The notes beneath the pieces were generated by a model. It saw only the letters and a list, made by a program, of their open reading frames with translations. It was not told the origin of the DNA and did not search any database. Of a DNA stretch of 64,000 bases, positions 1 to 64,000 are shown piece by piece. The stretch's first letter is position 1, and each line of letters begins with the position of its first letter. A program made the translations under genes and the position numbers. This DNA comes from Agathobaculum sp. NTUH-O15-33 (lineage in GTDB: Bacteria; Bacillota; Clostridia; Oscillospirales; Butyricicoccaceae), in contig NZ_CP136187.1 of NCBI RefSeq assembly GCF_033193315.1, positions 186,001-250,000 on the forward strand, in the 5' to 3' direction.

Positions 1-1155
1 CTTTACCCATGCGTTATAGGATTCCTCCTCGGAAGCATAGGCGTCCGCGCTGAGCACGGTCTCCAGATAGGTGTACATATCCGCAAGCAGCGTGTCCCAT
101 GCCTCAAACGAGGTGGCGGTCGCGTCGAGCTGGGCCTCAATCGTTTCGGCGGAGGTGATCTTGCCGTCCGATTCCTCCAGCTTATCCATCTGATCGACAA
201 AGGTCTGCTTCTGCTGTTGCTGGGCCTGCTGGTTTTCCTCTTGGCGCTTGGCGGCGGCCTGCTCTTCCGTCAGGCGCTCCCGCAGCTTATCGACTTGGCT
301 CTTCTGGTCCGAGGTGAGCGAATCGTCCGCCGACAGCGAATCGAGCACACCGGCGGCCGCGTCATATTTCTTGTCGTCGATATAGCTGGTGGCCTGCTGA
401 AGATCGGAAGCAAACTTGCTGTCGCTCTGGCCGGATTTGGCCTTGGCGATCATATCCTCGACCGCGTCCGCGAGCGGCGAGGTCTTATCCGTGATGCGCT
501 CCTGCAAGCGGGAGAGCAGCGCGAGCGCGGATTCGTATTCGCCAGCGTCCAGATAATCCTGCGCGTCCTGATAGTCGCCCAGCTGGTCGATGATCAGCTG
601 CATCGCGGTCGGGTCCTTGGCTTCGGTCTGCGCGGCCTTGTACGCGTCCAACGCGTCCGAAAACTTGCCGCGATTCATATACTTTTCGGCGAGCGTCAGG
701 TTTTCGTCAGGCTTGCGCGACAGGACGAACCACACGCCGCCGCCGATCACCGCGGCGATCAGCACGATCACCAGCACGACGATCGCGGCCTTTTTGCCCG
801 CGCCCGGCTTCTTATAGGGCTGGTTATCCCGATCCGGCTGTTCAAAATAGGTAGTGCGCGGTCCGTTCGGCGCGGCGGACGCGTTTCGGCGGGCGGGCGG
901 CGTTTCGCCCCGGGAAGGCTGCGCCTTAGGCGCGGCGGTTTCCTTTTCCGGCATGCCGGCGGAAGCGTGGGCCGAGCGCTGCTCCTCGGTAAAAGCGGCG
1001 TCAAACGCGGCGGTGTCGATCGGCGAATCATCCTCCGAAAGCGGGGTGAAAAAGGTGGTCTCGTCGTCTACGCCGGTCTGTTCGGTCGGCGCACCGCAAA
1101 ATGGGCAGAATTTGCCCGAGATCGGCAGCTCCCTGCCGCAGTTTTTGCAAAGCAT
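1..1155 (-). CDS. Zinc-ribbon membrane protein with LprI-like C-terminus (3' end outside window)
   Basis: The reading frame is open from the ATG at 1155 to the window edge (385 codons, no stop), so the C-terminus is missing. The protein begins with a zinc ribbon, CKNCGRELP then CPFCG, followed by a low-complexity linker, one strong transmembrane helix (about residues 122-142, AAIVVLVIVLIAAVIGGGVW), and then alpha-helical repeats resembling TPRs with an EEQAAAKRQ coiled stretch. The last 45 or so visible residues (WDTLLADMYTYLETVLSAD) resemble the LprI/DUF1311 domain. The start is supported by GAGGAGGAG just upstream. A sensor or envelope-associated role is likely for this architecture, but the function is unknown. 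Confidence 0.8.
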   Translation of the reverse strand, partial: MLCKNCGRELPISGKFCPFCGAPTEQTGVDDETTFFTPLSEDDSPIDTAAFDAAFTEEQRSAHASAGMPEKETAAPKAQPSRGETPPARRNASAAPNGPRTTYFEQPDRDNQPYKKPGAGKKAAIVVLVIVLIAAVIGGGVWFVLSRKPDENLTLAEKYMNRGKFSDALDAYKAAQTEAKDPTAMQLIIDQLGDYQDAQDYLDAGEYESALALLSRLQERITDKTSPLADAVEDMIAKAKSGQSDSKFASDLQQATSYIDDKKYDAAAGVLDSLSADDSLTSDQKSQVDKLRERLTEEQAAAKRQEENQQAQQQQKQTFVDQMDKLEESDGKITSAETIEAQLDATATSFEAWDTLLADMYTYLETVLSADAYASEEESYNAWVK

Positions 1156-1199
1156 GAAACGGTCTCCTCCTCAAAGAGATACTTTATAAATGCTTCCTT

Positions 1200-1228
1200 A
1201 GTATAGCATGTGTGGCCGCAAATGTAAA
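1200..1228 (-). promoter_or_regulatory. Sigma-A promoter of the zinc-ribbon gene
   Basis: On the minus strand TTTACA (1223-1228) and TATACT (1200-1205) are separated by 17 bases, 45 bases upstream of the ATG at 1155. Confidence 0.7.
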
Positions 1229-1289
1229 TAACGGCGTTTCATGCGCGGAAAAAGGTGGGAAATCGAGACGAAAATGCTCTGCAAACCGC

Positions 1290-1319
1290 TTGACAAGCTA
1301 TCAGCCCCCCCCGTACAAT
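1290..1319 (+). promoter_or_regulatory. Promoter of the SLH L,D-transpeptidase, with a C8 tract in the spacer
   Basis: A perfect TTGACA (1290-1295) and TACAAT (1314-1319) are separated by 18 bases. The spacer contains eight consecutive C residues (1305-1312), so a change in tract length would change the spacing. Confidence 0.7.
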
Positions 1320-1353
1320 AGAGATATCATATGAGTAAAAGGAGCACCCCACC

Positions 1354-3666
1354 TTGAACAGACGACTGATGAGCGCGCTGCTCGCCGCAATGCTGCTGTT
1401 TTCCACCGCGGCCGCCGCCTTAGAAACGGACGGCGCCACACTGGATACCGACCCGGCCGCAGGGCTGTCCGCCCCGCTGGCGGACACGCCGCAAACCACG
1501 GAACCGGACGCGGATAAGACCGATACGCCTGAAGAGCAACAGACCGCGCCGGAAGGCACGCCGAATGGCGAGACCCCGGCGGAAGAGAACGAAACAGGAG
1601 AAGAGGACGCGCCCCCTGCGGACGAGCCTCCGGCCGAGCCCGAACCCGAACCGCTGTTCCCGGATATCGCCGGGCACTGGGCCGAGGCGCAGCTCACCCG
1701 CGCGACCGAGCTTGGCCTGCTAAAGGGCTCGGACGGCAAAATGATGCCCGACCAGATCGTCAAACGCGTGGAAGCGCTCGTGATTATGAACCGCGCGCTG
1801 GGCACGTCGCTGACCGCGGATATCTCCGGGCTGACCAACGTGCCCGCGAACGCTTGGTACCGGAACGATCTGGCCAAGGCGCTCTACATAGGCCTGATCG
1901 ACGGCAAGGACAGCCGCAGCTTTGAGATCGGCGCGACCCGCGCCGAAGCGTTCGTTATGCTGGCCCGCGCTTTTGTATACGAGCGCGCGGAGCCCGATCT
2001 TGACGTACTTTCCACCTTTACCGACGCCGCCGGCATGACGGCGGAGCAAAAAAACGCCGCGTCCGCGCTGATCGCGGCCGGCATCGTCAAGGGCGACACG
2101 GCGACCACGCTTGCGCCGAACGATAAGCTGACGCGCGCGCAGTTCGTGACCATGCTGCTGCGCATCGTTCCCAATTTCCCCGCGGAAAACGATGATCTAT
2201 CGATGCTTTCCGGCGGTGCGCTTATCTCCGCGCCCGCCGCCGATCTGACCTCGCTCGACCCGGACGGCGACCGTGTGTTCGTCTGCCCGACCACCTCGGT
2301 CAATCTAAGCGGCGTCAATGCGGGCGGCCGCATCGTGCTGCGCGGCGCGGAGGGGATGCAGTTCACCGCGTCCGGCTCCTCCATGCCCATGATCGCCGCC
2401 GATGAAAAGGGCTATGCCTCGCTCGCCCTGTCCGAGGATTCCGAGACCGACGCCCTGCTGCTCGCGGGCGAGGGCGGCGCGGTCGATTTTTCCGGCAGCG
2501 CTAAGAACGTAGAGATCACGGCCACCGGCCGCACCATCCATCTGTATTCGATCGACGCGGACACGCTGATCGTGTCCGGCGCGGGCAACACGATCGTGAT
2601 GGACGGCGACGTGGATTCCGTGCGCCTGACCCATACCGCGCTGAACACCAAGCTGACTTTGAACGGCAAGGTGGGCGACATGGTTGTCGCGGGCCGCGGC
2701 AGCAAGGTGGATGGCAAGGGCAAGGCGGAATCGGTCGATACACAGGCTGTGGACTGCGAGATAAAGCTGGAAGCCGCCTCCAAGACCGAGACCATCGACC
2801 AAGGCCTCGCGGGCGTGGCGGTCGAAATGGGCGTGCCGACCTCCGTCAAGCCGGGCGGCTCGCTCACCACGCAGGTGAAGTTCACCGGAGTGTCCGCGAA
2901 CAAGGTCTGTTCGGCCCAGTGGTATCAGGATGGCAAGCCGATCGAGGGCTTTGGCAACGATTCGTTCAATCTATCCTCGGATACGGTCTCGCGCCACACC
3001 TCGTACTTCACCTTCACCAAGAACATGCAGAAAAGCGTGACCATGGGCTTTAAGCTGACCTATTACAATCCTTCCACCGGCGAAACCGAGCAGGTATCCG
3101 CTGAAAAGACCGTACCGATCGAAAACTATTCGGACGAATGGTATTACCAGCGCGACGTGGACCGCGTGCTCAAATTGGTATCCTCGACCTATAAGGGCAA
3201 CTACACCGCGAAATACGCGATCGACGGCGATTACCAGCCTTATGAAAAGGAAGTGTTCGTCAACGCCAAGGGCTATTCGTCGAATTCCAATTACCTGATC
3301 TGGATCAACCGGGCGTACCAGCACGTCAACGTGTTCACCGGCTCCAAGGGCAACTGGAAGCTGCATAAGTCGTTCTTGGTCGGCACCGGCGCTTCGGCCA
3401 CGGCCACGCCCACGGGCCTTACCACGGTGTCGTATAAATCGGCGGGTGGCTGGACCACCTCCACCTATACGGTAAAGCCGGTCGTCGGCTTCTATCCCGG
3501 CACGGGCTACGCCTTCCACTCCCGCCTGTACTATCCGGGCACCACCACCATCAGCGACGCCAGCATCGGCTACCCGATCTCGCACGGCTGTATCCGCATG
3601 TATGATCAAGACGTACAGTGGATCTACAACAACATCCCCGTCGGCACGACGGTGGCGATCTTCTAA
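1354..3666 (+). CDS. SLH-domain L,D-transpeptidase (YkuD family)
   Basis: This 770-residue secreted protein starts at a TTG with AGGAG upstream. It has a signal peptide (about residues 1-22, LLAAMLLFSTAAAA), an acidic Pro/Glu-rich linker, three SLH repeats (roughly 95-265, the first opening LFPDIAGHWAEAQL) that would anchor it to secondary cell-wall polymer, a beta-rich middle region, and a C-terminal YkuD domain (about 640-770). The catalytic signature ISHGCIRM holds the nucleophilic cysteine. YkuD enzymes form 3-3 peptidoglycan crosslinks or attach proteins to the wall; which of these applies here is not visible. It is monocistronic, between its own promoter and a bidirectional terminator. 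Confidence 0.92.
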   Translation: MNRRLMSALLAAMLLFSTAAAALETDGATLDTDPAAGLSAPLADTPQTTEPDADKTDTPEEQQTAPEGTPNGETPAEENETGEEDAPPADEPPAEPEPEPLFPDIAGHWAEAQLTRATELGLLKGSDGKMMPDQIVKRVEALVIMNRALGTSLTADISGLTNVPANAWYRNDLAKALYIGLIDGKDSRSFEIGATRAEAFVMLARAFVYERAEPDLDVLSTFTDAAGMTAEQKNAASALIAAGIVKGDTATTLAPNDKLTRAQFVTMLLRIVPNFPAENDDLSMLSGGALISAPAADLTSLDPDGDRVFVCPTTSVNLSGVNAGGRIVLRGAEGMQFTASGSSMPMIAADEKGYASLALSEDSETDALLLAGEGGAVDFSGSAKNVEITATGRTIHLYSIDADTLIVSGAGNTIVMDGDVDSVRLTHTALNTKLTLNGKVGDMVVAGRGSKVDGKGKAESVDTQAVDCEIKLEAASKTETIDQGLAGVAVEMGVPTSVKPGGSLTTQVKFTGVSANKVCSAQWYQDGKPIEGFGNDSFNLSSDTVSRHTSYFTFTKNMQKSVTMGFKLTYYNPSTGETEQVSAEKTVPIENYSDEWYYQRDVDRVLKLVSSTYKGNYTAKYAIDGDYQPYEKEVFVNAKGYSSNSNYLIWINRAYQHVNVFTGSKGNWKLHKSFLVGTGASATATPTGLTTVSYKSAGGWTTSTYTVKPVVGFYPGTGYAFHSRLYYPGTTTISDASIGYPISHGCIRMYDQDVQWIYNNIPVGTTVAIF

Positions 3667-3691
3667 GTCTTTGATAACCAATAACTCATAT

Positions 3692-3723
3692 AAAGATCCC
3701 GCCGGGTGTCCGGCGGGATCTTT
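3692..3723. terminator. Bidirectional terminator
   Basis: A perfect 14-bp stem (AAAGATCCCGCCGG with its complement) and a GTGT loop, A-rich before and T-rich after. It serves both the transpeptidase and the converging iol-type operon. Confidence 0.9.
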
Positions 3724-3741
3724 ATGTCTAATGGCATAGCG

Positions 3742-4722
3742 TCAGCCGTTGTTTAACCAATGAACCTCGGCCTGTGTCAGCTCTAGATTGACCGCGTCGA
3801 CGTTAGCCTTTACTTCGGCGGCATTCGCGGAACCGACCAGCGCAAAAATATCAAAGCCATAGTAATCGGAGCAATGAATCACATATGCCAGCGCAACCGC
3901 TGCCGTGCTGACGCCCTTCTGTACTGCGAGAGCTGCCGCTCGGTCAAGCCGTGCAAAGTTTTGCTCGCAGCAGTAGGCGCGCACACAGGGTTCAGGCAAT
4001 GCGCCCTCTTCAAACAGCCGCTTATAATTCTCTCGGTTAAAACGGCCGGAAAATAGCCCCATACATAGGCTGGAATACGCCAGCAACGGCATATGCTGCG
4101 TGGCGAACCACTCACGCGCAGCCTGCATAGCGTCGCCTGTCATAGAAATACAGCCGCCGCCGTGGGGATCGTCCATTTGCTCGCCGAGCGAAAAGTGCTG
4201 GCTGGCAACCAGAAACGGACGCAGTCCGTGTGCTTTGGCGTATTCGTTAGCCTGCTGAATACGTTGTAGTGACCAGTTGGAGGCGCCATAAGTACAAATG
4301 CGGCCCGCTTCCCAATGACGGTGCAGCATTTCTACGATCGGGCCGACCGGCATGGTCTCATCATCGCGATGCAGCATATAAATATCGATGTAGTCTGTGC
4401 CGAGCAGCGCAAGTGAATCCATGATGTCGGCTGTCACGTCGTATGGCGTAACGCGCTTGCGGATCGCGTTGTGATGCCCGCCCTTGGAGATTAAAACGAC
4501 CTGATCGCGGTTGCCGCGTGCGCGCAACCAACTACCGATCGCCTTTTCACAAGCGCCGTCCGCGTATTCGCGCCCGGAGTCGATGGCGTTGACGCCCAAT
4601 TCGACTGCCGCATCCAAAACTTCGAACAACGGCTCTTCGCGCATCCAGTTTTCGTACTGTGCTGTTCCCGATATCATGCGGGAAACCGGAAGCTGAACGC
4701 CCTCTATGTTTGCATACTTCAT
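3742..4722 (-). CDS. Aldo/keto reductase
   Basis: A 326-residue protein of usual AKR length with the family's tetrad in order: Asp and Tyr in AIDSGREYADG, Lys in ISKGG and His in MLHRDD. It would reduce or oxidise a sugar or polyol carbonyl with NAD(P)H in the cytoplasm. It is the last gene of an eight-gene operon; its start lies 15 bases from the iolI stop and the bidirectional terminator follows it. The operon context suggests an inositol or inosose-like substrate, but the sequence does not give the exact substrate. Confidence 0.88.
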   Translation of the reverse strand: MKYANIEGVQLPVSRMISGTAQYENWMREEPLFEVLDAAVELGVNAIDSGREYADGACEKAIGSWLRARGNRDQVVLISKGGHHNAIRKRVTPYDVTADIMDSLALLGTDYIDIYMLHRDDETMPVGPIVEMLHRHWEAGRICTYGASNWSLQRIQQANEYAKAHGLRPFLVASQHFSLGEQMDDPHGGGCISMTGDAMQAAREWFATQHMPLLAYSSLCMGLFSGRFNRENYKRLFEEGALPEPCVRAYCCEQNFARLDRAAALAVQKGVSTAAVALAYVIHCSDYYGFDIFALVGSANAAEVKANVDAVNLELTQAEVHWLNNG

Positions 4723-4737
4723 ATAAATTCTCCCTTG

Positions 4738-5565
4738 TCAATAGTACCGGTGCAGTACCGCTGCGGTTTTGTCATAACCGGTCTGGATCGCCTGCTCAAT
4801 ATCCATTTCCCAATATTCGGGGCGGAACAATTCGAGGGAATAGACACCGTCATATCCCTTTTCGCATAAGATCCGCAAAATCGCGTCGGTATCGATCGCC
4901 CCTTCGCCCGGCCAAAGCCGATCGCTGTCGGTGCAGGCTCCGCGCGGCAGATCTTCTACATCGTTGATATGTACCATGAATATTTTGTCCAGATCGGCAC
5001 GGCGTAGATCGTCAAGCGACGAGCCCATGGCGTGAAAGTGGAACAAATCGAGGATAAGGCCGACATTGGGCCGATTAATTGCCTGTACAATATTGTAACC
5101 TTGCCCAAAGGTGTTGATGCAGCACTGCGGATGACCAATAAATTCAAAGGCCAGCTTTACGCCAAAAGGCTCGGCCGCGGCGGCTAGGTCGCAAATGACG
5201 TTTACGGTTTCGGTTTGGATTTCGCCGATTGTCAGGTGCCCAACGTCGAAAGAAGGGTCCATTGTGACCATATGACAGTGAAGCTTGTCCGCCAGCCCGC
5301 AGACGAACGCTAAATCGGCCTTGATCGCGGCATAGTCGGCGGCATTGCGGTAGTTGATACACTCGAGTCCGTTAAAGGCATAGGGTTTCAAGTGACTGCC
5401 GGAAAAAAACGCTGCCAGTTCGGCCGCGGTGTGCCGTGTTAAGTAATCCTTCAGCATGTCGATTCGGATCTCGATAAGATCATAGCCATGTTGTTCGCAA
5501 AACGCTAGATCCAGTTCTAAAGTAGAGTGTTTCATCATGGTCGCTTGGTTGTAACAAATTTTCAT
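4738..5565 (-). CDS. iolI: 2-keto-myo-inositol isomerase (IolI-like)
   Basis: A 275-residue TIM-barrel protein of the xylose isomerase-like (AP endonuclease 2) family. It follows remembered Bacillus subtilis IolI closely along its length: the opening CYNQAT, then FCEQHGYDLIEIR, EFIGHPQC, LILDLFHFHAMGS, HINDVED and LWPGEGAID, ending SLELFRPEYW. The Glu, Asp, His and Glu metal ligands of the family are in these blocks. IolI interconverts inosose isomers, which lets D-chiro-inositol enter the inositol pathway. It sits between the ABC permease and the aldo/keto reductase with 15-base gaps, so it is cotranscribed with both. Confidence 0.85.
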   Translation of the reverse strand: MKICYNQATMMKHSTLELDLAFCEQHGYDLIEIRIDMLKDYLTRHTAAELAAFFSGSHLKPYAFNGLECINYRNAADYAAIKADLAFVCGLADKLHCHMVTMDPSFDVGHLTIGEIQTETVNVICDLAAAAEPFGVKLAFEFIGHPQCCINTFGQGYNIVQAINRPNVGLILDLFHFHAMGSSLDDLRRADLDKIFMVHINDVEDLPRGACTDSDRLWPGEGAIDTDAILRILCEKGYDGVYSLELFRPEYWEMDIEQAIQTGYDKTAAVLHRYY

Positions 5566-5580
5566 ATTAGGTTCCTTCCA

Positions 5581-6561
5581 TTATCTACGATTGGCCTTAC
5601 GCATATCGAACACGACTGCGCCGACGATGATACAGCCTTTGATAATCTGTTGAATATATGGGGATACGCCAAGGATCAACAGGCCGTTGTTGATGACGCC
5701 GAGAATCAAAATACCGGTGACAATGCCGCTTATTTTGCCCACGCCACCGCTGTGACTGACGCCGCCCACAGTCGCGGCTGCGATGCCATCCAGTTCATAG
5801 CTCATGCCGAGCGAAGCAATGGCCGAGCCTGATCGCGCCGCGATCAAAATACCGGCCACAGCGGCGGTCAGCGCCGACCATACGTAAATGCCTACCAACG
5901 ACCGTTCTACCGGTACGCCCGCGACACGCGCCGCGGTTTCGTTGCCGCCAATCGCATAAATATTGCGCCCAAAGCTGGTGCGGTTCAGCAACAGCCAGGC
6001 TAGCAACGCGAATACCAGAAGAACAATCGCCAGACAGGGGATCGCACCAATCTTTCCCTGCCCAAGAAGCTTAAAATCTTCACGTAAATAGGAAATGGGG
6101 TAGGCATTGGTATACAGCAGCGCGACACCGCGCGCGGCGGTCATGGTGCCTAGCGTTGCAATAAACGCAGGGATGTGGGTGTAGGCAACCAGCAAACCGT
6201 TGATCAGGCCGAACAGTACGCCGGCAAGCAGACCGGCTACAACGGGCAGGAACAGCGGTAGATGGGGTAAGTTTGGAAAAAATAGACTGCCGGCGGCCGC
6301 ATCCTGTGCCAGACTGGCGGAAACGACGGCGGCAACCGCAATAACCGAGCCGAGCGATAGGTCAATGCCCTTTGATATGATGCAGAAGGACACGCCGAGC
6401 GCAAGCAGGCCGCGCGCCGATTCTGCAGACAGTAAATTCATAATATTGGTTACGGTAAGAAAATTCGGCGTTGCTAGACTGAGCCCCAACACGAACACCA
6501 CCAGCACCAGCAGAATGGAATACTCGTCTAGAAGCTTGCCGATCCGCTGCTTTTTGTTCAT
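5581..6561 (-). CDS. Sugar ABC transporter permease (RbsC family)
   Basis: A 326-residue membrane protein with eight to ten hydrophobic helices and the RbsC-type blocks PNFLTVTNIMNLL near the N-terminus, GTMTAARGVALLYT in the middle and GNETAARVAGVPVE, the cytoplasmic loop that contacts the ATPase. It forms the channel of a periplasmic-binding-protein-dependent carbohydrate importer with the ATPase upstream and the lipoprotein at 8146-9147. RbsC-like permeases carry ribose, xylose, galactose or inositol; the gene context favours an inositol. Confidence 0.9.
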   Translation of the reverse strand: MNKKQRIGKLLDEYSILLVLVVFVLGLSLATPNFLTVTNIMNLLSAESARGLLALGVSFCIISKGIDLSLGSVIAVAAVVSASLAQDAAAGSLFFPNLPHLPLFLPVVAGLLAGVLFGLINGLLVAYTHIPAFIATLGTMTAARGVALLYTNAYPISYLREDFKLLGQGKIGAIPCLAIVLLVFALLAWLLLNRTSFGRNIYAIGGNETAARVAGVPVERSLVGIYVWSALTAAVAGILIAARSGSAIASLGMSYELDGIAAATVGGVSHSGGVGKISGIVTGILILGVINNGLLILGVSPYIQQIIKGCIIVGAVVFDMRKANRR

Positions 6562-6574
6562 GTAATTTCCTCCC

Positions 6575-8065
6575 TTAATTCAGACCGGCAGCATACTTCA
6601 TGATCTTTTCCTGCGAAAAATCTTTCCGATCTACAATGCCGGACATCTTTCCCTCGTGCATGACCAGAATACGATCACTTACGGCCAAAACCTCCTGCAT
6701 TTCGGATGACACCATGATGATAGCTTTGCCTTCGCCCGCCATTTTGGACAGCAATGAATGAATCTCTGCTTTTGCGCCCACATCGATGCCACGTGTTGGT
6801 TCATCTACCATGAGAATATCGGGGTTGGTAAGCAGCCAACGCGCGACGAGCGCCTTTTGCTGGTTGCCGCCGCTGAGGTTTTCGATTTTTGTGTCCAGCG
6901 AGGGCGTGCGTACATTGAGCTTTTCCACATATGCCTGAGAGTGCTCCCGCATGCTCCGGACATTAAGCAGGCCGTATTTTCTATAGTTTTTCGTGCTGGA
7001 TATGGTAATATTGCGTTCGACCGAAAGCACAGGGATAATGCCTGTTCCGCGCCGGTCTTCAGTTACGAGTGCCAACTTGTGCTTGATCGCGTCCCGCGGT
7101 GTGTTAATCTCGGTCTGTTGTCCAAATAGAGTGATTGTACCGGCGGCTTTGCGTCGCACGCCGAAGATCGTCTCGATCACTTCGGTGCGTCCTGCGCCGA
7201 CTAGACCGGCAAAACCAAGAATTTCGCCCCGGCGCAGCTCGAACGACACGCCGGAAAAGCATTTTTCACAAGCGAGGTTTTCTACTTTCATTACCACGTC
7301 GCCGATGGGATACTCCGCCTTAGGAAACATGTCGTCCATGGTCCGTCCCACCATTAATGCGATCAGCCGGTCGGTATCCAGTTCATTCGCGTGATGTGAG
7401 GCGATATATTGCCCATCGCGCAATACGGTGATTTCGTCGGATATGCGGAAAATCTCCTCCATCTTATGTGAAATATAAATGATGGCAACGCCTTGTTCTT
7501 TGAGCTGCGAGATAATGTCAAACAGTTGCTCAGTCTCGGCTACCGTTAGGGCCGAGGTCGGCTCGTCCATAATGACAACGCTGGCGTTGTAAGATACCGC
7601 CTTGGCAATTTCCACAAGCTGCATTTTTGCAATGGTCAGATCGCCCATTTTTGCTTTGGGGTCAATTTGGATGTGCAGCCGTTCGAACAGTGCCGTGGTT
7701 TCAGCGATCATCCGTTTGTCATCGGTCAGCAGACCGTATTTTTTCAGCTGGCGCCCGATCCAGAAGTTTTCCCACACGGCTCTATCCCGAATGGGGGACA
7801 ACTCCTGATGGATCATGGAAATACCGGCTTGCAGTGCGCCAAGCGTGTTGGTAAACTGCACTTCTTTGCCGAGAAAGCGCACGGTTCCTTCATCCGGTCT
7901 ATAAATACCAAACAGGCATTTCATCAGGGTGGATTTGCCCGCGCCGTTTTCCCCCATCAGAGAATGCACTGTTCCGGGACGGATCCGAAGCTGTACGTCG
8001 CGCAGTGCCTGTACGCCGGGGAAATGTTTGGAGATGCCCTGCATCTCTAGAATATACTCATCCAT
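6575..8065 (-). CDS. Sugar ABC transporter ATP-binding protein (RbsA family, two ABC domains)
   Basis: A 496-residue protein with two tandem ATPase domains, as in RbsA/MglA. The N-terminal half has a good Walker A (GENGAGKST) and Walker B (VVIMDEPTSAL). The C-terminal half has a degenerate Walker A region (GLVGAGRTE), the signature LSGGNQQK and Walker B ILMVDEPTRGID. It energises import with the RbsC-type permease that starts 13 bases downstream. The start is preceded by GGGAGG. A strong hairpin separates it from the binding-protein gene upstream. Confidence 0.92.
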   Translation of the reverse strand: MDEYILEMQGISKHFPGVQALRDVQLRIRPGTVHSLMGENGAGKSTLMKCLFGIYRPDEGTVRFLGKEVQFTNTLGALQAGISMIHQELSPIRDRAVWENFWIGRQLKKYGLLTDDKRMIAETTALFERLHIQIDPKAKMGDLTIAKMQLVEIAKAVSYNASVVIMDEPTSALTVAETEQLFDIISQLKEQGVAIIYISHKMEEIFRISDEITVLRDGQYIASHHANELDTDRLIALMVGRTMDDMFPKAEYPIGDVVMKVENLACEKCFSGVSFELRRGEILGFAGLVGAGRTEVIETIFGVRRKAAGTITLFGQQTEINTPRDAIKHKLALVTEDRRGTGIIPVLSVERNITISSTKNYRKYGLLNVRSMREHSQAYVEKLNVRTPSLDTKIENLSGGNQQKALVARWLLTNPDILMVDEPTRGIDVGAKAEIHSLLSKMAGEGKAIIMVSSEMQEVLAVSDRILVMHEGKMSGIVDRKDFSQEKIMKYAAGLN

Positions 8066-8100
8066 TCGTCATCAGCCTCCCGTCATCGTTTGCATGTGTT

Positions 8101-8138
8101 CCCGGCGGCTTCCCCGCATTGGCGGGGCAGCCGCCGGG
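8101..8138 (-). promoter_or_regulatory. Intercistronic hairpin between binding-protein and ATPase genes
   Basis: A 10-bp stem (8101-8110 with 8129-8138), one mismatch, then 6 bp closing an ATTG loop. No U-tract follows on the minus strand. Such hairpins after binding-protein genes usually protect the upstream mRNA 3' end or partly attenuate the downstream genes. Confidence 0.65.
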
Positions 8139-8145
8139 GCGCCTT

Positions 8146-9147
8146 TCAGCCTCGAACCGTGTCGATAGTATCAATAGTGACCGGCTGGAAAGGAACGTCT
8201 TTAAAAACGCTCATTTTGCCGGTCGTCACCACGTCGAACGCTTGCGCGAAACATGCCGCGCCGACTTCGGCAGGGTTTTGATAGATCGAGCAAGCCATTT
8301 CGCCCGCTTTGATCGCTGCAGCAGCTACGTCGGTGCAATCAATGCCGACGACCGGGATCGCCTTGAGATCCTTGCCGACCAGTTTCATGGCTTCCAGCGC
8401 GCCGAGCGCCATTTCGTCATTGTTGGCGATCACACAGTCGAATTCTTTGCCGGTTCCCAGCAGGGTGTTCATCTTGTCCAACGCCATCGAGCGATCAAAG
8501 TTTGCAGTGTCTTCAAAAACCTGTTCCAATGTAAAGCCGCTCTTTTCCAGCGTTTCCAGTGCGCCGCGTGTGCGGTTTTCGGTGTTCTCTAGTCCTAGCG
8601 TACCCTTGAACATGACGTAGCGGATGGTTTTATCAGACTTGTCTTTAAAAAATTCGCTTAGGAATTCGCCTTGGAATTGGCCCGCTTTATATTCTTCCGC
8701 GCCGACATAGCAGGTCTTGTTTTCCACGAGCAGTTCTTCGGCGGGGCGCCGGTCGACAAAGATGACCGGAATATCGCCTACCATTTTAAGTACCTCGGCG
8801 CCGGTATTCGTGTCGACCAAATTGACAACGATCGCGTCAAACTGCTTGCTGGTAAAAGTGTTGATGTGTTCGTACTGCTTTTGCACATCGTTATTGGCAT
8901 CAAAAGTTTCGATCTCAAAATCGCCGGCAGCGGCCGCCGCATCCAAAATGCCCTTTTCCAGAGTGGATAGGAATTGATCGCGGCTTGACATGGTAACGCC
9001 GATTTTATAGGTTTGTCCGCCGGCGGACGAGTCGGCATCGGCACTGTCGGCGGTTGAGGCGGAGTTGCCCCCGGCTTGGCCGCAGCCGCTCAGTAGCGCG
9101 GTGAGCGAAAGTGTGAGGGATAATAAAATGGCGATATGCTTTTTCAT
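8146..9147 (-). CDS. Sugar ABC transporter substrate-binding lipoprotein (RbsB family)
   Basis: A 333-residue type I periplasmic-binding protein. A lipoprotein signal peptide ends in the lipobox LLSGC (Cys at about residue 22), followed by a Ser/Ala-rich linker. Family blocks are IGVTMSSRDQFLSTLEKGI, FDAIVVNLVDTN, VIFVDRR, CVIANNDEMALGALEAM and PVVGIDCTD. It is exported, captures the sugar outside the membrane and delivers it to the permease. The ligand cannot be read from sequence; the flanking iolE and iolI suggest inositol isomers. Confidence 0.92.
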   Translation of the reverse strand: MKKHIAILLSLTLSLTALLSGCGQAGGNSASTADSADADSSAGGQTYKIGVTMSSRDQFLSTLEKGILDAAAAAGDFEIETFDANNDVQKQYEHINTFTSKQFDAIVVNLVDTNTGAEVLKMVGDIPVIFVDRRPAEELLVENKTCYVGAEEYKAGQFQGEFLSEFFKDKSDKTIRYVMFKGTLGLENTENRTRGALETLEKSGFTLEQVFEDTANFDRSMALDKMNTLLGTGKEFDCVIANNDEMALGALEAMKLVGKDLKAIPVVGIDCTDVAAAAIKAGEMACSIYQNPAEVGAACFAQAFDVVTTGKMSVFKDVPFQPVTIDTIDTVRG

Positions 9148-9200
9148 GAATGGTTCCTCCTTACGTTAAATGGGGCGCTGCCGACACGGATTGTGCAGCA

Positions 9201-10187
9201 TTACGCCTGATCGTCCTGCGGATACCGTACATGCCATTGCTTGCGGAGCTCGTCCATGATTGCGATTGCCTGTAGTGAATTTTTGTGGGAGGACAGCGGG
9301 CATTCGGTCAGCCCTCGCTGTGCACATTGCTCGAACGCCTGTACCTCGTAATGCAGGCCGTCGGCTTCGCGGGGAAAACGAATCGTTCTTTTTTCGCCGC
9401 TTATGAGAGAAAGCGAAATGTCGGTGGGATACCACCACGGCGAGCCGATCTCCACCTCGCCCTTGTCAGTATAAATTTTGGCGGTAAGATCCGTATCGTT
9501 GACGATAGAGGAGGAGGCCGAAATGAGTTTGCCGCCAAAATTCAGCAGATAGCTATTATAGTAGTCTAGTCCGTTTGCGATATGAGCCGCCCCTTGTATC
9601 GTGGTAGGCGCGGCGCCACCACACAGGTCGAGCGCAAAGTGTACGCCGTATACTCCCATGTCCATCAGCGCGCCAAAGCCAGATTTTAGGTCGAACCGCC
9701 AGGTTGCTGTTTCGCCCGCCGCGATCGCATTATAGCCAAGCGAAATATTGGCTGCGCGCAGGTTCCCCAGCGTGCCGTCCGCAAACCAACCGCGCAGTGT
9801 ATGCATTACGGGGAAAAAACGCGTCCACATGCCTTCCATCAGCAGCACATGGTTCTGTTTGGCGGCTTGCAGCATTGTTTGGACTTGCGTCTGATTAATG
9901 CCCATTGGCTTTTCACATAAAACATTTTTACCGGCAGCCACACATTGCAGCACATAATCAAGGTGCAGGTTGTTGGGCACCCCGATATAGATATTTTCGA
10001 TCGTGGAATCGGCGAGCATCTCTTGCAATGAAGCATAGGCTTTACCTATACCGTGTTGTGCGGCAAAGCGCGCCGCCTTTTCCGCAGATCGGGAATAGAG
10101 CGCGGCAAGCTCGGTATCATTAAGCTGCCTTGTGTCGTTAACAAATTGTGTTACAATGGTTCCGGAACCGATAATGCCCCAACGCAT
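9201..10187 (-). CDS. Gfo/Idh/MocA-family oxidoreductase
   Basis: This protein of about 328 residues opens with a Rossmann motif, MRWGIIGSGTI, and carries the conserved ENIYIGVPNNLHLDYVL and CEKPMGINQTQ (the Lys of EKP is catalytic). It also has MDMGVYGVHFALDL near the middle. The family oxidises or reduces sugars and inositols with NAD(P). I chose the ATG at 10187 because a GTG seven codons earlier lacks a well-placed ribosome site, while AAAGGAG precedes the ATG. It lies 17 bases after the zinc dehydrogenase. An inositol or inosose dehydrogenase role fits the operon; it is not a clear IolG orthologue. Confidence 0.88.
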   Translation of the reverse strand: MRWGIIGSGTIVTQFVNDTRQLNDTELAALYSRSAEKAARFAAQHGIGKAYASLQEMLADSTIENIYIGVPNNLHLDYVLQCVAAGKNVLCEKPMGINQTQVQTMLQAAKQNHVLLMEGMWTRFFPVMHTLRGWFADGTLGNLRAANISLGYNAIAAGETATWRFDLKSGFGALMDMGVYGVHFALDLCGGAAPTTIQGAAHIANGLDYYNSYLLNFGGKLISASSSIVNDTDLTAKIYTDKGEVEIGSPWWYPTDISLSLISGEKRTIRFPREADGLHYEVQAFEQCAQRGLTECPLSSHKNSLQAIAIMDELRKQWHVRYPQDDQA

Positions 10188-10204
10188 ATTGTTGTTCACT
10201 CCTT

Positions 10205-11257
10205 TCACGGAAAGCGAATCATTACCTTTAGATTATCTTCCTTGTTGTTTGCTGCGTAATCGAACGCTTGGACCGTGTCCTTAAATTCGAAATATTTCGT
10301 GCACATGGACTGTAGGTCGTACCGGTCCTTGATACGAGACAAGAATTTGATCGTGCGCGTCATAAAATGCTCGGTACCGCTGTAGCCTGCGATCGTCAGG
10401 TTTTTGCTGACGATATCAAAAGGGATAACGGGCAGCTGCTTCATATTAATGCCGATGAAGCGGATCTTGGAGCACTGCCCGGCGGCTTTGATAGCGGCCG
10501 CGGCGGCGGCTGAGTTACCAGCGGCTTCGATCGTGATCGTCGGGCCGTGCCCGCCTGTGTGATATAACACCTGCTCGAAAAAGTCGTCAGATAAGGGGTC
10601 AAGAGCGATATCCGCGCCGAATTGCAGCGCCTTTTGCCGGCGGGACGCTACGGGATCGGCAATGATCACTTTGCAGCTCGACGCTTTGGCGGTTATCGCA
10701 GCACATACACCGATCGTACCCGCGCCAAATATCAAAACATCGTCCGTTGCATCCACGCTGCCACCCCTGCCCCATACGCCGAAATAACCAATGGCGAACG
10801 CCTCTACCAGCGCGGCCTCTTCAAAGCTCCAATCGTCGGGGATCTTATGAATGTTGGCCTCGTTCATGATCATGTATTCGCCCATGGCGCCCGGGCTGTC
10901 CGGACGAAAGCCTGCATCGATCGTGTTCAGACAGGCGGAGGGCATCAGCCCGTTTTTGCAGTTAACACAGGCATTGCAGCCCATGGTGCAGTCGCCGGTC
11001 ACCTTGTCACCCACCGAGAAGTTTTTGACTTCCTCGCCGATTTTGATGATCGTCGCGCCAAACTCATGGCCGGGGATGTAGGGGGCGATATCATATCGAC
11101 CCTCTACCGACCGGCCTTCGTAGCAGGCGATGTCCGAACCGCAGATGCCGCAGGCCCTGATCTGCATTAGTACCTGATTGGATTTGAGCTCCGGCAGCGT
11201 GACCTCGTCCATGCGTAGATCCATCGCACCGTGCATGCGCACCGCTTTTATTTTCAT
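10205..11257 (-). CDS. Zinc-dependent medium-chain alcohol/polyol dehydrogenase
   Basis: A 350-residue MDR protein. The catalytic-zinc ligands lie in ACGICGSD and PGHEFGA, the structural-zinc cysteines in a CxxxCNACVNCKNGLMPSAC cluster, and the NAD-binding loop in VLIFGAGTIGVCAA. It is closest in appearance to threonine, sorbitol and L-iditol dehydrogenases. The operon suggests oxidation of a cyclitol or polyol. It is followed closely by the Gfo/Idh gene and preceded by iolE at 16 bases. Confidence 0.9.
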   Translation of the reverse strand: MKIKAVRMHGAMDLRMDEVTLPELKSNQVLMQIRACGICGSDIACYEGRSVEGRYDIAPYIPGHEFGATIIKIGEEVKNFSVGDKVTGDCTMGCNACVNCKNGLMPSACLNTIDAGFRPDSPGAMGEYMIMNEANIHKIPDDWSFEEAALVEAFAIGYFGVWGRGGSVDATDDVLIFGAGTIGVCAAITAKASSCKVIIADPVASRRQKALQFGADIALDPLSDDFFEQVLYHTGGHGPTITIEAAGNSAAAAAAIKAAGQCSKIRFIGINMKQLPVIPFDIVSKNLTIAGYSGTEHFMTRTIKFLSRIKDRYDLQSMCTKYFEFKDTVQAFDYAANNKEDNLKVMIRFP

Positions 11258-11272
11258 ATATTTCCTCCTGTG

Positions 11273-12178
11273 TTAAACTCCTGTCAGCTTGCGAATGTAT
11301 CCACGCGCCATTTCGGCGAACTCATAGGCGTTCGGCGTTTTGATATACTGTTCGGCCTCTACCATCATCCATCCCTGATAGTGATTTTTCTCTAAAATAT
11401 CAAAGACAGCAGGGTAATCGATGCAGCCGTCGCCGGGAACGGTGAACAACCCAACCTGCACTGCGCTGTTGAAATCCATGTTAAACTGCCGTACAATTTT
11501 GAGCACGAGCGGGCGGACATCCTTGAGATGCACGTAGCGGATACGATTGGCAAAGGTCTCAAAAAACTGAGGGATATTCACGCCGCATACTTTTAGATGG
11601 CCGGTATCGGCGAGAATAAAAACGAGATTGGAATCGGTCATATCGCACATTTTCAGCGTTTCTTCCAGCGTTTCAATCACTGTGCCGGTGTGTACGTGAT
11701 ACACCAGCTCCATGCCGAGCGTTTGGCAAAAAACGCCCGCCTCGTTCAGGCCATCCGTAAACAGCTTCCATTCCGTATCGTTCATTTTCCGCACGCCCTG
11801 CTTTGCGCGGTATTCGCGGGGATCCCAGCAGGACGAATTTGTGCCCTCGGCTGCGATGATATAGCGGCACCCCATCTCTTGAAAGAATCGTGCCTTTTCC
11901 TGAAATGCGTGGAAATATTCGTCCCTTAGCTCTGCACAAGCAAACATGGTGTCGCACCAGCCGGATGTAAGCACCAAATCCCGCTTACCCAGTTCGCGTC
12001 TTAAAATCTTTGGATCGCGCGGAAATTTTCTTCCGAGTTCAATCCCGGCATAGCCGGCCGCCGCCGCCTCATCAATGATTTGTTCAAAGGTATACTCATC
12101 TCCCAGAAAATCCATGTCATCATTGCACCAGTTGATGGGATGCGCACCGATCTTCACGTTATAAAAGCGTCTTTCCAT
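11273..12178 (-). CDS. iolE: Inosose dehydratase-like protein (IolE)
   Basis: A 301-residue TIM-barrel protein of the sugar phosphate isomerase/epimerase superfamily with IolE blocks: IGAHPINWCNDDMDFLG at the start, GIELGRKFPRDP, LTSGWCD, ADTGHLKVCGVN, RYVHLKDVRP and VPGDGCIDYPAVF near the end, with the metal-ligand Glu in MMVEAEQ. IolE removes water from 2-keto-myo-inositol to give a trihydroxycyclohexanedione. It is the first gene of the operon, with GGAGG upstream of the ATG and a promoter/operator immediately before. IolB, IolC, IolD, IolA and IolJ are not in the window. Confidence 0.85.
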   Translation of the reverse strand: MERRFYNVKIGAHPINWCNDDMDFLGDEYTFEQIIDEAAAAGYAGIELGRKFPRDPKILRRELGKRDLVLTSGWCDTMFACAELRDEYFHAFQEKARFFQEMGCRYIIAAEGTNSSCWDPREYRAKQGVRKMNDTEWKLFTDGLNEAGVFCQTLGMELVYHVHTGTVIETLEETLKMCDMTDSNLVFILADTGHLKVCGVNIPQFFETFANRIRYVHLKDVRPLVLKIVRQFNMDFNSAVQVGLFTVPGDGCIDYPAVFDILEKNHYQGWMMVEAEQYIKTPNAYEFAEMARGYIRKLTGV

Positions 12179-12204
12179 ACGAACCTCCTTGGCGTTTTAT
12201 TGTT

Positions 12205-12254
12205 AATCAGCTGATTTTATAAGTTGATTATGGACATGAATATAAAAATGTCAA
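12205..12254 (-). promoter_or_regulatory. iolE operon promoter with palindromic operator
   Basis: On the minus strand a perfect TTGACA (12249-12254) and CATAAT (12227-12232) are 16 bases apart. A 12-bp perfect palindrome, AATCAGCTGATT (12205-12216), lies just downstream of the expected start site, where a LacI-type repressor would block transcription. The divergent LacI gene is the natural candidate regulator. Confidence 0.7.
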
Positions 12255-12567
12255 TAGATTTTCAGATAGAAAAGGTATTTCTGCGTTATTGCTAACAAAA
12301 CAAGAAAATATATGTGAAATAAGCATATAAAAAGACGGATATAGTGTGGATATATATACATATCAGACAATAATGTGGATATAAAAATGTGATAAATTAT
12401 TATAAACTTAGTTACATTTTTCACATAAAACCATTTAAAATAAAGCTGGTCTATTTGTAGACTTCATGCTAAAATGATTTGTGTTATAATTTTATATAAA
12501 AACATTACATCATTTTGTTGCAATAAAACAACGGATGAAATCTAAACATCTATGAGGTGCCGACATC
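12255..12567 (+). promoter_or_regulatory. AT-rich divergent control region and lacI-type promoter
   Basis: About 310 bases, strikingly AT-rich beside its neighbours. It holds an extended minus-10 (TGTTATAAT, 12482-12490) for the regulator gene and GAGGTG (12552-12557) as its ribosome site. TGTGGATATA occurs twice (12345-12354 and 12374-12383), 29 bases apart. No open frame of note was seen. Confidence 0.6.
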
Positions 12568-13569
12568 ATGAGAGTTACCATTCGAGATATTGCACAGGCC
12601 TCCGGCTATACGGTAGCCACCATATCCCGCGCGCTCAATAACAATGCCTTGGTCAGTGAAAAAACGCGCAGGCATATTCGTGATATCGCTGATCAAATGG
12701 GTTATGTGCGCACACCGACCGCAGAAAGTACTGTAGCACCTGTCATAGGCATTGTCGTTCCGGATATTACGAACCCCTATTTTCCACCACTCATACAGGG
12801 GGCACAGGATACGTTGCGCGCCGCGGGCTACAGTCTGGTACTGTGCAACAGCGCAGGTAAGCTGCAAAATGAAGTAGAGGCGATGCAAACGCTGACCAAT
12901 CTGGAAATCTGCGGTATGATCATGGATCCGCTGTCCGATGATTCCTATCGTAATATAAGGCAGATAAACGAATCTGTGCCCGTAGTGTTTATTTCTAACC
13001 GGCCCAAAGGGCCAAACCTGCACTATATTTCGATCGATAACTATGCTGCGGCAGCTATGGCGACCAATTATCTGGTTTCGCTGGGCCATCACCGTATTGC
13101 TTATATCGGTAGTGATGATGCAACGTATACATATCATGAACGGAGGCGGGGCTTTATTGAAGCAATGGAACGGCATTTTGGCTCGGATCAGGAAAGTCCG
13201 CTGCTTACGGTTTATCCAGATCGTCGAGGCGGTTTTGAGGCCACCAATCATATCCTGACATGCGGCAGTGAGCTGCCTACCGCTTTTTTTGCCAGTAACG
13301 ATTGCATCGCGCTTGGAATACTGGAATATCTTTGGATGCACGGCTTTCGCGTTCCGGAAGATATTTCAGTGATCGGCATTGATAATATTGAATATTCCTC
13401 TATGCCGCGTATCAATCTGACCACGATTGAAGAGCCGCGCTATCATTTGGGAGAGCTGGCGGCGCAGGCGATCCTGCAAGTGCTTCATCGTTCGGCGGAG
13501 GACAAAACGCCGATCCAGAAGGTGATAGAGCCTCGGCTGATTATTCGAAATACCTGTGGAAAATTGTAA
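12568..13569 (+). CDS. LacI-family transcriptional regulator
   Basis: A 333-residue protein with an N-terminal LacI helix-turn-helix (IRDIAQASGYTVATISRALN) and hinge, then a type I periplasmic-binding-like sensor domain (IGIVVPDITNPYF, VVFISNRP, FFASNDCIALG, SVIGIDNIEYS). It is divergent from the iolE operon and most likely represses it until an inositol-type ligand binds. The palindrome at 12205-12216 is the best operator candidate. A hairpin terminator follows. Confidence 0.9.
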   Translation: MRVTIRDIAQASGYTVATISRALNNNALVSEKTRRHIRDIADQMGYVRTPTAESTVAPVIGIVVPDITNPYFPPLIQGAQDTLRAAGYSLVLCNSAGKLQNEVEAMQTLTNLEICGMIMDPLSDDSYRNIRQINESVPVVFISNRPKGPNLHYISIDNYAAAAMATNYLVSLGHHRIAYIGSDDATYTYHERRRGFIEAMERHFGSDQESPLLTVYPDRRGGFEATNHILTCGSELPTAFFASNDCIALGILEYLWMHGFRVPEDISVIGIDNIEYSSMPRINLTTIEEPRYHLGELAAQAILQVLHRSAEDKTPIQKVIEPRLIIRNTCGKL

Positions 13570-13590
13570 AAGTCTCACGTGCTTATTCTT

Positions 13591-13614
13591 GCTCCGCGCG
13601 TTTCCGCGCGGAGC
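13591..13614 (+). terminator. Terminator after the LacI regulator
   Basis: A perfect 10-bp GCTCCGCGCG stem with a TTTC loop. The T-tract after it is weak (TTTCC). Confidence 0.6.
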
Positions 13615-13737
13615 TTTCCTAATTTATTTTAAAAAAGTGTTTGCAGTTTCTCGCTTGCGGGCTTGCGTACAATCATTGTGAACAAGCGGACAAACTGGTT
13701 CAAGTTTGCTTTTGTGACAAATTCCAAGCGAGTGGAT

Positions 13738-13766
13738 TTGACTTTTTTGCAGGATTGCGGTACAAT
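13738..13766 (+). promoter_or_regulatory. Citrate synthase promoter
   Basis: TTGACT (13738-13743) and TACAAT (13761-13766) with a 17-base spacer, 40 bases upstream of the ATG. A second GCGTACAATCATT box lies at about 13666. Confidence 0.75.
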
Positions 13767-13806
13767 ATATTCATTCTGAACGATTAGACTGAAAGGAGAA
13801 AGCCCG

Positions 13807-15174
13807 ATGACACATGAACCCAGCTTTGTAGGGGAGGAACTGCTGGGCGAACTCTGCGAGAGTTTCCGCCTGAACACCCGTATTCCACCCGAGCTTTTCT
13901 CCCGCTACGGCATCAAGCGCGGCCTGCGTAATTCCGACGGCACCGGCGTGCTCGTGGGTATGAGCCGTCTCGGCAACGTGCACGGCTACATCATGAACGA
14001 GGGCGAGCGCGAGCCGATCGAAGGCCGCCTGACCTATCGCGGCTATAATGTATACGACCTGATCCGCGGGCTGGAGCTGGAAAACCGCTTTGGCTTTGAG
14101 GAAGTCGGCTATCTGCTGATGTGCGGCTCGCTGCCGACCCGCCGCCAGCTGGCTGATTTTCAGCACACGATCGGTCTGGAACGCGCACTGCCGGAAAACT
14201 TTACCGAGGATATGATCATGCGCGCGCCCAGCCGCGATATCATGAACAAGCTGGCCGCCGCCACGCTGGCCCTTTATTCGTATGATGCAAATCCGGACGA
14301 GACCACGGTGGAAAACATCATGCGGCAGGGCATCAGCCTGACGGCCAAGTTCCCGGTCATCATTTCGCACGCCTATCAGGCCAAGCGCCGCTATTTCGAC
14401 GGCGACTCCATGTTCCTGCACGTGCCCGACCCGGATCGCTCCACCGCGGAAAACATCCTGCACCTGATCCGGCCGGACGGCCAATACACGGACGAGGAAG
14501 CAAAGCTGCTTGATCGCTGCCTGATCCTGCACGCCGAGCACGGCGGCGGTAATAACTCCACCTTTACGGTGCGCGTTACCTCGTCCTCGGGCACGGATAC
14601 CTATTCGGCAATCTCGGCGGCGGTATCCTCGCTCAAGGGGCCGCGCCACGGCGGCGCGAACCTGCGCGTCGTCAGCCAGTTCGACGAGATCAAGCAGAAC
14701 GTTTCCAACTGGAAGGACGAAGAGGAGGTCCGCGCCTACCTCGCCAAGATACTGGACGGCGAAGCCGGCGACGGCTCCGGCCTGATCTACGGCATGGGCC
14801 ACGCGATCTATACCAAGAGCGATCCGCGCGCGGTCGCCCTGAAGGATGCGGCGCGTCCGCTGGCCGAACAAAAGGGCTTTACCGACGAAATGGACCTGCT
14901 TGAGCTGATTGAGCGCATCACACCCGGCGTGTTTGCTGAAAAGAAGGGCGATGTGAAGCCCATGTGCGCCAATGTGGATATGTACTCCGGCTTCGTATAC
15001 AAAATGCTCGGCCTGCCGCGCTCGCTGTATACGCCGTTGTTCGCCACCGCCCGTATCGTCGGCTGGATGGCGCACCGTCTCGAAGAGGTATCGACCGGCG
15101 GCAAGATCATGCGCCCCGCGTTCAAGCCGCTTTCCAAGTCGGCGGAGTACCGCTACCTTGCGGAACGGGGATAA
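13807..15174 (+). CDS. gltA: Citrate synthase
   Basis: A 455-residue protein that condenses acetyl-CoA with oxaloacetate to citrate in the cytoplasm. The catalytic residues are in the usual blocks: His in LHAEHGGGNNSTFTVR, His in LKGPRHGGAN and Asp in MGHAIYTKSDPRA. RLTYRGYNVYDLI near the N-terminus is the substrate-domain signature. The start has AAAGGAGAAA nine bases upstream. It is longer than the E. coli enzyme but normal for the clostridial form. It stands alone between a strong promoter and a terminator, with no aconitase or isocitrate dehydrogenase beside it. Confidence 0.93.
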   Translation: MTHEPSFVGEELLGELCESFRLNTRIPPELFSRYGIKRGLRNSDGTGVLVGMSRLGNVHGYIMNEGEREPIEGRLTYRGYNVYDLIRGLELENRFGFEEVGYLLMCGSLPTRRQLADFQHTIGLERALPENFTEDMIMRAPSRDIMNKLAAATLALYSYDANPDETTVENIMRQGISLTAKFPVIISHAYQAKRRYFDGDSMFLHVPDPDRSTAENILHLIRPDGQYTDEEAKLLDRCLILHAEHGGGNNSTFTVRVTSSSGTDTYSAISAAVSSLKGPRHGGANLRVVSQFDEIKQNVSNWKDEEEVRAYLAKILDGEAGDGSGLIYGMGHAIYTKSDPRAVALKDAARPLAEQKGFTDEMDLLELIERITPGVFAEKKGDVKPMCANVDMYSGFVYKMLGLPRSLYTPLFATARIVGWMAHRLEEVSTGGKIMRPAFKPLSKSAEYRYLAERG

Positions 15175-15184
15175 ACGAATACAT

Positions 15185-15217
15185 AAAAAGCGAGCTGCAA
15201 ATTGCGGCTCGCTTTTT
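15185..15217. terminator. Terminator after citrate synthase
   Basis: An 11-bp stem AAAAAGCGAGC with its complement, then a T-run. It also overlaps the end region of the converging gene at 15222. Confidence 0.85.
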
Positions 15218-15221
15218 TTCT

Positions 15222-15884
15222 TTAAATATCCAAAATCAGGAGCTTCAAGTCCTTTTGGCTGACTAATTCCTCTAGGGCGCAGAGCTTTAGAAAATCACGC
15301 CGCAGATCGGCTAGGTACAGAAAGTCCAGCCGATAAGCGTCGGAAAATTTGATGAAGTGCGCCACGGCGTGCTCATAGCCCACAACGACGCAAATGTAAC
15401 AGCAGGCCAGCCGTTCCCGTGCCCGTTGGAGCTGGTAGCTTCGATCACGGTGCGGGCAGCCGATCAGTTCTCCTGCCTTGAGTATGCCGAGCCATGCAAG
15501 CCGGCGCTGTTCTGTCATATGTGCGGCACTTAAAAAGCGTGAAAACTCGGTTTTTAACGCAAGCGGGGCGAGCGATTCGCCCGGTATGGCGCGGTACTCC
15601 CGCAGGGAGGCTTCCATACCTTGATACAAGAAGAATTTGCACATACAGTTCAGGTATTCGTCGAATTGGTGATAGCGGTCCTCTACTTCAATTAGAAAGT
15701 CGGTGGACAAACCGCCGATCATATCGGAATACATGTTGCGTGCGCGCTTTTTGAGGCTTTGATATGCTGAAAAGTGGTTTTCCGTGTAACGCCGGGCGGC
15801 CATGAGCAGATCGCCGTCGCTTTCTTGTGCGCCATCCAGAAGTTTGGGGAAAGTATAGGCGTAGCGTGTGAATGCGTCAACCAT
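15222..15884 (-). CDS. Unknown helical protein paired with an RHH protein
   Basis: I do not recognise this protein of about 220 residues. It is predicted largely helical, rich in aromatic residues and Cys (CMCKFF, ACCYICVVVGYEH) and without a signal peptide. The ATG at 15884 is favoured because GAGGAAGAGG lies nine bases upstream. It overlaps the 3' end of the ribbon-helix-helix gene by eight bases, so translation is probably coupled. An RHH partner directly upstream is the layout of many toxin-antitoxin or regulator-effector pairs, but no toxin fold is evident. Confidence 0.65.
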   Translation of the reverse strand: MVDAFTRYAYTFPKLLDGAQESDGDLLMAARRYTENHFSAYQSLKKRARNMYSDMIGGLSTDFLIEVEDRYHQFDEYLNCMCKFFLYQGMEASLREYRAIPGESLAPLALKTEFSRFLSAAHMTEQRRLAWLGILKAGELIGCPHRDRSYQLQRARERLACCYICVVVGYEHAVAHFIKFSDAYRLDFLYLADLRRDFLKLCALEELVSQKDLKLLILDI

Positions 15885-16053
15885 GGTAGCCATCCTCTTC
15901 CTCGCTGATAGAGTCATCATCCAAATGCTTTAAAGCGTATTCAATACATTGCGCACAGATTTTGTTGAACGAAACCCCTGTAGCCTGATGCAGCTGCTGT
16001 ATTTCATCAAATACTTCGGGTTTAAAACGGATGGTCCTATTGATGGAAGACAT
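15877..16053 (-). CDS. Ribbon-helix-helix (Arc/MetJ-like) protein
   Basis: A small protein of about 58 residues from the ATG at 16053. The segment INRTIRFKPEVFDEIQQL followed by TGVSFNKICAQCIEYAL has the beta-strand plus two-helix pattern of RHH DNA-binding proteins, and it ends in an acidic tail (DDDSISEEEDG). The frame continues upstream to 16119, but the extension lacks domain character and ribosome-site support for either start is weak. It overlaps the downstream gene and probably regulates the pair. Confidence 0.65.
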   Translation of the reverse strand: MSSINRTIRFKPEVFDEIQQLHQATGVSFNKICAQCIEYALKHLDDDSISEEEDGYHG

Positions 16054-16233
16054 TTTTTCTGTATCTTTCGCAATCGTGAACTTCTCCAAACGAATCACCA
16101 GCCTGTGGGTTTTTTGCAATTATAATATATAATTTTGCATCTGGTAATGTACAATAATGCAGTTCTTAATATATTACAAATTCCTATTCGCTTTTTTAAT
16201 ACGTTATTCCTTATGGATTGGATAGTGCGCGTT

Positions 16234-16276
16234 AAAAAGGACACATTGCCACGATATGAGCAATGTGTCCTTTTTT
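16234..16276. terminator. Bidirectional hairpin terminator
   Basis: A 16-bp stem, AAAAAGGACACATTGC with its complement, around a ten-base loop, with A and T runs at its ends. It lies far from any stop codon, upstream of the RHH gene and in the tyrA-side intergenic region. Confidence 0.7.
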
Positions 16277-16337
16277 AGACTGTAGGCAAAGTCCCGAGAG
16301 GGAAACGCATAGGAAAAAACAAGGGAATCACCGAGCT

Positions 16338-16490
16338 AGTAGGGCGCGACGCCCCCGGCGCGCCGGCTCGAAGGGATGTAACACTTCCTGAGAAACTATG
16401 TTCCTTCGCTCGGCCGTACCAGCCTGTTTGATGCACTCACTTATCCCGGTGCTTCGCTCTCGGCGCGCCGAGGGCGTCGCGCCCTACATT
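16338..16490. repeat. Long inverted repeat (GTAGGGCGCGACGCCC family)
   Basis: The left arm GTAGGGCGCGACGCCC (from 16338) continues through CGGCGCGCCG. It is mirrored by CGGCGCGCCGAGGGCG then TCGCGCCCTAC, ending near 16490, with about 85 bases between. Related GTAGGGC-type arms occur at about 44000 and 44414. The 16054-16580 interval holds this repeat and the hairpin at 16234; I see no gene in it. Confidence 0.65.
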
Positions 16491-16580
16491 TGCGATACCT
16501 TTTTTCCTTGCCTGACCTTATCTTAAATGACATTGGATTTTCCGCTCCTCTTAATCCCTGCGGCGAAAGCCGCATCGTTT

Positions 16581-17423
16581 TTATCCGATCCGTTCCTTGC
16601 GTTCCCGTCCGTCGCGCAGCAGGGCGGTGAGGGTGTCGCGGTCGCCCGCGCGGATGACGCGGCGGTATTCGTCCAGATGCCCGATGATCTCGTCGATCTC
16701 GGCGGCGAGCGCTTCCGCGTTGCACAGGAACAGCTCGCTCCACATATTCTCGTTGAGCTTGGCCACGCGCGTGAGATCGCGGTAAGAACCTGCCGAGTAG
16801 CCGTTGTGCTGGTCGGCTTCCGGGCTTTTGATGTAAGCGGAGGAGACCACATGCGCGAGTTGCGAGGTGAAGGCGATCATTCTGTCATGTTGCTCGGCGG
16901 TGCAGCGCACGGTCTGCCCGAAGCCAAGGGACATGAAATACGATTCGAGCGATTGAAGCACCTGCTCGTCGCTGCTTTTGGTGGGCACGAAGATCATGCT
17001 CGCTCCGTCGAACAGGGTCGAGATTGCGTAATCGAAACCGGAAAACTCGCGCCCCGCCATTGGGTGTCCGCCGACAAAGTGCACGCCGTTGTCCAGCGCG
17101 GCCTGCTCCAGCCGGTCCACCATGAACCGCTTGACGCCTACCATATCGACCACGACGCAGCCCTTTTTCAGCTTGGGCATGGCGTCAAGCAGCCAATCCA
17201 CCGTGGCCTGCGGATACAGGCCGATGATGATCAGATCGGCTTCGCCAAAGAGCGCTTCGCCGGCGACCGCGTCGATATCGCCATCCGATTTGGCGCGCTC
17301 GGCGGTTTCGCGGGTGCGGTTCCAGCCAAGCACGCGGCAATTCGTGCGCGCTTTGATGGTTTTGGCCATCGAGCCGCCCATCAGGCCGAGGCCCGCGATC
17401 AGTACGGTGTTGAACGTCATCAT
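16581..17423 (-). CDS. tyrA: Prephenate dehydrogenase
   Basis: A 280-residue enzyme of tyrosine synthesis that oxidatively decarboxylates prephenate with NAD. A Rossmann loop (LIAGLGLMGGSMAKTI) opens the protein. HFVGGHPMAGREFSG contains the conserved catalytic His, and QHDRMIAFTSQLAHV lies in the helical dimerisation domain. There is no fused chorismate mutase or ACT domain. GGAG eight bases upstream supports the first ATG. The VanZ-like gene ends three bases before this start and other shikimate genes are absent, so the pair is probably cotranscribed with nadE. Confidence 0.92.
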   Translation of the reverse strand: MMTFNTVLIAGLGLMGGSMAKTIKARTNCRVLGWNRTRETAERAKSDGDIDAVAGEALFGEADLIIIGLYPQATVDWLLDAMPKLKKGCVVVDMVGVKRFMVDRLEQAALDNGVHFVGGHPMAGREFSGFDYAISTLFDGASMIFVPTKSSDEQVLQSLESYFMSLGFGQTVRCTAEQHDRMIAFTSQLAHVVSSAYIKSPEADQHNGYSAGSYRDLTRVAKLNENMWSELFLCNAEALAAEIDEIIGHLDEYRRVIRAGDRDTLTALLRDGRERKERIG

Positions 17424-17426
17424 TTT

Positions 17427-18083
17427 TCAGTCTCCTTTTTTAGGGGTCACGCTGCACACATGCCGCCAGATGGGCGGAATGCGGCAGATCAGGTAGACAA
17501 CCAGCGCGCCTGCCAGATTTAAAATCAGATCATCCACATCGCACGAGCCCGCGCCCGAATAGATCTGCGCGATCTCAACCGCGGAGATCGCCAGCGCGAG
17601 CGACGCCGTATAGAAAAACACGCTGCGCTGCCAGCGGAACAGCGCGGGCAGAAAAAAGCCCATCGGCGCAAAGGCCACCACATTGCCCGCGAGGTTCAAT
17701 ACCGTAAGCCGCAGGGAAATGTTACCGTAGCCATAGGCCAGCAAATAATTGCGGATCGTGCGCAGCGGCTCCAAATTAACCGCTGAAAACGTGGGATCGG
17801 GCGCAAAACCGCGCCCAAACGCATTGTCGAAAAACAGCACGTTCAAAAGTACCCATAAGTAGTACCAGAATAGGATAAGCCAAAAATCGTGCCTGCGCTT
17901 TTGCCGCGCCGCGCGCGGCACGCCGCAGAAAAAGGCGAGCGCGAGCGGCAGGGCGAAAGCGACTGCAAAGGCGAGCTTCCACTCCGGGCCGACCACGTAC
18001 CGGGGGGAAAGCTCCACGTAAAGATTCAGGCAGAACACCGCGGCGGCAATCACCGCCGCGAGCCTGCGGATCAGTGTTCTCAA
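17427..18083 (-). CDS. VanZ-family membrane protein
   Basis: A 218-residue protein with about five transmembrane helices and the VanZ-like pattern: NLEPLRTIRNYL, then LNLAGNVVAFAPMGFFLP, VEIAQIYSGAGSCDVDDLI and LNLAGALVVYLI. VanZ homologues are widespread in Firmicutes; a link to glycopeptide tolerance is known for only a few, so no resistance role is implied. It sits between nadE and tyrA on the same strand with short gaps. Confidence 0.85.
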   Translation of the reverse strand: MRTLIRRLAAVIAAAVFCLNLYVELSPRYVVGPEWKLAFAVAFALPLALAFFCGVPRAARQKRRHDFWLILFWYYLWVLLNVLFFDNAFGRGFAPDPTFSAVNLEPLRTIRNYLLAYGYGNISLRLTVLNLAGNVVAFAPMGFFLPALFRWQRSVFFYTASLALAISAVEIAQIYSGAGSCDVDDLILNLAGALVVYLICRIPPIWRHVCSVTPKKGD

Positions 18084-18096
18084 TCAGGCGCACCTC

Positions 18097-20037
18097 TCAA
18101 AGCTGCTCGGCGGCGTCCAGCCACAGCTTCGCGCTGGCGTCCGACGGCATGCGCCAATCGCCGCGCGGGGACAGGGCGACCGTGCCGACCTTAGGGCCGT
18201 CCGGCAGACAGGAGCGCTTGAATTGCTGGGTGAAAAAGCGGCGCAGAAAGGTAGTGAGCCACTTTTTGATCGTTTCGCGGTCGTATTCGCCGTCAAAGGC
18301 CTTCAGCGCCGCGCGGAAAATTTTAGCCGGCGGGTAGCCGAAGCGCAGCATATAATACAGGAAGAAATCGTGCAGTTCGTACGGGCCGACAAGGTCCTCG
18401 GTCTTTTGGCTGATCTCGCCGTCCTTGGGCGGCAGCAATTCGGGGGATACGGGGGTATCCAGCACGTCGCGCAGCACCTCGCCCAGCGTGCCCTCGGCGC
18501 GGTCGGCCTCGTAAGCGACCAGATAGCGCACCAGCGTTTTGGGGATGGAGGCGTTGACGCCGTACATGCTCATGTGGTCGCCATTATAGGTGGCCCAGCC
18601 AAGCGCGAGCTCGGACAGGTCGCCCGTGCCAACCACCATGCCGCCGTTCTTGTTGGCAAGGTTCATCAAGACCAGCGTGCGCATACGCGCCTGCGCGTTT
18701 TCAAAGGTTACGGTCAGGTCGTCCTTGGACTGGCCGATATCGGCAAAGTGCTGATCGACCGCCGCTTTGATATCGACGGTCTGTAGGGTCACGCCGTAAG
18801 CTTCCGCCAGCTTTTCCGCGTTGCCGCGGGTGCGCTGGGTCGTGCCGAAGCAGGGCATGGTGACCGCGAGAATGCCCGACCGGTCGAGTCCGAGCCGGTC
18901 GAACGCATGCGCCGCAACGATCAGGGCGAGCGTCGAATCCAGCCCGCCGGACAGGCCGACAACGGCGGTTTTGCTGCCGGTATGGTGCAGCCGCGTGGCA
19001 AGGCCGACCGCCTGTATGGTCAAGATTTCCTCACAGCGCTCGGCGCGCACGGCGTCATCCTGCGGCACGAACGGGGTGCGCGGGAACCAGCGGTTTCGCA
19101 GGTCGCAGGTGGTCCGCGGCAGAGCGAACCGCTGGCGGCGGCAGGCCTGCCCCTCGCTCCGGGGGCTAAAGCTGCCCATGCGGCGGCGTTCGTGCTGCAA
19201 GCGGTCCAAATCCAGATCGGCATATACCACGCCGCCCTCAAAGCGGCGGCTTTCCGCGAGCAGCGCGCCGTTTTCCGCGATCAGGTCGTGCCCGGCAAAG
19301 ACGAGATCCTGCGTCGATTCGCCAAAGCCCGCGTCCGCGTATACATAGGCGCACAGCAGGCGCGCGGACTGGCTCTTTACCAGCTCGCGGCGGTAAGCGG
19401 CCTTGCCGATCAGCTCATCCGAAGCGGACAGGTTGACGATGACCGTTGCGCCCAGCTGCGCCAGCGTGGTGGAGGGCGGCTGGGGCACCCAAAGGTCCTC
19501 GCAGATCTCAACGCCGAGGGTAAACGCGGGCAAGCCTTCGCAGCAGAACAGCTGGTCGCCGGTCAGGGCGACGTTTTTCTGCACGCGGCCGCTGGGAAAG
19601 CGCAGCTCGATATCGCCCGCGGGTAAAAACGCGGCGTGGCCCGCCGTAAAGTGGCGGCCTTCGTAGAACTCGGCGTAATTGGGCAAATTGCGCTTGGGCA
19701 CAAGGCCGAGCACCTCGTTGTGGTAGCAAACGGCGGCGACGTTGAAGAGCCTGCCCTCCGCCATGAACGGCAGGCCGACGGCCACCAGCATATCGAGCGC
19801 CGCCAACTGCTCCAAAACGGTTTGCAGCGCGTCCAGCGCGCCGTCCAGCAGGGTCTGGTGCCACAGCAGGTCGCCGCAGGTATAGCCGGTCAGGCACAGC
19901 TCGGGGAACACGCAGAGCTTCGCGCCTTTACCGGCGGCCTCGCGTGCCAGCTTTACAATTTCCAAGGCGTTATAGGGGCAGTCCGCCACGCGCAGCGCGG
20001 GCGTTGCCGCCGCCACCTTGATAAAACCATCTTCCAT
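18097..20037 (-). CDS. nadE: Glutamine-dependent NAD+ synthetase
   Basis: A 646-residue two-domain enzyme that amidates nicotinate adenine dinucleotide to NAD+ using ammonia from glutamine. The N-terminal nitrilase-like domain has Glu in FPELCLTGYTCGDLL, Lys in VPKRNLPNYAEFYEGRHF and the nucleophilic Cys in GVEICEDLWVP. The C-terminal synthetase has the PP-loop VVGLSGGLDSTLALIV and MVVGTGDLSELALGW. The length matches the long glutaminase-fused form. It begins the nadE-vanZ-tyrA run. Confidence 0.95.
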   Translation of the reverse strand: MEDGFIKVAAATPALRVADCPYNALEIVKLAREAAGKGAKLCVFPELCLTGYTCGDLLWHQTLLDGALDALQTVLEQLAALDMLVAVGLPFMAEGRLFNVAAVCYHNEVLGLVPKRNLPNYAEFYEGRHFTAGHAAFLPAGDIELRFPSGRVQKNVALTGDQLFCCEGLPAFTLGVEICEDLWVPQPPSTTLAQLGATVIVNLSASDELIGKAAYRRELVKSQSARLLCAYVYADAGFGESTQDLVFAGHDLIAENGALLAESRRFEGGVVYADLDLDRLQHERRRMGSFSPRSEGQACRRQRFALPRTTCDLRNRWFPRTPFVPQDDAVRAERCEEILTIQAVGLATRLHHTGSKTAVVGLSGGLDSTLALIVAAHAFDRLGLDRSGILAVTMPCFGTTQRTRGNAEKLAEAYGVTLQTVDIKAAVDQHFADIGQSKDDLTVTFENAQARMRTLVLMNLANKNGGMVVGTGDLSELALGWATYNGDHMSMYGVNASIPKTLVRYLVAYEADRAEGTLGEVLRDVLDTPVSPELLPPKDGEISQKTEDLVGPYELHDFFLYYMLRFGYPPAKIFRAALKAFDGEYDRETIKKWLTTFLRRFFTQQFKRSCLPDGPKVGTVALSPRGDWRMPSDASAKLWLDAAEQL

Positions 20038-20251
20038 TCTGTGCCACTCCTCTTAAATTCCAGATAAAATTAGTATATCCCATTTTGGGGGGATTAGCAA
20101 GACCCGCGCTATGTGCGCGACCGCCTTTGGCGCACCCGTTTTTTCGGCAAAATCAGCCCGCCGGTCGGGCGCGTGATATGGTAAAATAGCGGTGAGGGAA
20201 CGGGTGAACCACGGGTAAACTAACCGTTTCCCACACTAAACCGGCGGTCGG

Positions 20252-20280
20252 TTGAGAATCCGTCCCGGCGGGGATACAAT
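20252..20280 (+). promoter_or_regulatory. Promoter of the small XRE regulator
   Basis: TTGAGA (20252-20257) and TACAAT (20275-20280) with a 17-base spacer. The transcript would carry the MITE-like hairpin at 20331-20431 in a 5' leader of about 200 bases. Confidence 0.65.
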
Positions 20281-20330
20281 AAAAACACGAATGACGAGGG
20301 CCAATGTCATTAAGTTAAGCTTTCCCGGTT

Positions 20331-20431
20331 GTCATTCTGAGGAACGTAGTGACGAAGAATCTCGCGCGAACGCGCGATTTTCGGTAAGGAACGCGCGTTC
20401 GCGCGAGATCCTTCGCTCCGCTCAGGATGAC
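20331..20431. repeat. MITE-like palindromic repeat (GTCATTCTGAG type)
   Basis: The arms GTCATTCTGAGGAACG... and ...CTCAGGATGAC form a near-complete inverted repeat of about 100 bases. The inner arms CTCGCGCGAACGCGCG and CGCGCGTTCGCGCGAG are perfect complements. The outer arm is of the GTCATTCTGAG class of Firmicute intergenic palindromes. There is no coding capacity. The rest of the 20038-20488 interval holds the promoter at 20252. Confidence 0.75.
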
Positions 20432-20488
20432 GGATACAGGGGGGAACGCCTGCATGGAATGGCATGGATAACCAAGGAGGAACGCTGC

Positions 20489-20902
20489 ATGCAAAAACAA
20501 ACGCTGGGCAACATGATCGCATCCTTGCGCAAGGAACGCGGGATGACGCAGGCCGAACTGGCCGCCATCATGAATATCACCGATAAGGCCGTTTCCAAAT
20601 GGGAGCGCGATCTGTCCTGTCCGGATATCGCTTCGTTGCCTAAGCTCGCGGAAACGCTTCAGGTATCGGTGGATGAGCTGATGCAGGTTCGCGAGCGGGG
20701 CGGCAGCGGCGCGGACAAGCAAAGCGCGCGGGATGTCATCGGTCTGGTTTTCAAAGCGGTGACGCTCGCCATGGGCGTCGCGGTCGTGGTATTGTCACGG
20801 ATGAAAGCGCTCGATACGGACGCCGGCTTTACGCTGCTGGGCATTGGCGTAGCTTGCGCGGGGATTTGTCTGTTGCAGAATAAGAGTGGCGCCGACAAAT
20901 AA
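20489..20902 (+). CDS. XRE-family regulator with membrane tail
   Basis: A 137-residue protein. An N-terminal XRE helix-turn-helix (LGNMIASLRKERGMTQAELA then KAVSKWERDLSCPDI) is followed by a short linker and two hydrophobic helices (AVTLAMGVAVVVLS and LLGIGVACAGICLL). The ATG at 20489 follows AAGGAGG by eight bases; the longer frame back to 20252 only reads through the leader repeat. Membrane-tethered XRE proteins of this kind are common and mostly uncharacterised. Confidence 0.88.
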   Translation: MQKQTLGNMIASLRKERGMTQAELAAIMNITDKAVSKWERDLSCPDIASLPKLAETLQVSVDELMQVRERGGSGADKQSARDVIGLVFKAVTLAMGVAVVVLSRMKALDTDAGFTLLGIGVACAGICLLQNKSGADK

Positions 20903-20914
20903 GACATAAGGATA

Positions 20915-20950
20915 AAAATAGGCCGCTGCGATCAGGCAGCGGCCTATTTT
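20915..20950. terminator. Bidirectional terminator between XRE gene and serA
   Basis: A perfect 15-bp stem AAAATAGGCCGCTGC with its complement and a GATCAG loop, between convergent genes. Confidence 0.88.
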
Positions 20951-20961
20951 ATGGATTACAA

Positions 20962-22123
20962 TCAGATTGCGCGGACCGAGATCATGCCGTCGATCGCGCG
21001 GATCGCGGCGAGGGTCTCCTCGGTCGGCTGGACGGCTGCGTCCATGATGGTGTAGGCGTATTCGCCCTTGGAGCGGTTGCCCATGTTTTCGATGTTGACG
21101 CCCTTGGAGGACATGGCGGACGAAATGGCGGTGATCATGTTGGGCACGTTCTTGTGGATCATGCAAATGCGGTAGCCGCCCTCGTACGGGACCTTGAGGT
21201 TCGGGAAGTTGACCGAATTGCGGATGGTGCCCTTTTCCAGATACTCCGCGATTTCCTTTGCGGCCATGATCGCGCAGTTGTCCTCGCTCTCGGGCGTGGA
21301 AGCGCCGAGGTGGGGCAGCACGATCGCGTTTTCCTGCTCCAAAATGCAGTCGGAAGCGAAGTCGGACACGTAGCACGCGACCTTGCCGGACTGGAGCGCA
21401 TCGGCCATGGCCTGCTCGTCGACCAGCTCGCCACGGGCAAGGTTAATCACGCGCACGCCGTCCTTGGCTTTCGCAAGGGTCTCCGCGCAGACGATATTCT
21501 TGGTATCCGGCAGCAGCGGCACGTGTACGGTGATATAATCGCAGTTCGCAAAGATCTGGTCCAGATCGGTGATGTGCTTGACCGCGCGGGACAGCTTTAA
21601 CGCGCCGTCCACGGACAAGGAAGGGATCGTAGCCCCAAACGTCCATATCGAGGCCGATGGCGGCGTTCGCCACCTTGACGCCGATCGCGCCGAGGCCGAT
21701 CACGCCAAGGCGCTTGCCCGCGATTTCGGGCCCGGCATAGGTCGCCTTGCCCTTCTCGGCGGCGGGACCGATATCCGGCGTGCCCTTCAGCGAGCGCACC
21801 CAGTTCGCGCCCTGCACGATTTTACGGGAGGCGAGCAGCATCGCGCAGATGACCAGCTCCTTGACGGCGTTGGCGTTCGCGCCCGGCGTATTGAATACGA
21901 CGATGCCCTCTTCCGAGCAGCGGTCGATCGGGATGTTGTTGACGCCCGCGCCCGCGCGCGCAATGCACTTGAGGTTTTTCGGGAATTCAACGTCGTGCAG
22001 CTTGGCCGAACGGACCAGCACAGCGTCGTAATCGCTAAAATCCTCGGAGCAGGCGTACTTGGCGGCGTCGAGGTCGTCCAGACCGACCTTGGAAATCTTA
22101 TTATACAGCTTTACATTATACAT
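20962..22123 (-). pseudogene. serA: D-3-phosphoglycerate dehydrogenase, interrupted by a 1-base frameshift
   Basis: Two overlapping frames together make one full SerA of about 387 residues. The 5' frame (22123 onwards) gives the substrate domain and Rossmann motif LGVIGLGAIGVKVANAA as far as VWGYDPFL. The 3' frame resumes SVDGALKLSR and runs through NLARGELVDE and VLPHLGASTPESE (catalytic His) to the ACT domain and TAA. An extra base in the AA pair at 21617-21618 breaks the frame; removing one base restores a continuous protein. SerA starts serine synthesis from 3-phosphoglycerate, and the next enzyme, serC, is intact 19 bases upstream. A sequence error is as likely as real loss. Confidence 0.85.
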
Positions 22124-22141
22124 GTTGGCGTATGTCCTCCC

Positions 22142-23233
22142 TTACTTATTGGCGGCTTCAAATTTTTTCATGAAGTCGATCAGCGTCTGTACGCCCTCGA
22201 GCGGCATGGCGTTGTAGATCGAGGCGCGCATACCGCCTACCGAGCGGTGGCCCTTGAGGTTCGACATGCCCGCGGCGGCGGATTCCTTGGCGAACTTGGC
22301 GTCGAGCTCGTCGTTTCCGGTGCGGAAGGTGACGTTCATGCGGCTGCGGCTGTCCTTCGCGGCAACGGCCTGATAAAAATCGGTCGAATCGAGGTAATCG
22401 TACAGCAGGCTGCTCTTTTCTTCGGCGCGGCGGGCCATTTCGGTCAGGCCGCCGAGGGATTCCACCCACTCAAGCACCAGACCGAGCACATAGATGGCAT
22501 AGGTCGGGGGCGTGTTGTACATGCTTTCCTTGTCGGCCATCAGCTTCCAGTCCAGCATGGCCGGGTACTTTTCCTTGGGGTAGGAGCCGAGCAGGTCGTC
22601 GCGCACGATCACGACGGTCAGGCCGGCGGGGCCCATGTTCTTCTGCGCGCCGGCGTAAATAACGCCATATTTGGAAACGTCGACCGGCTTGGACAGGATG
22701 TTGGACGACATATCCGCCACGAGCGGAACATTTTCGGGCGTTTCGGGGTCATAAGAGTATTCGGTGCCATAGATGGTATTGTTGGCGCAGATATAGAAAT
22801 AGTCCGCGTCCGCGTTCAGGTCAAGCTCGTTCTGCGCGGGCACGTGGTCGAAATTGGTTTCCTTGGAAGAATACGCAACATGGATATCGCCGAACTTCAC
22901 GGCTTCCTTGTACGCGTTGTTTGCAAAGTTACCGGTCACGGCGTAATCGGCCTTGCCGGTCTTCATCAGATTCATCGGGATGGCCGCGAACTGCGTGGTC
23001 GCGCCGCCTTGCAGGAACAGCACCGTGTAATTTTCCGGGATGTTCATGACACGGCGCAGCGCGGCCTCGGCGTCCTTGATGACGGCGTCATATACCTTGG
23101 AGCGGTGACTCATCTCCATGACAGACATGCCGGAGCCCTTGTAATTGAGCATTTCGGATGCCGCGCGTTCGAGCACGGGAACCGGCAGCATGGAGGGGCC
23201 TGCGGAAAAGTTGAAAATACGATTGTCAGCCAT
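22142..23233 (-). CDS. serC: Phosphoserine aminotransferase
   Basis: A 363-residue PLP enzyme that converts 3-phosphohydroxypyruvate and glutamate to phosphoserine. It has FNFSAGPSMLPVPVLE at the start, LFLQGGATTQFAAIPMNL for phosphate binding, and the PLP lysine in YAGAQKNMGPAGLT. It leads a serC-serA operon on the minus strand. An AT-rich segment upstream (about 23290-23310) contains TATAAT-like boxes on the minus strand. Confidence 0.94.
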   Translation of the reverse strand: MADNRIFNFSAGPSMLPVPVLERAASEMLNYKGSGMSVMEMSHRSKVYDAVIKDAEAALRRVMNIPENYTVLFLQGGATTQFAAIPMNLMKTGKADYAVTGNFANNAYKEAVKFGDIHVAYSSKETNFDHVPAQNELDLNADADYFYICANNTIYGTEYSYDPETPENVPLVADMSSNILSKPVDVSKYGVIYAGAQKNMGPAGLTVVIVRDDLLGSYPKEKYPAMLDWKLMADKESMYNTPPTYAIYVLGLVLEWVESLGGLTEMARRAEEKSSLLYDYLDSTDFYQAVAAKDSRSRMNVTFRTGNDELDAKFAKESAAAGMSNLKGHRSVGGMRASIYNAMPLEGVQTLIDFMKKFEAANK

Positions 23234-23382
23234 AGGTTAGTTACCTGCCTTTCAAAATTCAAAACATGGCGATCGAATACCGAGCGCAATAATTATTATA
23301 ATATACACCCCCATGATTTACTACGTGAAATTAAACCAAAATTCCGTCTGAAAAAGACGAATGTGTGCACATTATGGACAGT

Positions 23383-23412
23383 TTGCAAGCCTATGCCACG
23401 ACGTGGTATAAT
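23383..23412 (+). promoter_or_regulatory. Promoter of the decarboxylase-darA-holB-ricT cluster
   Basis: TTGCAA (23383-23388) and a perfect TATAAT (23407-23412) with an 18-base spacer. Confidence 0.72.
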
Positions 23413-23463
23413 AATTGCGCGGCAAGTGTGAAGCGTGGAGGAAGTCGCTCGGCCTTGCACAAT

Positions 23464-23495
23464 AATTACTAATTACTAACTACTAATTACTAATT
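23464..23495 (+). repeat. 7-bp tandem repeat in the decarboxylase leader
   Basis: Four units of AATTACT (the third is AACTACT) plus a partial fifth, between promoter and ribosome site. The AAAGGGGG ribosome site follows at about 23501. Confidence 0.85.
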
Positions 23496-23515
23496 CCCAT
23501 AAAGGGGGTTTCGCA

Positions 23516-24958
23516 ATGCAGACGCATAAGCGCGCCCTGCGCCGGCCGCGCGGGCAGATGAGCAAGATCAACCGGCTTTTGCCGTTTACCACCGCGCCGC
23601 TCTACCACGCCCTACAGCTGATGGCCACGGGCGACGCGGCGCGCTTTCACATGCCCGGGCACAAGGGCGAGCCTGTGTTCACCACCTATGCCGACCTGTT
23701 TGCGATAGACTTTACCGAGACCTACGGCACCGGCAACCTGTATTTGGGCGAAGGCCCCATACGGGACGCGGAGGTGGCCGCCGCGTGCTATTTTGAGGCA
23801 GGTGACTGCTTTTTCCTGACCGGCGGCTCGACGCAGGGCGTGCTGGCCATGCTGGCCACCGCCGCCGGGGCGGGCGGCAGCGTGCTGCTTGACCGGGGCT
23901 GTCATAAATCGGTTTGCGCGGCCTGCGCGCTGCTCGATCTAACGCCCTATTTTTTCTCTTCCGAGCTGATCGAGCCGTTTGCCGTGCCCGGCGCGCTCGA
24001 TATCGCCGAGGCGGAACGGCAGTTGATCGCCCACCCGGAGATTCGCGCGGTGATGCTCACCTCACCAACCTATTACGGCGTTCGCCGCGATATCCCTGCT
24101 TTTGCCGACCTATGCGCGGCTTACGGCAAAAAACTGCTGGTCGACGCGGCGCACGGCGCGCATTTTCCGGCGGTCGGCCTGCCCACGCCGATCGCGGAGG
24201 GCGCCGATCTGGCGGTGCTGTCCATTCATAAAACGCTGCCCTGTCTGGGGCAGGGCGCGGTGCTGCTCATGGGCGACCGGATCGACCGGCGCGGCCTGCG
24301 CGAAAACACCGCGCTGTTCGGCACGTCGAGCCCGTCCTATCCGATTTTATCGTCGATCGATCTGGCGCGCGCTTATGTCGAGGGGCCGGGCCATATCGCC
24401 TACCTGCGCGCGGCCACGGCCTGCGAGGACCTGCGCCGCTTTGTCGATGCGCGCACGCGCTTTTCGGCCTTGGGCACGGGCGATTTCCCCGATCTGGATC
24501 CCTGCCGGCTGACCGTGAGCACCGCGGGCACCGATATGACCGGACAGGCGCTTTCGGACGCCCTTTGGAGCGAGTTTGGCGTCGCCTGCGAGATGGCGGA
24601 CGAGCGAAACGCCGTGTTTATCCTGACCTGCTCGGATAGCGGCTCTTCGCTGCGGCGGCTGCGGCGCGCGCTGCGAAAGCTCAGCCGCCGGGCGCAAAAA
24701 GGGGAAGTGCCGCATCCGGCCGCCCCGTTTCCGCCCGCCGAGCGGGTCCTGTCGGTGCGGCAGGCGCATTTTTCCCACCACGGCCGCGTGCCGGTCGAGA
24801 CTGCCGCGGGCATGGTATGCGCCCGCCCGGTAACGCCCTATCCGCCGGGAATCCCGCTGCTTTGGCCGGGTGAGAAAATCACCGACTCGCACATTGAATT
24901 GTTGCAAGAAAGATGGTACAATAAAATAGACGACATTTATGTAGTAATAACAGACTGA
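23516..24958 (+). CDS. Orn/Lys/Arg decarboxylase family protein (YaaO-like)
   Basis: A 480-residue fold-type I PLP decarboxylase of the short form lacking the N-terminal wing domain. It has RFHMPGHKGEP, the glycine-rich FFLTGGSTQGVLAML, Asp and His in LLVDAAHGAHFP, and the PLP lysine in LSIHKTLPC. It would decarboxylate a basic amino acid to a polyamine precursor, but the substrate is not evident. Gene order with darA, holB and ricT matches the yaaO neighbourhood of Bacillus, minus tmk and yaaR. Confidence 0.88.
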   Translation: MQTHKRALRRPRGQMSKINRLLPFTTAPLYHALQLMATGDAARFHMPGHKGEPVFTTYADLFAIDFTETYGTGNLYLGEGPIRDAEVAAACYFEAGDCFFLTGGSTQGVLAMLATAAGAGGSVLLDRGCHKSVCAACALLDLTPYFFSSELIEPFAVPGALDIAEAERQLIAHPEIRAVMLTSPTYYGVRRDIPAFADLCAAYGKKLLVDAAHGAHFPAVGLPTPIAEGADLAVLSIHKTLPCLGQGAVLLMGDRIDRRGLRENTALFGTSSPSYPILSSIDLARAYVEGPGHIAYLRAATACEDLRRFVDARTRFSALGTGDFPDLDPCRLTVSTAGTDMTGQALSDALWSEFGVACEMADERNAVFILTCSDSGSSLRRLRRALRKLSRRAQKGEVPHPAAPFPPAERVLSVRQAHFSHHGRVPVETAAGMVCARPVTPYPPGIPLLWPGEKITDSHIELLQERWYNKIDDIYVVITD

Positions 24959-24985
24959 ATGAAACCTGTTTGGGAGGCAACCGTT

Positions 24986-25309
24986 ATGAAAATGGTACTT
25001 GCGATCATCAATTACGACGACGCGCAGGACGTGATAAACAATTTGATGAAGGCTGGGTTTTCCATCACCAAGCTGGCGACGACCGGCGGCTTTCTCAAGG
25101 CCGGCAACGTCACCATCCTGATTGGTCTGGACGAGGATAAGCTCGACGCGGCGTTCGACATCATCCGCGAGCATTCCTCTTCCCGCAAGCAGGTCATCCC
25201 GACCACGGCGGAGCTGGGCATGGGCTTTTTCCCGTCCACCCCGGTGCAGGTCGAGGTAGGCGGCGCGACCGTGTTCGTGCTGAACGTGGAGCGCTTTGAA
25301 AAGCTGTGA
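24986..25309 (+). CDS. darA: Cyclic-di-AMP receptor DarA (PstA/YaaQ, PII-like)
   Basis: A 107-residue PII-like protein. The start at 24986 (MKMVLAIINYDDAQDV) has GGGAGG upstream; the frame extends nine codons earlier without support. Characteristic blocks are FSITKLATTGGFLKAGN, the long T-loop region, and MGFFPSTPVQVEVGGATVFVL. Known DarA/PstA trimers bind cyclic-di-AMP; the downstream partner is unknown. Its TGA overlaps the GTG start of holB by four bases. Confidence 0.92.
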   Translation: MKMVLAIINYDDAQDVINNLMKAGFSITKLATTGGFLKAGNVTILIGLDEDKLDAAFDIIREHSSSRKQVIPTTAELGMGFFPSTPVQVEVGGATVFVLNVERFEKL

Positions 25310-26188
25310 TCTCGCTTGACGCGCTGCCCGGCAACGAAGCGCTGAAGGCGAGCCTGCGGCACGCGCTTTCCGGCCGTTTTCCGCAGACCGTGCTGCTCAC
25401 CGGCGAAAATGGCGAAGCGCTTTTGTCGCTTGCCCGCGCGCTGGCCGCCGCCCTGTTTTGCGAGGGCGACGGACAGCGTCCCTGCGGCGCTTGCGTGCCC
25501 TGCCGCAAGGTGGCAAGCGACGTGCACCCCGACTTGACCGTTGTCGACGAGGGGGACGACGAGCTCAAGGTTGAGCTCGCCCGCCGCTTAAAGGCGGAAA
25601 ACGCCATCGTACCGAATGATGGAGAGCGCCGCGTGACGGTCATCTGCCACGCGCACCGCTTGAATCCCGCCGCGCAGAACGCGCTGCTCAAGCTGCTGGA
25701 GGAGCCGCCCGCCTACGCTTTTTTTTCTGCTGCTCTCCGAGCAGCCGGACGCGCTTTTGGAAACCGTGCGCAGCCGCTGCGTGACCTTTTCGCTCGAGCC
25801 GGATGGCGGCGCGCTGCCCGAAGCGGAAGCGGCCGACCTGATCGGCCCGTATTTCGCGGCCCTTGCCGCGGGGCGCGAGGAGCGGCTGATGGCGGCGGCG
25901 CTCGCCATGGAAAAAACGCCGCGCCGGGCGCTGGTCGCCCTGCTCGGTCTGATGCAGACCGCGCTGCGCGACGCGATTTTACGCGCCCATGGGCTGCAAA
26001 CCGTGCCGCTCGCGCCCGGCCTTGCCGCCGAAACGGATCAGCTTTCGCGTGCGATCGCTCCGGCAAGGCTGACGCGCTTTGCGGATTTCCTCTATGTATT
26101 GCAGGACCGCGTGTCCCGCAACGCGGCCGCGGCGGCCGTGACCCTGTCGCTCACGAGCGACGCTTTTCGCATTTGTTATCTTGAATGA
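25306..26188 (+). pseudogene. holB: DNA polymerase III delta' subunit, frameshifted at a T8 run
   Basis: The first frame starts at a GTG overlapping the darA stop and carries the AAA+ delta' pattern: TVLLTGENGEALLSLARAL, zinc cysteines CGACVPC and LLKLLEEPPAYA. Frame is then lost at a run of eight T (25719-25726). The +1-shifted frame continues LLLSEQPDALLETVRSRC through the C-terminal domain to 26188. Seven T would give one delta' of about 294 residues. Delta' is part of the clamp loader and is normally essential, so a sequence error or transcriptional slippage on the T-run is more likely than true loss. Confidence 0.85.
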
Positions 26189-26214
26189 TCCCCGCTATCT
26201 AGGAGGAGCAAGTA

Positions 26215-27282
26215 TTGACCAATATTATCGGAGTCCGTTTTAAACCAAACGGAAAAATGTATTATTTTGACCCGCAAGGCATTCCCGTCGCCGCGGGGGA
26301 GGACGTGATCGTGGAGACCGCGCGCGGGCTGGAATTTGCAAAGGCCGTGCAGGGCAACACCGAGGTGCCCGATCAGAATATCGTCCAGCCGCTCAAGCGT
26401 ATGGTGCGCATCGCGACAGACGCCGACCGGCAAACGCTCCAGCGCAACCTGCGCCGCGCGGACGAGGCTTTTGTCATCTGCAAGCGCAAGATCGAGGAGC
26501 ACGGGCTTGAAATGAACCTTGTCACGGTCGAGTGCACGTTTGACATGAGCAAAATGCTGTTTTATTTCACGGCCGATGGCCGCGTCGATTTCCGCGAGCT
26601 GGTCAAAGACCTCGCGGGCGTGTTCCGCACCCGGATCGAGCTGCGGCAGATCGGCGTGCGCGACGAAGCCAAGATGATCGGCGGCCTTGGCGCCTGCGGG
26701 CGCGAGCTGTGCTGTTCCTCCTATTTGGAGGAGTTCCACCCGGTCTCGATCAATATGGCGAAGGAACAGAACCTTTCGCTCAACCCGGCCAAGATTTCCG
26801 GCACGTGCGGCAGGCTGATGTGCTGCCTGAAATATGAGCACGAGGCCTATGCCGAGCTGCAAAAGGTGACCCCGAAAAACGGCAGCGTGGTCGATACGCC
26901 CGAGGGCCGCGGCCGCGTCGTTTCCACCCAAATGCTGCGCGGCACCTGCCGCGTGCAGCTCGACGACGGCCCCGAGCATTCGCCGGAGCAGTTCCAGTGC
27001 ACGGAATGCTGCATGGTACGCGGCGGCTGTAAAAACCGTCCCTGCGCGGCGGCTCACGAAGGGGTAGAGACGAAAAAGCCCGCGGAGCCCCGTCCCGCGC
27101 CCGCGCCGGTCCGCGCCCCGGAACCGGAGGACGCTGCGCCGGAAGAGATTATGCTGGAAGGCGAACAGCCGCAGGCCGCCGATGGCGCGCCCCGCCGCAG
27201 AAGAAGACGCGGCGGCCGCCGCCGCAGCGGTAAAAAGCCCGGAGAGGGCGCAGGCTCCGCGCCGGCGGAGCAACCGGAATAA
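26215..27282 (+). CDS. ricT: PSP1-domain protein RicT (YaaT)
   Basis: A 355-residue protein from a TTG start with GGAGGAGC upstream. The PSP1 domain occupies about residues 60-235, with VTVECTFDMSKMLFYFTADG, GACGRELCCSSYLEEFHPVS and GTCGRLMCCLKYEHEAY. These cysteine pairs bind FeS clusters in the RicA-RicF-RicT complex of B. subtilis, which promotes RNase Y-dependent mRNA maturation. The C-terminus is a Pro/Ala-rich tail ending in a basic RRRRRGGRRR segment. It follows holB by 26 bases, as in Bacillus. Confidence 0.92.
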   Translation: MTNIIGVRFKPNGKMYYFDPQGIPVAAGEDVIVETARGLEFAKAVQGNTEVPDQNIVQPLKRMVRIATDADRQTLQRNLRRADEAFVICKRKIEEHGLEMNLVTVECTFDMSKMLFYFTADGRVDFRELVKDLAGVFRTRIELRQIGVRDEAKMIGGLGACGRELCCSSYLEEFHPVSINMAKEQNLSLNPAKISGTCGRLMCCLKYEHEAYAELQKVTPKNGSVVDTPEGRGRVVSTQMLRGTCRVQLDDGPEHSPEQFQCTECCMVRGGCKNRPCAAAHEGVETKKPAEPRPAPAPVRAPEPEDAAPEEIMLEGEQPQAADGAPRRRRRRGGRRRSGKKPGEGAGSAPAEQPE

Positions 27283-27330
27283 AGGGAAGCTGATGAGTTT
27301 TACCCCCACAAAACCAAAGAGGTGAAAGCT

Positions 27331-29904
27331 GTGAAAAGATTTTTGTCCGCCGTCCTTGCGGCAGCCATGCTGCTCGTATCGATCCCCGCCGCCTTTGCGG
27401 CAAGCGATATCGATAAGCACTGGTCCAGAACCTATATTACCGCGCTCAATAAGCAGGGCGTCATCAACCCTGCCTCTGATGGGACGTACAAGCCCGATCA
27501 GGCGATCATGCGCTGGGAATTCATGCGCTATATCAACCGGGCGTTCGGCTTTACGGAAAAAGCACAGATCAGCTTTACCGATGTGAAAAGTTCGGACACC
27601 TACTATTCCACCGTGCAGACCGCGGTGGAATACGGTTACATCAACGGTGTGGGCGATGATAAAATGGACCCGACCGGCACGCTGACGCGCGAGCAGGCCG
27701 CGACCATTTTGGGCCGTCTGCATAAGTACACGCCCACGGGCACGGCCGCCTCCATGTCGTTCACCGATAAGGACAAGATCAGCAAGTACGCGGTCAGCTA
27801 TGTGGCCGAAGCGGTCGATAAGGGCTATATCAACGGCTATACGGACGGCTCGTTTATGCCGCAGCGCGCGGTAACGCGCGGCGAGATCGCCAAGATCCTT
27901 TATTTCTTCATGGGCTCCTCGCTGCACACGGCAAACGGCACGCTGACCGAGTCCGATTTTGAGGACGACACCAAAAATGCCTCGATCTCGGCCGCGGGCA
28001 CCCTGTCGGACGCGACCGTGGAAGGCAACCTTTACATCACCGAAGGCGTGACGACCGGCACGGTCAACCTGCGCAACGTCAAGGTGGAAGGGGATATCAT
28101 CGTTTCCGGCGGCGACGTCACGATGGACGGCGTATCCGCTGCCCGCATGGTCGTGAAAAATCTGCGCGGCATCACGCCGCAGATCACCTGCACGGGCAAC
28201 ACCAATATCGGCAAGACCGAGGTGCTTTCCTCCGGTACGCTGCGGGAGAGCGGGCTCGATGTGAGCGCGGGCGGCCTGTCCGACCTGACGCTCGACGGCG
28301 AAAACCTTTCGCTGACGCTGGACGCGCAGGTGTGGGACATCAATGTGGAAAAGCCGGCTTCTCTGCTCACGACCGGCAGCACCGAGATCAATACCTTGAC
28401 CTGCAACGCCAAGGTCGCGGTCACCGGCGGCGGCTCGATCCAGAAGGCGGTTCTGAACGCGTCCGGCTGCGAACTGCTGATGAAGCCCGGCAGCTATGAG
28501 CTGATGAGCGGCGTGACCGCGACAATCGCGGGAGAATCGGTTTCTTCCTCGAACGGCGTTACGGTATCGCCGGGCACCTTCTCGTTCGATATCAACAACA
28601 CCGATACGCTGGCGCATTCCTATGACTTTTCCTTTGGCGCGGACAAAAACGATTTGCAGCGCGTCGAGTGCGACGGCAAGACCCTCAGCCAAGGCACCGA
28701 CTACAACCTGCTTACCGATAAGAACGGCATTCGCGTGTACAAGAAATACCTGACCACGCTCAAGGCCGGCACCTTTTCGATGGATCTGATCTTCCGCGAC
28801 GGCAGCAAGGGCGCGATCCTGATCTCCACCGTGGACTCCGCGCTCACCGCGGTCAGCCCGTCCAAGATCACCTACGATAAGTATGATGGTTCGGCCAACC
28901 ATACCGAGCTGTCCGTCACCGTTACGCTGCCCACGGGCACTACGCTGTCGAGTGTCAAAATCGGCAGCACCGTGCTGGAACGCGGCACCGATTATGTGTA
29001 CGACGGCTCTAGCGGCCTTGTGACATTCAAGCACGAGCTGCTGGATAAAAAGAATACCGGTTCGTATACGATCAGCTTTGTGCCCAGCCGCGGTGCGACG
29101 CACTCCTGCACGTTGGAGGTAACCGACACCTCGCCGGTCAACACGGTTTCGCCCGCCGAGGCGGATTTTGACGCGAACACCCAGTCGGGCGGCTATGCCG
29201 ATCTGACCGTATCGCTCGTACCGGCGGACGACGCTGAACTCAAGTACATCCGCTGCAACGGCAAAACGCTGGAAGAGGATTGGCAATACGTGGTGAACGG
29301 CTCCACGGTCAAGATCAACCGGTCGGCCGTTTCGGATTTCGCGGAGAACAACGCCAATTACGCCGATTTTACCTTTGTTATGACAAAGGGCAAAAACCCG
29401 ACGCTGCGCGTCAACTTTGTCACCACCTTTGCGCTGACCGCGCAGGTCGTCGACGATCTGGGCCTGCCGATCGAAGGCGTGGTCGTTTCCTTTACGCCGA
29501 CCGAGACCGAGAAGGGCACGCCCGCCCAGAACGCCACCACCGATAAGGACGGCAAGGCGACCGTTTATGTCAAGCGCGGTTCCTATACGCTGGCCGCCTC
29601 GGACAGCCGCTTTACCAACCCGATCAGCCAGACACTGAGTGTTTCTTCGGGCCGTACCGTCAAGCTGACCGGTGAAATACTGGAAACGGTCGAAATTACG
29701 GTAACGGATACCACCGGCGCCAAGCTTTCGGGCGCGGTCGTCACCATCGGCGGTAAAAGCGTTACCACCGGCGCGGACGGTTTGGCCGCGTTTACCGTAA
29801 AGCGGGCCAACTATACCGCGCAGGTCACATGCAGCGGTTACACCATGCAGACCCTGCCGCTGATCGTCAACGGCACGGTACGCGAGCGCGTAATTTTGAA
29901 GTAA
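27331..29904 (+). CDS. SLH-domain surface protein with beta-rich and carboxypeptidase-regulatory-like repeats
   Basis: A secreted protein of about 857 residues. The GTG at 27331 is preferred because AGAGGTG lies seven bases upstream; an earlier GTG at 27322 overlaps that site. After the signal peptide (LAAAMLLVSIPAAFA) come three SLH repeats (about 25-195: DIDKHWSRTYITAL, SFTDVKSSDTYYSTV, SFTDKDKISKYAVSY), a beta-helix-like region, two X2/Ig-like modules, and two C-terminal CNA-B/carboxypeptidase-regulatory-like modules (VVDDLGLPIEGVVVSFTP and VTDTTGAKLSGAVVTIGG). No enzymatic motif is seen. It is probably a structural cell-surface protein held on wall polymer. Confidence 0.88.
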   Translation: MKRFLSAVLAAAMLLVSIPAAFAASDIDKHWSRTYITALNKQGVINPASDGTYKPDQAIMRWEFMRYINRAFGFTEKAQISFTDVKSSDTYYSTVQTAVEYGYINGVGDDKMDPTGTLTREQAATILGRLHKYTPTGTAASMSFTDKDKISKYAVSYVAEAVDKGYINGYTDGSFMPQRAVTRGEIAKILYFFMGSSLHTANGTLTESDFEDDTKNASISAAGTLSDATVEGNLYITEGVTTGTVNLRNVKVEGDIIVSGGDVTMDGVSAARMVVKNLRGITPQITCTGNTNIGKTEVLSSGTLRESGLDVSAGGLSDLTLDGENLSLTLDAQVWDINVEKPASLLTTGSTEINTLTCNAKVAVTGGGSIQKAVLNASGCELLMKPGSYELMSGVTATIAGESVSSSNGVTVSPGTFSFDINNTDTLAHSYDFSFGADKNDLQRVECDGKTLSQGTDYNLLTDKNGIRVYKKYLTTLKAGTFSMDLIFRDGSKGAILISTVDSALTAVSPSKITYDKYDGSANHTELSVTVTLPTGTTLSSVKIGSTVLERGTDYVYDGSSGLVTFKHELLDKKNTGSYTISFVPSRGATHSCTLEVTDTSPVNTVSPAEADFDANTQSGGYADLTVSLVPADDAELKYIRCNGKTLEEDWQYVVNGSTVKINRSAVSDFAENNANYADFTFVMTKGKNPTLRVNFVTTFALTAQVVDDLGLPIEGVVVSFTPTETEKGTPAQNATTDKDGKATVYVKRGSYTLAASDSRFTNPISQTLSVSSGRTVKLTGEILETVEITVTDTTGAKLSGAVVTIGGKSVTTGADGLAAFTVKRANYTAQVTCSGYTMQTLPLIVNGTVRERVILK

Positions 29905-29917
29905 ACCATCAAATAAG

Positions 29918-29954
29918 AACCACCCTTGGAAAAAAGTTCTTTCCAAGGGTGGTT
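29918..29954 (+). terminator. Terminator after the SLH protein
   Basis: A perfect 14-bp stem AACCACCCTTGGAA with its complement, a nine-base loop and a seven-T tail. Confidence 0.92.
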
Positions 29955-29991
29955 TTTTTCGCATAATGAGAAAGAAATACATGCAAACTGG

Positions 29992-30034
29992 TTGCATTTA
30001 TAGCCTATCCGGTGCTATGTTGATTGAGCGGCGT
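29992..30034 (+). promoter_or_regulatory. Candidate promoter/operator of the tyrosine recombinase
   Basis: The inverted repeat ATGCAA-ACTGG-TTGCAT overlaps a possible minus-35 (TTGCAT), with TATGTT 18 bases on. It could be an operator or a recombinase binding site. Confidence 0.35.
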
Positions 30035-30077
30035 ATTGTGCTGGCCGACAATAGAGATGCATCGGAGGAATAAAATC

Positions 30078-30947
30078 ATGTTAACGGAACAGATCGAAGC
30101 ATACCTTGAGAAATTGGCGGCGGCGGAACGAAGCGCCGCGACGCTCTCCAAATACCGGCGCGACCTGCGCAGCTTTGCGGCGTTCATGGGAGAACGGCAG
30201 CTGGACAAAACGGCGGTCGTCGCCTATAAGGAAACACTGACCGCGAGATACGCGGCCTCCAGCGTCAATTCCATGCTGGCGGCGGTAAACGGCCTGCTGG
30301 CGTTTATGGAGCGGCACGACTGCCGCGTGCGGCCGCTCAAGACGCAGCGCAAAGCGTTTTTACCGCCCGACCGCGAGTTGACGCGAAAGGATTATCTGCG
30401 CCTGCTGTATGTTGCATCGGGCCGCCGGAACAGTAGGGTATACCTGCTGCTGCAAACGCTCGGAGCGACCGGCATCCGCATATCCGAACTGTGCTACATC
30501 ACCGTGGAAGCGGCGCGCGCTGGGCGCGCCTCCGTTAGGCTCAAGGGCAAAACGCGCGTGGTATTCCTGCCCCGCAGCTTGTGCAGCGCGCTGCTGCGCT
30601 ATGCGGAGAGCAAGCACTTAACGGGCGGCCCGGTGTTTATCACCCGGTACGGCCTGCCGATGGATCGCTCGAATATTTGGAACACGATGAAGCGCCTGTG
30701 CCGTTCGGCGGGCGTCGACCCGCATAAGGTGTTTCCGCACAACCTGCGTCACCTGTTTGCCCGCACCTATTACGATACGGATCGCGATTTGGCGCATTTG
30801 GCCGACTTGCTCGGCCATAGCTCGGTCGATACCACCCGTATCTACACCGCGACTAGCGGCGAGGAACAGGAAAAACGCGTCAACGCGCTCGGTCTGGTGA
30901 TAGAAAGGCGGGAACTGGAAAACCGAGAAAGGGAAATAGAACATTAA
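30078..30947 (+). CDS. Tyrosine-type site-specific recombinase (XerC/D-like)
   Basis: A 289-residue integrase. The ATG at 30078 has GGAGGA nine bases upstream. The N-terminal SAM-like core-binding domain (IEAYLEKLAAAERSAATLSK) is followed by the catalytic domain. Catalytic Arg is in LGATGIRISELCY, a Lys in RLKGKTRVVFLP, His and Arg in HNLRHLFARTYYD, His in LLGHSSVDTTRIYT and the nucleophilic Tyr in the same block. It stands alone, with no phage or transposon genes nearby, immediately before the structured repeat at 30951. Its substrate site is unknown. Confidence 0.9.
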   Translation: MLTEQIEAYLEKLAAAERSAATLSKYRRDLRSFAAFMGERQLDKTAVVAYKETLTARYAASSVNSMLAAVNGLLAFMERHDCRVRPLKTQRKAFLPPDRELTRKDYLRLLYVASGRRNSRVYLLLQTLGATGIRISELCYITVEAARAGRASVRLKGKTRVVFLPRSLCSALLRYAESKHLTGGPVFITRYGLPMDRSNIWNTMKRLCRSAGVDPHKVFPHNLRHLFARTYYDTDRDLAHLADLLGHSSVDTTRIYTATSGEEQEKRVNALGLVIERRELENREREIEH

Positions 30948-30950
30948 AAC

Positions 30951-31215
30951 AAACGGCGCGCCGAAGCGCGCCGTTCCAGCTTGTCAAAGAACCTCCACGC
31001 GCCGCAGCGCGCATATAATAGGATTTTGCCGAAAAAGCAAAATCCATAAAATCCGGGAGCATGTATCTCGGATTTTATACAAACCGACTTCAAGTGTGCC
31101 TAAAAGGCGCGCGCAGAAGCCGGAATACTCGATCGAAATGGGGCTTTGTTTCGATCGACAGACTGTCAAAATAGTTTTTTGACAGTCTGAAACGGCGCGC
31201 CGAAGCGCGCCGTTC
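30951..31215. repeat. Structured intergenic element, copy 1, bracketed by duplicated terminator hairpins
   Basis: An identical 26-base palindrome (AACGGCGCGC-CGAA loop and complement) lies at 30951-30976 and again at 31190-31215. Between them are five hairpins in order: CGCGC at 30998; GGATTTTGC/GCAAAATCC at 31021-31045; ATAAAATCCG/CGGATTTTAT at 31046-31078 with an apical GGGAGCATGTATCTC; TCGATCGAAA/TTTCGATCGA at 31129-31158; and AGACTGTCAAAA/TTTTGACAGTCT at 31160-31188. The same order recurs at 61004-61289. It separates two convergent genes. No supported coding frame was found. Confidence 0.85.
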
Positions 31216-31230
31216 AGGGCTGGTGTTGCG

Positions 31231-32010
31231 TTATTCGCTTAAAAGCATGCGGTCGTTCTCGATATTGAACTTTTCCAGCAGATCGCGTACGGAAAGATTT
31301 TTCTTTTCCTCGCCCGCGATGTCCACGACGACCCGGCCGGCGTCCATCATGATCAGGCGGTTGCCGTACTGGATGGCGTTTTTCATGTTATGCGTGACCA
31401 TTAAGGTGGTGAGCTGGTCGCGCGCGACGATCTCGTCGGTTAGCTGCAAAACCTTGTCGGCGGTCTTAGGGTCGAGCGCGGCGGTATGTTCGTCCAGCAG
31501 CAGCAGGTCGGGCTTTTGCAGCGTCGCCATCAGCAGGGTCAGCGCTTGCCGCTGGCCGCCAGAGAGCAGACCGACCTTGCTGGTCAAGCGGTCCTCCAGA
31601 CCGAGACCCAGCGTGGCTAGTTTTTCACGGTATATTTCGCGCTCGGCGTTTGAAATGCCGCTGCCCAGACCGCGGCGTTTGCCGCGCCGGTAGGCGAGCG
31701 CCAGATTTTCTTCGATGCCCATGGTGGCCGCCGTGCCCATCATGGGGTCCTGAAACACACGGCCCAAATGGCGCGCGCGCTTGTGCTCGGGCAGGCCGGT
31801 GAGATTAAACCCGTTTAGGCGGATCAGTCCTTGATCGACCGGGAACACGCCCGCGATCAGGTTCAGTATGGTGGACTTGCCCGCGCCGTTGCCGCCGATC
31901 ACCGTGACAAAATCACCGGGCTGGAGCGTCAGGTTCAGGCCGTCGATCGCCTTCTTTTCATTGATTGTACCTGCGTTAAAGGTTTTATGAATATTTTGCA
32001 GCTCAAGCAT
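31231..32010 (-). CDS. ABC transporter ATP-binding protein (TrpZ-type importer)
   Basis: A protein of about 259 residues from the ATG at 32010 (MLELQNIHKTF), which has a GGGGG-type site and overlaps the permease stop by eight bases; the frame extends 21 codons further without support. Walker A is GGNGAGKST, the signature LLSGGQRQAL and Walker B LLLLDEHTAALDP. The unusual Glu-His after Walker B is typical of this subfamily. It powers the permease encoded upstream. The gene ends 16 bases from the duplicated terminator of the structured element. Confidence 0.9.
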   Translation of the reverse strand: MLELQNIHKTFNAGTINEKKAIDGLNLTLQPGDFVTVIGGNGAGKSTILNLIAGVFPVDQGLIRLNGFNLTGLPEHKRARHLGRVFQDPMMGTAATMGIEENLALAYRRGKRRGLGSGISNAEREIYREKLATLGLGLEDRLTSKVGLLSGGQRQALTLLMATLQKPDLLLLDEHTAALDPKTADKVLQLTDEIVARDQLTTLMVTHNMKNAIQYGNRLIMMDAGRVVVDIAGEEKKNLSVRDLLEKFNIENDRMLLSE

Positions 32011-32917
32011 CGGTCTTGTCCCCCTTCTTTGCGGCCTTGCTGAAATATTTGCCCTTCCAGTAAGGGATAGCAAGGAATATCGCGACGACCAGCGCGGACA
32101 ACAACTTCAAATCATCCGCGTTTAGGCCCAGCCACAGAACGATTTGAATGACCAGATAGTATATGATGGCGCCGAAAACGACACTGAGCAGTTTGAGCGC
32201 AAAGTTGCGAAATATTCTGCCGAATATGACATCGCCGATGATAACGGCGGCTAGTCCGATCACGATCGCGCCCGTGCCCATTTTAACATCGGCAAAGCCC
32301 GAGTACTGCGCAAGCAAAGAACCTGCAAGCGCAACCAGACCGTTGGAGACCATCAGGCCAAATACCTTGTTGTGGTTAACGTTAATGCCCTGTGCGCGGC
32401 TCATGTTGGGATTGGCGCCTGTGGCGCGGATCGAACAGCCAAGCGCCGTGCCGAAGAACCAATAAAGCAGCGCGATGATCACAACGACGAACACGGTTAC
32501 CACTAAAATAGACTGGGTGATGTAGCGGAGCGACACGATCAGCGGATATTTATCAACGCTGATTGCCTTGTTTGCAGCCCCTAGGATCCGCAAATTAATC
32601 GAGTAAAGCGAAAGCTGGGTCAATATGCCGGCAAGAAGCGCGGGAATACCCATAAACGTGTGCAAAAGACCGGTGATACAGCCGGCGATCAGGCCGGCCA
32701 AAAATGCACCGAGCATAGCCGCCCACACGGGAAAGCCCGCGAACATAAGCATAATGCAGGTTGCGCCGCCTGTGGTGATCGAGCCGTCCACGGTCAGGTC
32801 GGCCACATCGAGCACCTTGTACGTAATGAATACGCCGATAGCCATGATGCCCCAGATCAGGCCCTGAGCAACCGCGCCCGGCAGTGCATTGAGCAGGTTG
32901 AGAACATTCACTTTCAT
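32003..32917 (-). CDS. ABC transporter permease (TrpY-type)
   Basis: A 304-residue protein with about eight transmembrane helices. LIWGIMAIGVFITYKVLDVA and DLTVDGSITTGGATC near the N-terminus, and GLMVSNGLVALAGSL later, are typical of the permeases paired with ABC_sub_bind (PF04392) lipoproteins. Members are thought to import amino acids such as tryptophan or tyrosine, but specificity is not established here. It is separated from the binding-protein gene by a strong hairpin. Confidence 0.88.
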   Translation of the reverse strand: MKVNVLNLLNALPGAVAQGLIWGIMAIGVFITYKVLDVADLTVDGSITTGGATCIMLMFAGFPVWAAMLGAFLAGLIAGCITGLLHTFMGIPALLAGILTQLSLYSINLRILGAANKAISVDKYPLIVSLRYITQSILVVTVFVVVIIALLYWFFGTALGCSIRATGANPNMSRAQGINVNHNKVFGLMVSNGLVALAGSLLAQYSGFADVKMGTGAIVIGLAAVIIGDVIFGRIFRNFALKLLSVVFGAIIYYLVIQIVLWLGLNADDLKLLSALVVAIFLAIPYWKGKYFSKAAKKGDKTDA

Positions 32918-32965
32918 TCCCCCAAACGGTATTGTTAAATGCGTACAGATATTTTAATTATAACG

Positions 32966-33005
32966 AAAAAGAGTGGAAAAGGGAAGCCCTTTTCCACTCT
33001 TTTTT
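32966..33005 (-). terminator. Internal terminator between binding protein and permease
   Basis: A perfect 18-bp stem AAAAAGAGTGGAAAAGGG with its complement and a three-base loop. On the minus strand CTCTTTTTCG forms the tail. Because permease and ATPase lie downstream on the same strand, it probably acts as a partial terminator setting stoichiometry. Confidence 0.85.
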
Positions 33006-33036
33006 CATTCGTCGGTAATTGAAGGTACCGCGGGGA

Positions 33037-34056
33037 TCAGGCTTCCTCCGTGGGCTCGTAGCCGTCCGGAATGGTGATGCCCAGCTCGTCGCAGATCGCC
33101 TTGTTATACTTTTTCGTAAAGGTAGGGCTGAATTTCACTTCCATGGTAGAGATATCAGCGCCATTTACGAGGATATCGTAGGCCATCTCACCGGTTACAC
33201 GGCCCAGCTCGTCATAGCTGATCGACAGCGTAGCAACGCCGCAACCCTTGCAAATGCCTTCTTCGCCGGCGACGACCGGAACCTTGGCCGGAAGCGTGAT
33301 GTTTTTGATGATCTCCGTATTGCCGGCAACCGTATTATCGGTCGGCACGTAGATCACATCGCTGGCGCTTACCATATTCGTTGCGACCGAAGCGAGATCG
33401 TTCGAATCAGAGAACGTGTAAACGGTGCACGTGTAGCCCATTTCCTCCAGAATCGGCTGGATGACGCTGATCTGGTAGGCGGAGTTGGCTTCGCTCGAAC
33501 AGTACAGCAAGCCGACATTCTTAGCGTCCGGGAACAGCTCGTGCAGCATGGCGGCCTGCTCGTCCAACGGAGCTAGGTCGGCGGTACCGGAGATGTTGCG
33601 GCCGCTGGTGCCCGTCCAGTCCATATCAAGGGCAGTACCGTAATCCGTGATTGAGGTGCCGAGGATCGGGATCGTATCTGTTGCCGAGGCCGCCGCCGAC
33701 AGAGCCGGAGACGCGTTGGCAAGGATCAGGTCCACGTTGGAGGATACAAACCCGTTGATGATGGTCGAGCAGGTCGGCACGTCGTTTGAAGCGTTTTTGT
33801 AATCGAACTTTACTTCATTGCCATCGGCCTGAGCCAGCTCGGTCAGCTTATCCTGAAAACCTTTGGTGGCGGCATCGAGCGCATCATGCTGCAAAAGCTG
33901 GCAAATACCTATGTTAAAGGATTTGCCGCCGGTCGTCTGCCCTTCGGCAGGGGGATTCGTGTCGTCAGCCCCCGGCTGATCGCCGCCGGAACCGCAGGCG
34001 GTGAGGCTGAGCGCCATGGCGCCGCACATCAGGGCAGCCAGAAATCTTTTCTTCAT
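33037..34056 (-). CDS. ABC transporter substrate-binding lipoprotein (PF04392 type)
   Basis: A 339-residue lipoprotein: signal peptide with lipobox LTAC (Cys about 21) and an acidic linker. It continues into a type I binding fold with IGICQLLQHDALDAATKGFQ, DLILANASPALSAA, IPILGTSITDYG, VGLLYCSSEANSAYQ and IYVPTDNTV, all typical of ABC_sub_bind. It delivers a small ligand, possibly an aromatic amino acid, to the permease and ATPase that follow. It has its own strong promoter. Confidence 0.92.
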   Translation of the reverse strand: MKKRFLAALMCGAMALSLTACGSGGDQPGADDTNPPAEGQTTGGKSFNIGICQLLQHDALDAATKGFQDKLTELAQADGNEVKFDYKNASNDVPTCSTIINGFVSSNVDLILANASPALSAAASATDTIPILGTSITDYGTALDMDWTGTSGRNISGTADLAPLDEQAAMLHELFPDAKNVGLLYCSSEANSAYQISVIQPILEEMGYTCTVYTFSDSNDLASVATNMVSASDVIYVPTDNTVAGNTEIIKNITLPAKVPVVAGEEGICKGCGVATLSISYDELGRVTGEMAYDILVNGADISTMEVKFSPTFTKKYNKAICDELGITIPDGYEPTEEA

Positions 34057-34117
34057 GTCAAAAACCCTTTCCTTGCAAAAATGCTTTGTGATCGAACCTT
34101 CCGGTTCTGACTTTTAC

Positions 34118-34146
34118 ATTTTAGCAGTTAAAAGGGAAAAGGTCAA
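34118..34146 (-). promoter_or_regulatory. Promoter of the binding-protein gene
   Basis: On the minus strand TTGACC (34141-34146) and TAAAAT (34118-34123) with a 17-base spacer. Confidence 0.75.
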
Positions 34147-34231
34147 GCGTACAGGAAATTTTTTTGGCGGCACCTTGCCCAAGAAACTGCCGGTGAATTG
34201 TAAATAAACTATCAATCTTGCCGGGAAACGA

Positions 34232-34260
34232 TTGACCCTTTTGCTTCGCTGTCGTACAAT
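34232..34260 (+). promoter_or_regulatory. Promoter of the CBS-glycine-rich-PspA genes
   Basis: TTGACC (34232-34237) and TACAAT (34255-34260) with a 17-base spacer. Confidence 0.75.
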
Positions 34261-34318
34261 GATAAAAGGTTATAAATAGAATAGAATACCTGTATTCAGG
34301 AAAGTGGTGGTTTCGTCA

Positions 34319-34711
34319 ATGAACATTTCCTTTTTCCTCAAGCCCAAGGGCGAGGTCTCGTACTTATTTGAGGACTGCACCGTGCGGCAGGCCATGACGG
34401 ATATGCTGGAAAGCGGTTTTACCGCAATCCCCGTGATTGATCACAAGGGGCTATACGTGGGCACGATCAACGAAGGGGATTTCCTTCGCGCGGTGCTGCA
34501 CTTTACCCCGGAGGAGCTCGACCAGATCACCGTCGGGCAGATCGAACGGCGCGTATGCCACCGCACCGTCAGCATCGACGCGCGCATGGAGGATTTGGTC
34601 GATCTGGTGACCGAGCAGAACTTTGTGCCCGTCGCGGATGGGCGCGGTATGTTCAGCGGTATCGTCACCCGGCACGATGTGCTGCAATATCTGCGCGGGC
34701 AGAAAAAGTAA
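34319..34711 (+). CDS. CBS-domain protein
   Basis: A 130-residue protein made of one pair of CBS domains: FEDCTVRQAMTDMLESGFTA with IPVIDHKGLYVGTINEGDFL, and then VSIDARMEDLVDLVTEQNFV with VPVADGRGMFSGIVTRHDVL. Such Bateman pairs bind adenine nucleotides and act as sensors. There is no fused effector. It leads a run with the glycine-rich membrane protein and PspA, so a link to membrane or energy status is possible. Confidence 0.87.
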   Translation: MNISFFLKPKGEVSYLFEDCTVRQAMTDMLESGFTAIPVIDHKGLYVGTINEGDFLRAVLHFTPEELDQITVGQIERRVCHRTVSIDARMEDLVDLVTEQNFVPVADGRGMFSGIVTRHDVLQYLRGQKK

Positions 34712-34739
34712 ACATCCAAATACTTAGGGGGATAAAACA

Positions 34740-35822
34740 ATGGGCAGATCAGGCGGCGGAGGCGGCCATTCCGGCGGCGGCTTCTCGGGCGGCGGCCGCT
34801 CCGGGGGCTTTTCCGGCGGGGGCCGTTCCGGCGGTTTTTCCGGCGGCGGACGGTCCGGCGGCGGCTTTGGCGGGGGCTTTTCCGGCGGCGGGCGCTCGGG
34901 CGGCGGCAGGCCCACGGGCGGCCGTTCCACCGGCGGATACGGCGGCTTTGGCGGCATCCGTACAGGACCGATCTTTGTCAACAACTCCCGCCGCTATGAA
35001 GGCGGCGGTGGCGGCGGAGGGAACCAGAACAATAATGGCGGCGGTGGCGGCTGTGGGCCCGGCTGCGGCACGGCAGTCGGTATTTTTATCGCGGTCGTTG
35101 TGCTGTTTATGGTCATTGGATTTTTTATGCGCGGCACGGCTGGCGGCGGCAGCGATATCGCCAAAAGTACAGTCGCCCGCGAACCGCTTCCCGCGGGCGC
35201 GGTGCAGGAGACCGGCTATTATACCGATGAAGCCGGGTGGATCAGAAACGGGCGCGAGCTGGAAAGCGGCATGAAGGCCTTTTATGAGAAGACCGGCATA
35301 CAGCCTTATTTGTACATTCTGCCGGCGGATCCCGGCGCAACGGTCGCCAGTCTGACGGAGCGCTCTGAAAAACTATACGACGAGCTGTTCACCGATACGG
35401 CGCATTTCCTGCTCGTCTTCGCTGACGACGATAGGGGCTCGTACAACTGCGGCTACACCATCGGCGCGCAGGCCAAATCTGTTTTGGACGATGAAGCCAT
35501 CGGCATTCTGGCCGACTACATGGACCGCTACTATTATTCGGATATTCCGCAGGGCGATGAAGATCGCATGTTCAGCCTTGTTTTTGAAAAAACGGGCGAG
35601 CGCATCATGACCGTGCAGAAATCCCCGCTGCCGGTTGTGGCCGTGTGTCTGGCGGTGGTGATCGTGGCGGCGCTGCTGTACCTTTGGGGCAAAAAAATGC
35701 GCGAAGCGCGCGAGCGCGAGCAAAAGCGGGCCGAGGAGATCCTGAAAACGCCGCTTGAAAAATTCGGCGATAAGGATATCGAGGATTTGGCTAAAAAATA
35801 CGAGGATAAAAAGGACCCGTAA
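34740..35822 (+). CDS. Glycine-rich membrane protein with TPM-like domain
   Basis: A 360-residue protein. The first 100 or so residues are Gly/Ser/Arg low complexity (repeats of the FSGGGRSGG type) ending in a GGGGNQNNNGGGG stretch and CGPGCG. A transmembrane helix follows (IFIAVVVLFMVIGFFM). A globular region (about 145-300) with WIRNGRELESGMKAFYEKTG and FLLVFADDDRGSYNCGYTIG resembles the TPM domain. Next comes a second helix (VVAVCLAVVIVAALLYLW) and a charged coiled tail. TPM proteins are linked to membrane protein or photosystem repair in other organisms. The role here is inferred only from the neighbouring pspA. Confidence 0.75.
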   Translation: MGRSGGGGGHSGGGFSGGGRSGGFSGGGRSGGFSGGGRSGGGFGGGFSGGGRSGGGRPTGGRSTGGYGGFGGIRTGPIFVNNSRRYEGGGGGGGNQNNNGGGGGCGPGCGTAVGIFIAVVVLFMVIGFFMRGTAGGGSDIAKSTVAREPLPAGAVQETGYYTDEAGWIRNGRELESGMKAFYEKTGIQPYLYILPADPGATVASLTERSEKLYDELFTDTAHFLLVFADDDRGSYNCGYTIGAQAKSVLDDEAIGILADYMDRYYYSDIPQGDEDRMFSLVFEKTGERIMTVQKSPLPVVAVCLAVVIVAALLYLWGKKMREAREREQKRAEEILKTPLEKFGDKDIEDLAKKYEDKKDP

Positions 35823-35887
35823 GGCATTCCAAGCGCCGTGTTATGTATGCGGCATTCATGATATAAACCGAATGGAGGAAACAAAAA

Positions 35888-36568
35888 ATGGGCATTTTAG
35901 AGCGTTTCACCGACATTATCAAGGCAAATATCAACGACCTTTTGGATAAGGCGGAGGACCCCGCCAAGATGATCGATCAGTACCTGCGCGACCTGACGGA
36001 AAATCTGGCCGAGGTCAAGCGGGAAACCGCGGGCGTGATGGCGGAGGAAGCGCGCACCCGCCGCATGGTGGAGGATAACGAGGTAGAGGTAAAGAAGTAC
36101 GACGACCTTGCCCGCAAGGCGCTCGCCGCCGGCAACGAGGGCGATGCACGCACCTTCCTCGGCAAAAAGCAGCAGTTGGAGGGCAAATCGGCCAGCCTGA
36201 AGGCGACCTATGACGCCGCGCATGAAAACGCGCAGAAAATGCGCCAGATGCACGATAAGCTGGTGGGCGATATCGAAAACCTGAACAGCCGCCGCGAGAT
36301 GATTAAGGCCAAGGTCGCGGTCGCCAAGACGCAGGAAAAGGTAAACGGGTATGCCTCTTCGGCTGATAAGGCCGCGGGCGCGATGAACGCGTTTGACCGT
36401 ATGGAGCGCAAGGCCGATCAAATGCTCGACCGGGCCAACGCGATGAGCGAGCTGAACCAGAAGCCGGTGGACGAAGCCGCCGCGCTAGAGGCCAAATACG
36501 CGGCCTCCGGCGCTTCCGCCTCGGTCGACGCGGAGCTGGAAAAGCTCAAAAAGGACATGGGACTGTAA
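35888..36568 (+). CDS. pspA: PspA/IM30 family phage-shock protein
   Basis: A 226-residue almost wholly coiled-coil protein with the PspA opening MGILERFTDIIKANINDLLD and AEDPAKMIDQYLRDL, followed by long heptad-rich helices. PspA/Vipp1 proteins assemble ESCRT-III-like rods on damaged membrane. GGAGGAAAC precedes the ATG. It is third in a run after the CBS and glycine-rich genes, and a terminator follows, so the three probably form one membrane-stress unit. Confidence 0.93.
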   Translation: MGILERFTDIIKANINDLLDKAEDPAKMIDQYLRDLTENLAEVKRETAGVMAEEARTRRMVEDNEVEVKKYDDLARKALAAGNEGDARTFLGKKQQLEGKSASLKATYDAAHENAQKMRQMHDKLVGDIENLNSRREMIKAKVAVAKTQEKVNGYASSADKAAGAMNAFDRMERKADQMLDRANAMSELNQKPVDEAAALEAKYAASGASASVDAELEKLKKDMGL

Positions 36569-36579
36569 ATCATAGTTGT

Positions 36580-36616
36580 AAAAAGCCGCTTCCGAGTGTT
36601 TCGGAAGCGGCTTTTT
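36580..36616. terminator. Bidirectional terminator after pspA
   Basis: A perfect 16-bp stem AAAAAGCCGCTTCCGA with its complement and a GTGTT loop, between convergent genes. Confidence 0.92.
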
Positions 36617-36620
36617 CCTT

Positions 36621-36974
36621 TTATTCCTTGCAGCCGGCGCAGCATTCGCAGCTGTCGCAGGCGGAGGCGGCTTCGGCGGCCTTGCGGTCCTCGTAGGCGC
36701 GGAGCGAGCCCTCGGTCATATGGCTCAGCGCGGCGATTCGCTCGTTCACCATATCCCACATGCAAAGCGGCAGGTGGTCGCGGTGCCCGCGGTGGACGGT
36801 CACGCACTCGAAACAGTTGCCGTGGTGCGGACACGCTTCCTTACAGGGACAGTGGTCGCCCGCCTCGCGCACCTGCTTTAAAAATTCGCGTTTGATCTTG
36901 AGGGCTTCTTCTTTAAAGCCTTGGCGGTCAAGTTCGTTTTGCTGAATCGCCAGCTCGTTGCCGTCAATTTGCAT
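36621..36974 (-). CDS. Small cysteine-rich protein, probable metal binder
   Basis: A 117-residue protein from the ATG at 36974 with AAGGAA upstream; the frame extends to 37103 without support. The N-terminal half is helical and charged (QQNELDRQGFKEEALKIKRE). A central cluster reads CPCKEACPHHGNCFEC then VHRGHRDHLPLCM, and the C-terminus ends CDSCECCAGCKE. Similar proteins occur in many Clostridia, sometimes labelled LPS biosynthesis protein without evidence. Zinc or FeS binding is likely; the function is unknown. Confidence 0.8.
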   Translation of the reverse strand: MQIDGNELAIQQNELDRQGFKEEALKIKREFLKQVREAGDHCPCKEACPHHGNCFECVTVHRGHRDHLPLCMWDMVNERIAALSHMTEGSLRAYEDRKAAEAASACDSCECCAGCKE

Positions 36975-37134
36975 GGGAAATTCCTTCTTTCCGTCGGTTT
37001 TTGTCTTTTTAGCATAGCAAATAGGGTCGCTCTCGTCAAGCGCGGCGCGCCAAGGTTCGGGGCCGATGCGTTCATTTGTGTAAAATGACGAAAAACTGGT
37101 CATAATTTCTAACGGTTTGACGGTGAAAACCGTC

Positions 37135-37163
37135 TTGCATAAATGTGAACGGTTTGTTACAAT
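37135..37163 (+). promoter_or_regulatory. Promoter of the GlcNAc PTS operon
   Basis: TTGCAT (37135-37140) and TACAAT (37158-37163), 17 bases apart. An inverted repeat ACGGTTT...AAACCGT (about 37112-37132) lies just upstream. Nothing else was seen in 36975-37134. Confidence 0.72.
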
Positions 37164-37200
37164 AAAAACAACAAGTGAACAAGAATCCGAAAAGTCAGTT

Positions 37201-37229
37201 GGATTGTTACCGCTTCGGCGGGCAAAACC
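37201..37229 (+). promoter_or_regulatory. Ribonucleic antiterminator (RAT) of the BglG/GlcT type
   Basis: GGATTGTTACCGCTTCGG then CGGGCAAAACC matches the RAT stem-loop bound by PRD antiterminators of the BglG/LicT/GlcT family. Its last four bases (AACC) overlap the terminator stem that follows, as the mechanism requires. The antiterminator protein gene is not in the window. Confidence 0.88.
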
Positions 37230-37299
37230 AAATTTCGCGAAACGATGGGCCTATTATAGGTGAATCGTATCCGCAGAAATTTGGTTCTTTTTATTTTTG
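37226..37299 (+). terminator. RAT-controlled terminator in the PTS leader
   Basis: AACCAAATTTC (37226-37236) pairs with GAAATTTGGTT (37276-37286), followed by CTTTTTATTTTT. Formation is mutually exclusive with the RAT hairpin. Confidence 0.9.
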
Positions 37300-37350
37300 G
37301 GCATATTCCTACGGTGCGTAGGACATACTCGTCAGAAAAAGGGTGATGAA

Positions 37351-37848
37351 ATGTTTGGTAAATTAAAGGAAAAATTGATGGGCGGCGCCGGTGGCGGCAT
37401 GGTGATTGCTTCTCCGGTAAAGGGAAAGATCGTTCCGCTTTCCGACGTGGCCGACCCGACGTTCGCGCAGGGCATTCTGGGTCAGGGCGCGGCCGTTGTA
37501 CCGGCTGAGGGCCGCATCACAGCGCCGGCGGACGGCACGATCGACGTGATGTTCGATACCGGCCACGCGGTCAGCATGACCACGGACGACGGGGCCGAGG
37601 TGCTCATCCACGTGGGCCTCGACACCGTGCAGCTCAAGGGCGAACACTACAAGGCCTGCTGCAAGGCGGGCGATAAGGTCAAAACGGGCGATACGCTGAT
37701 CGAATTTGACCCCGAGGCGATCAAAGCGGCAGGCTACGATATCGTAACGCCGGTCATTATCTGCAATTCGGATGCGTACAGTGCTGTGAAGGCGGCCGAC
37801 CCGGGTCCCGTGGAAGCGGGCGCGCCGCTGCTGACGCTGAAAAAGTAA
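37351..37848 (+). CDS. crr: PTS glucose-type EIIA (Crr)
   Basis: A 165-residue single-domain EIIA. The ATG at 37351 (MFGKLKEKL) has AAGGGTGA upstream; the frame extends 18 codons earlier through the leader. The phosphoacceptor His is in AEVLIHVGLDTVQLKG, with the partner His in FDTGHAVSM. It carries phosphate from HPr to the EIIB domain of the nagE product. Being first in the operon, directly after the RAT/terminator, it is controlled by antitermination. Confidence 0.93.
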   Translation: MFGKLKEKLMGGAGGGMVIASPVKGKIVPLSDVADPTFAQGILGQGAAVVPAEGRITAPADGTIDVMFDTGHAVSMTTDDGAEVLIHVGLDTVQLKGEHYKACCKAGDKVKTGDTLIEFDPEAIKAAGYDIVTPVIICNSDAYSAVKAADPGPVEAGAPLLTLKK

Positions 37849-37877
37849 AATAACCGCGAGAAAGGAAATGAAACAAT

Positions 37878-38135
37878 ATGAAAACATTTGAGTACACGAT
37901 CACCGACGAGCTGGGCATCCACGCGCGTCCGGCGGGGCTGCTGGTCAAGGAAGCCGCGAAGTTTGAATCCAAGATCATGATCGCATCCCCCAAGAAAGAA
38001 GTCGACGCGAAGCGCATCATGGGCGTGATGAGCATGGGCGCCAAGCAGGGCGACCTGATCCGCGTCACGGTCGAAGGGCCGGATGAGGAAGCCGCCGCCG
38101 ATGCGATGGAGCTGTTCCTCAGAAAGAACCTGTAA
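37878..38135 (+). CDS. HPr-like phosphocarrier with His15 but Arg46
   Basis: An 85-residue HPr. The phosphorylation site is intact (GIHARPAG, His15). The regulatory region reads DAKRIMGVMSMG, with Arg at position 46 where HPr usually has Ser. It should therefore pass phosphate from EI to EIIA but cannot be phosphorylated by HPr kinase, so it should not serve as the CcpA corepressor. It is probably an operon-dedicated HPr beside a general ptsH elsewhere. GAAAGGAAATG precedes the start. Confidence 0.92.
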   Translation: MKTFEYTITDELGIHARPAGLLVKEAAKFESKIMIASPKKEVDAKRIMGVMSMGAKQGDLIRVTVEGPDEEAAADAMELFLRKNL

Positions 38136-38273
38136 AAAAGGTTTCAATCCGTTTGCGGGGCATCCGGAAACGGTGGAACGTCGGCGCGGGCGCCTATCGG
38201 CTAAGGCCGCCCCTGCCGCATACACATTGACCGAGCCGCCGGAGGGCGGTAAAAAAGAGGAGGGGAAATCCTT

Positions 38274-39722
38274 ATGATGAAAAAATTGCAGAAGCTCGGC
38301 AAATCGCTGATGCTGCCTGTCGCGTGTCTGCCCGTTGCAGGCATTTTGATGGGCATTGGCTACGCTCTATCGCCGGGTACCATGCAGGGCGGCGATATCA
38401 CGGGCGCTCTGGCCATGATTGGTCTGTTCCTGGTGAAAGCTGGCGGTGCGCTGATTGACAACATGCCGATCCTGTTCGCGATCGGTGTCGCGGTCGGCAT
38501 GTCGGACGACCACGAAGGCACGTCGGCTCTGGCCGGTCTGGTTTCCTGATTGATGATCCAGCAGCTGCTCAATCCGGCCTTTGTATCCATTATCAAGGGC
38601 GTGGAGGCGGACGCTGCGTTCTCCAAGGTCAACAACCAGTTTATCGGTATCGTTGCCGGTATCATCGGCGCGATGTGCTACAACAAGTTCAAATCCACCA
38701 AGCTGCCCGACGCGCTGTCGTTCTTCTCGGGCAAGCGCTGCGTCGCTATCGTCACGGCGGTCGTTTCGATCGTTGCGGCACTCGTTTTGTTCTTCGTCTG
38801 GCCGGTCGTTTACAACGCACTCGTTTGGGTCGGCGAAAGCATCATGGGTCTTGGCGCTGTCGGCGTTGGCATTTACACGTTCCTCAACCGTCTGCTCATT
38901 CCGGTCGGCCTGCACCACGCGCTCAACTCGGTCTTCTGGTTTGACGTTGCCGGTATCAACGATCTGGGCAACTTCTGGGCCGGCACCGGCGTAGCCGGAC
39001 AGACCGGTATGTATATGACCGGCTTCTTCCCGTTCATGATGTTCGGCCTGCCCGCAGCCTGCTTGGCAATGTACCACACCGCCAAGCCGAACAAGAAAAA
39101 GATCGCTTACGGCCTGCTGTTCGCAGCCGCGATCTGCTCCTTCGTCTCCGGCGTTACCGAGCCGATCGAGTTCTCGTTCATGTTCCTCGCTCCCGGCCTG
39201 TATGTTGTGCATGCGCTGCTGGCCGGCATCTCCGGCGCGATCACCGTTATGTTCCCGGTTCGAGCGGGCTTCTCGTTCTCGGGCGGCGTTGTTGACTTGG
39301 TGCTCTCCTCGTTCACGCCTCTGGCGCAGAACACTTGGATGATCATCCCGATCGGCATCGTGGTCGCTATCGTCTACTACTTTGTGTTCCGCGTCGTTAT
39401 CACCAAGTTCAACCTCAAGACCCCCGGCCGTGAGGATGACGATGATGAAGACGAGACCAAGGCTGTTCTGGCGAACAACGATTTCACCGCTGTTGCGGCG
39501 CAGATTCTCGAAGGCCTTGGCGGCAAGGACAATGTCGTAAGCCTCGACAACTGCATCACCCGCCTGCGCCTCGAAGTAAAGGATTACACCGCGGTCGATG
39601 AAAAGAAGATCAAGGCTGCCGGCGTAGCGGGCGTTATGCGTCCGTCCAAGACTTCGGTTCAGGTTATTGTAGGCACCAAGGTACAGTTCGTAGCCGACGA
39701 AATGGCCAAGATGCTTAAGTAA
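38274..39722 (+). pseudogene. nagE: PTS N-acetylglucosamine EIICB with an in-frame TGA
   Basis: The frame from ATG 38274 is uninterrupted except for TGA at 38547-38549 (after SALAGLVS, before LMIQQLLNP), where related EIIC proteins commonly have Trp or Tyr. The sequence otherwise gives a complete EIIC-EIIB of about 482 residues: EIIC with GVTEPIEFSFMFLAPGLYVVH and AGFSFSGGVVDLVL, the linker NLKTPGRED, and EIIB with the phosphocysteine in LDNCITRLRLEV. It matches NagE better than PtsG, and nagB and nagA follow. A one-base error (TGG to TGA), a recent mutation or readthrough could explain the stop. EIIA is separate (crr). Confidence 0.87.
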
Positions 39723-39754
39723 AAGTAGGAATGCTCCCTCACACGGGGGAGTGT

Positions 39755-39795
39755 GCGGAAGGCGGGCGGCGACGCTCGCCTTCCGCGTCATTATT
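39755..39795 (+). terminator. Hairpin between nagE and nagB
   Basis: A 13-bp stem GCGGAAGGCGGGC with its complement (one G-U), then TCATTATTTTTTA. It is probably a partial terminator within the operon. Confidence 0.7.
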
Positions 39796-39822
39796 TTTTA
39801 GAAATGGATGAGGTGTGGAATA

Positions 39823-40560
39823 ATGAAGATCATTTGTGCAAAAGACTATAACGAACTCAGCCGCAAAGCGGCAAATGTCATCGCGGCGCAGGTCATTTTA
39901 AAGCCGAACTGCGTGCTCGGTCTGGCGACCGGCTCTTCGCCGATCGGCCTGTATGAAGAGCTGGTAAAAGGCTATCAGGCGGGCGATTTGGACTTTTCGG
40001 GCGTTACCACCTTTAATCTGGACGAGTACCGCGGCCTGACCGCCGACCACGACCAGAGCTATCACTACTTCATGCACAAGCACCTGTTCGATTCGATCAA
40101 CGTACCGAAGGATCGCGTCCATGTGCCGGACGGCTCCGACCCGGACGCGGATAACGCCTGCGCTTCCTACGAAGCCGCGGTGCGCGCCGCCGGCGGCGTG
40201 GATTTACAGCTGCTGGGCATGGGTCTGAACGGCCACATCGGCTTTAACGAACCGGCCGACGAATTCCCGAAGGACACCCACTGTGTCGATCTGACGGAAT
40301 CCACCATTGAAGCCAACAAGCGGTTCTTTGCCTCCGCGGACGATGTGCCGCGTCAGGCTTACACGATGGGCATCGGCACCATCATGGCGGCGCGTAAGGT
40401 CCTGATCATCGTTTCGGGCGAAAACAAGGCGGATATCGTGCGCGAAGCGTTCTTCGGCCCGGTCACGCCCCGCGTGCCCGCATCCATTCTCCAGCTGCAC
40501 CCGGACGTCGTCGCGGTCGTGGACGAAGCGGCGCTGGCCAAATGCCGCGATCTGCTCTAA
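39823..40560 (+). CDS. nagB: Glucosamine-6-phosphate deaminase
   Basis: A 245-residue enzyme converting glucosamine-6-phosphate to fructose-6-phosphate and ammonia. It has LGLATGSSPIGLYEELV, TTFNLDEYRGLTADHDQSYHYFM and LLGMGLNGHIGFNEPADEF with the catalytic Asp, His and Glu. The ATG at 39823 follows GATGAGGTG. It lacks the allosteric C-terminal extension of the E. coli hexamer, as usual for Firmicutes. It completes uptake through NagE with NagA. Confidence 0.95.
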   Translation: MKIICAKDYNELSRKAANVIAAQVILKPNCVLGLATGSSPIGLYEELVKGYQAGDLDFSGVTTFNLDEYRGLTADHDQSYHYFMHKHLFDSINVPKDRVHVPDGSDPDADNACASYEAAVRAAGGVDLQLLGMGLNGHIGFNEPADEFPKDTHCVDLTESTIEANKRFFASADDVPRQAYTMGIGTIMAARKVLIIVSGENKADIVREAFFGPVTPRVPASILQLHPDVVAVVDEAALAKCRDLL

Positions 40561-40582
40561 GAGGAATGAAGGAGTCATCCGC

Positions 40583-41692
40583 ATGGAATTTAAAAATCTG
40601 AAAGTTTTTCAGCCGGACGGAACGTTCGTACACGGCGGCCTGAGTATTTCCGGCGATCGGATCGCGTCCGGCGAGCCTTCGGCCGAAGCCGCCGATATGG
40701 ACGGCCTGACCGCGATCCCCGGCTTAGTGGACGTTCATTTCCACGGCTGTGTCGGCTATGACTTCTGCGACGGCACGTACGAGGCGATCTCCGCCATCGC
40801 GCGCTATCAGGCGCAGAACGGCGTGGCGGCGATCTGCCCGGCAACCATGACCTATCCGGAGGAAAAGCTGGCCGGCATTGCCGAAGCCGCCGCGACCTAT
40901 CGGGTCGAGGCGCAGGACGCGGCGCTGGTCGGCATCAATATGGAGGGTCCGTTTATTTCGGAGGCAAAAAAAGGCGCGCAAAACGCGGCCTACCTGCACG
41001 AACCGGACGCGGAAATGTTCCGCCGCCTGCAAAAGAAGGCGAACGGTCTGTTCAAGCTGTGCGATCTTGCGCCGGAGATTCCGCACGCGATGGAAACGAT
41101 CGAGGCGCTCGCGTCTGAGGTTCGCTTGTCCATCGCGCACACCGAAGCGGATTATGAAACGACCTCCGAAGCGTTTCGCCTTGGCGCGCGGCAGGTAACG
41201 CACTTGTGGAACGCCATGCCGCCCTTTTCACACCGCGCGCCCGGCGTAATCGGCGCGGCGGCGGACAACGACGCGGTCGCGGTTGAACTGATCGCGGACG
41301 GCGTGCATGTGCACCCGTCGGTCGTTCGGCAAACGTTCAAGATGTTCGCGGGCCGGGTCATTCTGATTTCAGACAGCATGATGGCCACCGGTCTGGAGGA
41401 CGGCGAATATTCGCTTGGCGGGCAGGCGGTCACGGTGCGGGGCAACCTTGCCACCCTGCACGACGGTACCATCGCCGGTTCGGCCACCAATTTGCTAAAC
41501 TGTGTACGCAGTGCGGTAAAGATGGGCATTCCGCTCGGCGAAGCCGTGCGTTCGGCGGCCCTCAACCCGGCCAGAGCCATCGGCGTAGAGCACGATTATG
41601 GCTCGCTGGAACCCGGGCGGCTTGCCAACGTCGTCTTTTTAGACGATGAATTGAACGTGCATTCGATCATGCTGCGCGGACAACTGCTATAG
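40583..41692 (+). CDS. nagA: N-acetylglucosamine-6-phosphate deacetylase
   Basis: A 369-residue amidohydrolase that removes acetate from GlcNAc-6-phosphate. The metal site lies in PGLVDVHFHGCVGYDF (the HFHG form), Glu in NMEGPFIS, His in LSIAHTEADY and THLWNAMPPFSHR, and the catalytic Asp in LISDSMMATGLEDGEYSLGG. It starts 22 bases after nagB with GAAGGAG, and a large terminator follows. Confidence 0.95.
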   Translation: MEFKNLKVFQPDGTFVHGGLSISGDRIASGEPSAEAADMDGLTAIPGLVDVHFHGCVGYDFCDGTYEAISAIARYQAQNGVAAICPATMTYPEEKLAGIAEAAATYRVEAQDAALVGINMEGPFISEAKKGAQNAAYLHEPDAEMFRRLQKKANGLFKLCDLAPEIPHAMETIEALASEVRLSIAHTEADYETTSEAFRLGARQVTHLWNAMPPFSHRAPGVIGAAADNDAVAVELIADGVHVHPSVVRQTFKMFAGRVILISDSMMATGLEDGEYSLGGQAVTVRGNLATLHDGTIAGSATNLLNCVRSAVKMGIPLGEAVRSAALNPARAIGVEHDYGSLEPGRLANVVFLDDELNVHSIMLRGQLL

Positions 41693-41701
41693 AACAATTT
41701 T

Positions 41702-41765
41702 GAGGGCGCCGCTCTGAACTGCCCCCCTGTCTACTTGACAGGGGCAGTTCACCTGCGGCGCCCTC
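41702..41765 (+). terminator. Large hairpin terminator after nagA
   Basis: An outer 11-bp stem GAGGGCGCCGC (41702-41712) with 41755-41765 encloses an inner stem AACTGCCC/GGGCAGTT plus CTGTC/GACAG. TTGCC follows, so the tail is weak. Confidence 0.7.
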
Positions 41766-41846
41766 TTGCCTTTCGTTTTCCTCTCTTGACCGGCGGCACG
41801 CGGTTGTGATACGATAAATTCATTAAGAAGGATGGGAGGGCGCCCT

Positions 41847-42707
41847 GTGATCCAATGCTTTGTCAAAAAGGAATACGAGCCGGTATTCGGGCTCCCGGGC
41901 ATGCCGCGTTTGTTTAGTGTCAGCCGGACGGAAGCCGAGGCCAGCGTCCACCCGCGCGTCATGCACGCGCATAAGGATTTGGTCGAGGTCGTGCTGATCT
42001 GCGGCGGCGAAAGCGTTTACTCGGTCGGCGGCGTCGCGTACGAAGCGCGGCGGGGCGACCTATTCATTTATAACAGCGGCGTGGTGCACGACGAACGCTC
42101 CGGGCCGGATGCAAAGATCGCAAGCTACAGCCTAGCGTTCGGCGGCCTCGCGGTGCCCGGCCTGCGCGAAAACGCGCTGACAAGGGATGACGCTTCGCCC
42201 GTCTACCGCTTGACCGAGGCGCAAACCGTGCGGCTGGAACGGCTGTACGCTTTGCTGTTTGACGAACTCAAGGCCGGGAACGAGGACGGCAGCCATCACC
42301 TGCTCATGGCGCTTTTATCCGTTGTGCGGCAGTATCTCGGCGGCGAGAACGCGGGGCGCACGGCGGATGAAAACGCGCTGTCCCGCCGCATCAAGGATTA
42401 TATCGACGCGCACTTCGCGGAGGATTTTTCTCTGCAAGCGCTGGCGGACAGCCTGCGCGTCAGCCCATATTACTTATCGCATGTGTTCAAGCAGGTCACC
42501 GGCTACTCGCCGCTGCAATATGTATTGCGCCGCCGCGTGGGCGAAGCGCAGACCCTGCTCATTACCACCGATCTGCCCGTCACGCGCATTGCCGCGGTCG
42601 TCGGGTATGACAACCCCAGCCACTTCAACGCTCAGTTTTCCAAGGCGGTCGGCATGTCGCCGCGCACCTTCCGCCGGGAGTATGTGGTGCATGAATCGCA
42701 AGATTAA
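41847..42707 (+). CDS. AraC-family regulator with cupin sensor
   Basis: A protein of about 286 residues. I chose the GTG at 41847 because GGGAGGG lies seven bases upstream; an ATG five codons earlier has a poorly placed site. The N-terminal cupin (HAHKDLVEVVLICGGE, RRGDLFIYNSGVVHDE) precedes two helix-turn-helix motifs (FSLQALADSLRVSPYYLSHV and PVTRIAAVVGYDNPSHFNAQ). It lies between nagA and the inositol-dehydrogenase-like gene and may regulate either. Confidence 0.9.
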   Translation: MIQCFVKKEYEPVFGLPGMPRLFSVSRTEAEASVHPRVMHAHKDLVEVVLICGGESVYSVGGVAYEARRGDLFIYNSGVVHDERSGPDAKIASYSLAFGGLAVPGLRENALTRDDASPVYRLTEAQTVRLERLYALLFDELKAGNEDGSHHLLMALLSVVRQYLGGENAGRTADENALSRRIKDYIDAHFAEDFSLQALADSLRVSPYYLSHVFKQVTGYSPLQYVLRRRVGEAQTLLITTDLPVTRIAAVVGYDNPSHFNAQFSKAVGMSPRTFRREYVVHESQD

Positions 42708-42718
42708 GGAAGTTTATG

Positions 42719-42759
42719 AAATAGCGCCGCCGGAGACGGGTGTTCCAGCGGCGCTATTT
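42719..42759 (+). terminator. Terminator after the AraC regulator
   Basis: A 12-bp stem AAATAGCGCCGC with its complement, then TTTTTCT. Confidence 0.85.
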
Positions 42760-42876
42760 TTCTATCAAAAAGCAAGAATGCTCTATTTTTTTCGCCTGTG
42801 CGGCAGTACAATAAAGACAAGTTAAGGGGCTGGGAGAGAGGCCCCGGAGAGAGAACGAGAGTTTAAAGGAGAATGC

Positions 42877-43899
42877 ATGATGAAAACAGTAAAGATTGGT
42901 TCGGTCGGTCTGGGTCGCCTGGGTTATGAGCACGCCTGCAACCTTGCCACACAGGTGCCGGGCTGCGAGCTCGCCGCAATTTGCGATGCCGATGAAAAGC
43001 GCGTAAAGGAAGTGGCCGAGGAGCTGGGCGTTGCGAATACTTATACCGATTTTGAAGAGATGTGCAAGAACCCGGAGCTGGACGCCGTCGCGATCGTCAC
43101 CCCCTCCTTCCTGCACACCCAGCAGATCGAGACCGCAATGAAGTACGGCAAGCATGTATTCTGCGAAAAGCCGCTCGGCACCGACGTAGCGCAGTGCAAG
43201 GATGCGGAGAAGGTTGTCGCCGCCCATCCCGACCTGATCTTCCAGCTCGGCTTCATGCGCCGCTTTGATAAGTCCTACGCGGACGCCAAGCGCCGTATCG
43301 ATAACGGCGACATCGGCAAGGTCGTGCTGGTTCGTTCCTACACGCAGGACCCCCGCTCCACGATCGAATCCACGCTTAAGTTCGCGCCGCACTCCGGCGG
43401 CCAGTATCTGGATATGTGCGTGCATGATATCGATCTGATCCGTTGGTTCACCGGCTCGGACATCAAGAACGTATGGGCGATCGGCAGCGTGTTCGAATTC
43501 GACCTTTACAAGGAACTGAACGACGCGGACAACGCCTGCGCCACCGTACAGTGCGATAACGGCGCAATGGGCTTTATGTTCACCAACCGCACCCACGCCG
43601 CCGGCTCCAACGTGGAGACCGAGATCATCGGCACCAAGGGCACGCTGCGCATTGCGAACGTCGGCGCGCAGAATCTGCTGAACATCGTCGACGAGCACGG
43701 CTCGCGCGAGGAGTACTACCCGGACTTCATGAGCCGCTGGCACGAGGCTTTCGTTGCCGAAATGACCGCGTTTGTCGGCCATGTCAAGAACGGCACCAAG
43801 CCCGCCGACCTGACCGTATACGACGGCACCGCCGTATCCGAAGCCGCCTACCGCTGCAAGGAATCCTTCGAGACCGGCAAGATGCTGCCGATCCGCTAA
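42877..43899 (+). CDS. Inositol 2-dehydrogenase-like Gfo/Idh/MocA oxidoreductase
   Basis: A 340-residue protein with Rossmann loop IGSVGLGRLGYEHACNLA, the catalytic motif VFCEKPLGTDVAQ, GFMRRFDKSYADAK and GGQYLDMCVHDIDLIRW, which contains the Asp and His of the active site. It resembles myo- or scyllo-inositol dehydrogenases (IolG/IolX) more than the Gfo/Idh gene at 9201 does. AAAGGAG precedes a double ATG, so the start may be 42877 or 42880. It is monocistronic. It could feed an inosose to the iolE/iolI products encoded 30 kb away. Confidence 0.85.
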   Translation: MMKTVKIGSVGLGRLGYEHACNLATQVPGCELAAICDADEKRVKEVAEELGVANTYTDFEEMCKNPELDAVAIVTPSFLHTQQIETAMKYGKHVFCEKPLGTDVAQCKDAEKVVAAHPDLIFQLGFMRRFDKSYADAKRRIDNGDIGKVVLVRSYTQDPRSTIESTLKFAPHSGGQYLDMCVHDIDLIRWFTGSDIKNVWAIGSVFEFDLYKELNDADNACATVQCDNGAMGFMFTNRTHAAGSNVETEIIGTKGTLRIANVGAQNLLNIVDEHGSREEYYPDFMSRWHEAFVAEMTAFVGHVKNGTKPADLTVYDGTAVSEAAYRCKESFETGKMLPIR

Positions 43900-43918
43900 A
43901 AACTGTCGATCACATGGG

Positions 43919-43950
43919 AAAGCGCCCGGAACTTCGGTTCCGGGCGCTTT
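43919..43950 (+). terminator. Terminator after the dehydrogenase
   Basis: A perfect 14-bp stem AAAGCGCCCGGAAC with a TTCG tetraloop and a T-rich tail. Confidence 0.92.
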
Positions 43951-43956
43951 TTCTTT

Positions 43957-44520
43957 TGGCGGCTCGCTTCGCTCGCCATAAAACGCGGCGGGCCGAGGCG
44001 TCCCGCCCTACATCCCAGCGGTTCGCACCGCCGCGAACAAGTGATTCCCACGTTCTCGGCGCGCCGAGAACGAAGCGTCAACCACTGTGGGCGCACCAAA
44101 CAGGCCGGTTCGGCCGAGCGGAGCAACCCATCCACTGAATCCCTAGGCACCCGGTATGGCACGCAGCAACTCGCATGCAAAACAAAAAGGCGGCTTGCGC
44201 CGCCCCATACAAGAGTAAGGGAAAAGAATGGAGGTCAAGGGGGAAGGAAAAACCGGATGGTTGTTCCTTCCCCTTTGCCCCCGCGCCGGGCGGCGCGACG
44301 TTCCTTCGCGGCTGCTGCCGCGCATGATATTGCGAGCGTAGCGAGCCTCCAAAGAAACGTGCGTTCGCGCAATGTCAGCCGCTTCTGGTAAGGGGAAAAC
44401 ACGCACCTCTCGTAGGGCCGAGTGACCCCACTCGGCCGTCCGCGGCGTGAGGGAACGCAACCGTAGGCGGCTCGCTTCGCCCGCGATGAAATGCGCGGCG
44501 GATGCCGCATTTGTCACGGA
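43957..44520. repeat. Repeat-rich gene-free region
   Basis: GGCGGCTCGCTTCGC then CGCxATxAAA occurs at about 43957 and about 44466. A CGTTCTCGGCGCGCCGAGAACG palindrome lies at about 44060, short hairpins such as GGCGGCTTGCGCC at about 44190, and GTAGGGC-type arms at about 44000 and 44414 that match the repeat at 16338. Together they look like a cluster of intergenic palindromes. No credible gene lies in 43900-44630. Confidence 0.6.
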
Positions 44521-44630
44521 CAGTTAAAAATAAATTTTCCTTTGGAATGTATGCATTCCACGATTTACAGGTCGCTTGGTGTAGAATAGTAGTGCATTAC
44601 ATAGTGATACAATATAAGGAGGAAAAATCG

Positions 44631-44870
44631 ATGGATTCCAAAGAAAAAGCGATTGAAAAGATCCTTGAAAAAATGAGAACTTTGCCTGAATGGATGCAGA
44701 AAGGAGTTTATTGGCTGATCGATAACATTGATCTGGCGGATGAAATGTGTAAGGGGGAAAAGCTATCGCAGGCGCAGATCGAGGAATACATCCAAACGGC
44801 GAAGGAACGGCGGGACTGTGTTCTATGGATCTTGACTCTGTATAAACAGCAAACAGACAAGGAAAAATAA
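44631..44870 (+). CDS. Small hypothetical protein (79 aa)
   Basis: I do not recognise this protein. The ATG at 44631 has a perfect AAGGAGG ten bases upstream, which favours it over an upstream extension. It is charged and helical (KEKAIEKILEKMRTLPEW), with a central amphipathic YWLIDNIDLADEM and a hydrophobic CVLWILTLY near the C-terminus. It has no signal peptide. A terminator follows closely, so it is a monocistronic gene. Confidence 0.7.
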   Translation: MDSKEKAIEKILEKMRTLPEWMQKGVYWLIDNIDLADEMCKGEKLSQAQIEEYIQTAKERRDCVLWILTLYKQQTDKEK

Positions 44871-44873
44871 AGC

Positions 44874-44907
44874 AAAACAGCCCGCTGCAAACGCAGCGGG
44901 CTGTTTT
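44874..44907. terminator. Bidirectional terminator
   Basis: A perfect 15-bp stem AAAACAGCCCGCTGC with its complement and an AAAC loop, between convergent small genes. Confidence 0.92.
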
Positions 44908-44928
44908 GCGGGCGAAGAGGGGGAAACT

Positions 44929-45111
44929 TTAGCCGATCATCTGGTTCACGTTCTTAGCCGCGTGCTGCATGGCGTGCTCGGCCTTGTGGGCCGTGTGCTG
45001 AACGCTGCGTCGGATCGAGGGGTTGAGCATCGCGCCTGCCGCTACCATCGAAACGACCGCGCCTGCCACCGCGCCGGTGGCAATGCCGGAAATAAAGGGA
45101 GAAACTCGCAT
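44929..45111 (-). CDS. Small membrane protein (60 aa)
   Basis: From the ATG at 45111 (AAAGGCGG upstream), the product has one Gly/Ala-rich transmembrane helix (ISGIATGAVAGAVVSMVAAG) followed by a basic, His-rich amphipathic tail (HTAHKAEHAMQHAAKN). The pattern resembles YtxH-like small membrane proteins, but no firm family can be named. The frame extends upstream to 45240 without a ribosome site. Confidence 0.65.
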   Translation of the reverse strand: MRVSPFISGIATGAVAGAVVSMVAAGAMLNPSIRRSVQHTAHKAEHAMQHAAKNVNQMIG

Positions 45112-45267
45112 ATTCGTCTGCCGCCTTTCAAAAAATAGATTCACTTGGTGCTGCATATTCAGTTTGCCCGAATCGGCTGAGAATTTACGCGCCGCGGCGG
45201 AAGAACAAAAATTGCATAAACGGAGTGGAAAAATTAACAAAAAATGATCGCTTCACGGCATGGGGAA

Positions 45268-45292
45268 AGCCCGGCTGTGCAGCAGCCGGGCT
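45268..45292 (-). terminator. Possible terminator after the 79-aa minus-strand gene
   Basis: A perfect 10-bp stem AGCCCGGCTG with a five-base loop. The minus-strand tail is short (TTTCCCC). Confidence 0.5.
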
Positions 45293-45324
45293 CCCTTATG
45301 ATGAAAATATGGATGGGATCGAAT

Positions 45325-45564
45325 TTAATAATCGCCAAGGGAAAAACAGACGACGCTCAAATAATCGCTGACGCCCGGCACATCCAGACAAAGGCGCAAA
45401 TACCGCTTATTTTCAAAAAACTGCCGCTGTAAGCTTTGCTGTAAATCAAATTGCTTGTTGATATCCTTTTTGCTGCCGTCCGGACACACAAGATAGACGG
45501 CGCCGGTGCAGCGGTCCACTGTTTGGAAAAAGCCCTTCAAATTGAAAATACTCAGATGAAACAT
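45325..45564 (-). CDS. Conserved-looking small protein (79 aa)
   Basis: The ATG at 45564 has GGAGGTG four to ten bases upstream. The product begins FHLSIFNLKGFFQTVDRCTG and AVYLVCPDGSKKDINKQF, suggesting a compact alpha/beta fold, and ends in SVVCFSLGDY. Proteins of this form, sometimes misnamed polyA polymerase, occur in Firmicutes; the function is unknown. It follows the terminator of the AraC gene directly. Confidence 0.65.
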   Translation of the reverse strand: MFHLSIFNLKGFFQTVDRCTGAVYLVCPDGSKKDINKQFDLQQSLQRQFFENKRYLRLCLDVPGVSDYLSVVCFSLGDY

Positions 45565-45586
45565 AGCGCACCTCCGTTCCATAAAA

Positions 45587-45610
45587 AAGCGGCCACCCTA
45601 AGGTGACCGC
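45587..45610 (-). terminator. Terminator after the minus-strand AraC gene
   Basis: On the minus strand GCGGTCACC-TTAG-GGTGGCCGC is followed by six T. The next gene's ATG lies only 23 bases beyond. Confidence 0.8.
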
Positions 45611-45686
45611 GTCTGGCAGCGTATCGTCGATTGCCCTATCACCTTTGTTGATATCAGTATAGTGCAATCTTTTCTTTAAAAATATA

Positions 45687-46610
45687 TTATTCCTGCCCAG
45701 TAATATCGTAATCCTGCCATTTGCGCCGATATTCCAGCGGCGTACAGCCAATGCTTTCGCGGAAGGTCTTGCCAAAATAGCTGCTGCTGCCAAGGCCGCA
45801 GGCGTGGCAGATCGCGGTGATCGATTCCCGGCTCCTTGCCAGCATGTGACACGCCTTTTGCAGGCGGTAGCTTTTCAGGTATTCCGCGGGCGTCATATGC
45901 AGGTACTGCTGAAAGGCGCGGAAACACTCGCGTTCGCTGACAAAGGCCGAGGCGGCGATTTGCGCAATGGGTAGTTTTTCTGAAAAATGCTCATGGATAT
46001 AGATCATCATCACGCGCAGCTTTTCGTTGGTTTTATCATATTTCCCTTTTTCTTGGAGCAAAGGCTGCGCGAGCTCCAGCAACCGGCACCAGATTTCTGA
46101 TAACGCCGCGCGCAGCTTGATCTCATAAGTGGGCTCCTCCGGTGCGATATCGAATGAATCTAGGATCATCTGGATCGTGCGCGCCTGTGCGGGGTCGTCC
46201 GCGGACAGGCGGATCAGTTCGACTTGCTGGGCGGTGATCAGCGGCGTGACAAATTTCTGCTCGATCCGGCAGCCCTGCTGACCGCCGATCAGCGAGGGAT
46301 CAAAAATATGCAAGAGCTGAATGGTTTCATCCGGTCCGTCCTGCGGTCTGGTGGTATGGAGCACGTTGGAATTGAGAATGCCGCCCGAACCGGTGGGGAA
46401 CACGGTCTTCCCTTTGGGCGTGAAGTATTCCACTGTGCCGCTTTTTACGTAGAACAGTTCGACCTCCTTGTGCCAATGCCAAGGCACGACTCGGCCAATG
46501 TACTTGTCCAGTTCGCAGTAGGAGGCGATATAGGGGAATTCCGCCGTGCGGCCCGGCAGATACTCTTCCTTATTTGCGTTTTTATATTGCAGGCTGTGTA
46601 CGCTTTTCAA
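45687..46610 (-). CDS. AraC-family regulator with cupin sensor
   Basis: A 307-residue protein from a TTG start with AGGAGGG upstream. The N-terminal cupin (VVPWHWHKEVELFYVKSG, then FPTGSGGILNSNVLHTT) precedes a helical linker and an AraC DNA-binding domain (KLPIAQIAASAFVSERECF, then SITAICHACGLGSSSYFGKT). The class often controls sugar or glycoside genes, but no target lies next to it. It has its own promoter and terminator. Confidence 0.9.
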   Translation of the reverse strand: MKSVHSLQYKNANKEEYLPGRTAEFPYIASYCELDKYIGRVVPWHWHKEVELFYVKSGTVEYFTPKGKTVFPTGSGGILNSNVLHTTRPQDGPDETIQLLHIFDPSLIGGQQGCRIEQKFVTPLITAQQVELIRLSADDPAQARTIQMILDSFDIAPEEPTYEIKLRAALSEIWCRLLELAQPLLQEKGKYDKTNEKLRVMMIYIHEHFSEKLPIAQIAASAFVSERECFRAFQQYLHMTPAEYLKSYRLQKACHMLARSRESITAICHACGLGSSSYFGKTFRESIGCTPLEYRRKWQDYDITGQE

Positions 46611-46645
46611 AGTGCGCCCTCCTAACCGTGTGTTAACTTATATTC

Positions 46646-46674
46646 AGTATAGTCTATTTCTCCTTGCGGGACAA
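46646..46674 (-). promoter_or_regulatory. Promoter of the AraC regulator
   Basis: On the minus strand TTGTCC (46669-46674) and TATACT (46646-46651) with a 17-base spacer. Confidence 0.72.
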
Positions 46675-46775
46675 TAGGATTGCATATACAGTGTTTAGAA
46701 ACCCGTCCTGCGGACTTGTCGGTGTATTTCACTATTTCTGGCACAAAAAACAAGATTGTTTTGTCGTTTCGGCTG

Positions 46776-46804
46776 TTTACAAAATCGCCCGCATAGGATA
46801 TAAT
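46776..46804 (+). promoter_or_regulatory. pyr operon promoter
   Basis: TTTACA (46776-46781) and a perfect TATAAT (46799-46804) with a 17-base spacer. Confidence 0.82.
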
Positions 46805-46810
46805 AACGAT

Positions 46811-46937
46811 AACAATCCGCCTTTAAGGTGCAACCCGCGAGTTCGCCAAGGCAGAAAATCAGTGCGCGCCCGGTCTCTCTACAAAGGGATAGCTGGCGTT
46901 TTTGTGCGGCTTTCTGCTATTGGCAGAAAGCTTTTTT
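46811..46937 (+). promoter_or_regulatory. pyr leader with attenuator hairpin
   Basis: The leader ends in a clear intrinsic terminator, GCTTTCTGC (46909-46917) with GCAGAAAGC (46923-46931), and six T before pyrR. An upstream GTGCAACCCGCGAGTTC segment only loosely resembles the PyrR loop consensus. Transcription attenuation by PyrR is the expected control for a pyrR-first operon. Confidence 0.7.
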
Positions 46938-46962
46938 GCATTTTTAGGAAAGGGGGCGCAGC

Positions 46963-47484
46963 ATGCCCGAACAAAAAGCTGTCATTATGGATGCCGACGG
47001 TGTGCGCCGGGCGCTCACACGCATTGCCTACGAGATCGTGGAGAAAAATCGCGGCACGGAAGGCGTGCTGCTCGCCGGCGTGCGCACGCGGGGCGTTTAT
47101 CTGGCCCGCCGTATCGCCGACAAGCTGCGCGAGGTAGAGGGCGCCGCACCGCCCGTGATCGAGCTGGACGTGACCCCGTGGCGGGACGACAAGCCCCGCC
47201 GCGACCTGCCCCTGCCCGAGCCGGACCGCCGGGTCGAGAACGCGACCGTCATCATCGTGGACGATGTGCTCTATACGGGCCGCACGGTGCGCGCCGCGAT
47301 CGAGGCCGTGTCCTATCTGGGCCGCGCGGGCCGCATCCAGCTCGCCGTATTGATCGATAGGGGACACCGCGAAATCCCCATCCGGCCCGACTATATCGGC
47401 AAAAACCTGCCCACGGCCAAGGAAGAACGCGTCCGCGTGCGCGTCACCGAGGTCGATGGGGAGGATATCGTCACCATTCTGTAA
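46963..47484 (+). CDS. pyrR: Bifunctional pyr operon regulator/uracil phosphoribosyltransferase
   Basis: A 173-residue PRTase-fold protein with the PRPP loop [19 protein letters not shown], plus [17 protein letters not shown] and the PyrR block LPLPEPDRR. In Firmicutes it binds pyr mRNA leaders when UMP is high and promotes termination. GGAAAGGGGG precedes the start. It is first in pyrR-pyrF-carA-carB, just after an attenuator hairpin. Confidence 0.94.
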
Positions 47485-47516
47485 GCCTATCAACCGCTGG
47501 AAAAGGAGTGCAGCAC

Positions 47517-48434
47517 ATGTCTATTGAAACTTTGGTAGAGAAGATCAAAGAAAAAGGCAACCCCACCGTCGCCGGGCTGGACGCCCGTCTCGAGTACATC
47601 CCGCCGCATATCTCGAGCCGCAATATGATGCTGCACGGCGAGACCCTGCGCGCCGCCGCCGAAAGCGTCGTCGCTTTTAACTGCGGCCTGATCGACGCGC
47701 TGTGCGACATCGTTCCCGCCGTCAAGCCGCAGGCCGCTTATTATGAGCTGCTCGGCTCCTACGGCGCGATGGCGCTGAAGGAGACCATCGACTACGCGCA
47801 CGCCAAGGGCATGTACGTGATCGGCGATATCAAGCGAAACGATATCGGCGCGACGGCCACGGCCTACGCCGAAGCTTATTTGGGCAAGACCCGCGTGGGC
47901 GATACCGAGATCGCGCCGTACGGCTGCGATTCGGCCACGGTAAACGGCTACCTCGGCACGGACGGCATCGAGCCGTTCCTCAAGGAGTGCCGCGAGCGGG
48001 AAAAGAGCCTGTTCATTCTGGTCAAGACCTCGAACCCTTCCTCCGGCGAGCTGCAAAACCGCGATATGGAGGGCAGGCCGCTTTACGCGCGCATGGCTGA
48101 AATGGTGGCCAAGTGGGGCGAAGGTTTGGTTGCCCCCTGCGGTTACAGCCAGATCGGCGCGGTGGTCGGCGCGACCTACCCGGAGGAGCAGAAGATCGTT
48201 CGCGAAACGCTGCCCAAGAGCTATTTCCTCGTGCCGGGCTACGGCGCGCAGGGCGCGACCGCGAAGGACATTGCAAACGCCTTTAACGACGACGGCCTAG
48301 GCGCGATCGTCAATTCGTCGCGCGGCATCATGTGCGCGTGGAAAAAGACCGGAAACGGCGGCGACGATTACAAGGAAGCCGCCCGCGCCGAAGCGATCCG
48401 CATGCGCGATGAGATCGTCGCGGCAATCAAGTAA
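47517..48434 (+). CDS. pyrF: Orotidine-5'-phosphate decarboxylase (long type)
   Basis: A 305-residue enzyme making UMP. The ATG at 47517 follows AAGGAG by eight bases. It carries the catalytic Asp-Lys-Asp array in YVIGDIKRNDIGATA and the later phosphate-binding VPGYGAQGATAKD, typical of the longer PyrF subfamily of about 300 residues rather than the 230-residue one. It lies 32 bases after pyrR. Confidence 0.94.
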   Translation: MSIETLVEKIKEKGNPTVAGLDARLEYIPPHISSRNMMLHGETLRAAAESVVAFNCGLIDALCDIVPAVKPQAAYYELLGSYGAMALKETIDYAHAKGMYVIGDIKRNDIGATATAYAEAYLGKTRVGDTEIAPYGCDSATVNGYLGTDGIEPFLKECREREKSLFILVKTSNPSSGELQNRDMEGRPLYARMAEMVAKWGEGLVAPCGYSQIGAVVGATYPEEQKIVRETLPKSYFLVPGYGAQGATAKDIANAFNDDGLGAIVNSSRGIMCAWKKTGNGGDDYKEAARAEAIRMRDEIVAAIK

Positions 48435-48498
48435 ATTCCCATTTGCCTCTTTTTGTGGGGATGGCAGGAATCAGATAAAAAATAGGAGTGATTAGCAC

Positions 48499-49596
48499 TT
48501 GAAAAAAGCGTTTTTACTGCTTGCCGACGGCACTTTGCTGGAAGGCACGAGCGTCGGTTACGAAGGCCAAAGCATTGGCGAGGTCGTATTCAACACCGGC
48601 ATGGCGGGCTATCAGGAGGTTCTGACCGATCCTTCCTATTACGGCCAGATCGTCACCATGACCTATCCGATGATCGGCAACTACGGCATCAATTTTGAAG
48701 ACTATGAATCCCGCAAAAGCTGGGTCTCCGGTTTTATCATGCGCGAGATCGCGGAGTATCCGTCCAACTGGCGCTGCAAGATGACGCTGGACGAATACCT
48801 AAAGGAGCAGAAGGTCGTCGGCCTGCAGGGCATCGATACCCGGCGGCTGACCCGCCTGCTGCGTTCGAGCGGCGTGATGAACGGCATCATCTACACGGAG
48901 GGCTTTGAGCCCTCCGAGCAGACGATCGCCGAAATGAAAGCCTATGTGGTAAAGGACGCGGTAAAAGCCGTCACCTGCGAGGATTCGACCGTTTACCCGG
49001 CCGAGGGCGAAACCAAGTACCGCATCGCCCTGTATGACTACGGCGTAAAGTATAACATCGAGCGCGAGCTGCAAAAGCGCGGCTGCGAAGTGACCACCAT
49101 CCCGGCGCTCACCCCGGCGGAAGAGCTGGTCAAACAGGGCTTTGACGCGGTCATGCTCTCGAACGGCCCCGGCGACCCGGCGGAGAACGTTGATGTTGTC
49201 GAAAACCTTCGCCATCTGCTCGAAACCGGCCTGCCTGTTTTCGGCATCTGTCTGGGCCACCAGCTGTTGGCGCTCGCCATCGGCGCGAAGACGGAAAAGC
49301 TCAAGTACGGCCACCGCGGCGTCAACCATCCGGTAAAGGATATCGACCGCGACCGCACCTATATCACCTCGCAGAACCACGGCTACGCGGTCGTGGGTGA
49401 ATCGGTCGACCCGGCGGTCGCCCGCGTGCGCTACGTCAACCTGAACGACGGCACGGTGGAAGGCATCGAGCATGTCGGCCGTCCGGTCTTCACCGTACAG
49501 TACCACCCCGAGGTATGCCCCGGGCCGATGGACACGAGCTATCTGTTCGATCTGTTCATCGAAAACATCGATCAAGCGAAAGGGGGCTGCCGCTAA
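48499..49596 (+). CDS. carA: Carbamoyl-phosphate synthase small subunit
   Basis: A 365-residue class I glutamine amidotransferase that supplies ammonia to CarB. It starts at a TTG with AGGAG upstream. The N-terminal domain has FNTGMAGYQEVLTDPSY. The amidotransferase domain has the nucleophilic Cys in PVFGICLGHQLLALAIG and His/Glu in VQYHPEVCPGP. The stop overlaps the carB start (TAATG). Confidence 0.96.
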   Translation: MKKAFLLLADGTLLEGTSVGYEGQSIGEVVFNTGMAGYQEVLTDPSYYGQIVTMTYPMIGNYGINFEDYESRKSWVSGFIMREIAEYPSNWRCKMTLDEYLKEQKVVGLQGIDTRRLTRLLRSSGVMNGIIYTEGFEPSEQTIAEMKAYVVKDAVKAVTCEDSTVYPAEGETKYRIALYDYGVKYNIERELQKRGCEVTTIPALTPAEELVKQGFDAVMLSNGPGDPAENVDVVENLRHLLETGLPVFGICLGHQLLALAIGAKTEKLKYGHRGVNHPVKDIDRDRTYITSQNHGYAVVGESVDPAVARVRYVNLNDGTVEGIEHVGRPVFTVQYHPEVCPGPMDTSYLFDLFIENIDQAKGGCR

Positions 49597-52500
49597 TGCC
49601 GCTGCGCAAGGATATTCATAAGGTAATGGTGCTGGGCTCCGGCCCGATCGTCATCGGTCAGGCGGCCGAGTTCGACTACGCGGGCACGCAGGCCTGCCGC
49701 GCGCTGCGCGAGGAAGGGCTGGAGGTCGTGCTCGTCAACTCCAACCCCGCAACCATCATGACCGACAAAGCCATGGCGGACAAGGTCTATATCGAACCCA
49801 TGACCGTGGAAGCCGTGCAGGAGATCATCAAGAAGGAACGGCCGGACAGCCTGCTGCCCAATCTGGGCGGACAGACCGGTCTGAACCTTGCGATGGAGCT
49901 GTGCGAAAGCGGCTTCCTCGATAAAATGAACGTCAAGCTTTTGGGCGCCAAGCCGGATACCATCGCCAAGGCCGAGGACCGCCAGCTGTTCAAGGATACG
50001 ATGGAGAAGATCGGCGAGCCGTGCATCGCCTCCAAGGTTGTGCACACGGTCGAGGACGCGGTGGATTTCACGCGCGAGATCGGCCTGCCCGTTATCATCC
50101 GCCCGGCGTATACGCTCGGCGGCACGGGCGGCGGCATCGCTTATAGCTGGGAGCAGCTGCGCGAGATCGCCGCGTCCGGCATCATGTATTCGCGTGTGGA
50201 CGAAATTCTGGTCGAAAAGTGCATCTCCGGCTGGAAGGAAATCGAGTACGAGGTCATGCGCGACGCCAAGGGCAACGCCATTACCATTTGTAATATGGAA
50301 AACGTCGACCCGGTCGGCGTGCACACCGGCGACTCGGTCGTCGTCGCGCCCAGCCAGACGCTGTGTGACAAGGAATACCAGATGTTGCGCACCTCCGCGC
50401 TCAACATCATTACGGAGTTGGGCATCGAGGGCGGCTGCAACGTGCAGTACGCGCTGAACCCGGAATCGTTCGAGTACGCTGTGATCGAGGTCAATCCCCG
50501 CGTATCCCGTTCGTCCGCGCTCGCGTCCAAGGCCACCGGGTACCCGATCGCCAAGGTGACCGCCAAGATCGCGATCGGCTACGGTCTGGACGAGATCATG
50601 AACGCCGTTACCGGCAAGACCAAGGCCTGCTTCGAGCCGACGATCGACTATTGCGTGGTCAAGTTCCCGCGCTGGCCGTTTGATAAATTCGTTTACGCGG
50701 ACAATACGCTCGGCACGCAGATGAAGGCCACCGGCGAGGTCATGGCGATCGACAATTCGTTCGAGGGCGCGATGATGAAGGCCGTGCGCGGCTGCGAGAT
50801 CAAGATGAACAGCATGATCATGCCCCATCTGCGCGCGAAGAGCGACGCGGAGATTGAAAAGGGCGTCGCCACCACGGACGACCAGCGCCTGTTCCACATC
50901 TGCGAGGCGTTCCGCCGCGGCATTCTGTCCATCGAGGACGTGCACCGCATCACCACGATCGACACATGGTTCCTGCACAAGTTCTGGAACATCGTCGAAA
51001 TGGAAAAGGCGATCGCCGCTGCCGATACGATCGATTCCGCGCTTTATCTGCGCGCCAAGAAGATGGGCTTCCTCGATAAGACGATCGAAGAGCTTTCCGG
51101 TAAGGATATTTCGGCTGTCAAGCGCCTGCCCGTTTACAAAACGGTAGACACCTGCGCCGCCGAGTTCGAGGCCGAGACCCCCTACTATTACTCCACCTAT
51201 GATGAGGAGACCGAGGTAAAGCCCGCCACGGGCAAGAAAAAGGTGCTGGTTCTCGGCTCCGGCCCGATCCGTATCGGTCAGGGCATCGAATTTGACTACT
51301 GCTCGGTGCACGCGGTGTGGGCGCTGAAGGCGCTTGGCTGCGAGACCGTCATCATCAATAATAACCCGGAAACCGTATCCACCGACTTTGACACGGCCGA
51401 CCGCCTGTATTTCGAGCCCCTGACGCCGGAGGACGTTACCGGCGTGGTGAACGCGGAAAAGCCGGATTACGCGATCGTGCAGTTCGGCGGACAGACGGCC
51501 ATCAACCTTGCGGCGCATATCGAATCGCTCGGCGTACCGATCCTCGGCACGCCCGCGTGGTCGATCGATGCGGCGGAGGACCGTGAGAAGTTCGACGTGA
51601 TCCTCGAAAACTGCGGCATCCCGCGCCCGGCGGGTCATACCGTCATGACCGAGGAAGAAGCGGTAAAGGCCGCGGATGAGCTGGGCTATCCGGTACTCGT
51701 CCGTCCCTCCTACGTGCTCGGCGGACAGGGCATGGAAATCGCGTACAAGGAAGAGGACGTGCGCGAATTCATGCAGGTCATCACCCGCAACAAGGTGGAA
51801 AATCCGGTGCTGGTCGATAAGTACATGATGGGCCGCGAGATCGAGGTCGACGCCATCTGCGACGGCGATGAGATCCTCATCCCCGGCATCATGGAGCATA
51901 TGGAGCGCGCGGGCGTTCACTCGGGCGACTCGATCTCCGTTTATCCGTCCATCACCATAGAGCCCAAGCATAAGGAGACCATTATCCGCTATACCGAGGC
52001 GCTGGCCAAGTCGCTCGCGGTACTCGGTCTGGTCAATATCCAGTTCGTTCTGTATAACGACGAGGTCTACGTGATCGAGGTCAACCCGCGTTCCTCTCGT
52101 ACCGTGCCGTATATCTCGAAGGTGACGGGCGTGCCCATGGTAGACCTTGCGACGCGCTGCATGTTCGGCGAAAAGCTGAAGGACATGGGCTGCGGCACCG
52201 GCCTGCACCCGGAAAGCGACCACTACGCCGTTAAGGTGCCGGTGTTCTCCTTCCAGAAGCTGCGCGATCTCGATACCCAGCTTGGGCCGGAAATGAAATC
52301 CACCGGCGAGGTGCTGGGCGTATCCACCTCGTTCCGCGAGGCGTTGCTCAAGGGCCTGATCGGCGCGAGCTTCCAGATGAAGAAGAAGGGCGCCGTGCTG
52401 ATCTCGGTGCGCGATTCGGACAAGCAGGAAGCCATCCGCATCGGCGAACGTTTTGAAGCCCTTGGCTTTGAGATCTACGCGACGAGCGGCACCGCCAACG

Positions 52501-52781
52501 TGCTCAACCGCCACATGGTCGCGACCAACGCGGTGCGCAACGTGGACGAGCCCGGCCCGAACATTATCGATTTGATCGAATCGGGCAAGATCGACTATGT
52601 CATCGCATCCTCCGTCAAGGGCCGCCACCCGGAGCTTGGCTCGGTGCATATCCGCCGCACGGCGGTAGAGCGCGCCATTCCGTGCCTGACCAGCATTGAC
52701 ACGGCCTCCGCGCTGCTGCGCTGTCTGGAAGGCGACGTGAAGATCGAAAATTGCGAAATGGTGGACATCAACACGATTTAA
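49596..52781 (+). CDS. carB: Carbamoyl-phosphate synthase large subunit
   Basis: A protein of about 1,061 residues of standard length, starting at the ATG that overlaps the carA stop. It has two homologous ATP-grasp halves ([20 protein letters not shown] and [20 protein letters not shown]), [11 protein letters not shown] and [11 protein letters not shown] for nucleotide binding, [20 protein letters not shown], and a C-terminal MGS-like regulatory domain ([16 protein letters not shown]) where UMP acts in related enzymes. It makes carbamoyl phosphate for pyrimidines and arginine. Confidence 0.97.
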   Translation: [1061 protein letters not shown]

Positions 52782-52788
52782 ATCGGAG

Positions 52789-52822
52789 AAAACAGGAAGC
52801 AGCGTTGCCTGCTTCCTGTTTT
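52789..52822 (+). terminator. Terminator after carB
   Basis: A perfect 14-bp stem AAAACAGGAAGCAG with its complement and a CGTTGC loop, then T. Confidence 0.9.
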
Positions 52823-52849
52823 TGCATTATCACATGGATCCCGAACCGA

Positions 52850-54133
52850 TCATCGATGAAGTGATGATTCTGATCGAAAAAAACGGCGTGTCCGCTTGAA
52901 TAAAAAGAACCTCCCTTGATGCGTCTCAAGGGAGGTTTTTTTTCGCTCCGCCCAAATGGGCGGCAGCAATATGGCTAGAAGCGTGATGAAAAGCGACATT
53001 AAAAAAGCAAAGCTTAAATTGGAAAAAGACAAGAAAAAATCTAGTTTTGGCTCAATAAAGGTGGTCACGCCTTTGGCCCATTGTGCGGTCAGGTAGGTTT
53101 GCGCGGCCCACAACCAAAGAATGTTTTGCAAAGCGCACACGGCGGCGGGGACCAAAAAACGAAAACGTTTGCGGCGTATCGCATAAACGGCCAGTGCGAG
53201 CACGGTTAGCGCCGCAAGCCCTGTATACAGAGGAAGCAGCCATGGATGCAAGCCGGGAAAGCGCTGGATCAACTGTCCGTGTACCGCCTGAAAAGCGGCT
53301 TCATGCTGGGCGGCAAAGGCCTTGCCCTGTACGGATACGCTGGCGCGGTCATAGGCAATCAACACGCCGCCCGCCATGGTCAAAAGAAAGCTCGCTGCGT
53401 GTATGCGCCAGATAAGCGCGGGTGTTTTGGAAGAAAGGCGGCGGTAGAGCAGCGCCAGCGGGATAAGGACAAAAAGCATGATGGAGCAGCAAGAAAGAAA
53501 CAAGTACTCATACGCGGCGTTGATCGTTAAATGGGTGTAGCTGCCGGTCGGTATGGAATAAAACAGCTGTTCAAGCAGACCTGAACGGTAAAACAGGATT
53601 TGATACAAGAAGGTCGAAGCGACAGCCGCGATACATACCCCGCACAGCAGCTTTTCGCGGCGGCATGAAACAGCCGTATTGACCGTATGCAAGCGGGCGA
53701 TTTGCTGCAACCGGCGGCTATGCCAAAGAATAACGCCGAAAAAAAGAAACGGCGTAAACAGCAAAAACGCCAAATGTATCGGGCCTCTGGTGGCAAGCGC
53801 GATCACTTCCAGCAGAAGGGCGGCAATGCCCGCCAGCAGCAAACGGTCGTCCGCGCTATTGATCTGATCTTGTACCAATGCCGCGAGTTGGCTGGCGGAC
53901 GGCGCGGGCGCGCTGCCGGAATCCACCGGCTCCCCGGCGAGCAGCGCGTCGACCGACAGTCCCAGCGTTTCGGCAAGCGAGGGGAGCAGCGTCACTTCTG
54001 GAAAGCTGCCGCCGGTCTCCCATTTGCTCACGGCCTTGTCGGATACGAGCAGCCGCTCCGCAAGCTCCTTTTGCGTAAGACCAAGCGCCTTGCGGCGCGC
54101 GGCAATCAGTCGTCCGGTTTCTAGTGCGGTCAT
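52850..54133 (-). CDS. XRE-family regulator with large membrane domain
   Basis: A 427-residue protein; the ATG at 54133 (GAGAGGTGA upstream) begins the helix-turn-helix (ALGLTQKELAERLLVSDKAV, then SKWETGGSFPEVTLL). A linker and about eight or nine transmembrane helices follow. The last 30 or so codons run through a terminator-like hairpin (52908-52937) with an A8 run, which is odd and could mean that a nearer stop has been lost. A membrane-embedded regulator is inferred; the signal is unknown. Confidence 0.82.
   Translation of the reverse strand: MTALETGRLIAARRKALGLTQKELAERLLVSDKAVSKWETGGSFPEVTLLPSLAETLGLSVDALLAGEPVDSGSAPAPSASQLAALVQDQINSADDRLLLAGIAALLLEVIALATRGPIHLAFLLFTPFLFFGVILWHSRRLQQIARLHTVNTAVSCRREKLLCGVCIAAVASTFLYQILFYRSGLLEQLFYSIPTGSYTHLTINAAYEYLFLSCCSIMLFVLIPLALLYRRLSSKTPALIWRIHAASFLLTMAGGVLIAYDRASVSVQGKAFAAQHEAAFQAVHGQLIQRFPGLHPWLLPLYTGLAALTVLALAVYAIRRKRFRFLVPAAVCALQNILWLWAAQTYLTAQWAKGVTTFIEPKLDFFLSFSNLSFAFLMSLFITLLAILLPPIWAERKKTSLETHQGRFFLFKRTRRFFRSESSLHR
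52908..52937. terminator. Hairpin inside the 3' end of the XRE membrane gene
   Basis: A perfect 12-bp stem AACCTCCCTTGA with its complement, flanked by A and T runs. It is a second barrier after the carB terminator on the plus strand. Confidence 0.8.
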
Positions 54134-54243
54134 ATGGCTCACCTCTCTTTTCGTGCTTTTATAATACCCTATCCGCCGCTTTTTGGCAACCGAACGCAAA
54201 TGGAGCGCACTCCACTGTTGGTAGAGTGCGCCCAAAATGTTTC

Positions 54244-55407
54244 TTAATCAACCGCGATGCGTTTGAACATGCGGTAGTGGTTGCCGTTTTCGTTCCGGTA
54301 TTCGCCGCGCTGCTCAAAATCATATTTGTGGTAAAAGCCCTTGGCGCGTTCGTTGTGCACGGCCACATGGGCGACTAGGTATTCCTTGCCCAGCGCGCGG
54401 TACACGCTGATCGCCTGTCCAAGGATCTGCTGGGACAGGCCGCAGCCGCGGTACTGATCCTCGATGCAGAAGCCGCCGACAAGGCCGACGTTCGGCTCAT
54501 CCTCATACGAGGTGTTCATATAAACGAGCGCCGCGATCTCGCCGTCTGGCAGCACGCCGAAGGTGACCGAACGCGGGGAGATGCGCTGCAATTCCTCGAT
54601 ATGCGACAGGATCTCGTCTGGATGCACGCCCAGATCGGTGCCGTAGGCGTTTTTGTGGATCTCGCGCATGAAGTGCACAATCTTTTCCGCGTCCGCTTTG
54701 TCCAGCGGATCGGCGCGGCGGAACCAGAGCTGAAGGGTGGTCGGTTGGCCCTTGTTGTTTGTCCAGCCGATGGAGGCGAAGGTGGAAAGCTCCGCCGGTA
54801 AATGGGAGGCGTCGTTCTGGTAAACGACAGAGACCGAATCCGGCCCGTCAAATTCCAGCTTGGCCACACAGGTATTGTCGCCCCAGCCGATCTCGACCAT
54901 TTGTTCGGGCGCCAGACCGTTTGCGATGGTAAGCGCGCCGCGAATAGCCGAGCCGTGCGTGACCACGGCGAAGGCTTGCCCTTCGTGCTCGCGTACCAGT
55001 TCGCGCACGCCGCCGAGCATGCGCGCGCCCGCGTTTATGACACTTTCGCCGTGCGGCGGCGCGGCGTCCCACGGGCGGGTCTGCCACTCATGGTATTGTT
55101 CGGGCCAGAATACAGGCAGCTCGGCCCAAGTCAGGTCCTCCCAATCGCCCATATCGATCTCGCGCAGAATGGGCCGTATCTCCACCTGCATGCCCTTGGC
55201 GGCGGCGATCGCCTTTGCGGTCGTGCGGGCGCGGAACAGGTCGGACGCGTAGATCGCGTCCAGCGGTACTTCTTTGAAGCGCTCGGCAAGGTAGGGGAGC
55301 TGCTGATAGGCGCGCGGGGTGAGCAGGCTGTCATATTGGCCGTGGCAGCGGCGGTATACGTTGCCTTCGGCCTCGGCATGGCGCACAAGGTAAACGGTGG
55401 TCTTCAT
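54244..55407 (-). CDS. Histidine phosphatase-GNAT acetyltransferase fusion
   Basis: A 387-residue protein starting at 55407 with an ATGA overlap on the pyrD stop. The N-terminal 200 or so residues form a phosphoglycerate mutase-like phosphatase (catalytic His in VYLVRHAEAEGN, second His in AVVTHGSAIRGAL). The C-terminal 150 or so form a GNAT domain (GGFCIEDQYRGCGLSQQIL, AVHNERAKGFYHKYDFEQRG). Substrates are unknown. Tight coupling to pyrK-pyrD suggests a nucleotide-related or housecleaning job, but this is inference. Confidence 0.85.
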   Translation of the reverse strand: MKTTVYLVRHAEAEGNVYRRCHGQYDSLLTPRAYQQLPYLAERFKEVPLDAIYASDLFRARTTAKAIAAAKGMQVEIRPILREIDMGDWEDLTWAELPVFWPEQYHEWQTRPWDAAPPHGESVINAGARMLGGVRELVREHEGQAFAVVTHGSAIRGALTIANGLAPEQMVEIGWGDNTCVAKLEFDGPDSVSVVYQNDASHLPAELSTFASIGWTNNKGQPTTLQLWFRRADPLDKADAEKIVHFMREIHKNAYGTDLGVHPDEILSHIEELQRISPRSVTFGVLPDGEIAALVYMNTSYEDEPNVGLVGGFCIEDQYRGCGLSQQILGQAISVYRALGKEYLVAHVAVHNERAKGFYHKYDFEQRGEYRNENGNHYRMFKRIAVD

Positions 55408-56318
55408 GCGTTCACCTCTACCGTGCTGGTCAATTCGCGTACAGAGCGCACGCCGTGGGCTTCCATCCATTCCTGCATCTCTTCCAGCACATGCACGGGG
55501 GCGAGGGGATCGGCGAACAGGGCGGTGCCCACGGCGATTGCGTCCGCGCCCGCCATGAGCATTTCCACCGCGTCACGCCCGGTGCGGATGCCGCCCATGC
55601 CGATGATCGGTACGGAGACCGCGCGGCGCACTTGATAGACCATACGCACCGCGATCGGGAACACCGCCGGGCCGGATAGGCCGCCCATCACGTTGGAGAG
55701 GATGGGCTTTTTCGTTTCGATGTCGATGCGCATGCCCAGAAGGGTATTGATTAGCGAAAGCGCGTCCGCGCCCGCGTCCACGGCGGCGCGCGCGATTTCG
55801 GCAATATCGGTCACGTTGGGACTGAGTTTGACGATCAGCGGCCTCTTTGCATGTTTTTTCGCCGCGGAAACGACCTCGGTCACCATATCGGTGCGCGTGC
55901 CAAAGGCCAGACCGCCGCATTTCACGTTCGGGCAGGAGATGTTCAGCTCGATCAGATCAATATCCGCTTCGGAAATGCGTTCCACGATCCCAGCGTACTC
56001 CTCCACCGTATTGCCTGATACGTTGGCGATGATCTTGGTATCATTCTGGCGCAAAAAGGGGATTTGCTCTTCGATAAAGCGGTCTACGCCGGGGTTTTGC
56101 AGGCCGACGCAGTTTAAAATGCCCATGGGCGTTTCCGCGATGCGGGGCGCGGGGTTGCCAAGCCGCTCGTGCGGGGTCAGGCCCTTTACGCCGATGCCGC
56201 CAAGCGCGGACAGGTCAAAGAATTCGCCGTACTCATGGCCGAAGCCAAAAGTGCCGGAGGCGGTGGTCACCGGGTTTTTCAGGGTAACGCCGCACAGGTC
56301 TACCGTCATATCCACCAT
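55404..56318 (-). CDS. pyrD: Dihydroorotate dehydrogenase B, catalytic subunit
   Basis: A 304-residue FMN enzyme of class 1B. The start at 56318 is the ATG overlapping the pyrK stop (TAATG), with GGAGGTG upstream. It has NPVTTASGTFGFGHEYGEFF, the catalytic Cys in IELNISCPNVKCGG, VKLSPNVTDI and GMGGIRTGRDAVEMLMAGA. It oxidises dihydroorotate and passes electrons through PyrK to NAD+. Confidence 0.96.
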   Translation of the reverse strand: MVDMTVDLCGVTLKNPVTTASGTFGFGHEYGEFFDLSALGGIGVKGLTPHERLGNPAPRIAETPMGILNCVGLQNPGVDRFIEEQIPFLRQNDTKIIANVSGNTVEEYAGIVERISEADIDLIELNISCPNVKCGGLAFGTRTDMVTEVVSAAKKHAKRPLIVKLSPNVTDIAEIARAAVDAGADALSLINTLLGMRIDIETKKPILSNVMGGLSGPAVFPIAVRMVYQVRRAVSVPIIGMGGIRTGRDAVEMLMAGADAIAVGTALFADPLAPVHVLEEMQEWMEAHGVRSVRELTSTVEVNA

Positions 56319-57079
56319 TACCACTGCACCTCCTCTGCGTCAAATACCGGGCCGTCCTTGCAAACGTGGCCGTACCGGGTCTCGCCGTTTTCCGCGTTCA
56401 GCGCGCAGGCGCATACCAGACATGCGCCGATACCGCAGCCCATGCGCTCTTCCATGGATACCTGACAGGGCAGACCCGCTTGCTGCGCGATCGCGGCGAT
56501 CGCTTTCAGCATCGGCTTGGGGCCGCAGGCGGCAATGCCCGTAAAACCCGCAGCCTGTTGCTTTAAAACGTCGGATACAAAGCCGTGTACGCCGTAGGAG
56601 CCATCGTCCGTGCAGACGGTGGCGGGGCAGGCAAAGTCCTCTTCAAGAATAACGGCGCTTTGCGAGCGGAAGCCTAAGATAGCGCTCGGTTTCGCGCCCG
56701 CGTTCTGGGCGCACTTCGTCGCGTACAGCATGGGCGGTACGCCGATGCCGCCGCCGATGAATACCGGCTTTGCGCCCAGCTTGGCAAGGTCGAACCCACG
56801 GCCGCGCGGGCCAAGCAGGTCGAGTTTGTCCTCCGCCTTGCGCTCGGACAGCCATTTGGTGCCTTCGCCCTTGACCTGAAACACAATGCGCAGGCGCGGT
56901 GCGTCGACATCGCAAATAGAGATCGGGCGGCGGAGGAAGTTGCCCTCGCCGCATAAAATATGAACGAATTGCCCGCATTTCGCGCGCGAGGCGATCTCAG
57001 GCGCGTGAATGACAAGCTGATACAAGCCATCGGCCAGACGCGAACACTGGGCGACGGTACCGATTTCCGGATTGGTCAT
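56318..57079 (-). CDS. pyrK: Dihydroorotate dehydrogenase B, electron-transfer subunit
   Basis: A 253-residue FAD/2Fe-2S protein from the ATG at 57079 with AAAGGGG upstream. FAD contact is in FLRRPISICDV, NAD-binding in VFIGGGIGVPPML and AACGPKPMLKAI. The four cluster cysteines are in ERMGCGIGACLVCACAL and HVCKDGPVF. It pairs with the class 1B PyrD that overlaps it. The frame extends to 57133 without support. Confidence 0.95.
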   Translation of the reverse strand: MTNPEIGTVAQCSRLADGLYQLVIHAPEIASRAKCGQFVHILCGEGNFLRRPISICDVDAPRLRIVFQVKGEGTKWLSERKAEDKLDLLGPRGRGFDLAKLGAKPVFIGGGIGVPPMLYATKCAQNAGAKPSAILGFRSQSAVILEEDFACPATVCTDDGSYGVHGFVSDVLKQQAAGFTGIAACGPKPMLKAIAAIAQQAGLPCQVSMEERMGCGIGACLVCACALNAENGETRYGHVCKDGPVFDAEEVQW

Positions 57080-57109
57080 AAAAAAGATTCCCCTTTCGGT
57101 GTAGCGCCA

Positions 57110-57176
57110 TGTCATTTCCGGTTTGCGTGCCAATAACGGGCGGGCAAAATCCGCCTTGTGGTTTCACGGAATGACA
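57110..57176 (-). promoter_or_regulatory. Palindromic leader upstream of pyrK
   Basis: TGTCATTTCCG pairs with CGGAATGACA (one bulge) around a 45-base interior that holds a second hairpin, GGCGG-GCAAAAT-CCGCC. It may be a leader structure for pyrKD or a short intergenic palindrome. Confidence 0.45.
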
Positions 57177-57220
57177 ATACGGTATAGATATTTCTATTGT
57201 ACAGGAAAATGGGCAAAAAG

Positions 57221-57258
57221 AAAAGACGCGCCGCAAAATCATTTGCAGCACGTCTTTT
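57221..57258. terminator. Terminator after rplL
   Basis: A 17-bp stem AAAAGACGCGCCGCAAA with its near-complement (two wobble pairs) and an ATCA loop. Confidence 0.85.
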
Positions 57259-57271
57259 AAAAGCGGAAAAA

Positions 57272-57646
57272 TTACTTGAGTTCGACCTTCGCGCCGGCAG
57301 CCTCGAGCTTCTCCTTGATCTCGTTGGCCTCTGCCTCAGCAGCGCCTTCCTTGATCGTCTGCGGAGCGGTGTCAACCTTCTCCTTCGCTTCCTTCAGGCC
57401 CAGACCGGTGATCTCGCGAACAACCTTGATAACGTTGATCTTCGAGGAACCAGCTTCAACCAGAACGACGTCGAAATCGGTCTTGGCTTCGGCAGCGGCA
57501 GCGCCGTCACCAGCACCTGCGCCGGCACCGGCAACAGCTACGGGCGTAGCGGAAACGCCAAATTCTTCTTCCAGAGCCTTAACCAGCTCGGAGAGCTCCA
57601 TTACCTTGAGCTCTTTTACAGCTTCCATAATCTCAGCAACAGACAT
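57272..57646 (-). CDS. rplL: 50S ribosomal protein L7/L12
   Basis: A 124-residue stalk protein: an N-terminal dimerisation helix ([20 protein letters not shown]), an Ala/Gly hinge, and the factor-binding C-terminal domain ([33 protein letters not shown]). It is cotranscribed with rplJ. rpoB does not follow, as it often does; a terminator and pyrK come next. Confidence 0.97.
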
Positions 57647-57712
57647 GGGATATACCTCCGTTTTGTTTTAAATTTATTTTTGTTTTCTGCTTATTCAGCA
57701 GCGGGTGCTTCC

Positions 57713-58282
57713 TCAGCGGAAGCTTCCAGCAGCTACGGGAGCGGCTGCGGGGGCAAGCAGGTCGGAAACCTTCATATCCATGTTGCCATCGGCCTTCTTG
57801 ACGATCGCGTCGCACGCGATAGCAAGCTGCATGATGGGATAGTTGAAGGAGTACAGCACCTGCGCGATCAGGACTTCCTTGCTCGGCATGCTTGCGAGCT
57901 TCTGTACCTCGGCTGCGTCAACAACGGCGCCATCGAGGAAACCGGCCTTGATCGTGAAGTTTTCGTGCTTCTTGGCGAAGTCGCCCAGAATCTTGGCGGG
58001 GGCGATCACGTCGTCCGTCGTCGAGATAGCCAAAGCGGACGTACCGTTCAGGTGCTCATCGAGCGCATCGAAACCGAGCTCCTTGGCGGCGAAGCGAATC
58101 AGGGTGTTCTTGATTACAGCATAATCAACGCCAGCGGCGCGCAGCTCACGGCGGAGCTTGGTGTCGTCCTCAACATTGATGCCCTTGTAGTCGACCAGAA
58201 CGCCAGCGGGGGAATTCTTGATCTTTTCGACCAGGTTCGCAACCATTGCTTTCTTTTCTTCCAGAACCTTTGCATTCGGCAT
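57713..58282 (-). CDS. rplJ: 50S ribosomal protein L10, C-terminus frameshifted
   Basis: A 189-residue L10 that binds 23S rRNA and anchors the L7/L12 stalk. It has MPNAKVLEEKKAMVANLVEK at the start and ADGNMDMKVSDLLAPAA near the end. The frame ends AAGSFR at 57713, but one extra base (CC pair, 57726-57727) hides the usual acidic tail. In the next frame the text continues EASAEEAPAAE and stops at 57691. The tail lies beyond the rRNA-binding domain, so function may be kept; a sequence error is likely. It has a leader and promoter of its own. Confidence 0.93.
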   Translation of the reverse strand: MPNAKVLEEKKAMVANLVEKIKNSPAGVLVDYKGINVEDDTKLRRELRAAGVDYAVIKNTLIRFAAKELGFDALDEHLNGTSALAISTTDDVIAPAKILGDFAKKHENFTIKAGFLDGAVVDAAEVQKLASMPSKEVLIAQVLYSFNYPIMQLAIACDAIVKKADGNMDMKVSDLLAPAAAPVAAGSFR

Positions 58283-58296
58283 CTATATTCACCTCC

Positions 58297-58436
58297 TAAA
58301 AAATAAAAATACCCTCCCGGTGCAAAGACACAGGGAGGGTACACAGATAACATGATGATGCAGTTCCGTGTTGACCTCGGCGGGCGGCGTAATCGCCTTT
58401 TAAGCCTTGCGGCTGCCAGCTGTCTCTGACCAAGCT
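58297..58436 (-). ncRNA. Ribosomal L10 leader with attenuator
   Basis: The region upstream of rplJ on the minus strand holds AGACAGCTGGCAGCCGC and later GCCGAGGTCAAC, which fit the L10-L7/L12 autoregulatory leader. It ends in the terminator stem ACCCTCCC (58311-58318 with 58333-58340) and a T-rich tail. Excess L10 would bind here and lower expression. Confidence 0.78.
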
Positions 58437-58441
58437 CTTAT

Positions 58442-58470
58442 ATTATATAGAGTGGGGACGCGTTTGTCAA
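58442..58470 (-). promoter_or_regulatory. rplJ-rplL promoter
   Basis: On the minus strand a perfect TTGACA (58465-58470) and perfect TATAAT (58442-58447) with a 17-base spacer. Confidence 0.92.
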
Positions 58471-58511
58471 GCCAAAAACGAAAACTTTATGGAATAATTG
58501 CGAAACATAAC

Positions 58512-58543
58512 AAAAAGCCTCTCTGATGGAAGAGAAGCTTTTT
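58512..58543 (-). terminator. Terminator after agrD
   Basis: A 13-bp stem AAAAAGC..TCTCT with one G-U pair and a six-base loop, then T on both strands. Confidence 0.85.
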
Positions 58544-58592
58544 ATAAATGCAAGAAAAAGTTCTGTGCAGGTGAAAAAAACGTGGTTTTAGA

Positions 58593-58733
58593 TCACTTGC
58601 GGAGCTGCTCCGGAACCTCGGGTTGGTAAAACTGACCATCGCAAGGCATTTTACTCACGAAAATAGCGAACATGCTAATCGCGGTGGCGGCGGACATCAG
58701 AAGCTGCTTTAGCCATAATTTTTTATTTTTCAT
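58593..58733 (-). CDS. agrD: AgrD-type cyclic autoinducer peptide precursor
   Basis: A 46-residue peptide from the ATG at 58733 with GGAGGG upstream. The layout is that of AgrD: a basic amphipathic N-terminus (MKNKKLWLKQLLMSAATAIS), a hydrophobic core, then Cys31 in KMPCDGQFYQ and the acidic, proline-containing tail PEVPEQLRK. The signal would be a thiolactone built on Cys31, probably closed by the residue four positions on (Phe35), by analogy with staphylococcal AgrD. It is divergent from the LytTR regulator and sensor kinase. No agrB processing protease is in the window. Confidence 0.85.
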   Translation of the reverse strand: MKNKKLWLKQLLMSAATAISMFAIFVSKMPCDGQFYQPEVPEQLRK

Positions 58734-58782
58734 AATAATACCCTCCATAGTTTGAAAATTCCGCGCTCTTGGGCTATAATTA

Positions 58783-58811
58783 AGTATAAAAGATTGGGAT
58801 ATAAATAACAA
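58783..58811 (-). promoter_or_regulatory. agrD promoter
   Basis: On the minus strand TTGTTA (58806-58811) and TATACT (58783-58788) with a 17-base spacer. Confidence 0.75.
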
Positions 58812-58818
58812 GATAACT

Positions 58819-58852
58819 GGCATGAATTGAAGGGGAATAGGCACGAATTGCA
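58819..58852. promoter_or_regulatory. Direct repeats, candidate AgrA/LytTR binding site
   Basis: GGCATGAATTGAA (58819) and GGCACGAATTGCA (58840) are two direct copies 21 bases apart, two helical turns. They lie just upstream of the agrD minus-35 and before agrA. This is the usual geometry of LytTR regulator sites. Confidence 0.65.
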
Positions 58853-58869
58853 AAGAGGGAAGTGAAAAT

Positions 58870-59568
58870 ATGGTTTTACATATTGCGCTGGTCGAGGACG
58901 AGCCGATTACCATGGAACAAACGCAGAAAACAATCAAAAGGACAGCGGAAGAATTGCAAATGCTTACAGTCTTTCGCACCTTTGCCGATGGGTCGGAAAT
59001 AGAGGAGGACGATATCCTTTGGGCCGATCTATTCTTTCTGGATATTGAAACAAAAGAGGAAAACGGAATCGACACGGCGCGGCGCATTCGTAAGGTGACC
59101 GAGCGCACGCCGATCGTCTTTACCACAAACCATGAATCCTATTCTGTTGAGGGCTACACCGTTCAAGCGTACCGGTTTTTACTCAAGCCGATTGGGAAAG
59201 AGGATTGCATGCCTTGCTTGGAACACGCCGCCGGCTTGGCGGAGACCAAATCACAGGAAATCGTTATTCTTGCCCAGAAGGGAAAGAAAATATTAATTCA
59301 CTACCGCGATGTGATATTTATTGAAGCGGCCGAGCATTACTGCCACATTTATACGAAGAACGGCATGATCAAATACCGCAAGAAATTTGCGGAGTTTGTA
59401 GACGAGGTGCCGCAAGATCAGTTTATACAGTGTCATCGTTCTTATCTGGTAAATCGCAACAGTATTTGTTCGTGCGGCGTTCAGGGACTTTGCATGAATA
59501 ATGGTAAAAAGGTACCAGTAAGTCGTAGCTTTGCGGATAATGTAAAAGCGGCGCTGTTCGACATATGA
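58870..59568 (+). CDS. agrA: LytTR-family response regulator (AgrA-like)
   Basis: A 232-residue protein: a receiver domain with acidic pocket VEDEP, phospho-acceptor Asp in LFFLDIETKEENG and the switch Lys in FLLKPIGKED, then a LytTR DNA-binding domain (IFIEAAEHYCHIYTKNG, FIQCHRSYLVN, VPVSRSFADNV). It would be phosphorylated by the kinase 12 bases downstream and activate agrD through the direct repeats. GAGGGAAGTG precedes the start. Confidence 0.92.
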   Translation: MVLHIALVEDEPITMEQTQKTIKRTAEELQMLTVFRTFADGSEIEEDDILWADLFFLDIETKEENGIDTARRIRKVTERTPIVFTTNHESYSVEGYTVQAYRFLLKPIGKEDCMPCLEHAAGLAETKSQEIVILAQKGKKILIHYRDVIFIEAAEHYCHIYTKNGMIKYRKKFAEFVDEVPQDQFIQCHRSYLVNRNSICSCGVQGLCMNNGKKVPVSRSFADNVKAALFDI

Positions 59569-59580
59569 GGTGCCGAAACA

Positions 59581-60993
59581 ATGAAAGTATTAGAATATGT
59601 TTTGTCCATAGTATCCTCCGTAGGAGATAACGTATTGTCGCTTCTGCTGTATTTCATGGTACTTCGACCTGCTCGGCAAAACGTTTCAAGAAAGCTTATA
59701 CTTATTTTAATTATTGTAAATGTGTTGCCAACGATGATATTAAGCTTTACTCCAGTTCCATTTTTAATCAAATCACTTGTGGCCTTTATCATAGATATTG
59801 TAAGCTGCTATATATTGTCGGGGCATCAATTTGGCATATCTTTTTGCTTGCCAGCTATTTATTTTGGCTTACTGTACATATGTGAAAGCACAGCAACGTT
59901 CGTCTTGACATTGTTTTATCCAAATGTTATTGTCGAAAGCGTTTTAGGTACGACGTTTTTTCAAATCTATGGCACGTTAGAATCTCGGGGACTATTATAC
60001 TTAATATTGGGTAGCGTCATTTATTTAATTTATCGCAAACAAGGCCTTGTAGAAACACAATACTTACGCGGTCCTCAATGGGTAGGTTTTGGTGCCGGTG
60101 TGGCACTTTTGGGTGGATTTGTCACTGTATTTTCTTATTCACAGAATAAAAACCCACAATTAATGCACAATATTGCTCCCATATTACCGATTATATGTGC
60201 GGTGCAGTTAATAATTATGCTTGCCTTGTTTATCAATATGTCACGTGGTAGTGAGCGTGAATATAAACTGCAAAGTGAATTACTACGAGCAGACCAGCGT
60301 GAGGAACAGAGCAAAACCATACGCTCGCTTTATGAAAAATCACGTGCGATACGGCACGACTTTAAAAATCATATGCAAGTGTTGGGCACGCTGGCCGAAG
60401 AGGGCAGACTGGAGGAAATTAAAAAGTATTTGAAAGAAATGGCTGATTCCGAACCGTTATCCACAAGGCAGTGGATAGAAGTGCGCGACCCCACGGTTGC
60501 CGCATTGGTGAACGCAAAGTTTTCCCGTGCGCTGGAAAGCGGTATCCGCATCAGCGCCGAGATATGGTATCCCAATCCGATGCATGTGCCCACGGCCGAT
60601 TTATGCACCGTCTTGTTTAACGTACTGGATAACGCGATTGAGGCTTGCGAAAAGAATAAAGACCCGGAAAACCGGCGCATCCGTCTGGTGCTCAAGCAAA
60701 AGGGATACTTTTTCGGTGTCCTCTGCGACAATCCCAGCGAGATCGCGCCAATACCGGCGAAGAAATATCGTTTTCGCAGTACGAAGAAAGGCCCGTTTCA
60801 TGGCGTCGGCCTGCGGCAGTTGTCGCAAATGGCGCATAAGCATAACGGCGCGTTTGACGCCAAGTATGAGAAGGGCATCTTTTCTGTGCGCGTGGTAATG
60901 GCAAACAGCCCGTGCAGCGAAAGCTTTATCAGCACCGTGGAACTGCCCTATAAGAAGCCGGAAAAAGTGGAAACAACGTGTCAAACCGAATAA
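59581..60993 (+). CDS. agrC: AgrC-like sensor histidine kinase
   Basis: A 470-residue kinase: about six transmembrane helices in the first 210 residues, the peptide-sensing part of AgrC proteins. Then come a coiled linker, the phospho-His in RAIRHDFKNHMQVLG, and a GHKL ATPase with N box LFNVLDNAIEACEKN and G box HGVGLRQLS. The DNA of the membrane half is clearly more AT-rich than that of the ATPase half. It is cotranscribed with agrA and would sense the AgrD-derived peptide. Confidence 0.92.
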   Translation: MKVLEYVLSIVSSVGDNVLSLLLYFMVLRPARQNVSRKLILILIIVNVLPTMILSFTPVPFLIKSLVAFIIDIVSCYILSGHQFGISFCLPAIYFGLLYICESTATFVLTLFYPNVIVESVLGTTFFQIYGTLESRGLLYLILGSVIYLIYRKQGLVETQYLRGPQWVGFGAGVALLGGFVTVFSYSQNKNPQLMHNIAPILPIICAVQLIIMLALFINMSRGSEREYKLQSELLRADQREEQSKTIRSLYEKSRAIRHDFKNHMQVLGTLAEEGRLEEIKKYLKEMADSEPLSTRQWIEVRDPTVAALVNAKFSRALESGIRISAEIWYPNPMHVPTADLCTVLFNVLDNAIEACEKNKDPENRRIRLVLKQKGYFFGVLCDNPSEIAPIPAKKYRFRSTKKGPFHGVGLRQLSQMAHKHNGAFDAKYEKGIFSVRVVMANSPCSESFISTVELPYKKPEKVETTCQTE

Positions 60994-61003
60994 AACGATA
61001 CAA

Positions 61004-61289
61004 AAAAGACCACGCTGCAAATGCATTTGCAGCGTGGTCTAAGCGTGTCAAAGAACTTCCGCGCCGTAGCGCGCAATAAAATTGAAAATTGAAGCAAAGC
61101 TTCAATTTGACCAAAAACCGGGAGCATGTATCTCGGTTTTTGAACAAACCGGCGGCGAAGTGTGCCCAAAGGGCGCGCGCCAGAGCCGGAATTCTCGATC
61201 GAAATGGGGCTTTGTTTCGATCGATAGACTGTCAAAAATTATTTTTTGACAGTCTAAAAGACCACGCTGCAAATGCATTTGCAGCGTGG
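61004..61289. repeat. Structured intergenic element, copy 2, bracketed by duplicated terminator hairpins
   Basis: An identical 34-base terminator palindrome (CCACGCTGCAAATG..., unlike that at locus 1) lies at 61004-61037 and 61256-61289. Between them are the same hairpins in the same order as at 30951-31215: GCGC box; AAATTGAAGC/GCTTCAATTT at 61086-61108; CAAAAACCG/CGGTTTTTG at 61112-61142 around the shared GGAGCATGTATCTC; the TCGATCGAAA stem; and the AGACTGTCAAAA stem. It separates convergent agrC and rplA. Confidence 0.85.
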
Positions 61290-61317
61290 CCTTTGTTATT
61301 CCTTTGGCGGAAAACGA

Positions 61318-62013
61318 TCAATCCATCAGCTTGGCAGCGTTCACCTTTACGCCGGGGCCCATCGTGGAGGCGACCACGCAGGACTTGACGTACTGGCCCT
61401 TTGCCGCGGACGGCTTGGCCTTGATGATAGCACCCATCAGAGCGCTAAAGTTGTCCATCAGCTTTTCGGGGCCGAAAGAGGCCTTGCCGATCGGGCAGTG
61501 GATGATGTTGGTCTTGTCCAGACGGTACTCGATCTTACCAGCCTTGGATTCCTGAACAGCCTTGGCAACGTCCATGGAAACCGTACCGGCCTTCGGGTTC
61601 GGCATCAAGCCCTTAGGACCAAGAATCTTACCGAGGCGGCCAACGATACCCATCATGTCGGGCGTCGCGATGACCACGTCGTAATCGAAGAAGTTTTCCT
61701 TCTGGATACGCTCGAGCATATCCTCAGCGCCAACGTAATCCGCGCCGGCGGCGGCGGCTTCGTCAGCCTTGGGGCCCTTGGCGAACACGAGAACGCGAAC
61801 GTTCTTGCCGGTGCCGTGGGGCAGCACGATAGCGCCGCGAACCTGCTGGTCGGCGTGACGGGAGTCAACGCCCAGCTTTACGTGAAGTTCGATGGTCTCA
61901 TCGAACTTGGCCTTGGCGGTGGAAACAACGGTGGTGAGCGCCTCGTTCACGTCGTACAGCTTTGCGCGGTCGACGGTCTTGGCGCTGTCTACATATTTTT
62001 TACCTTTATGCAC
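61318..62013 (-). CDS. rplA: 50S ribosomal protein L1
   Basis: A 231-residue protein of the L1 stalk that binds 23S rRNA and, in many bacteria, its own mRNA. It has [20 protein letters not shown] at the start, [40 protein letters not shown] and [11 protein letters not shown] near the end. It lies at the end of rpmG-secE-nusG-rplK-rplA and is separated from rplJ by the agr module. Confidence 0.97.
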
Positions 62014-62027
62014 AATAAATCCTCCTT

Positions 62028-62092
62028 AGTGGTATAGCGGGGACAGGATGAAACCATACCCTCCCACTTTGACGCACCCGCGGCGGTATACA
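62028..62092 (-). promoter_or_regulatory. Leader upstream of rplA, candidate L1 operator
   Basis: On the minus strand AAAGTGGGAGGGTATGG and later CCGCTATACCACTAAGGAGG form a folded leader. Such GTGGGAGG segments before r-protein genes are usual in Firmicutes and may mimic the L1 rRNA site. Confidence 0.5.
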
Positions 62093-62138
62093 GCCTGCGG
62101 CGGTCAAACAAACATTCAAGCTTCGGGGGCGGAAAAAA

Positions 62139-62564
62139 TTACTCTTCCACCGTTACGCCCATGGCGCGGGCAGTGCCGGCAACCATGCTCATCGCGGCTT
62201 CCAGAGAAGCGGCGTTCAGATCGGGCATCTTGGTTTCGGCGATCTTCTGCAGGTCGGCCTTCTTCAGAACGGCAACCTTGGTCTTGTTCGGAACGGCGGA
62301 GCCGCTCTCGATACCGCAGGCCTTCTTGATGAGGACTGCCGCGGGAGGCGTCTTGGTGATGAAGCTGAACGAACGGTCAGCATAGACCGTGATAACGACC
62401 GGGATCAGCAGGCCTGCGTCGTTCTTGGTGCGCTCGTTGAATTCCTTGGTAAAGGCCATGATGTTTACACCATGCTGGCCGAGGGCCGGACCTACCGGAG
62501 GCGCCGGAGAAGCCTTGCCTGCGGGAATCTGGAGCTTGATATAACCTACTACTTTTTGAGCCAT
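62139..62564 (-). CDS. rplK: 50S ribosomal protein L11
   Basis: A 141-residue protein of the GTPase-associated centre. It begins [20 protein letters not shown] and has [19 protein letters not shown] and [19 protein letters not shown], with a C-terminal rRNA-binding domain ending [12 protein letters not shown]. It lies between nusG and rplA on the same strand. Confidence 0.97.
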
Positions 62565-62580
62565 TGTAAAGGGTTCCTCC

Positions 62581-62650
62581 TTAACGAAATGTGGTGGCTG
62601 GCGAGCCTATTGGCGGCTCTCCCACTTGCCTGATACGGGCGCGCCCGCGC
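62581..62650 (-). promoter_or_regulatory. Leader upstream of rplK
   Basis: On the minus strand CAAGTGGGAGAGCCGCC and AATAGGCTCGCC then CCACCACATTT form a hairpin of the same type as that before rplA, just ahead of the ribosome site. A GC-rich CGGGCGCGGGCGCGCCCG palindrome precedes it. Confidence 0.5.
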
Positions 62651-62683
62651 CCGGAGTAATGCGGAATGCGTTCCGCAGGAAAA

Positions 62684-63220
62684 TCAATCGGTAACAGTTT
62701 CGACCTGATCGAGCTCCAGCTCGACCGGGGTCTCGCGTCCGAACATGGATACGACCACGCGAACCTTGTTCTTGTCCGGTTCGAGCACGTCCACCACGCC
62801 GATAAAGCCGGCCAGCGGCCCATCGATGAGGCGCACGCTGTCTCCAAGCGCGTAGCTTACTTCGATCTCGCGCTTTTCAACGCCCATCGCGGCGATCTCG
62901 TCCTCTGTCAGCGGAATAGGCTTGCTGCCGCCCGCCTTATCCTGCCCGACAAAGCCGGTGCAGCCGCGCGTGTTGCGCACGAGGTACCAGGTTTCGTCCG
63001 TCAAGATCATTTTGACAAGCACATAGCCGGGGAAGAGCTTGCGCTCCACCTCGCGGGTCTTGCCGTCCTTCACCTCGGTCACGGTCTCCGTCGGGATGTT
63101 GACCGCGGGGATCAGGTCGTGCAGTTTGCGGTTTTCAACCGCTTTTTCGATCGAAGAGGCTACTTTGTTTTCATAGCCCGAGTATGTGTGTACCACATAC
63201 CACTTTGCAGCGTCTGACAT
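62684..63220 (-). CDS. nusG: Transcription elongation/termination factor NusG
   Basis: A 178-residue protein: an NGN domain (KWYVVHTYSGYENKVASSIE, LFPGYVLVKMILTDETWYLV, RNTRGCTGFVGQDKAGGSKP) and a C-terminal KOW domain (VRLIDGPLAGFIGVVDVLE). It binds RNA polymerase and modulates pausing and Rho or ribosome coupling. It lies 15 bases after secE. Confidence 0.97.
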   Translation of the reverse strand: MSDAAKWYVVHTYSGYENKVASSIEKAVENRKLHDLIPAVNIPTETVTEVKDGKTREVERKLFPGYVLVKMILTDETWYLVRNTRGCTGFVGQDKAGGSKPIPLTEDEIAAMGVEKREIEVSYALGDSVRLIDGPLAGFIGVVDVLEPDKNKVRVVVSMFGRETPVELELDQVETVTD

Positions 63221-63235
63221 ATAAGCCTCCTTCAG

Positions 63236-63472
63236 TTAGGCGGCGGAAGCAAAATGCAGCAGCGCAAACTGGACCACACCGCCGAAAATCAGGTCGAGGA
63301 TCCAGATGAAAATACCCACGATCACAACCGCTGCGATAACGACCATTGTGTTGTTGACGGTTTGCTGCCGCGTCGGCCAGACGATCTTACGGCATTCGCT
63401 TTTCAGTTCGCGGAACCATTTGCCTATGCGTGCAAAGAGACCGGGCTTCTTCGCTTTGGTTTCTTCAGCCAT
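63236..63472 (-). CDS. secE: Preprotein translocase subunit SecE
   Basis: A 78-residue protein with one transmembrane helix (MVVIAAVVIVGIFIWILDLI) after the conserved amphipathic WFRELKSECRKIVWPTRQQT. It stabilises SecY in the membrane. It follows rpmG by 18 bases, the standard order. Confidence 0.96.
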   Translation of the reverse strand: MAEETKAKKPGLFARIGKWFRELKSECRKIVWPTRQQTVNNTMVVIAAVVIVGIFIWILDLIFGGVVQFALLHFASAA

Positions 63473-63490
63473 GAAGCGTCTTCCTTTCTC

Positions 63491-63640
63491 TTACTTGGTC
63501 TCGCGATGCTGCGTATGCTTTTTGCAGAAACGGCAATACTTGTTCATCTCAAGACGGTCCGGATCGTTTTTCTTGTTCTTCATCGTGTCATAGTTTCTTT
63601 GCTTGCACTCTGTGCAGGCGAGCGTAACCTTTACGCGCAT
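63491..63640 (-). CDS. rpmG: 50S ribosomal protein L33
   Basis: A 49-residue protein from the ATG at 63640 with GGAGGTGCC upstream. It begins [19 protein letters not shown] and continues [16 protein letters not shown]. The CxxC pairs (CTEC and CRFC) show the zinc-binding form of L33. It is first in the rpmG-secE-nusG-rplK-rplA operon. Confidence 0.95.
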
Positions 63641-63799
63641 TAACGGCACCTCCTTCTTTGTTTCAGCCGCGCCGGGTTAGGGCGGCGGCCACCTGTGCTC
63701 CTTTTCAGCCTATATACCTTTTATATAAGCAGGGGGAGCAACTTGCCTCCCTTTACAGTGTTCCGGCAGCTTTTTCTGAGACACACAAAAAAAGCGCAC

Positions 63800-63857
63800 A
63801 AAAAAAAAGAACCTGCATAGGTTCAATTATTATAGCATGGCGGTGGCGGCCGGTCAA
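63800..63857 (-). promoter_or_regulatory. rpmG operon promoter and 5'-terminal hairpin
   Basis: On the minus strand TTGACC (63852-63857) and perfect TATAAT (63829-63834) are 17 bases apart. A 6-bp hairpin GAACCT/AGGTTC (63809-63824) begins at about the start site and is followed by nine T. Nothing further was recognised between 63641 and 63799. Confidence 0.85.
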
Positions 63858-63899
63858 GTTTTTCTATATAAAAAAGTGCTGAATTTTTGGAATAGTTGT

Positions 63900-63908
63900 G
63901 CTATACTT
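63900..63908 (+). promoter_or_regulatory. ruvX promoter (extended minus-10)
   Basis: TGCTATACT is an extended minus-10 with no good minus-35, about 30 bases before the ATG. Confidence 0.5.
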
Positions 63909-63937
63909 GTGTATACCACAACATATAGGAGGCACTT

Positions 63938-64000
63938 ATGCGCATTTTAGGTATCGACTACGGGGACGCGCGCACCGGCCTTTCCGTGTCGGACGCGACC
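63938..64000 (+). CDS. ruvX: Putative pre-16S rRNA nuclease / Holliday junction resolvase-like RuvX (5' end only)
   Basis: Only 21 codons are in the window. The opening MRILGIDYGDARTGLSVSD is the conserved N-terminus of the YqgF/RuvX RNase H-like fold, with the first catalytic Asp in GIDYG. AGGAGG lies eight bases upstream of the ATG. The rest of the gene is outside the window. Confidence 0.85.
   Translation, partial: MRILGIDYGDARTGLSVSDAT

Follow-up and report, generated by a model that had tools for sequence, protein, structure and literature searches.

Group IIC introns insert beside terminator hairpins. Members of the IS1182 family have direct repeats of 2-60 bp according to ISFinder (PMC7335449), and some of them target palindromes, as attributed to Siguier and colleagues in two later papers (PMC4923244, PMC5678879); palindrome targeting by IS1182 elements is already in print in that form. 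IS1272/TnSha1 of staphylococci, which belongs to the IS1182 family, is described as entering hairpins, several of which are terminators, with little sequence preference, and its insertion as removing the hairpin partly or wholly (PMC4923244). The BOX, RUP and SPRITE elements of pneumococcus are reported to be short, to be present in many copies and to have strong predicted secondary structure (PMC3049150).

The locus examined here lies in a 64,000-nucleotide stretch of the chromosome of Agathobaculum sp. NTUH-O15-33, the whole of which is referred to hereafter as the window. The palindrome AAACGGCGCGCCGAAGCGCGCCGTTC was found exactly at positions 30951-30976 (left copy, paired in the predicted fold) and 31190-31215 (right copy), forming an exact 26-bp repeat whose two copies are separated by 213 bases. 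As the original prediction had described, the insert sits between a tyrosine recombinase gene on its left (30024-30947, + strand; PF00589) and a convergent ABC ATPase gene on its right (31231-32073, - strand; PF00005), both of which are bystanders. The insert itself (30977-31189, + strand) opens with the left terminal inverted repeat CAGCTTGTCAAAG (30977-30989, + strand), an end motif common to the IS1182-family elements L329, L341 and L342, and closes with the right terminal inverted repeat (31176-31189, + strand), which is within a terminal hairpin. Open reading frames of at least 50 aa overlapping the 213-bp core encode 60 aa and 61 aa, and there is no transposase gene. The second copy in the window (L033; 61041-61255, + strand) is 81% identical to the first and is bracketed, also as predicted, by a different, locus-specific palindrome, a 37-bp hairpin (61004-61040 on the left, identified by flank comparison, and 61256-61292 on the right) whose two copies are identical at 36 of 37 positions. 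Unlike group IIC introns, the element has inverted-repeat ends and a target duplication, and Rfam gave no group II intron match in the window. The only Rfam family detected there was an ordinary ribosomal protein L10 leader (RF00557) at 58297-58447 (- strand), away from the element.

The element is short, is present in many copies, has terminal inverted repeats, target-site duplications and ends shared with an insertion sequence, and carries no transposase gene, all features of a MITE. It is very probably a non-autonomous MITE with IS1182-family ends, which a transposase acting in trans would insert at the feet of a terminator with duplication of the whole hairpin. In the mechanism that we propose, the transposase would join both 3' ends of the element to the outer feet of the palindromic terminator, which would probably be extruded as a cruciform during joining, and gap filling would then produce one complete terminator hairpin on each side.

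A search of the 4.0-Mb, single-contig genome with the 213-bp core yielded 67 matches that resolve into 40 loci. The copy number is at least 40, with 40 of the 125 first-look candidates scored, one locus each, and shorter and diverged copies present beyond these. Well-bounded copies measure about 212-267 bp. Locus-specific flanking duplicates, which the original prediction asked for at other copies, were present at most of them: the left and right flanks were alike (local alignment score of at least 30) in 34 of the 40 copies, while mispaired flanks (left of one copy, right of another) reached that score in 7 of 1560 comparisons. The matching of the flanks is not due to chance. Each locus has its own duplicated hairpin, in many cases preceded by A and followed by T. 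The end pattern CAGnnTGTCrAA gave 48 + 79 matches in this genome compared to 7 + 6 for the reversed control, some places being counted twice through the optional base, and an exact-pattern scan found 55 stretches, from Agathobaculum/Butyricicoccus, one Eubacteriales MAG and Intestinibacillus. Plasmid and phage collections contained no DNA match to the MITE.

Six copies were without matching flanks. The left side of L040 is the right flank of one copy in G004, a genome of the same species, and its right side is the left flank of another; these two G004 copies are approximately 10 kb apart on one contig. Recombination between copies could account for such an arrangement, although the element does not have the orientation that a simple deletion would give. 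The right hairpin of L019 is truncated, L007 has unlike hairpins on its two sides and L038 has no hairpin. The flanks of L034 are unlike and L028 could not be bounded, but these two copies are longer and the left boundary used in the flank comparison fell inside the element, which made the comparison unfair to both. Two further kinds of structure were also seen. At three loci (L094, L091 and L096), two end repeats face each other to form a bare hairpin, 32-54 bp long, with unlike flanking sequences; these may be the smallest remnants of the element or products of it. A palindrome like GTATAATAGCCGCAAAACGGCTATTATAC occurs in clusters with a spacing of about 100 bp near positions 1934353, 2540503, 3071423 and 3382939 of the genome; it is an unrelated repeat.

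If the flanking hairpins arise by duplication, orthologous loci without the insert should have a single hairpin. Thirteen predicted empty sites were used as queries in G004, and six of them (L002, L004, L006, L010, L011 and L033, the last being the second window copy) were empty, with one hairpin, no insert and small base differences. An empty site could also stem from later precise loss, and the empty state has one hairpin either way. The first window copy (L001) is represented in G004 by an internally deleted remnant between two hairpins. Of the others, L026 was occupied at contig ends, L036 held a rearranged element, L030 was broken by a contig end carrying IS1182 sequence, and the sites of L005, L008 and L092 were not found in G004. 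These six sites, together with the 34 matching flank pairs, support the original proposal that the element is mobile and non-coding, inserts into terminator hairpins and duplicates its target.

Occupied loci were also compared between the two genomes, using 41 loci from the genome of the window and 33 from G004 (from 47 G004 matches, L063 and L105 being one place). Eleven of the 41 were paired, a lower bound given that L026, unpaired in this comparison, proved to be occupied at G004 contig ends, and 30 were unpaired; of the paired loci, L034 was matched on 45 bp only and L040 pairs with two different copies. Near-identical copies were found at unshared sites (L001, L002, L041 and L063), suggesting recent movement of the MITE, although searches for an IS1182-type transposase in this genome found none, which counts against the proposed mechanism. 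Two features of the G004 assembly deserve mention. L121 and L122 occupy mirror positions with the same flanks on contig C27 (39302 bp), so that this contig resembles a self-inverted duplication and may be an artefact of assembly. At L204 (1969-3640), the CATG loop of a MITE copy is split by another element, whose 458-aa ORF, judged by eye, looks like an IS3-type transposase. The resulting 1,672-bp unit between MITE ends had been considered as an autonomous partner and was rejected, being a MITE interrupted by another element.

The duplications follow the stem from foot to foot. Their length was about 21-44 bp, a range that excludes rows that were misparsed or ran on into the element (L025, L032, L108, L111, L116 and L129), with a median of 32 for 66 duplications, not all of which are independent, as they include orthologous pairs of the two genomes and the mirror places L121/L122 of one contig. 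Both outer bases were at most 1 nt from the predicted stem foot in 51 of the 66. Whereas direct repeats of the IS1182 family are known to vary in length, here the length of the repeat is that of the target hairpin. On B-form DNA, a transposase dimer of fixed shape would be expected to cut with a constant stagger; a stagger that tracks stem length suggests that the cut points would be brought together by extrusion of the palindrome. The right copy was closer to the reverse complement of the left copy in 3 of the 66 pairs (L036, L092 and L133), which amounts to inversion of the loop. The loop also differs between occupied L010 and its empty site, so loop inversion may be background. Loops inverted with the stems kept were noted in duplicated or orthologous hairpins at L030, L036, L092, L128 and L133, and in L010 compared to L150.

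A candidate partner was found elsewhere in the bacterial family. The IS1182 model (NCBIfam NF033551, curated cut-off 270 bits) had a match in 27 of the 87 genomes of the family, 4 over the cut-off and none in the genome of the window. L329, from another genus (genome G045), is a complete element of 1,571 bp with a 488-aa transposase that scores 403.5 bits against the cut-off of 270 and contains the domains DUF772 and DDE_Tnp_1_6. It begins CAGTCTGTCGAAAAAGTCC, finishes CTCGACAGGCTG and stands between two exact copies of a 30-bp hairpin. The same ends are carried by a complete insertion sequence with a transposase above the cut-off and by the window element, which has no transposase. The MITE ends are shared with L329 as a full element and with L341 and L342 in part. 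One MITE-like end beside a hairpin is present in each of L341, L087, L339 and L344, which are 83-89% identical to L329 where they overlap it. At the edge of contig 9 in G004 lies a C-terminal IS1182 fragment that shares 61% identity with L329 across 99 aa. Next to it come the MITE end, GTTCTTTGACAGTCTG (TTTGACAGTCTG), and then a terminator hairpin, the same hairpin that is occupied by MITE copy L030 in the genome of the window. Three IS1182 elements read in the genus (L069, L070 and L083) belong to other subclades and differ in their ends, and the end of L340 (53% identity) is not accompanied by a hairpin. From the shared ends and target behavior, it is the L329-type transposase clade that would move the MITE in trans.

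We considered whether a different hairpin-recognizing enzyme, for example a Y1-type transposase acting on single strands or a route through RNA, moves the element, the IS1182 ends being a matter of coincidence or ancestry. Such an enzyme would fit the conserved fold on the + strand as well as the searches of the genome itself, which gave no match to PF13751, PF05598, PF01609, the IS1634 model or the IS1182 model. No IS-sized pair of MITE ends was present at 3.11-3.91 Mb of the genome, with end-pattern matches listed to about 3.12 Mb, none of four inspected hairpin pairs at least 1.5 kb apart (from 2.0 Mb) had MITE ends, and a viral scan with the transposase found no relative. However, the first 19 bases of an older MITE copy, L104, are identical to the start of L329, and complete IS1182 elements behave alike at their targets. 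The ends are, moreover, inverted repeats with a target duplication, a combination that single-strand Y1 transposition does not, to our knowledge, produce. We regard a different enzyme as improbable and favor the IS1182-type transposase.

The interior of the MITE is, by its alignment, a covarying multi-hairpin structure. In the first window copy (all + strand), an internal hairpin at 31021-31045 (helix 2, found by repeat search; 6 of 9 pairs changed on both sides) is followed by a second at 31046-31078 (helix 3, with an invariant G-U pair; 8 of 12 pairs changed on both sides) and by a two-part hairpin at 31084-31123 (helices 4 and 5, from alignment and covariation). Repeat search and covariation likewise define the hairpin TCGATCGAAA..TTTCGATCGA at 31129-31158 (helix 6) and the terminal hairpin at 31159-31189, which is formed by two facing end repeats. 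The alignment (A1), in which this copy is one row, comprises 61 elements; a length and end filter had let through 63, of which L047 and L052 were left out. Across 57 pairs, 99.0% of cells were paired. Changes on both sides occurred in 26 pairs (shuffled mean 13.8; slid controls 1-6) and in 193 cells (shuffled mean 36.9); since the rows are related, these comparisons are not probabilities. Three wobble pairs were G-U in every one of the 61 sequences. One of these pairs lies within a helix in which its neighbors were swapped, an indication that selection acts on the + strand, either as RNA or as a single strand. In all, 215 GU were counted against 15 AC, a count biased by the way in which the structure was predicted, and 183 of the 215 come from the three invariant pairs. 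No Rfam family reached its gathering score on the element, which had sub-threshold matches only.

The excess of doubly changed cells and the three wobble pairs kept throughout are also what a cellular structured RNA gene might show, if a terminator were invariably part of it at either end, so that the hairpins belonged to a regulatory unit and were not the product of insertion. Yet the hairpin sequences are locus-specific, orthologous sites have one hairpin and no insert, and IS1182 elements carry the same ends. Nor did the 40 copies show a bias in orientation to genes (tandem pairs 10 and 9, convergent 15, divergent 6), with noisy gene calls taken as the longest ORFs. An origin as an RNA gene is thus very unlikely. 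Stem-loop replacement as for IS1272, in which the target hairpin is removed on insertion and the visible hairpins come from elsewhere, involves the same transposase family and kind of target (PMC4923244, PMC5678879), but where IS1272 is described as losing its hairpin the MITE has two when the site is occupied and one when it is empty, which refutes replacement for the copies with empty sites and makes it scarcely credible overall.

Insertion of the MITE by an IS1182-type transposase has a predicted consequence for termination. T-tracts (at least 5 T in the 9 bases after the hairpin) were scored at 33 loci with locatable hairpins. They followed the outer hairpin copies in 24 of 33 cases on the + strand and 27 of 33 on the - strand, compared to 8 of 33 and 1 of 33, respectively, for the inner copies. 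As the near hairpin is mostly without a T-tract and the far one mostly with, termination is predicted to shift to the far copy: whichever side a transcript comes from, it should read past the near hairpin more readily, run through the element and stop at the far copy. The original prediction had offered, as its other option, an RNA element with a terminator retained at each end. This may hold in part, as a consequence of insertion, in that the outer T-tracts mostly survive, while the origin as a structured RNA gene is disfavored by the empty sites. A bolder reading, which we consider possible but rather doubtful, is that a structured RNA has here become transposable and shifts the point at which transcription ends. 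It would enter between stem foot and T-tract, duplicate the terminator and strip the near copy of its T-tract on both strands while the far copy keeps one; it would thereby be copied into the 3' end of host transcripts arriving from both directions, with termination of the host gene preserved. Its interior would be selected as RNA, a view based on the compensatory changes and the fixed wobble pairs.

Duplication of whole hairpins is not confined to this element. An IS1182 element of Sutcliffiella (L361, 45% identity), which begins CAGCTTGTAGACAAAG, has an exact 30-bp hairpin duplication, and its ends resemble those of a second MITE family that was found by an end-blind scan. This second structured family, 225-226 bp long with ends CAGACTGTAGACAAAG and CTTTGTCGACACGCTG, lies between duplicated hairpins in the genome of the window at 2097375, 2790415, 3162161, 3473642 and 3498372; L097 is related. 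There were 7 matches in 2.0 Mb plus the window, 5 of them with hairpin duplications. A Subdoligranulum copy covering part of the gene (L360) has a hairpin beside its left end, and the T. melissae element L359 (66%) has different hairpins on its two sides. No hairpin duplication was seen at three distant alphaproteobacterial IS1182 elements (0 of 3; 24.6-27.2% identity).

Among the titles and abstract openings searched, with ISFinder entries and most subscription papers outside that scope, no title reports a terminator-duplicating IS1182 MITE, nor did that literature yield a case of whole terminators being duplicated with empty sites to match. The MITE is like BOX, RUP and SPRITE in being short, structured and present in many copies; SPRITE is described as resembling a terminator, whereas the MITE enters and duplicates terminators of the host. 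The copies show the stem-loop-duplicating outcome, which the IS1272 paper drew only as a possibility, and hairpin duplication could explain why direct repeats in the IS1182 family have the odd range of 2-60 bp. Together with their empty sites, the many copies make up a natural data set on how a DDE transposase family chooses targets by structure, for which MITE and insertion sequence are now named as a candidate pair. Our results suggest how a transposon can sit cheaply at the ends of genes.
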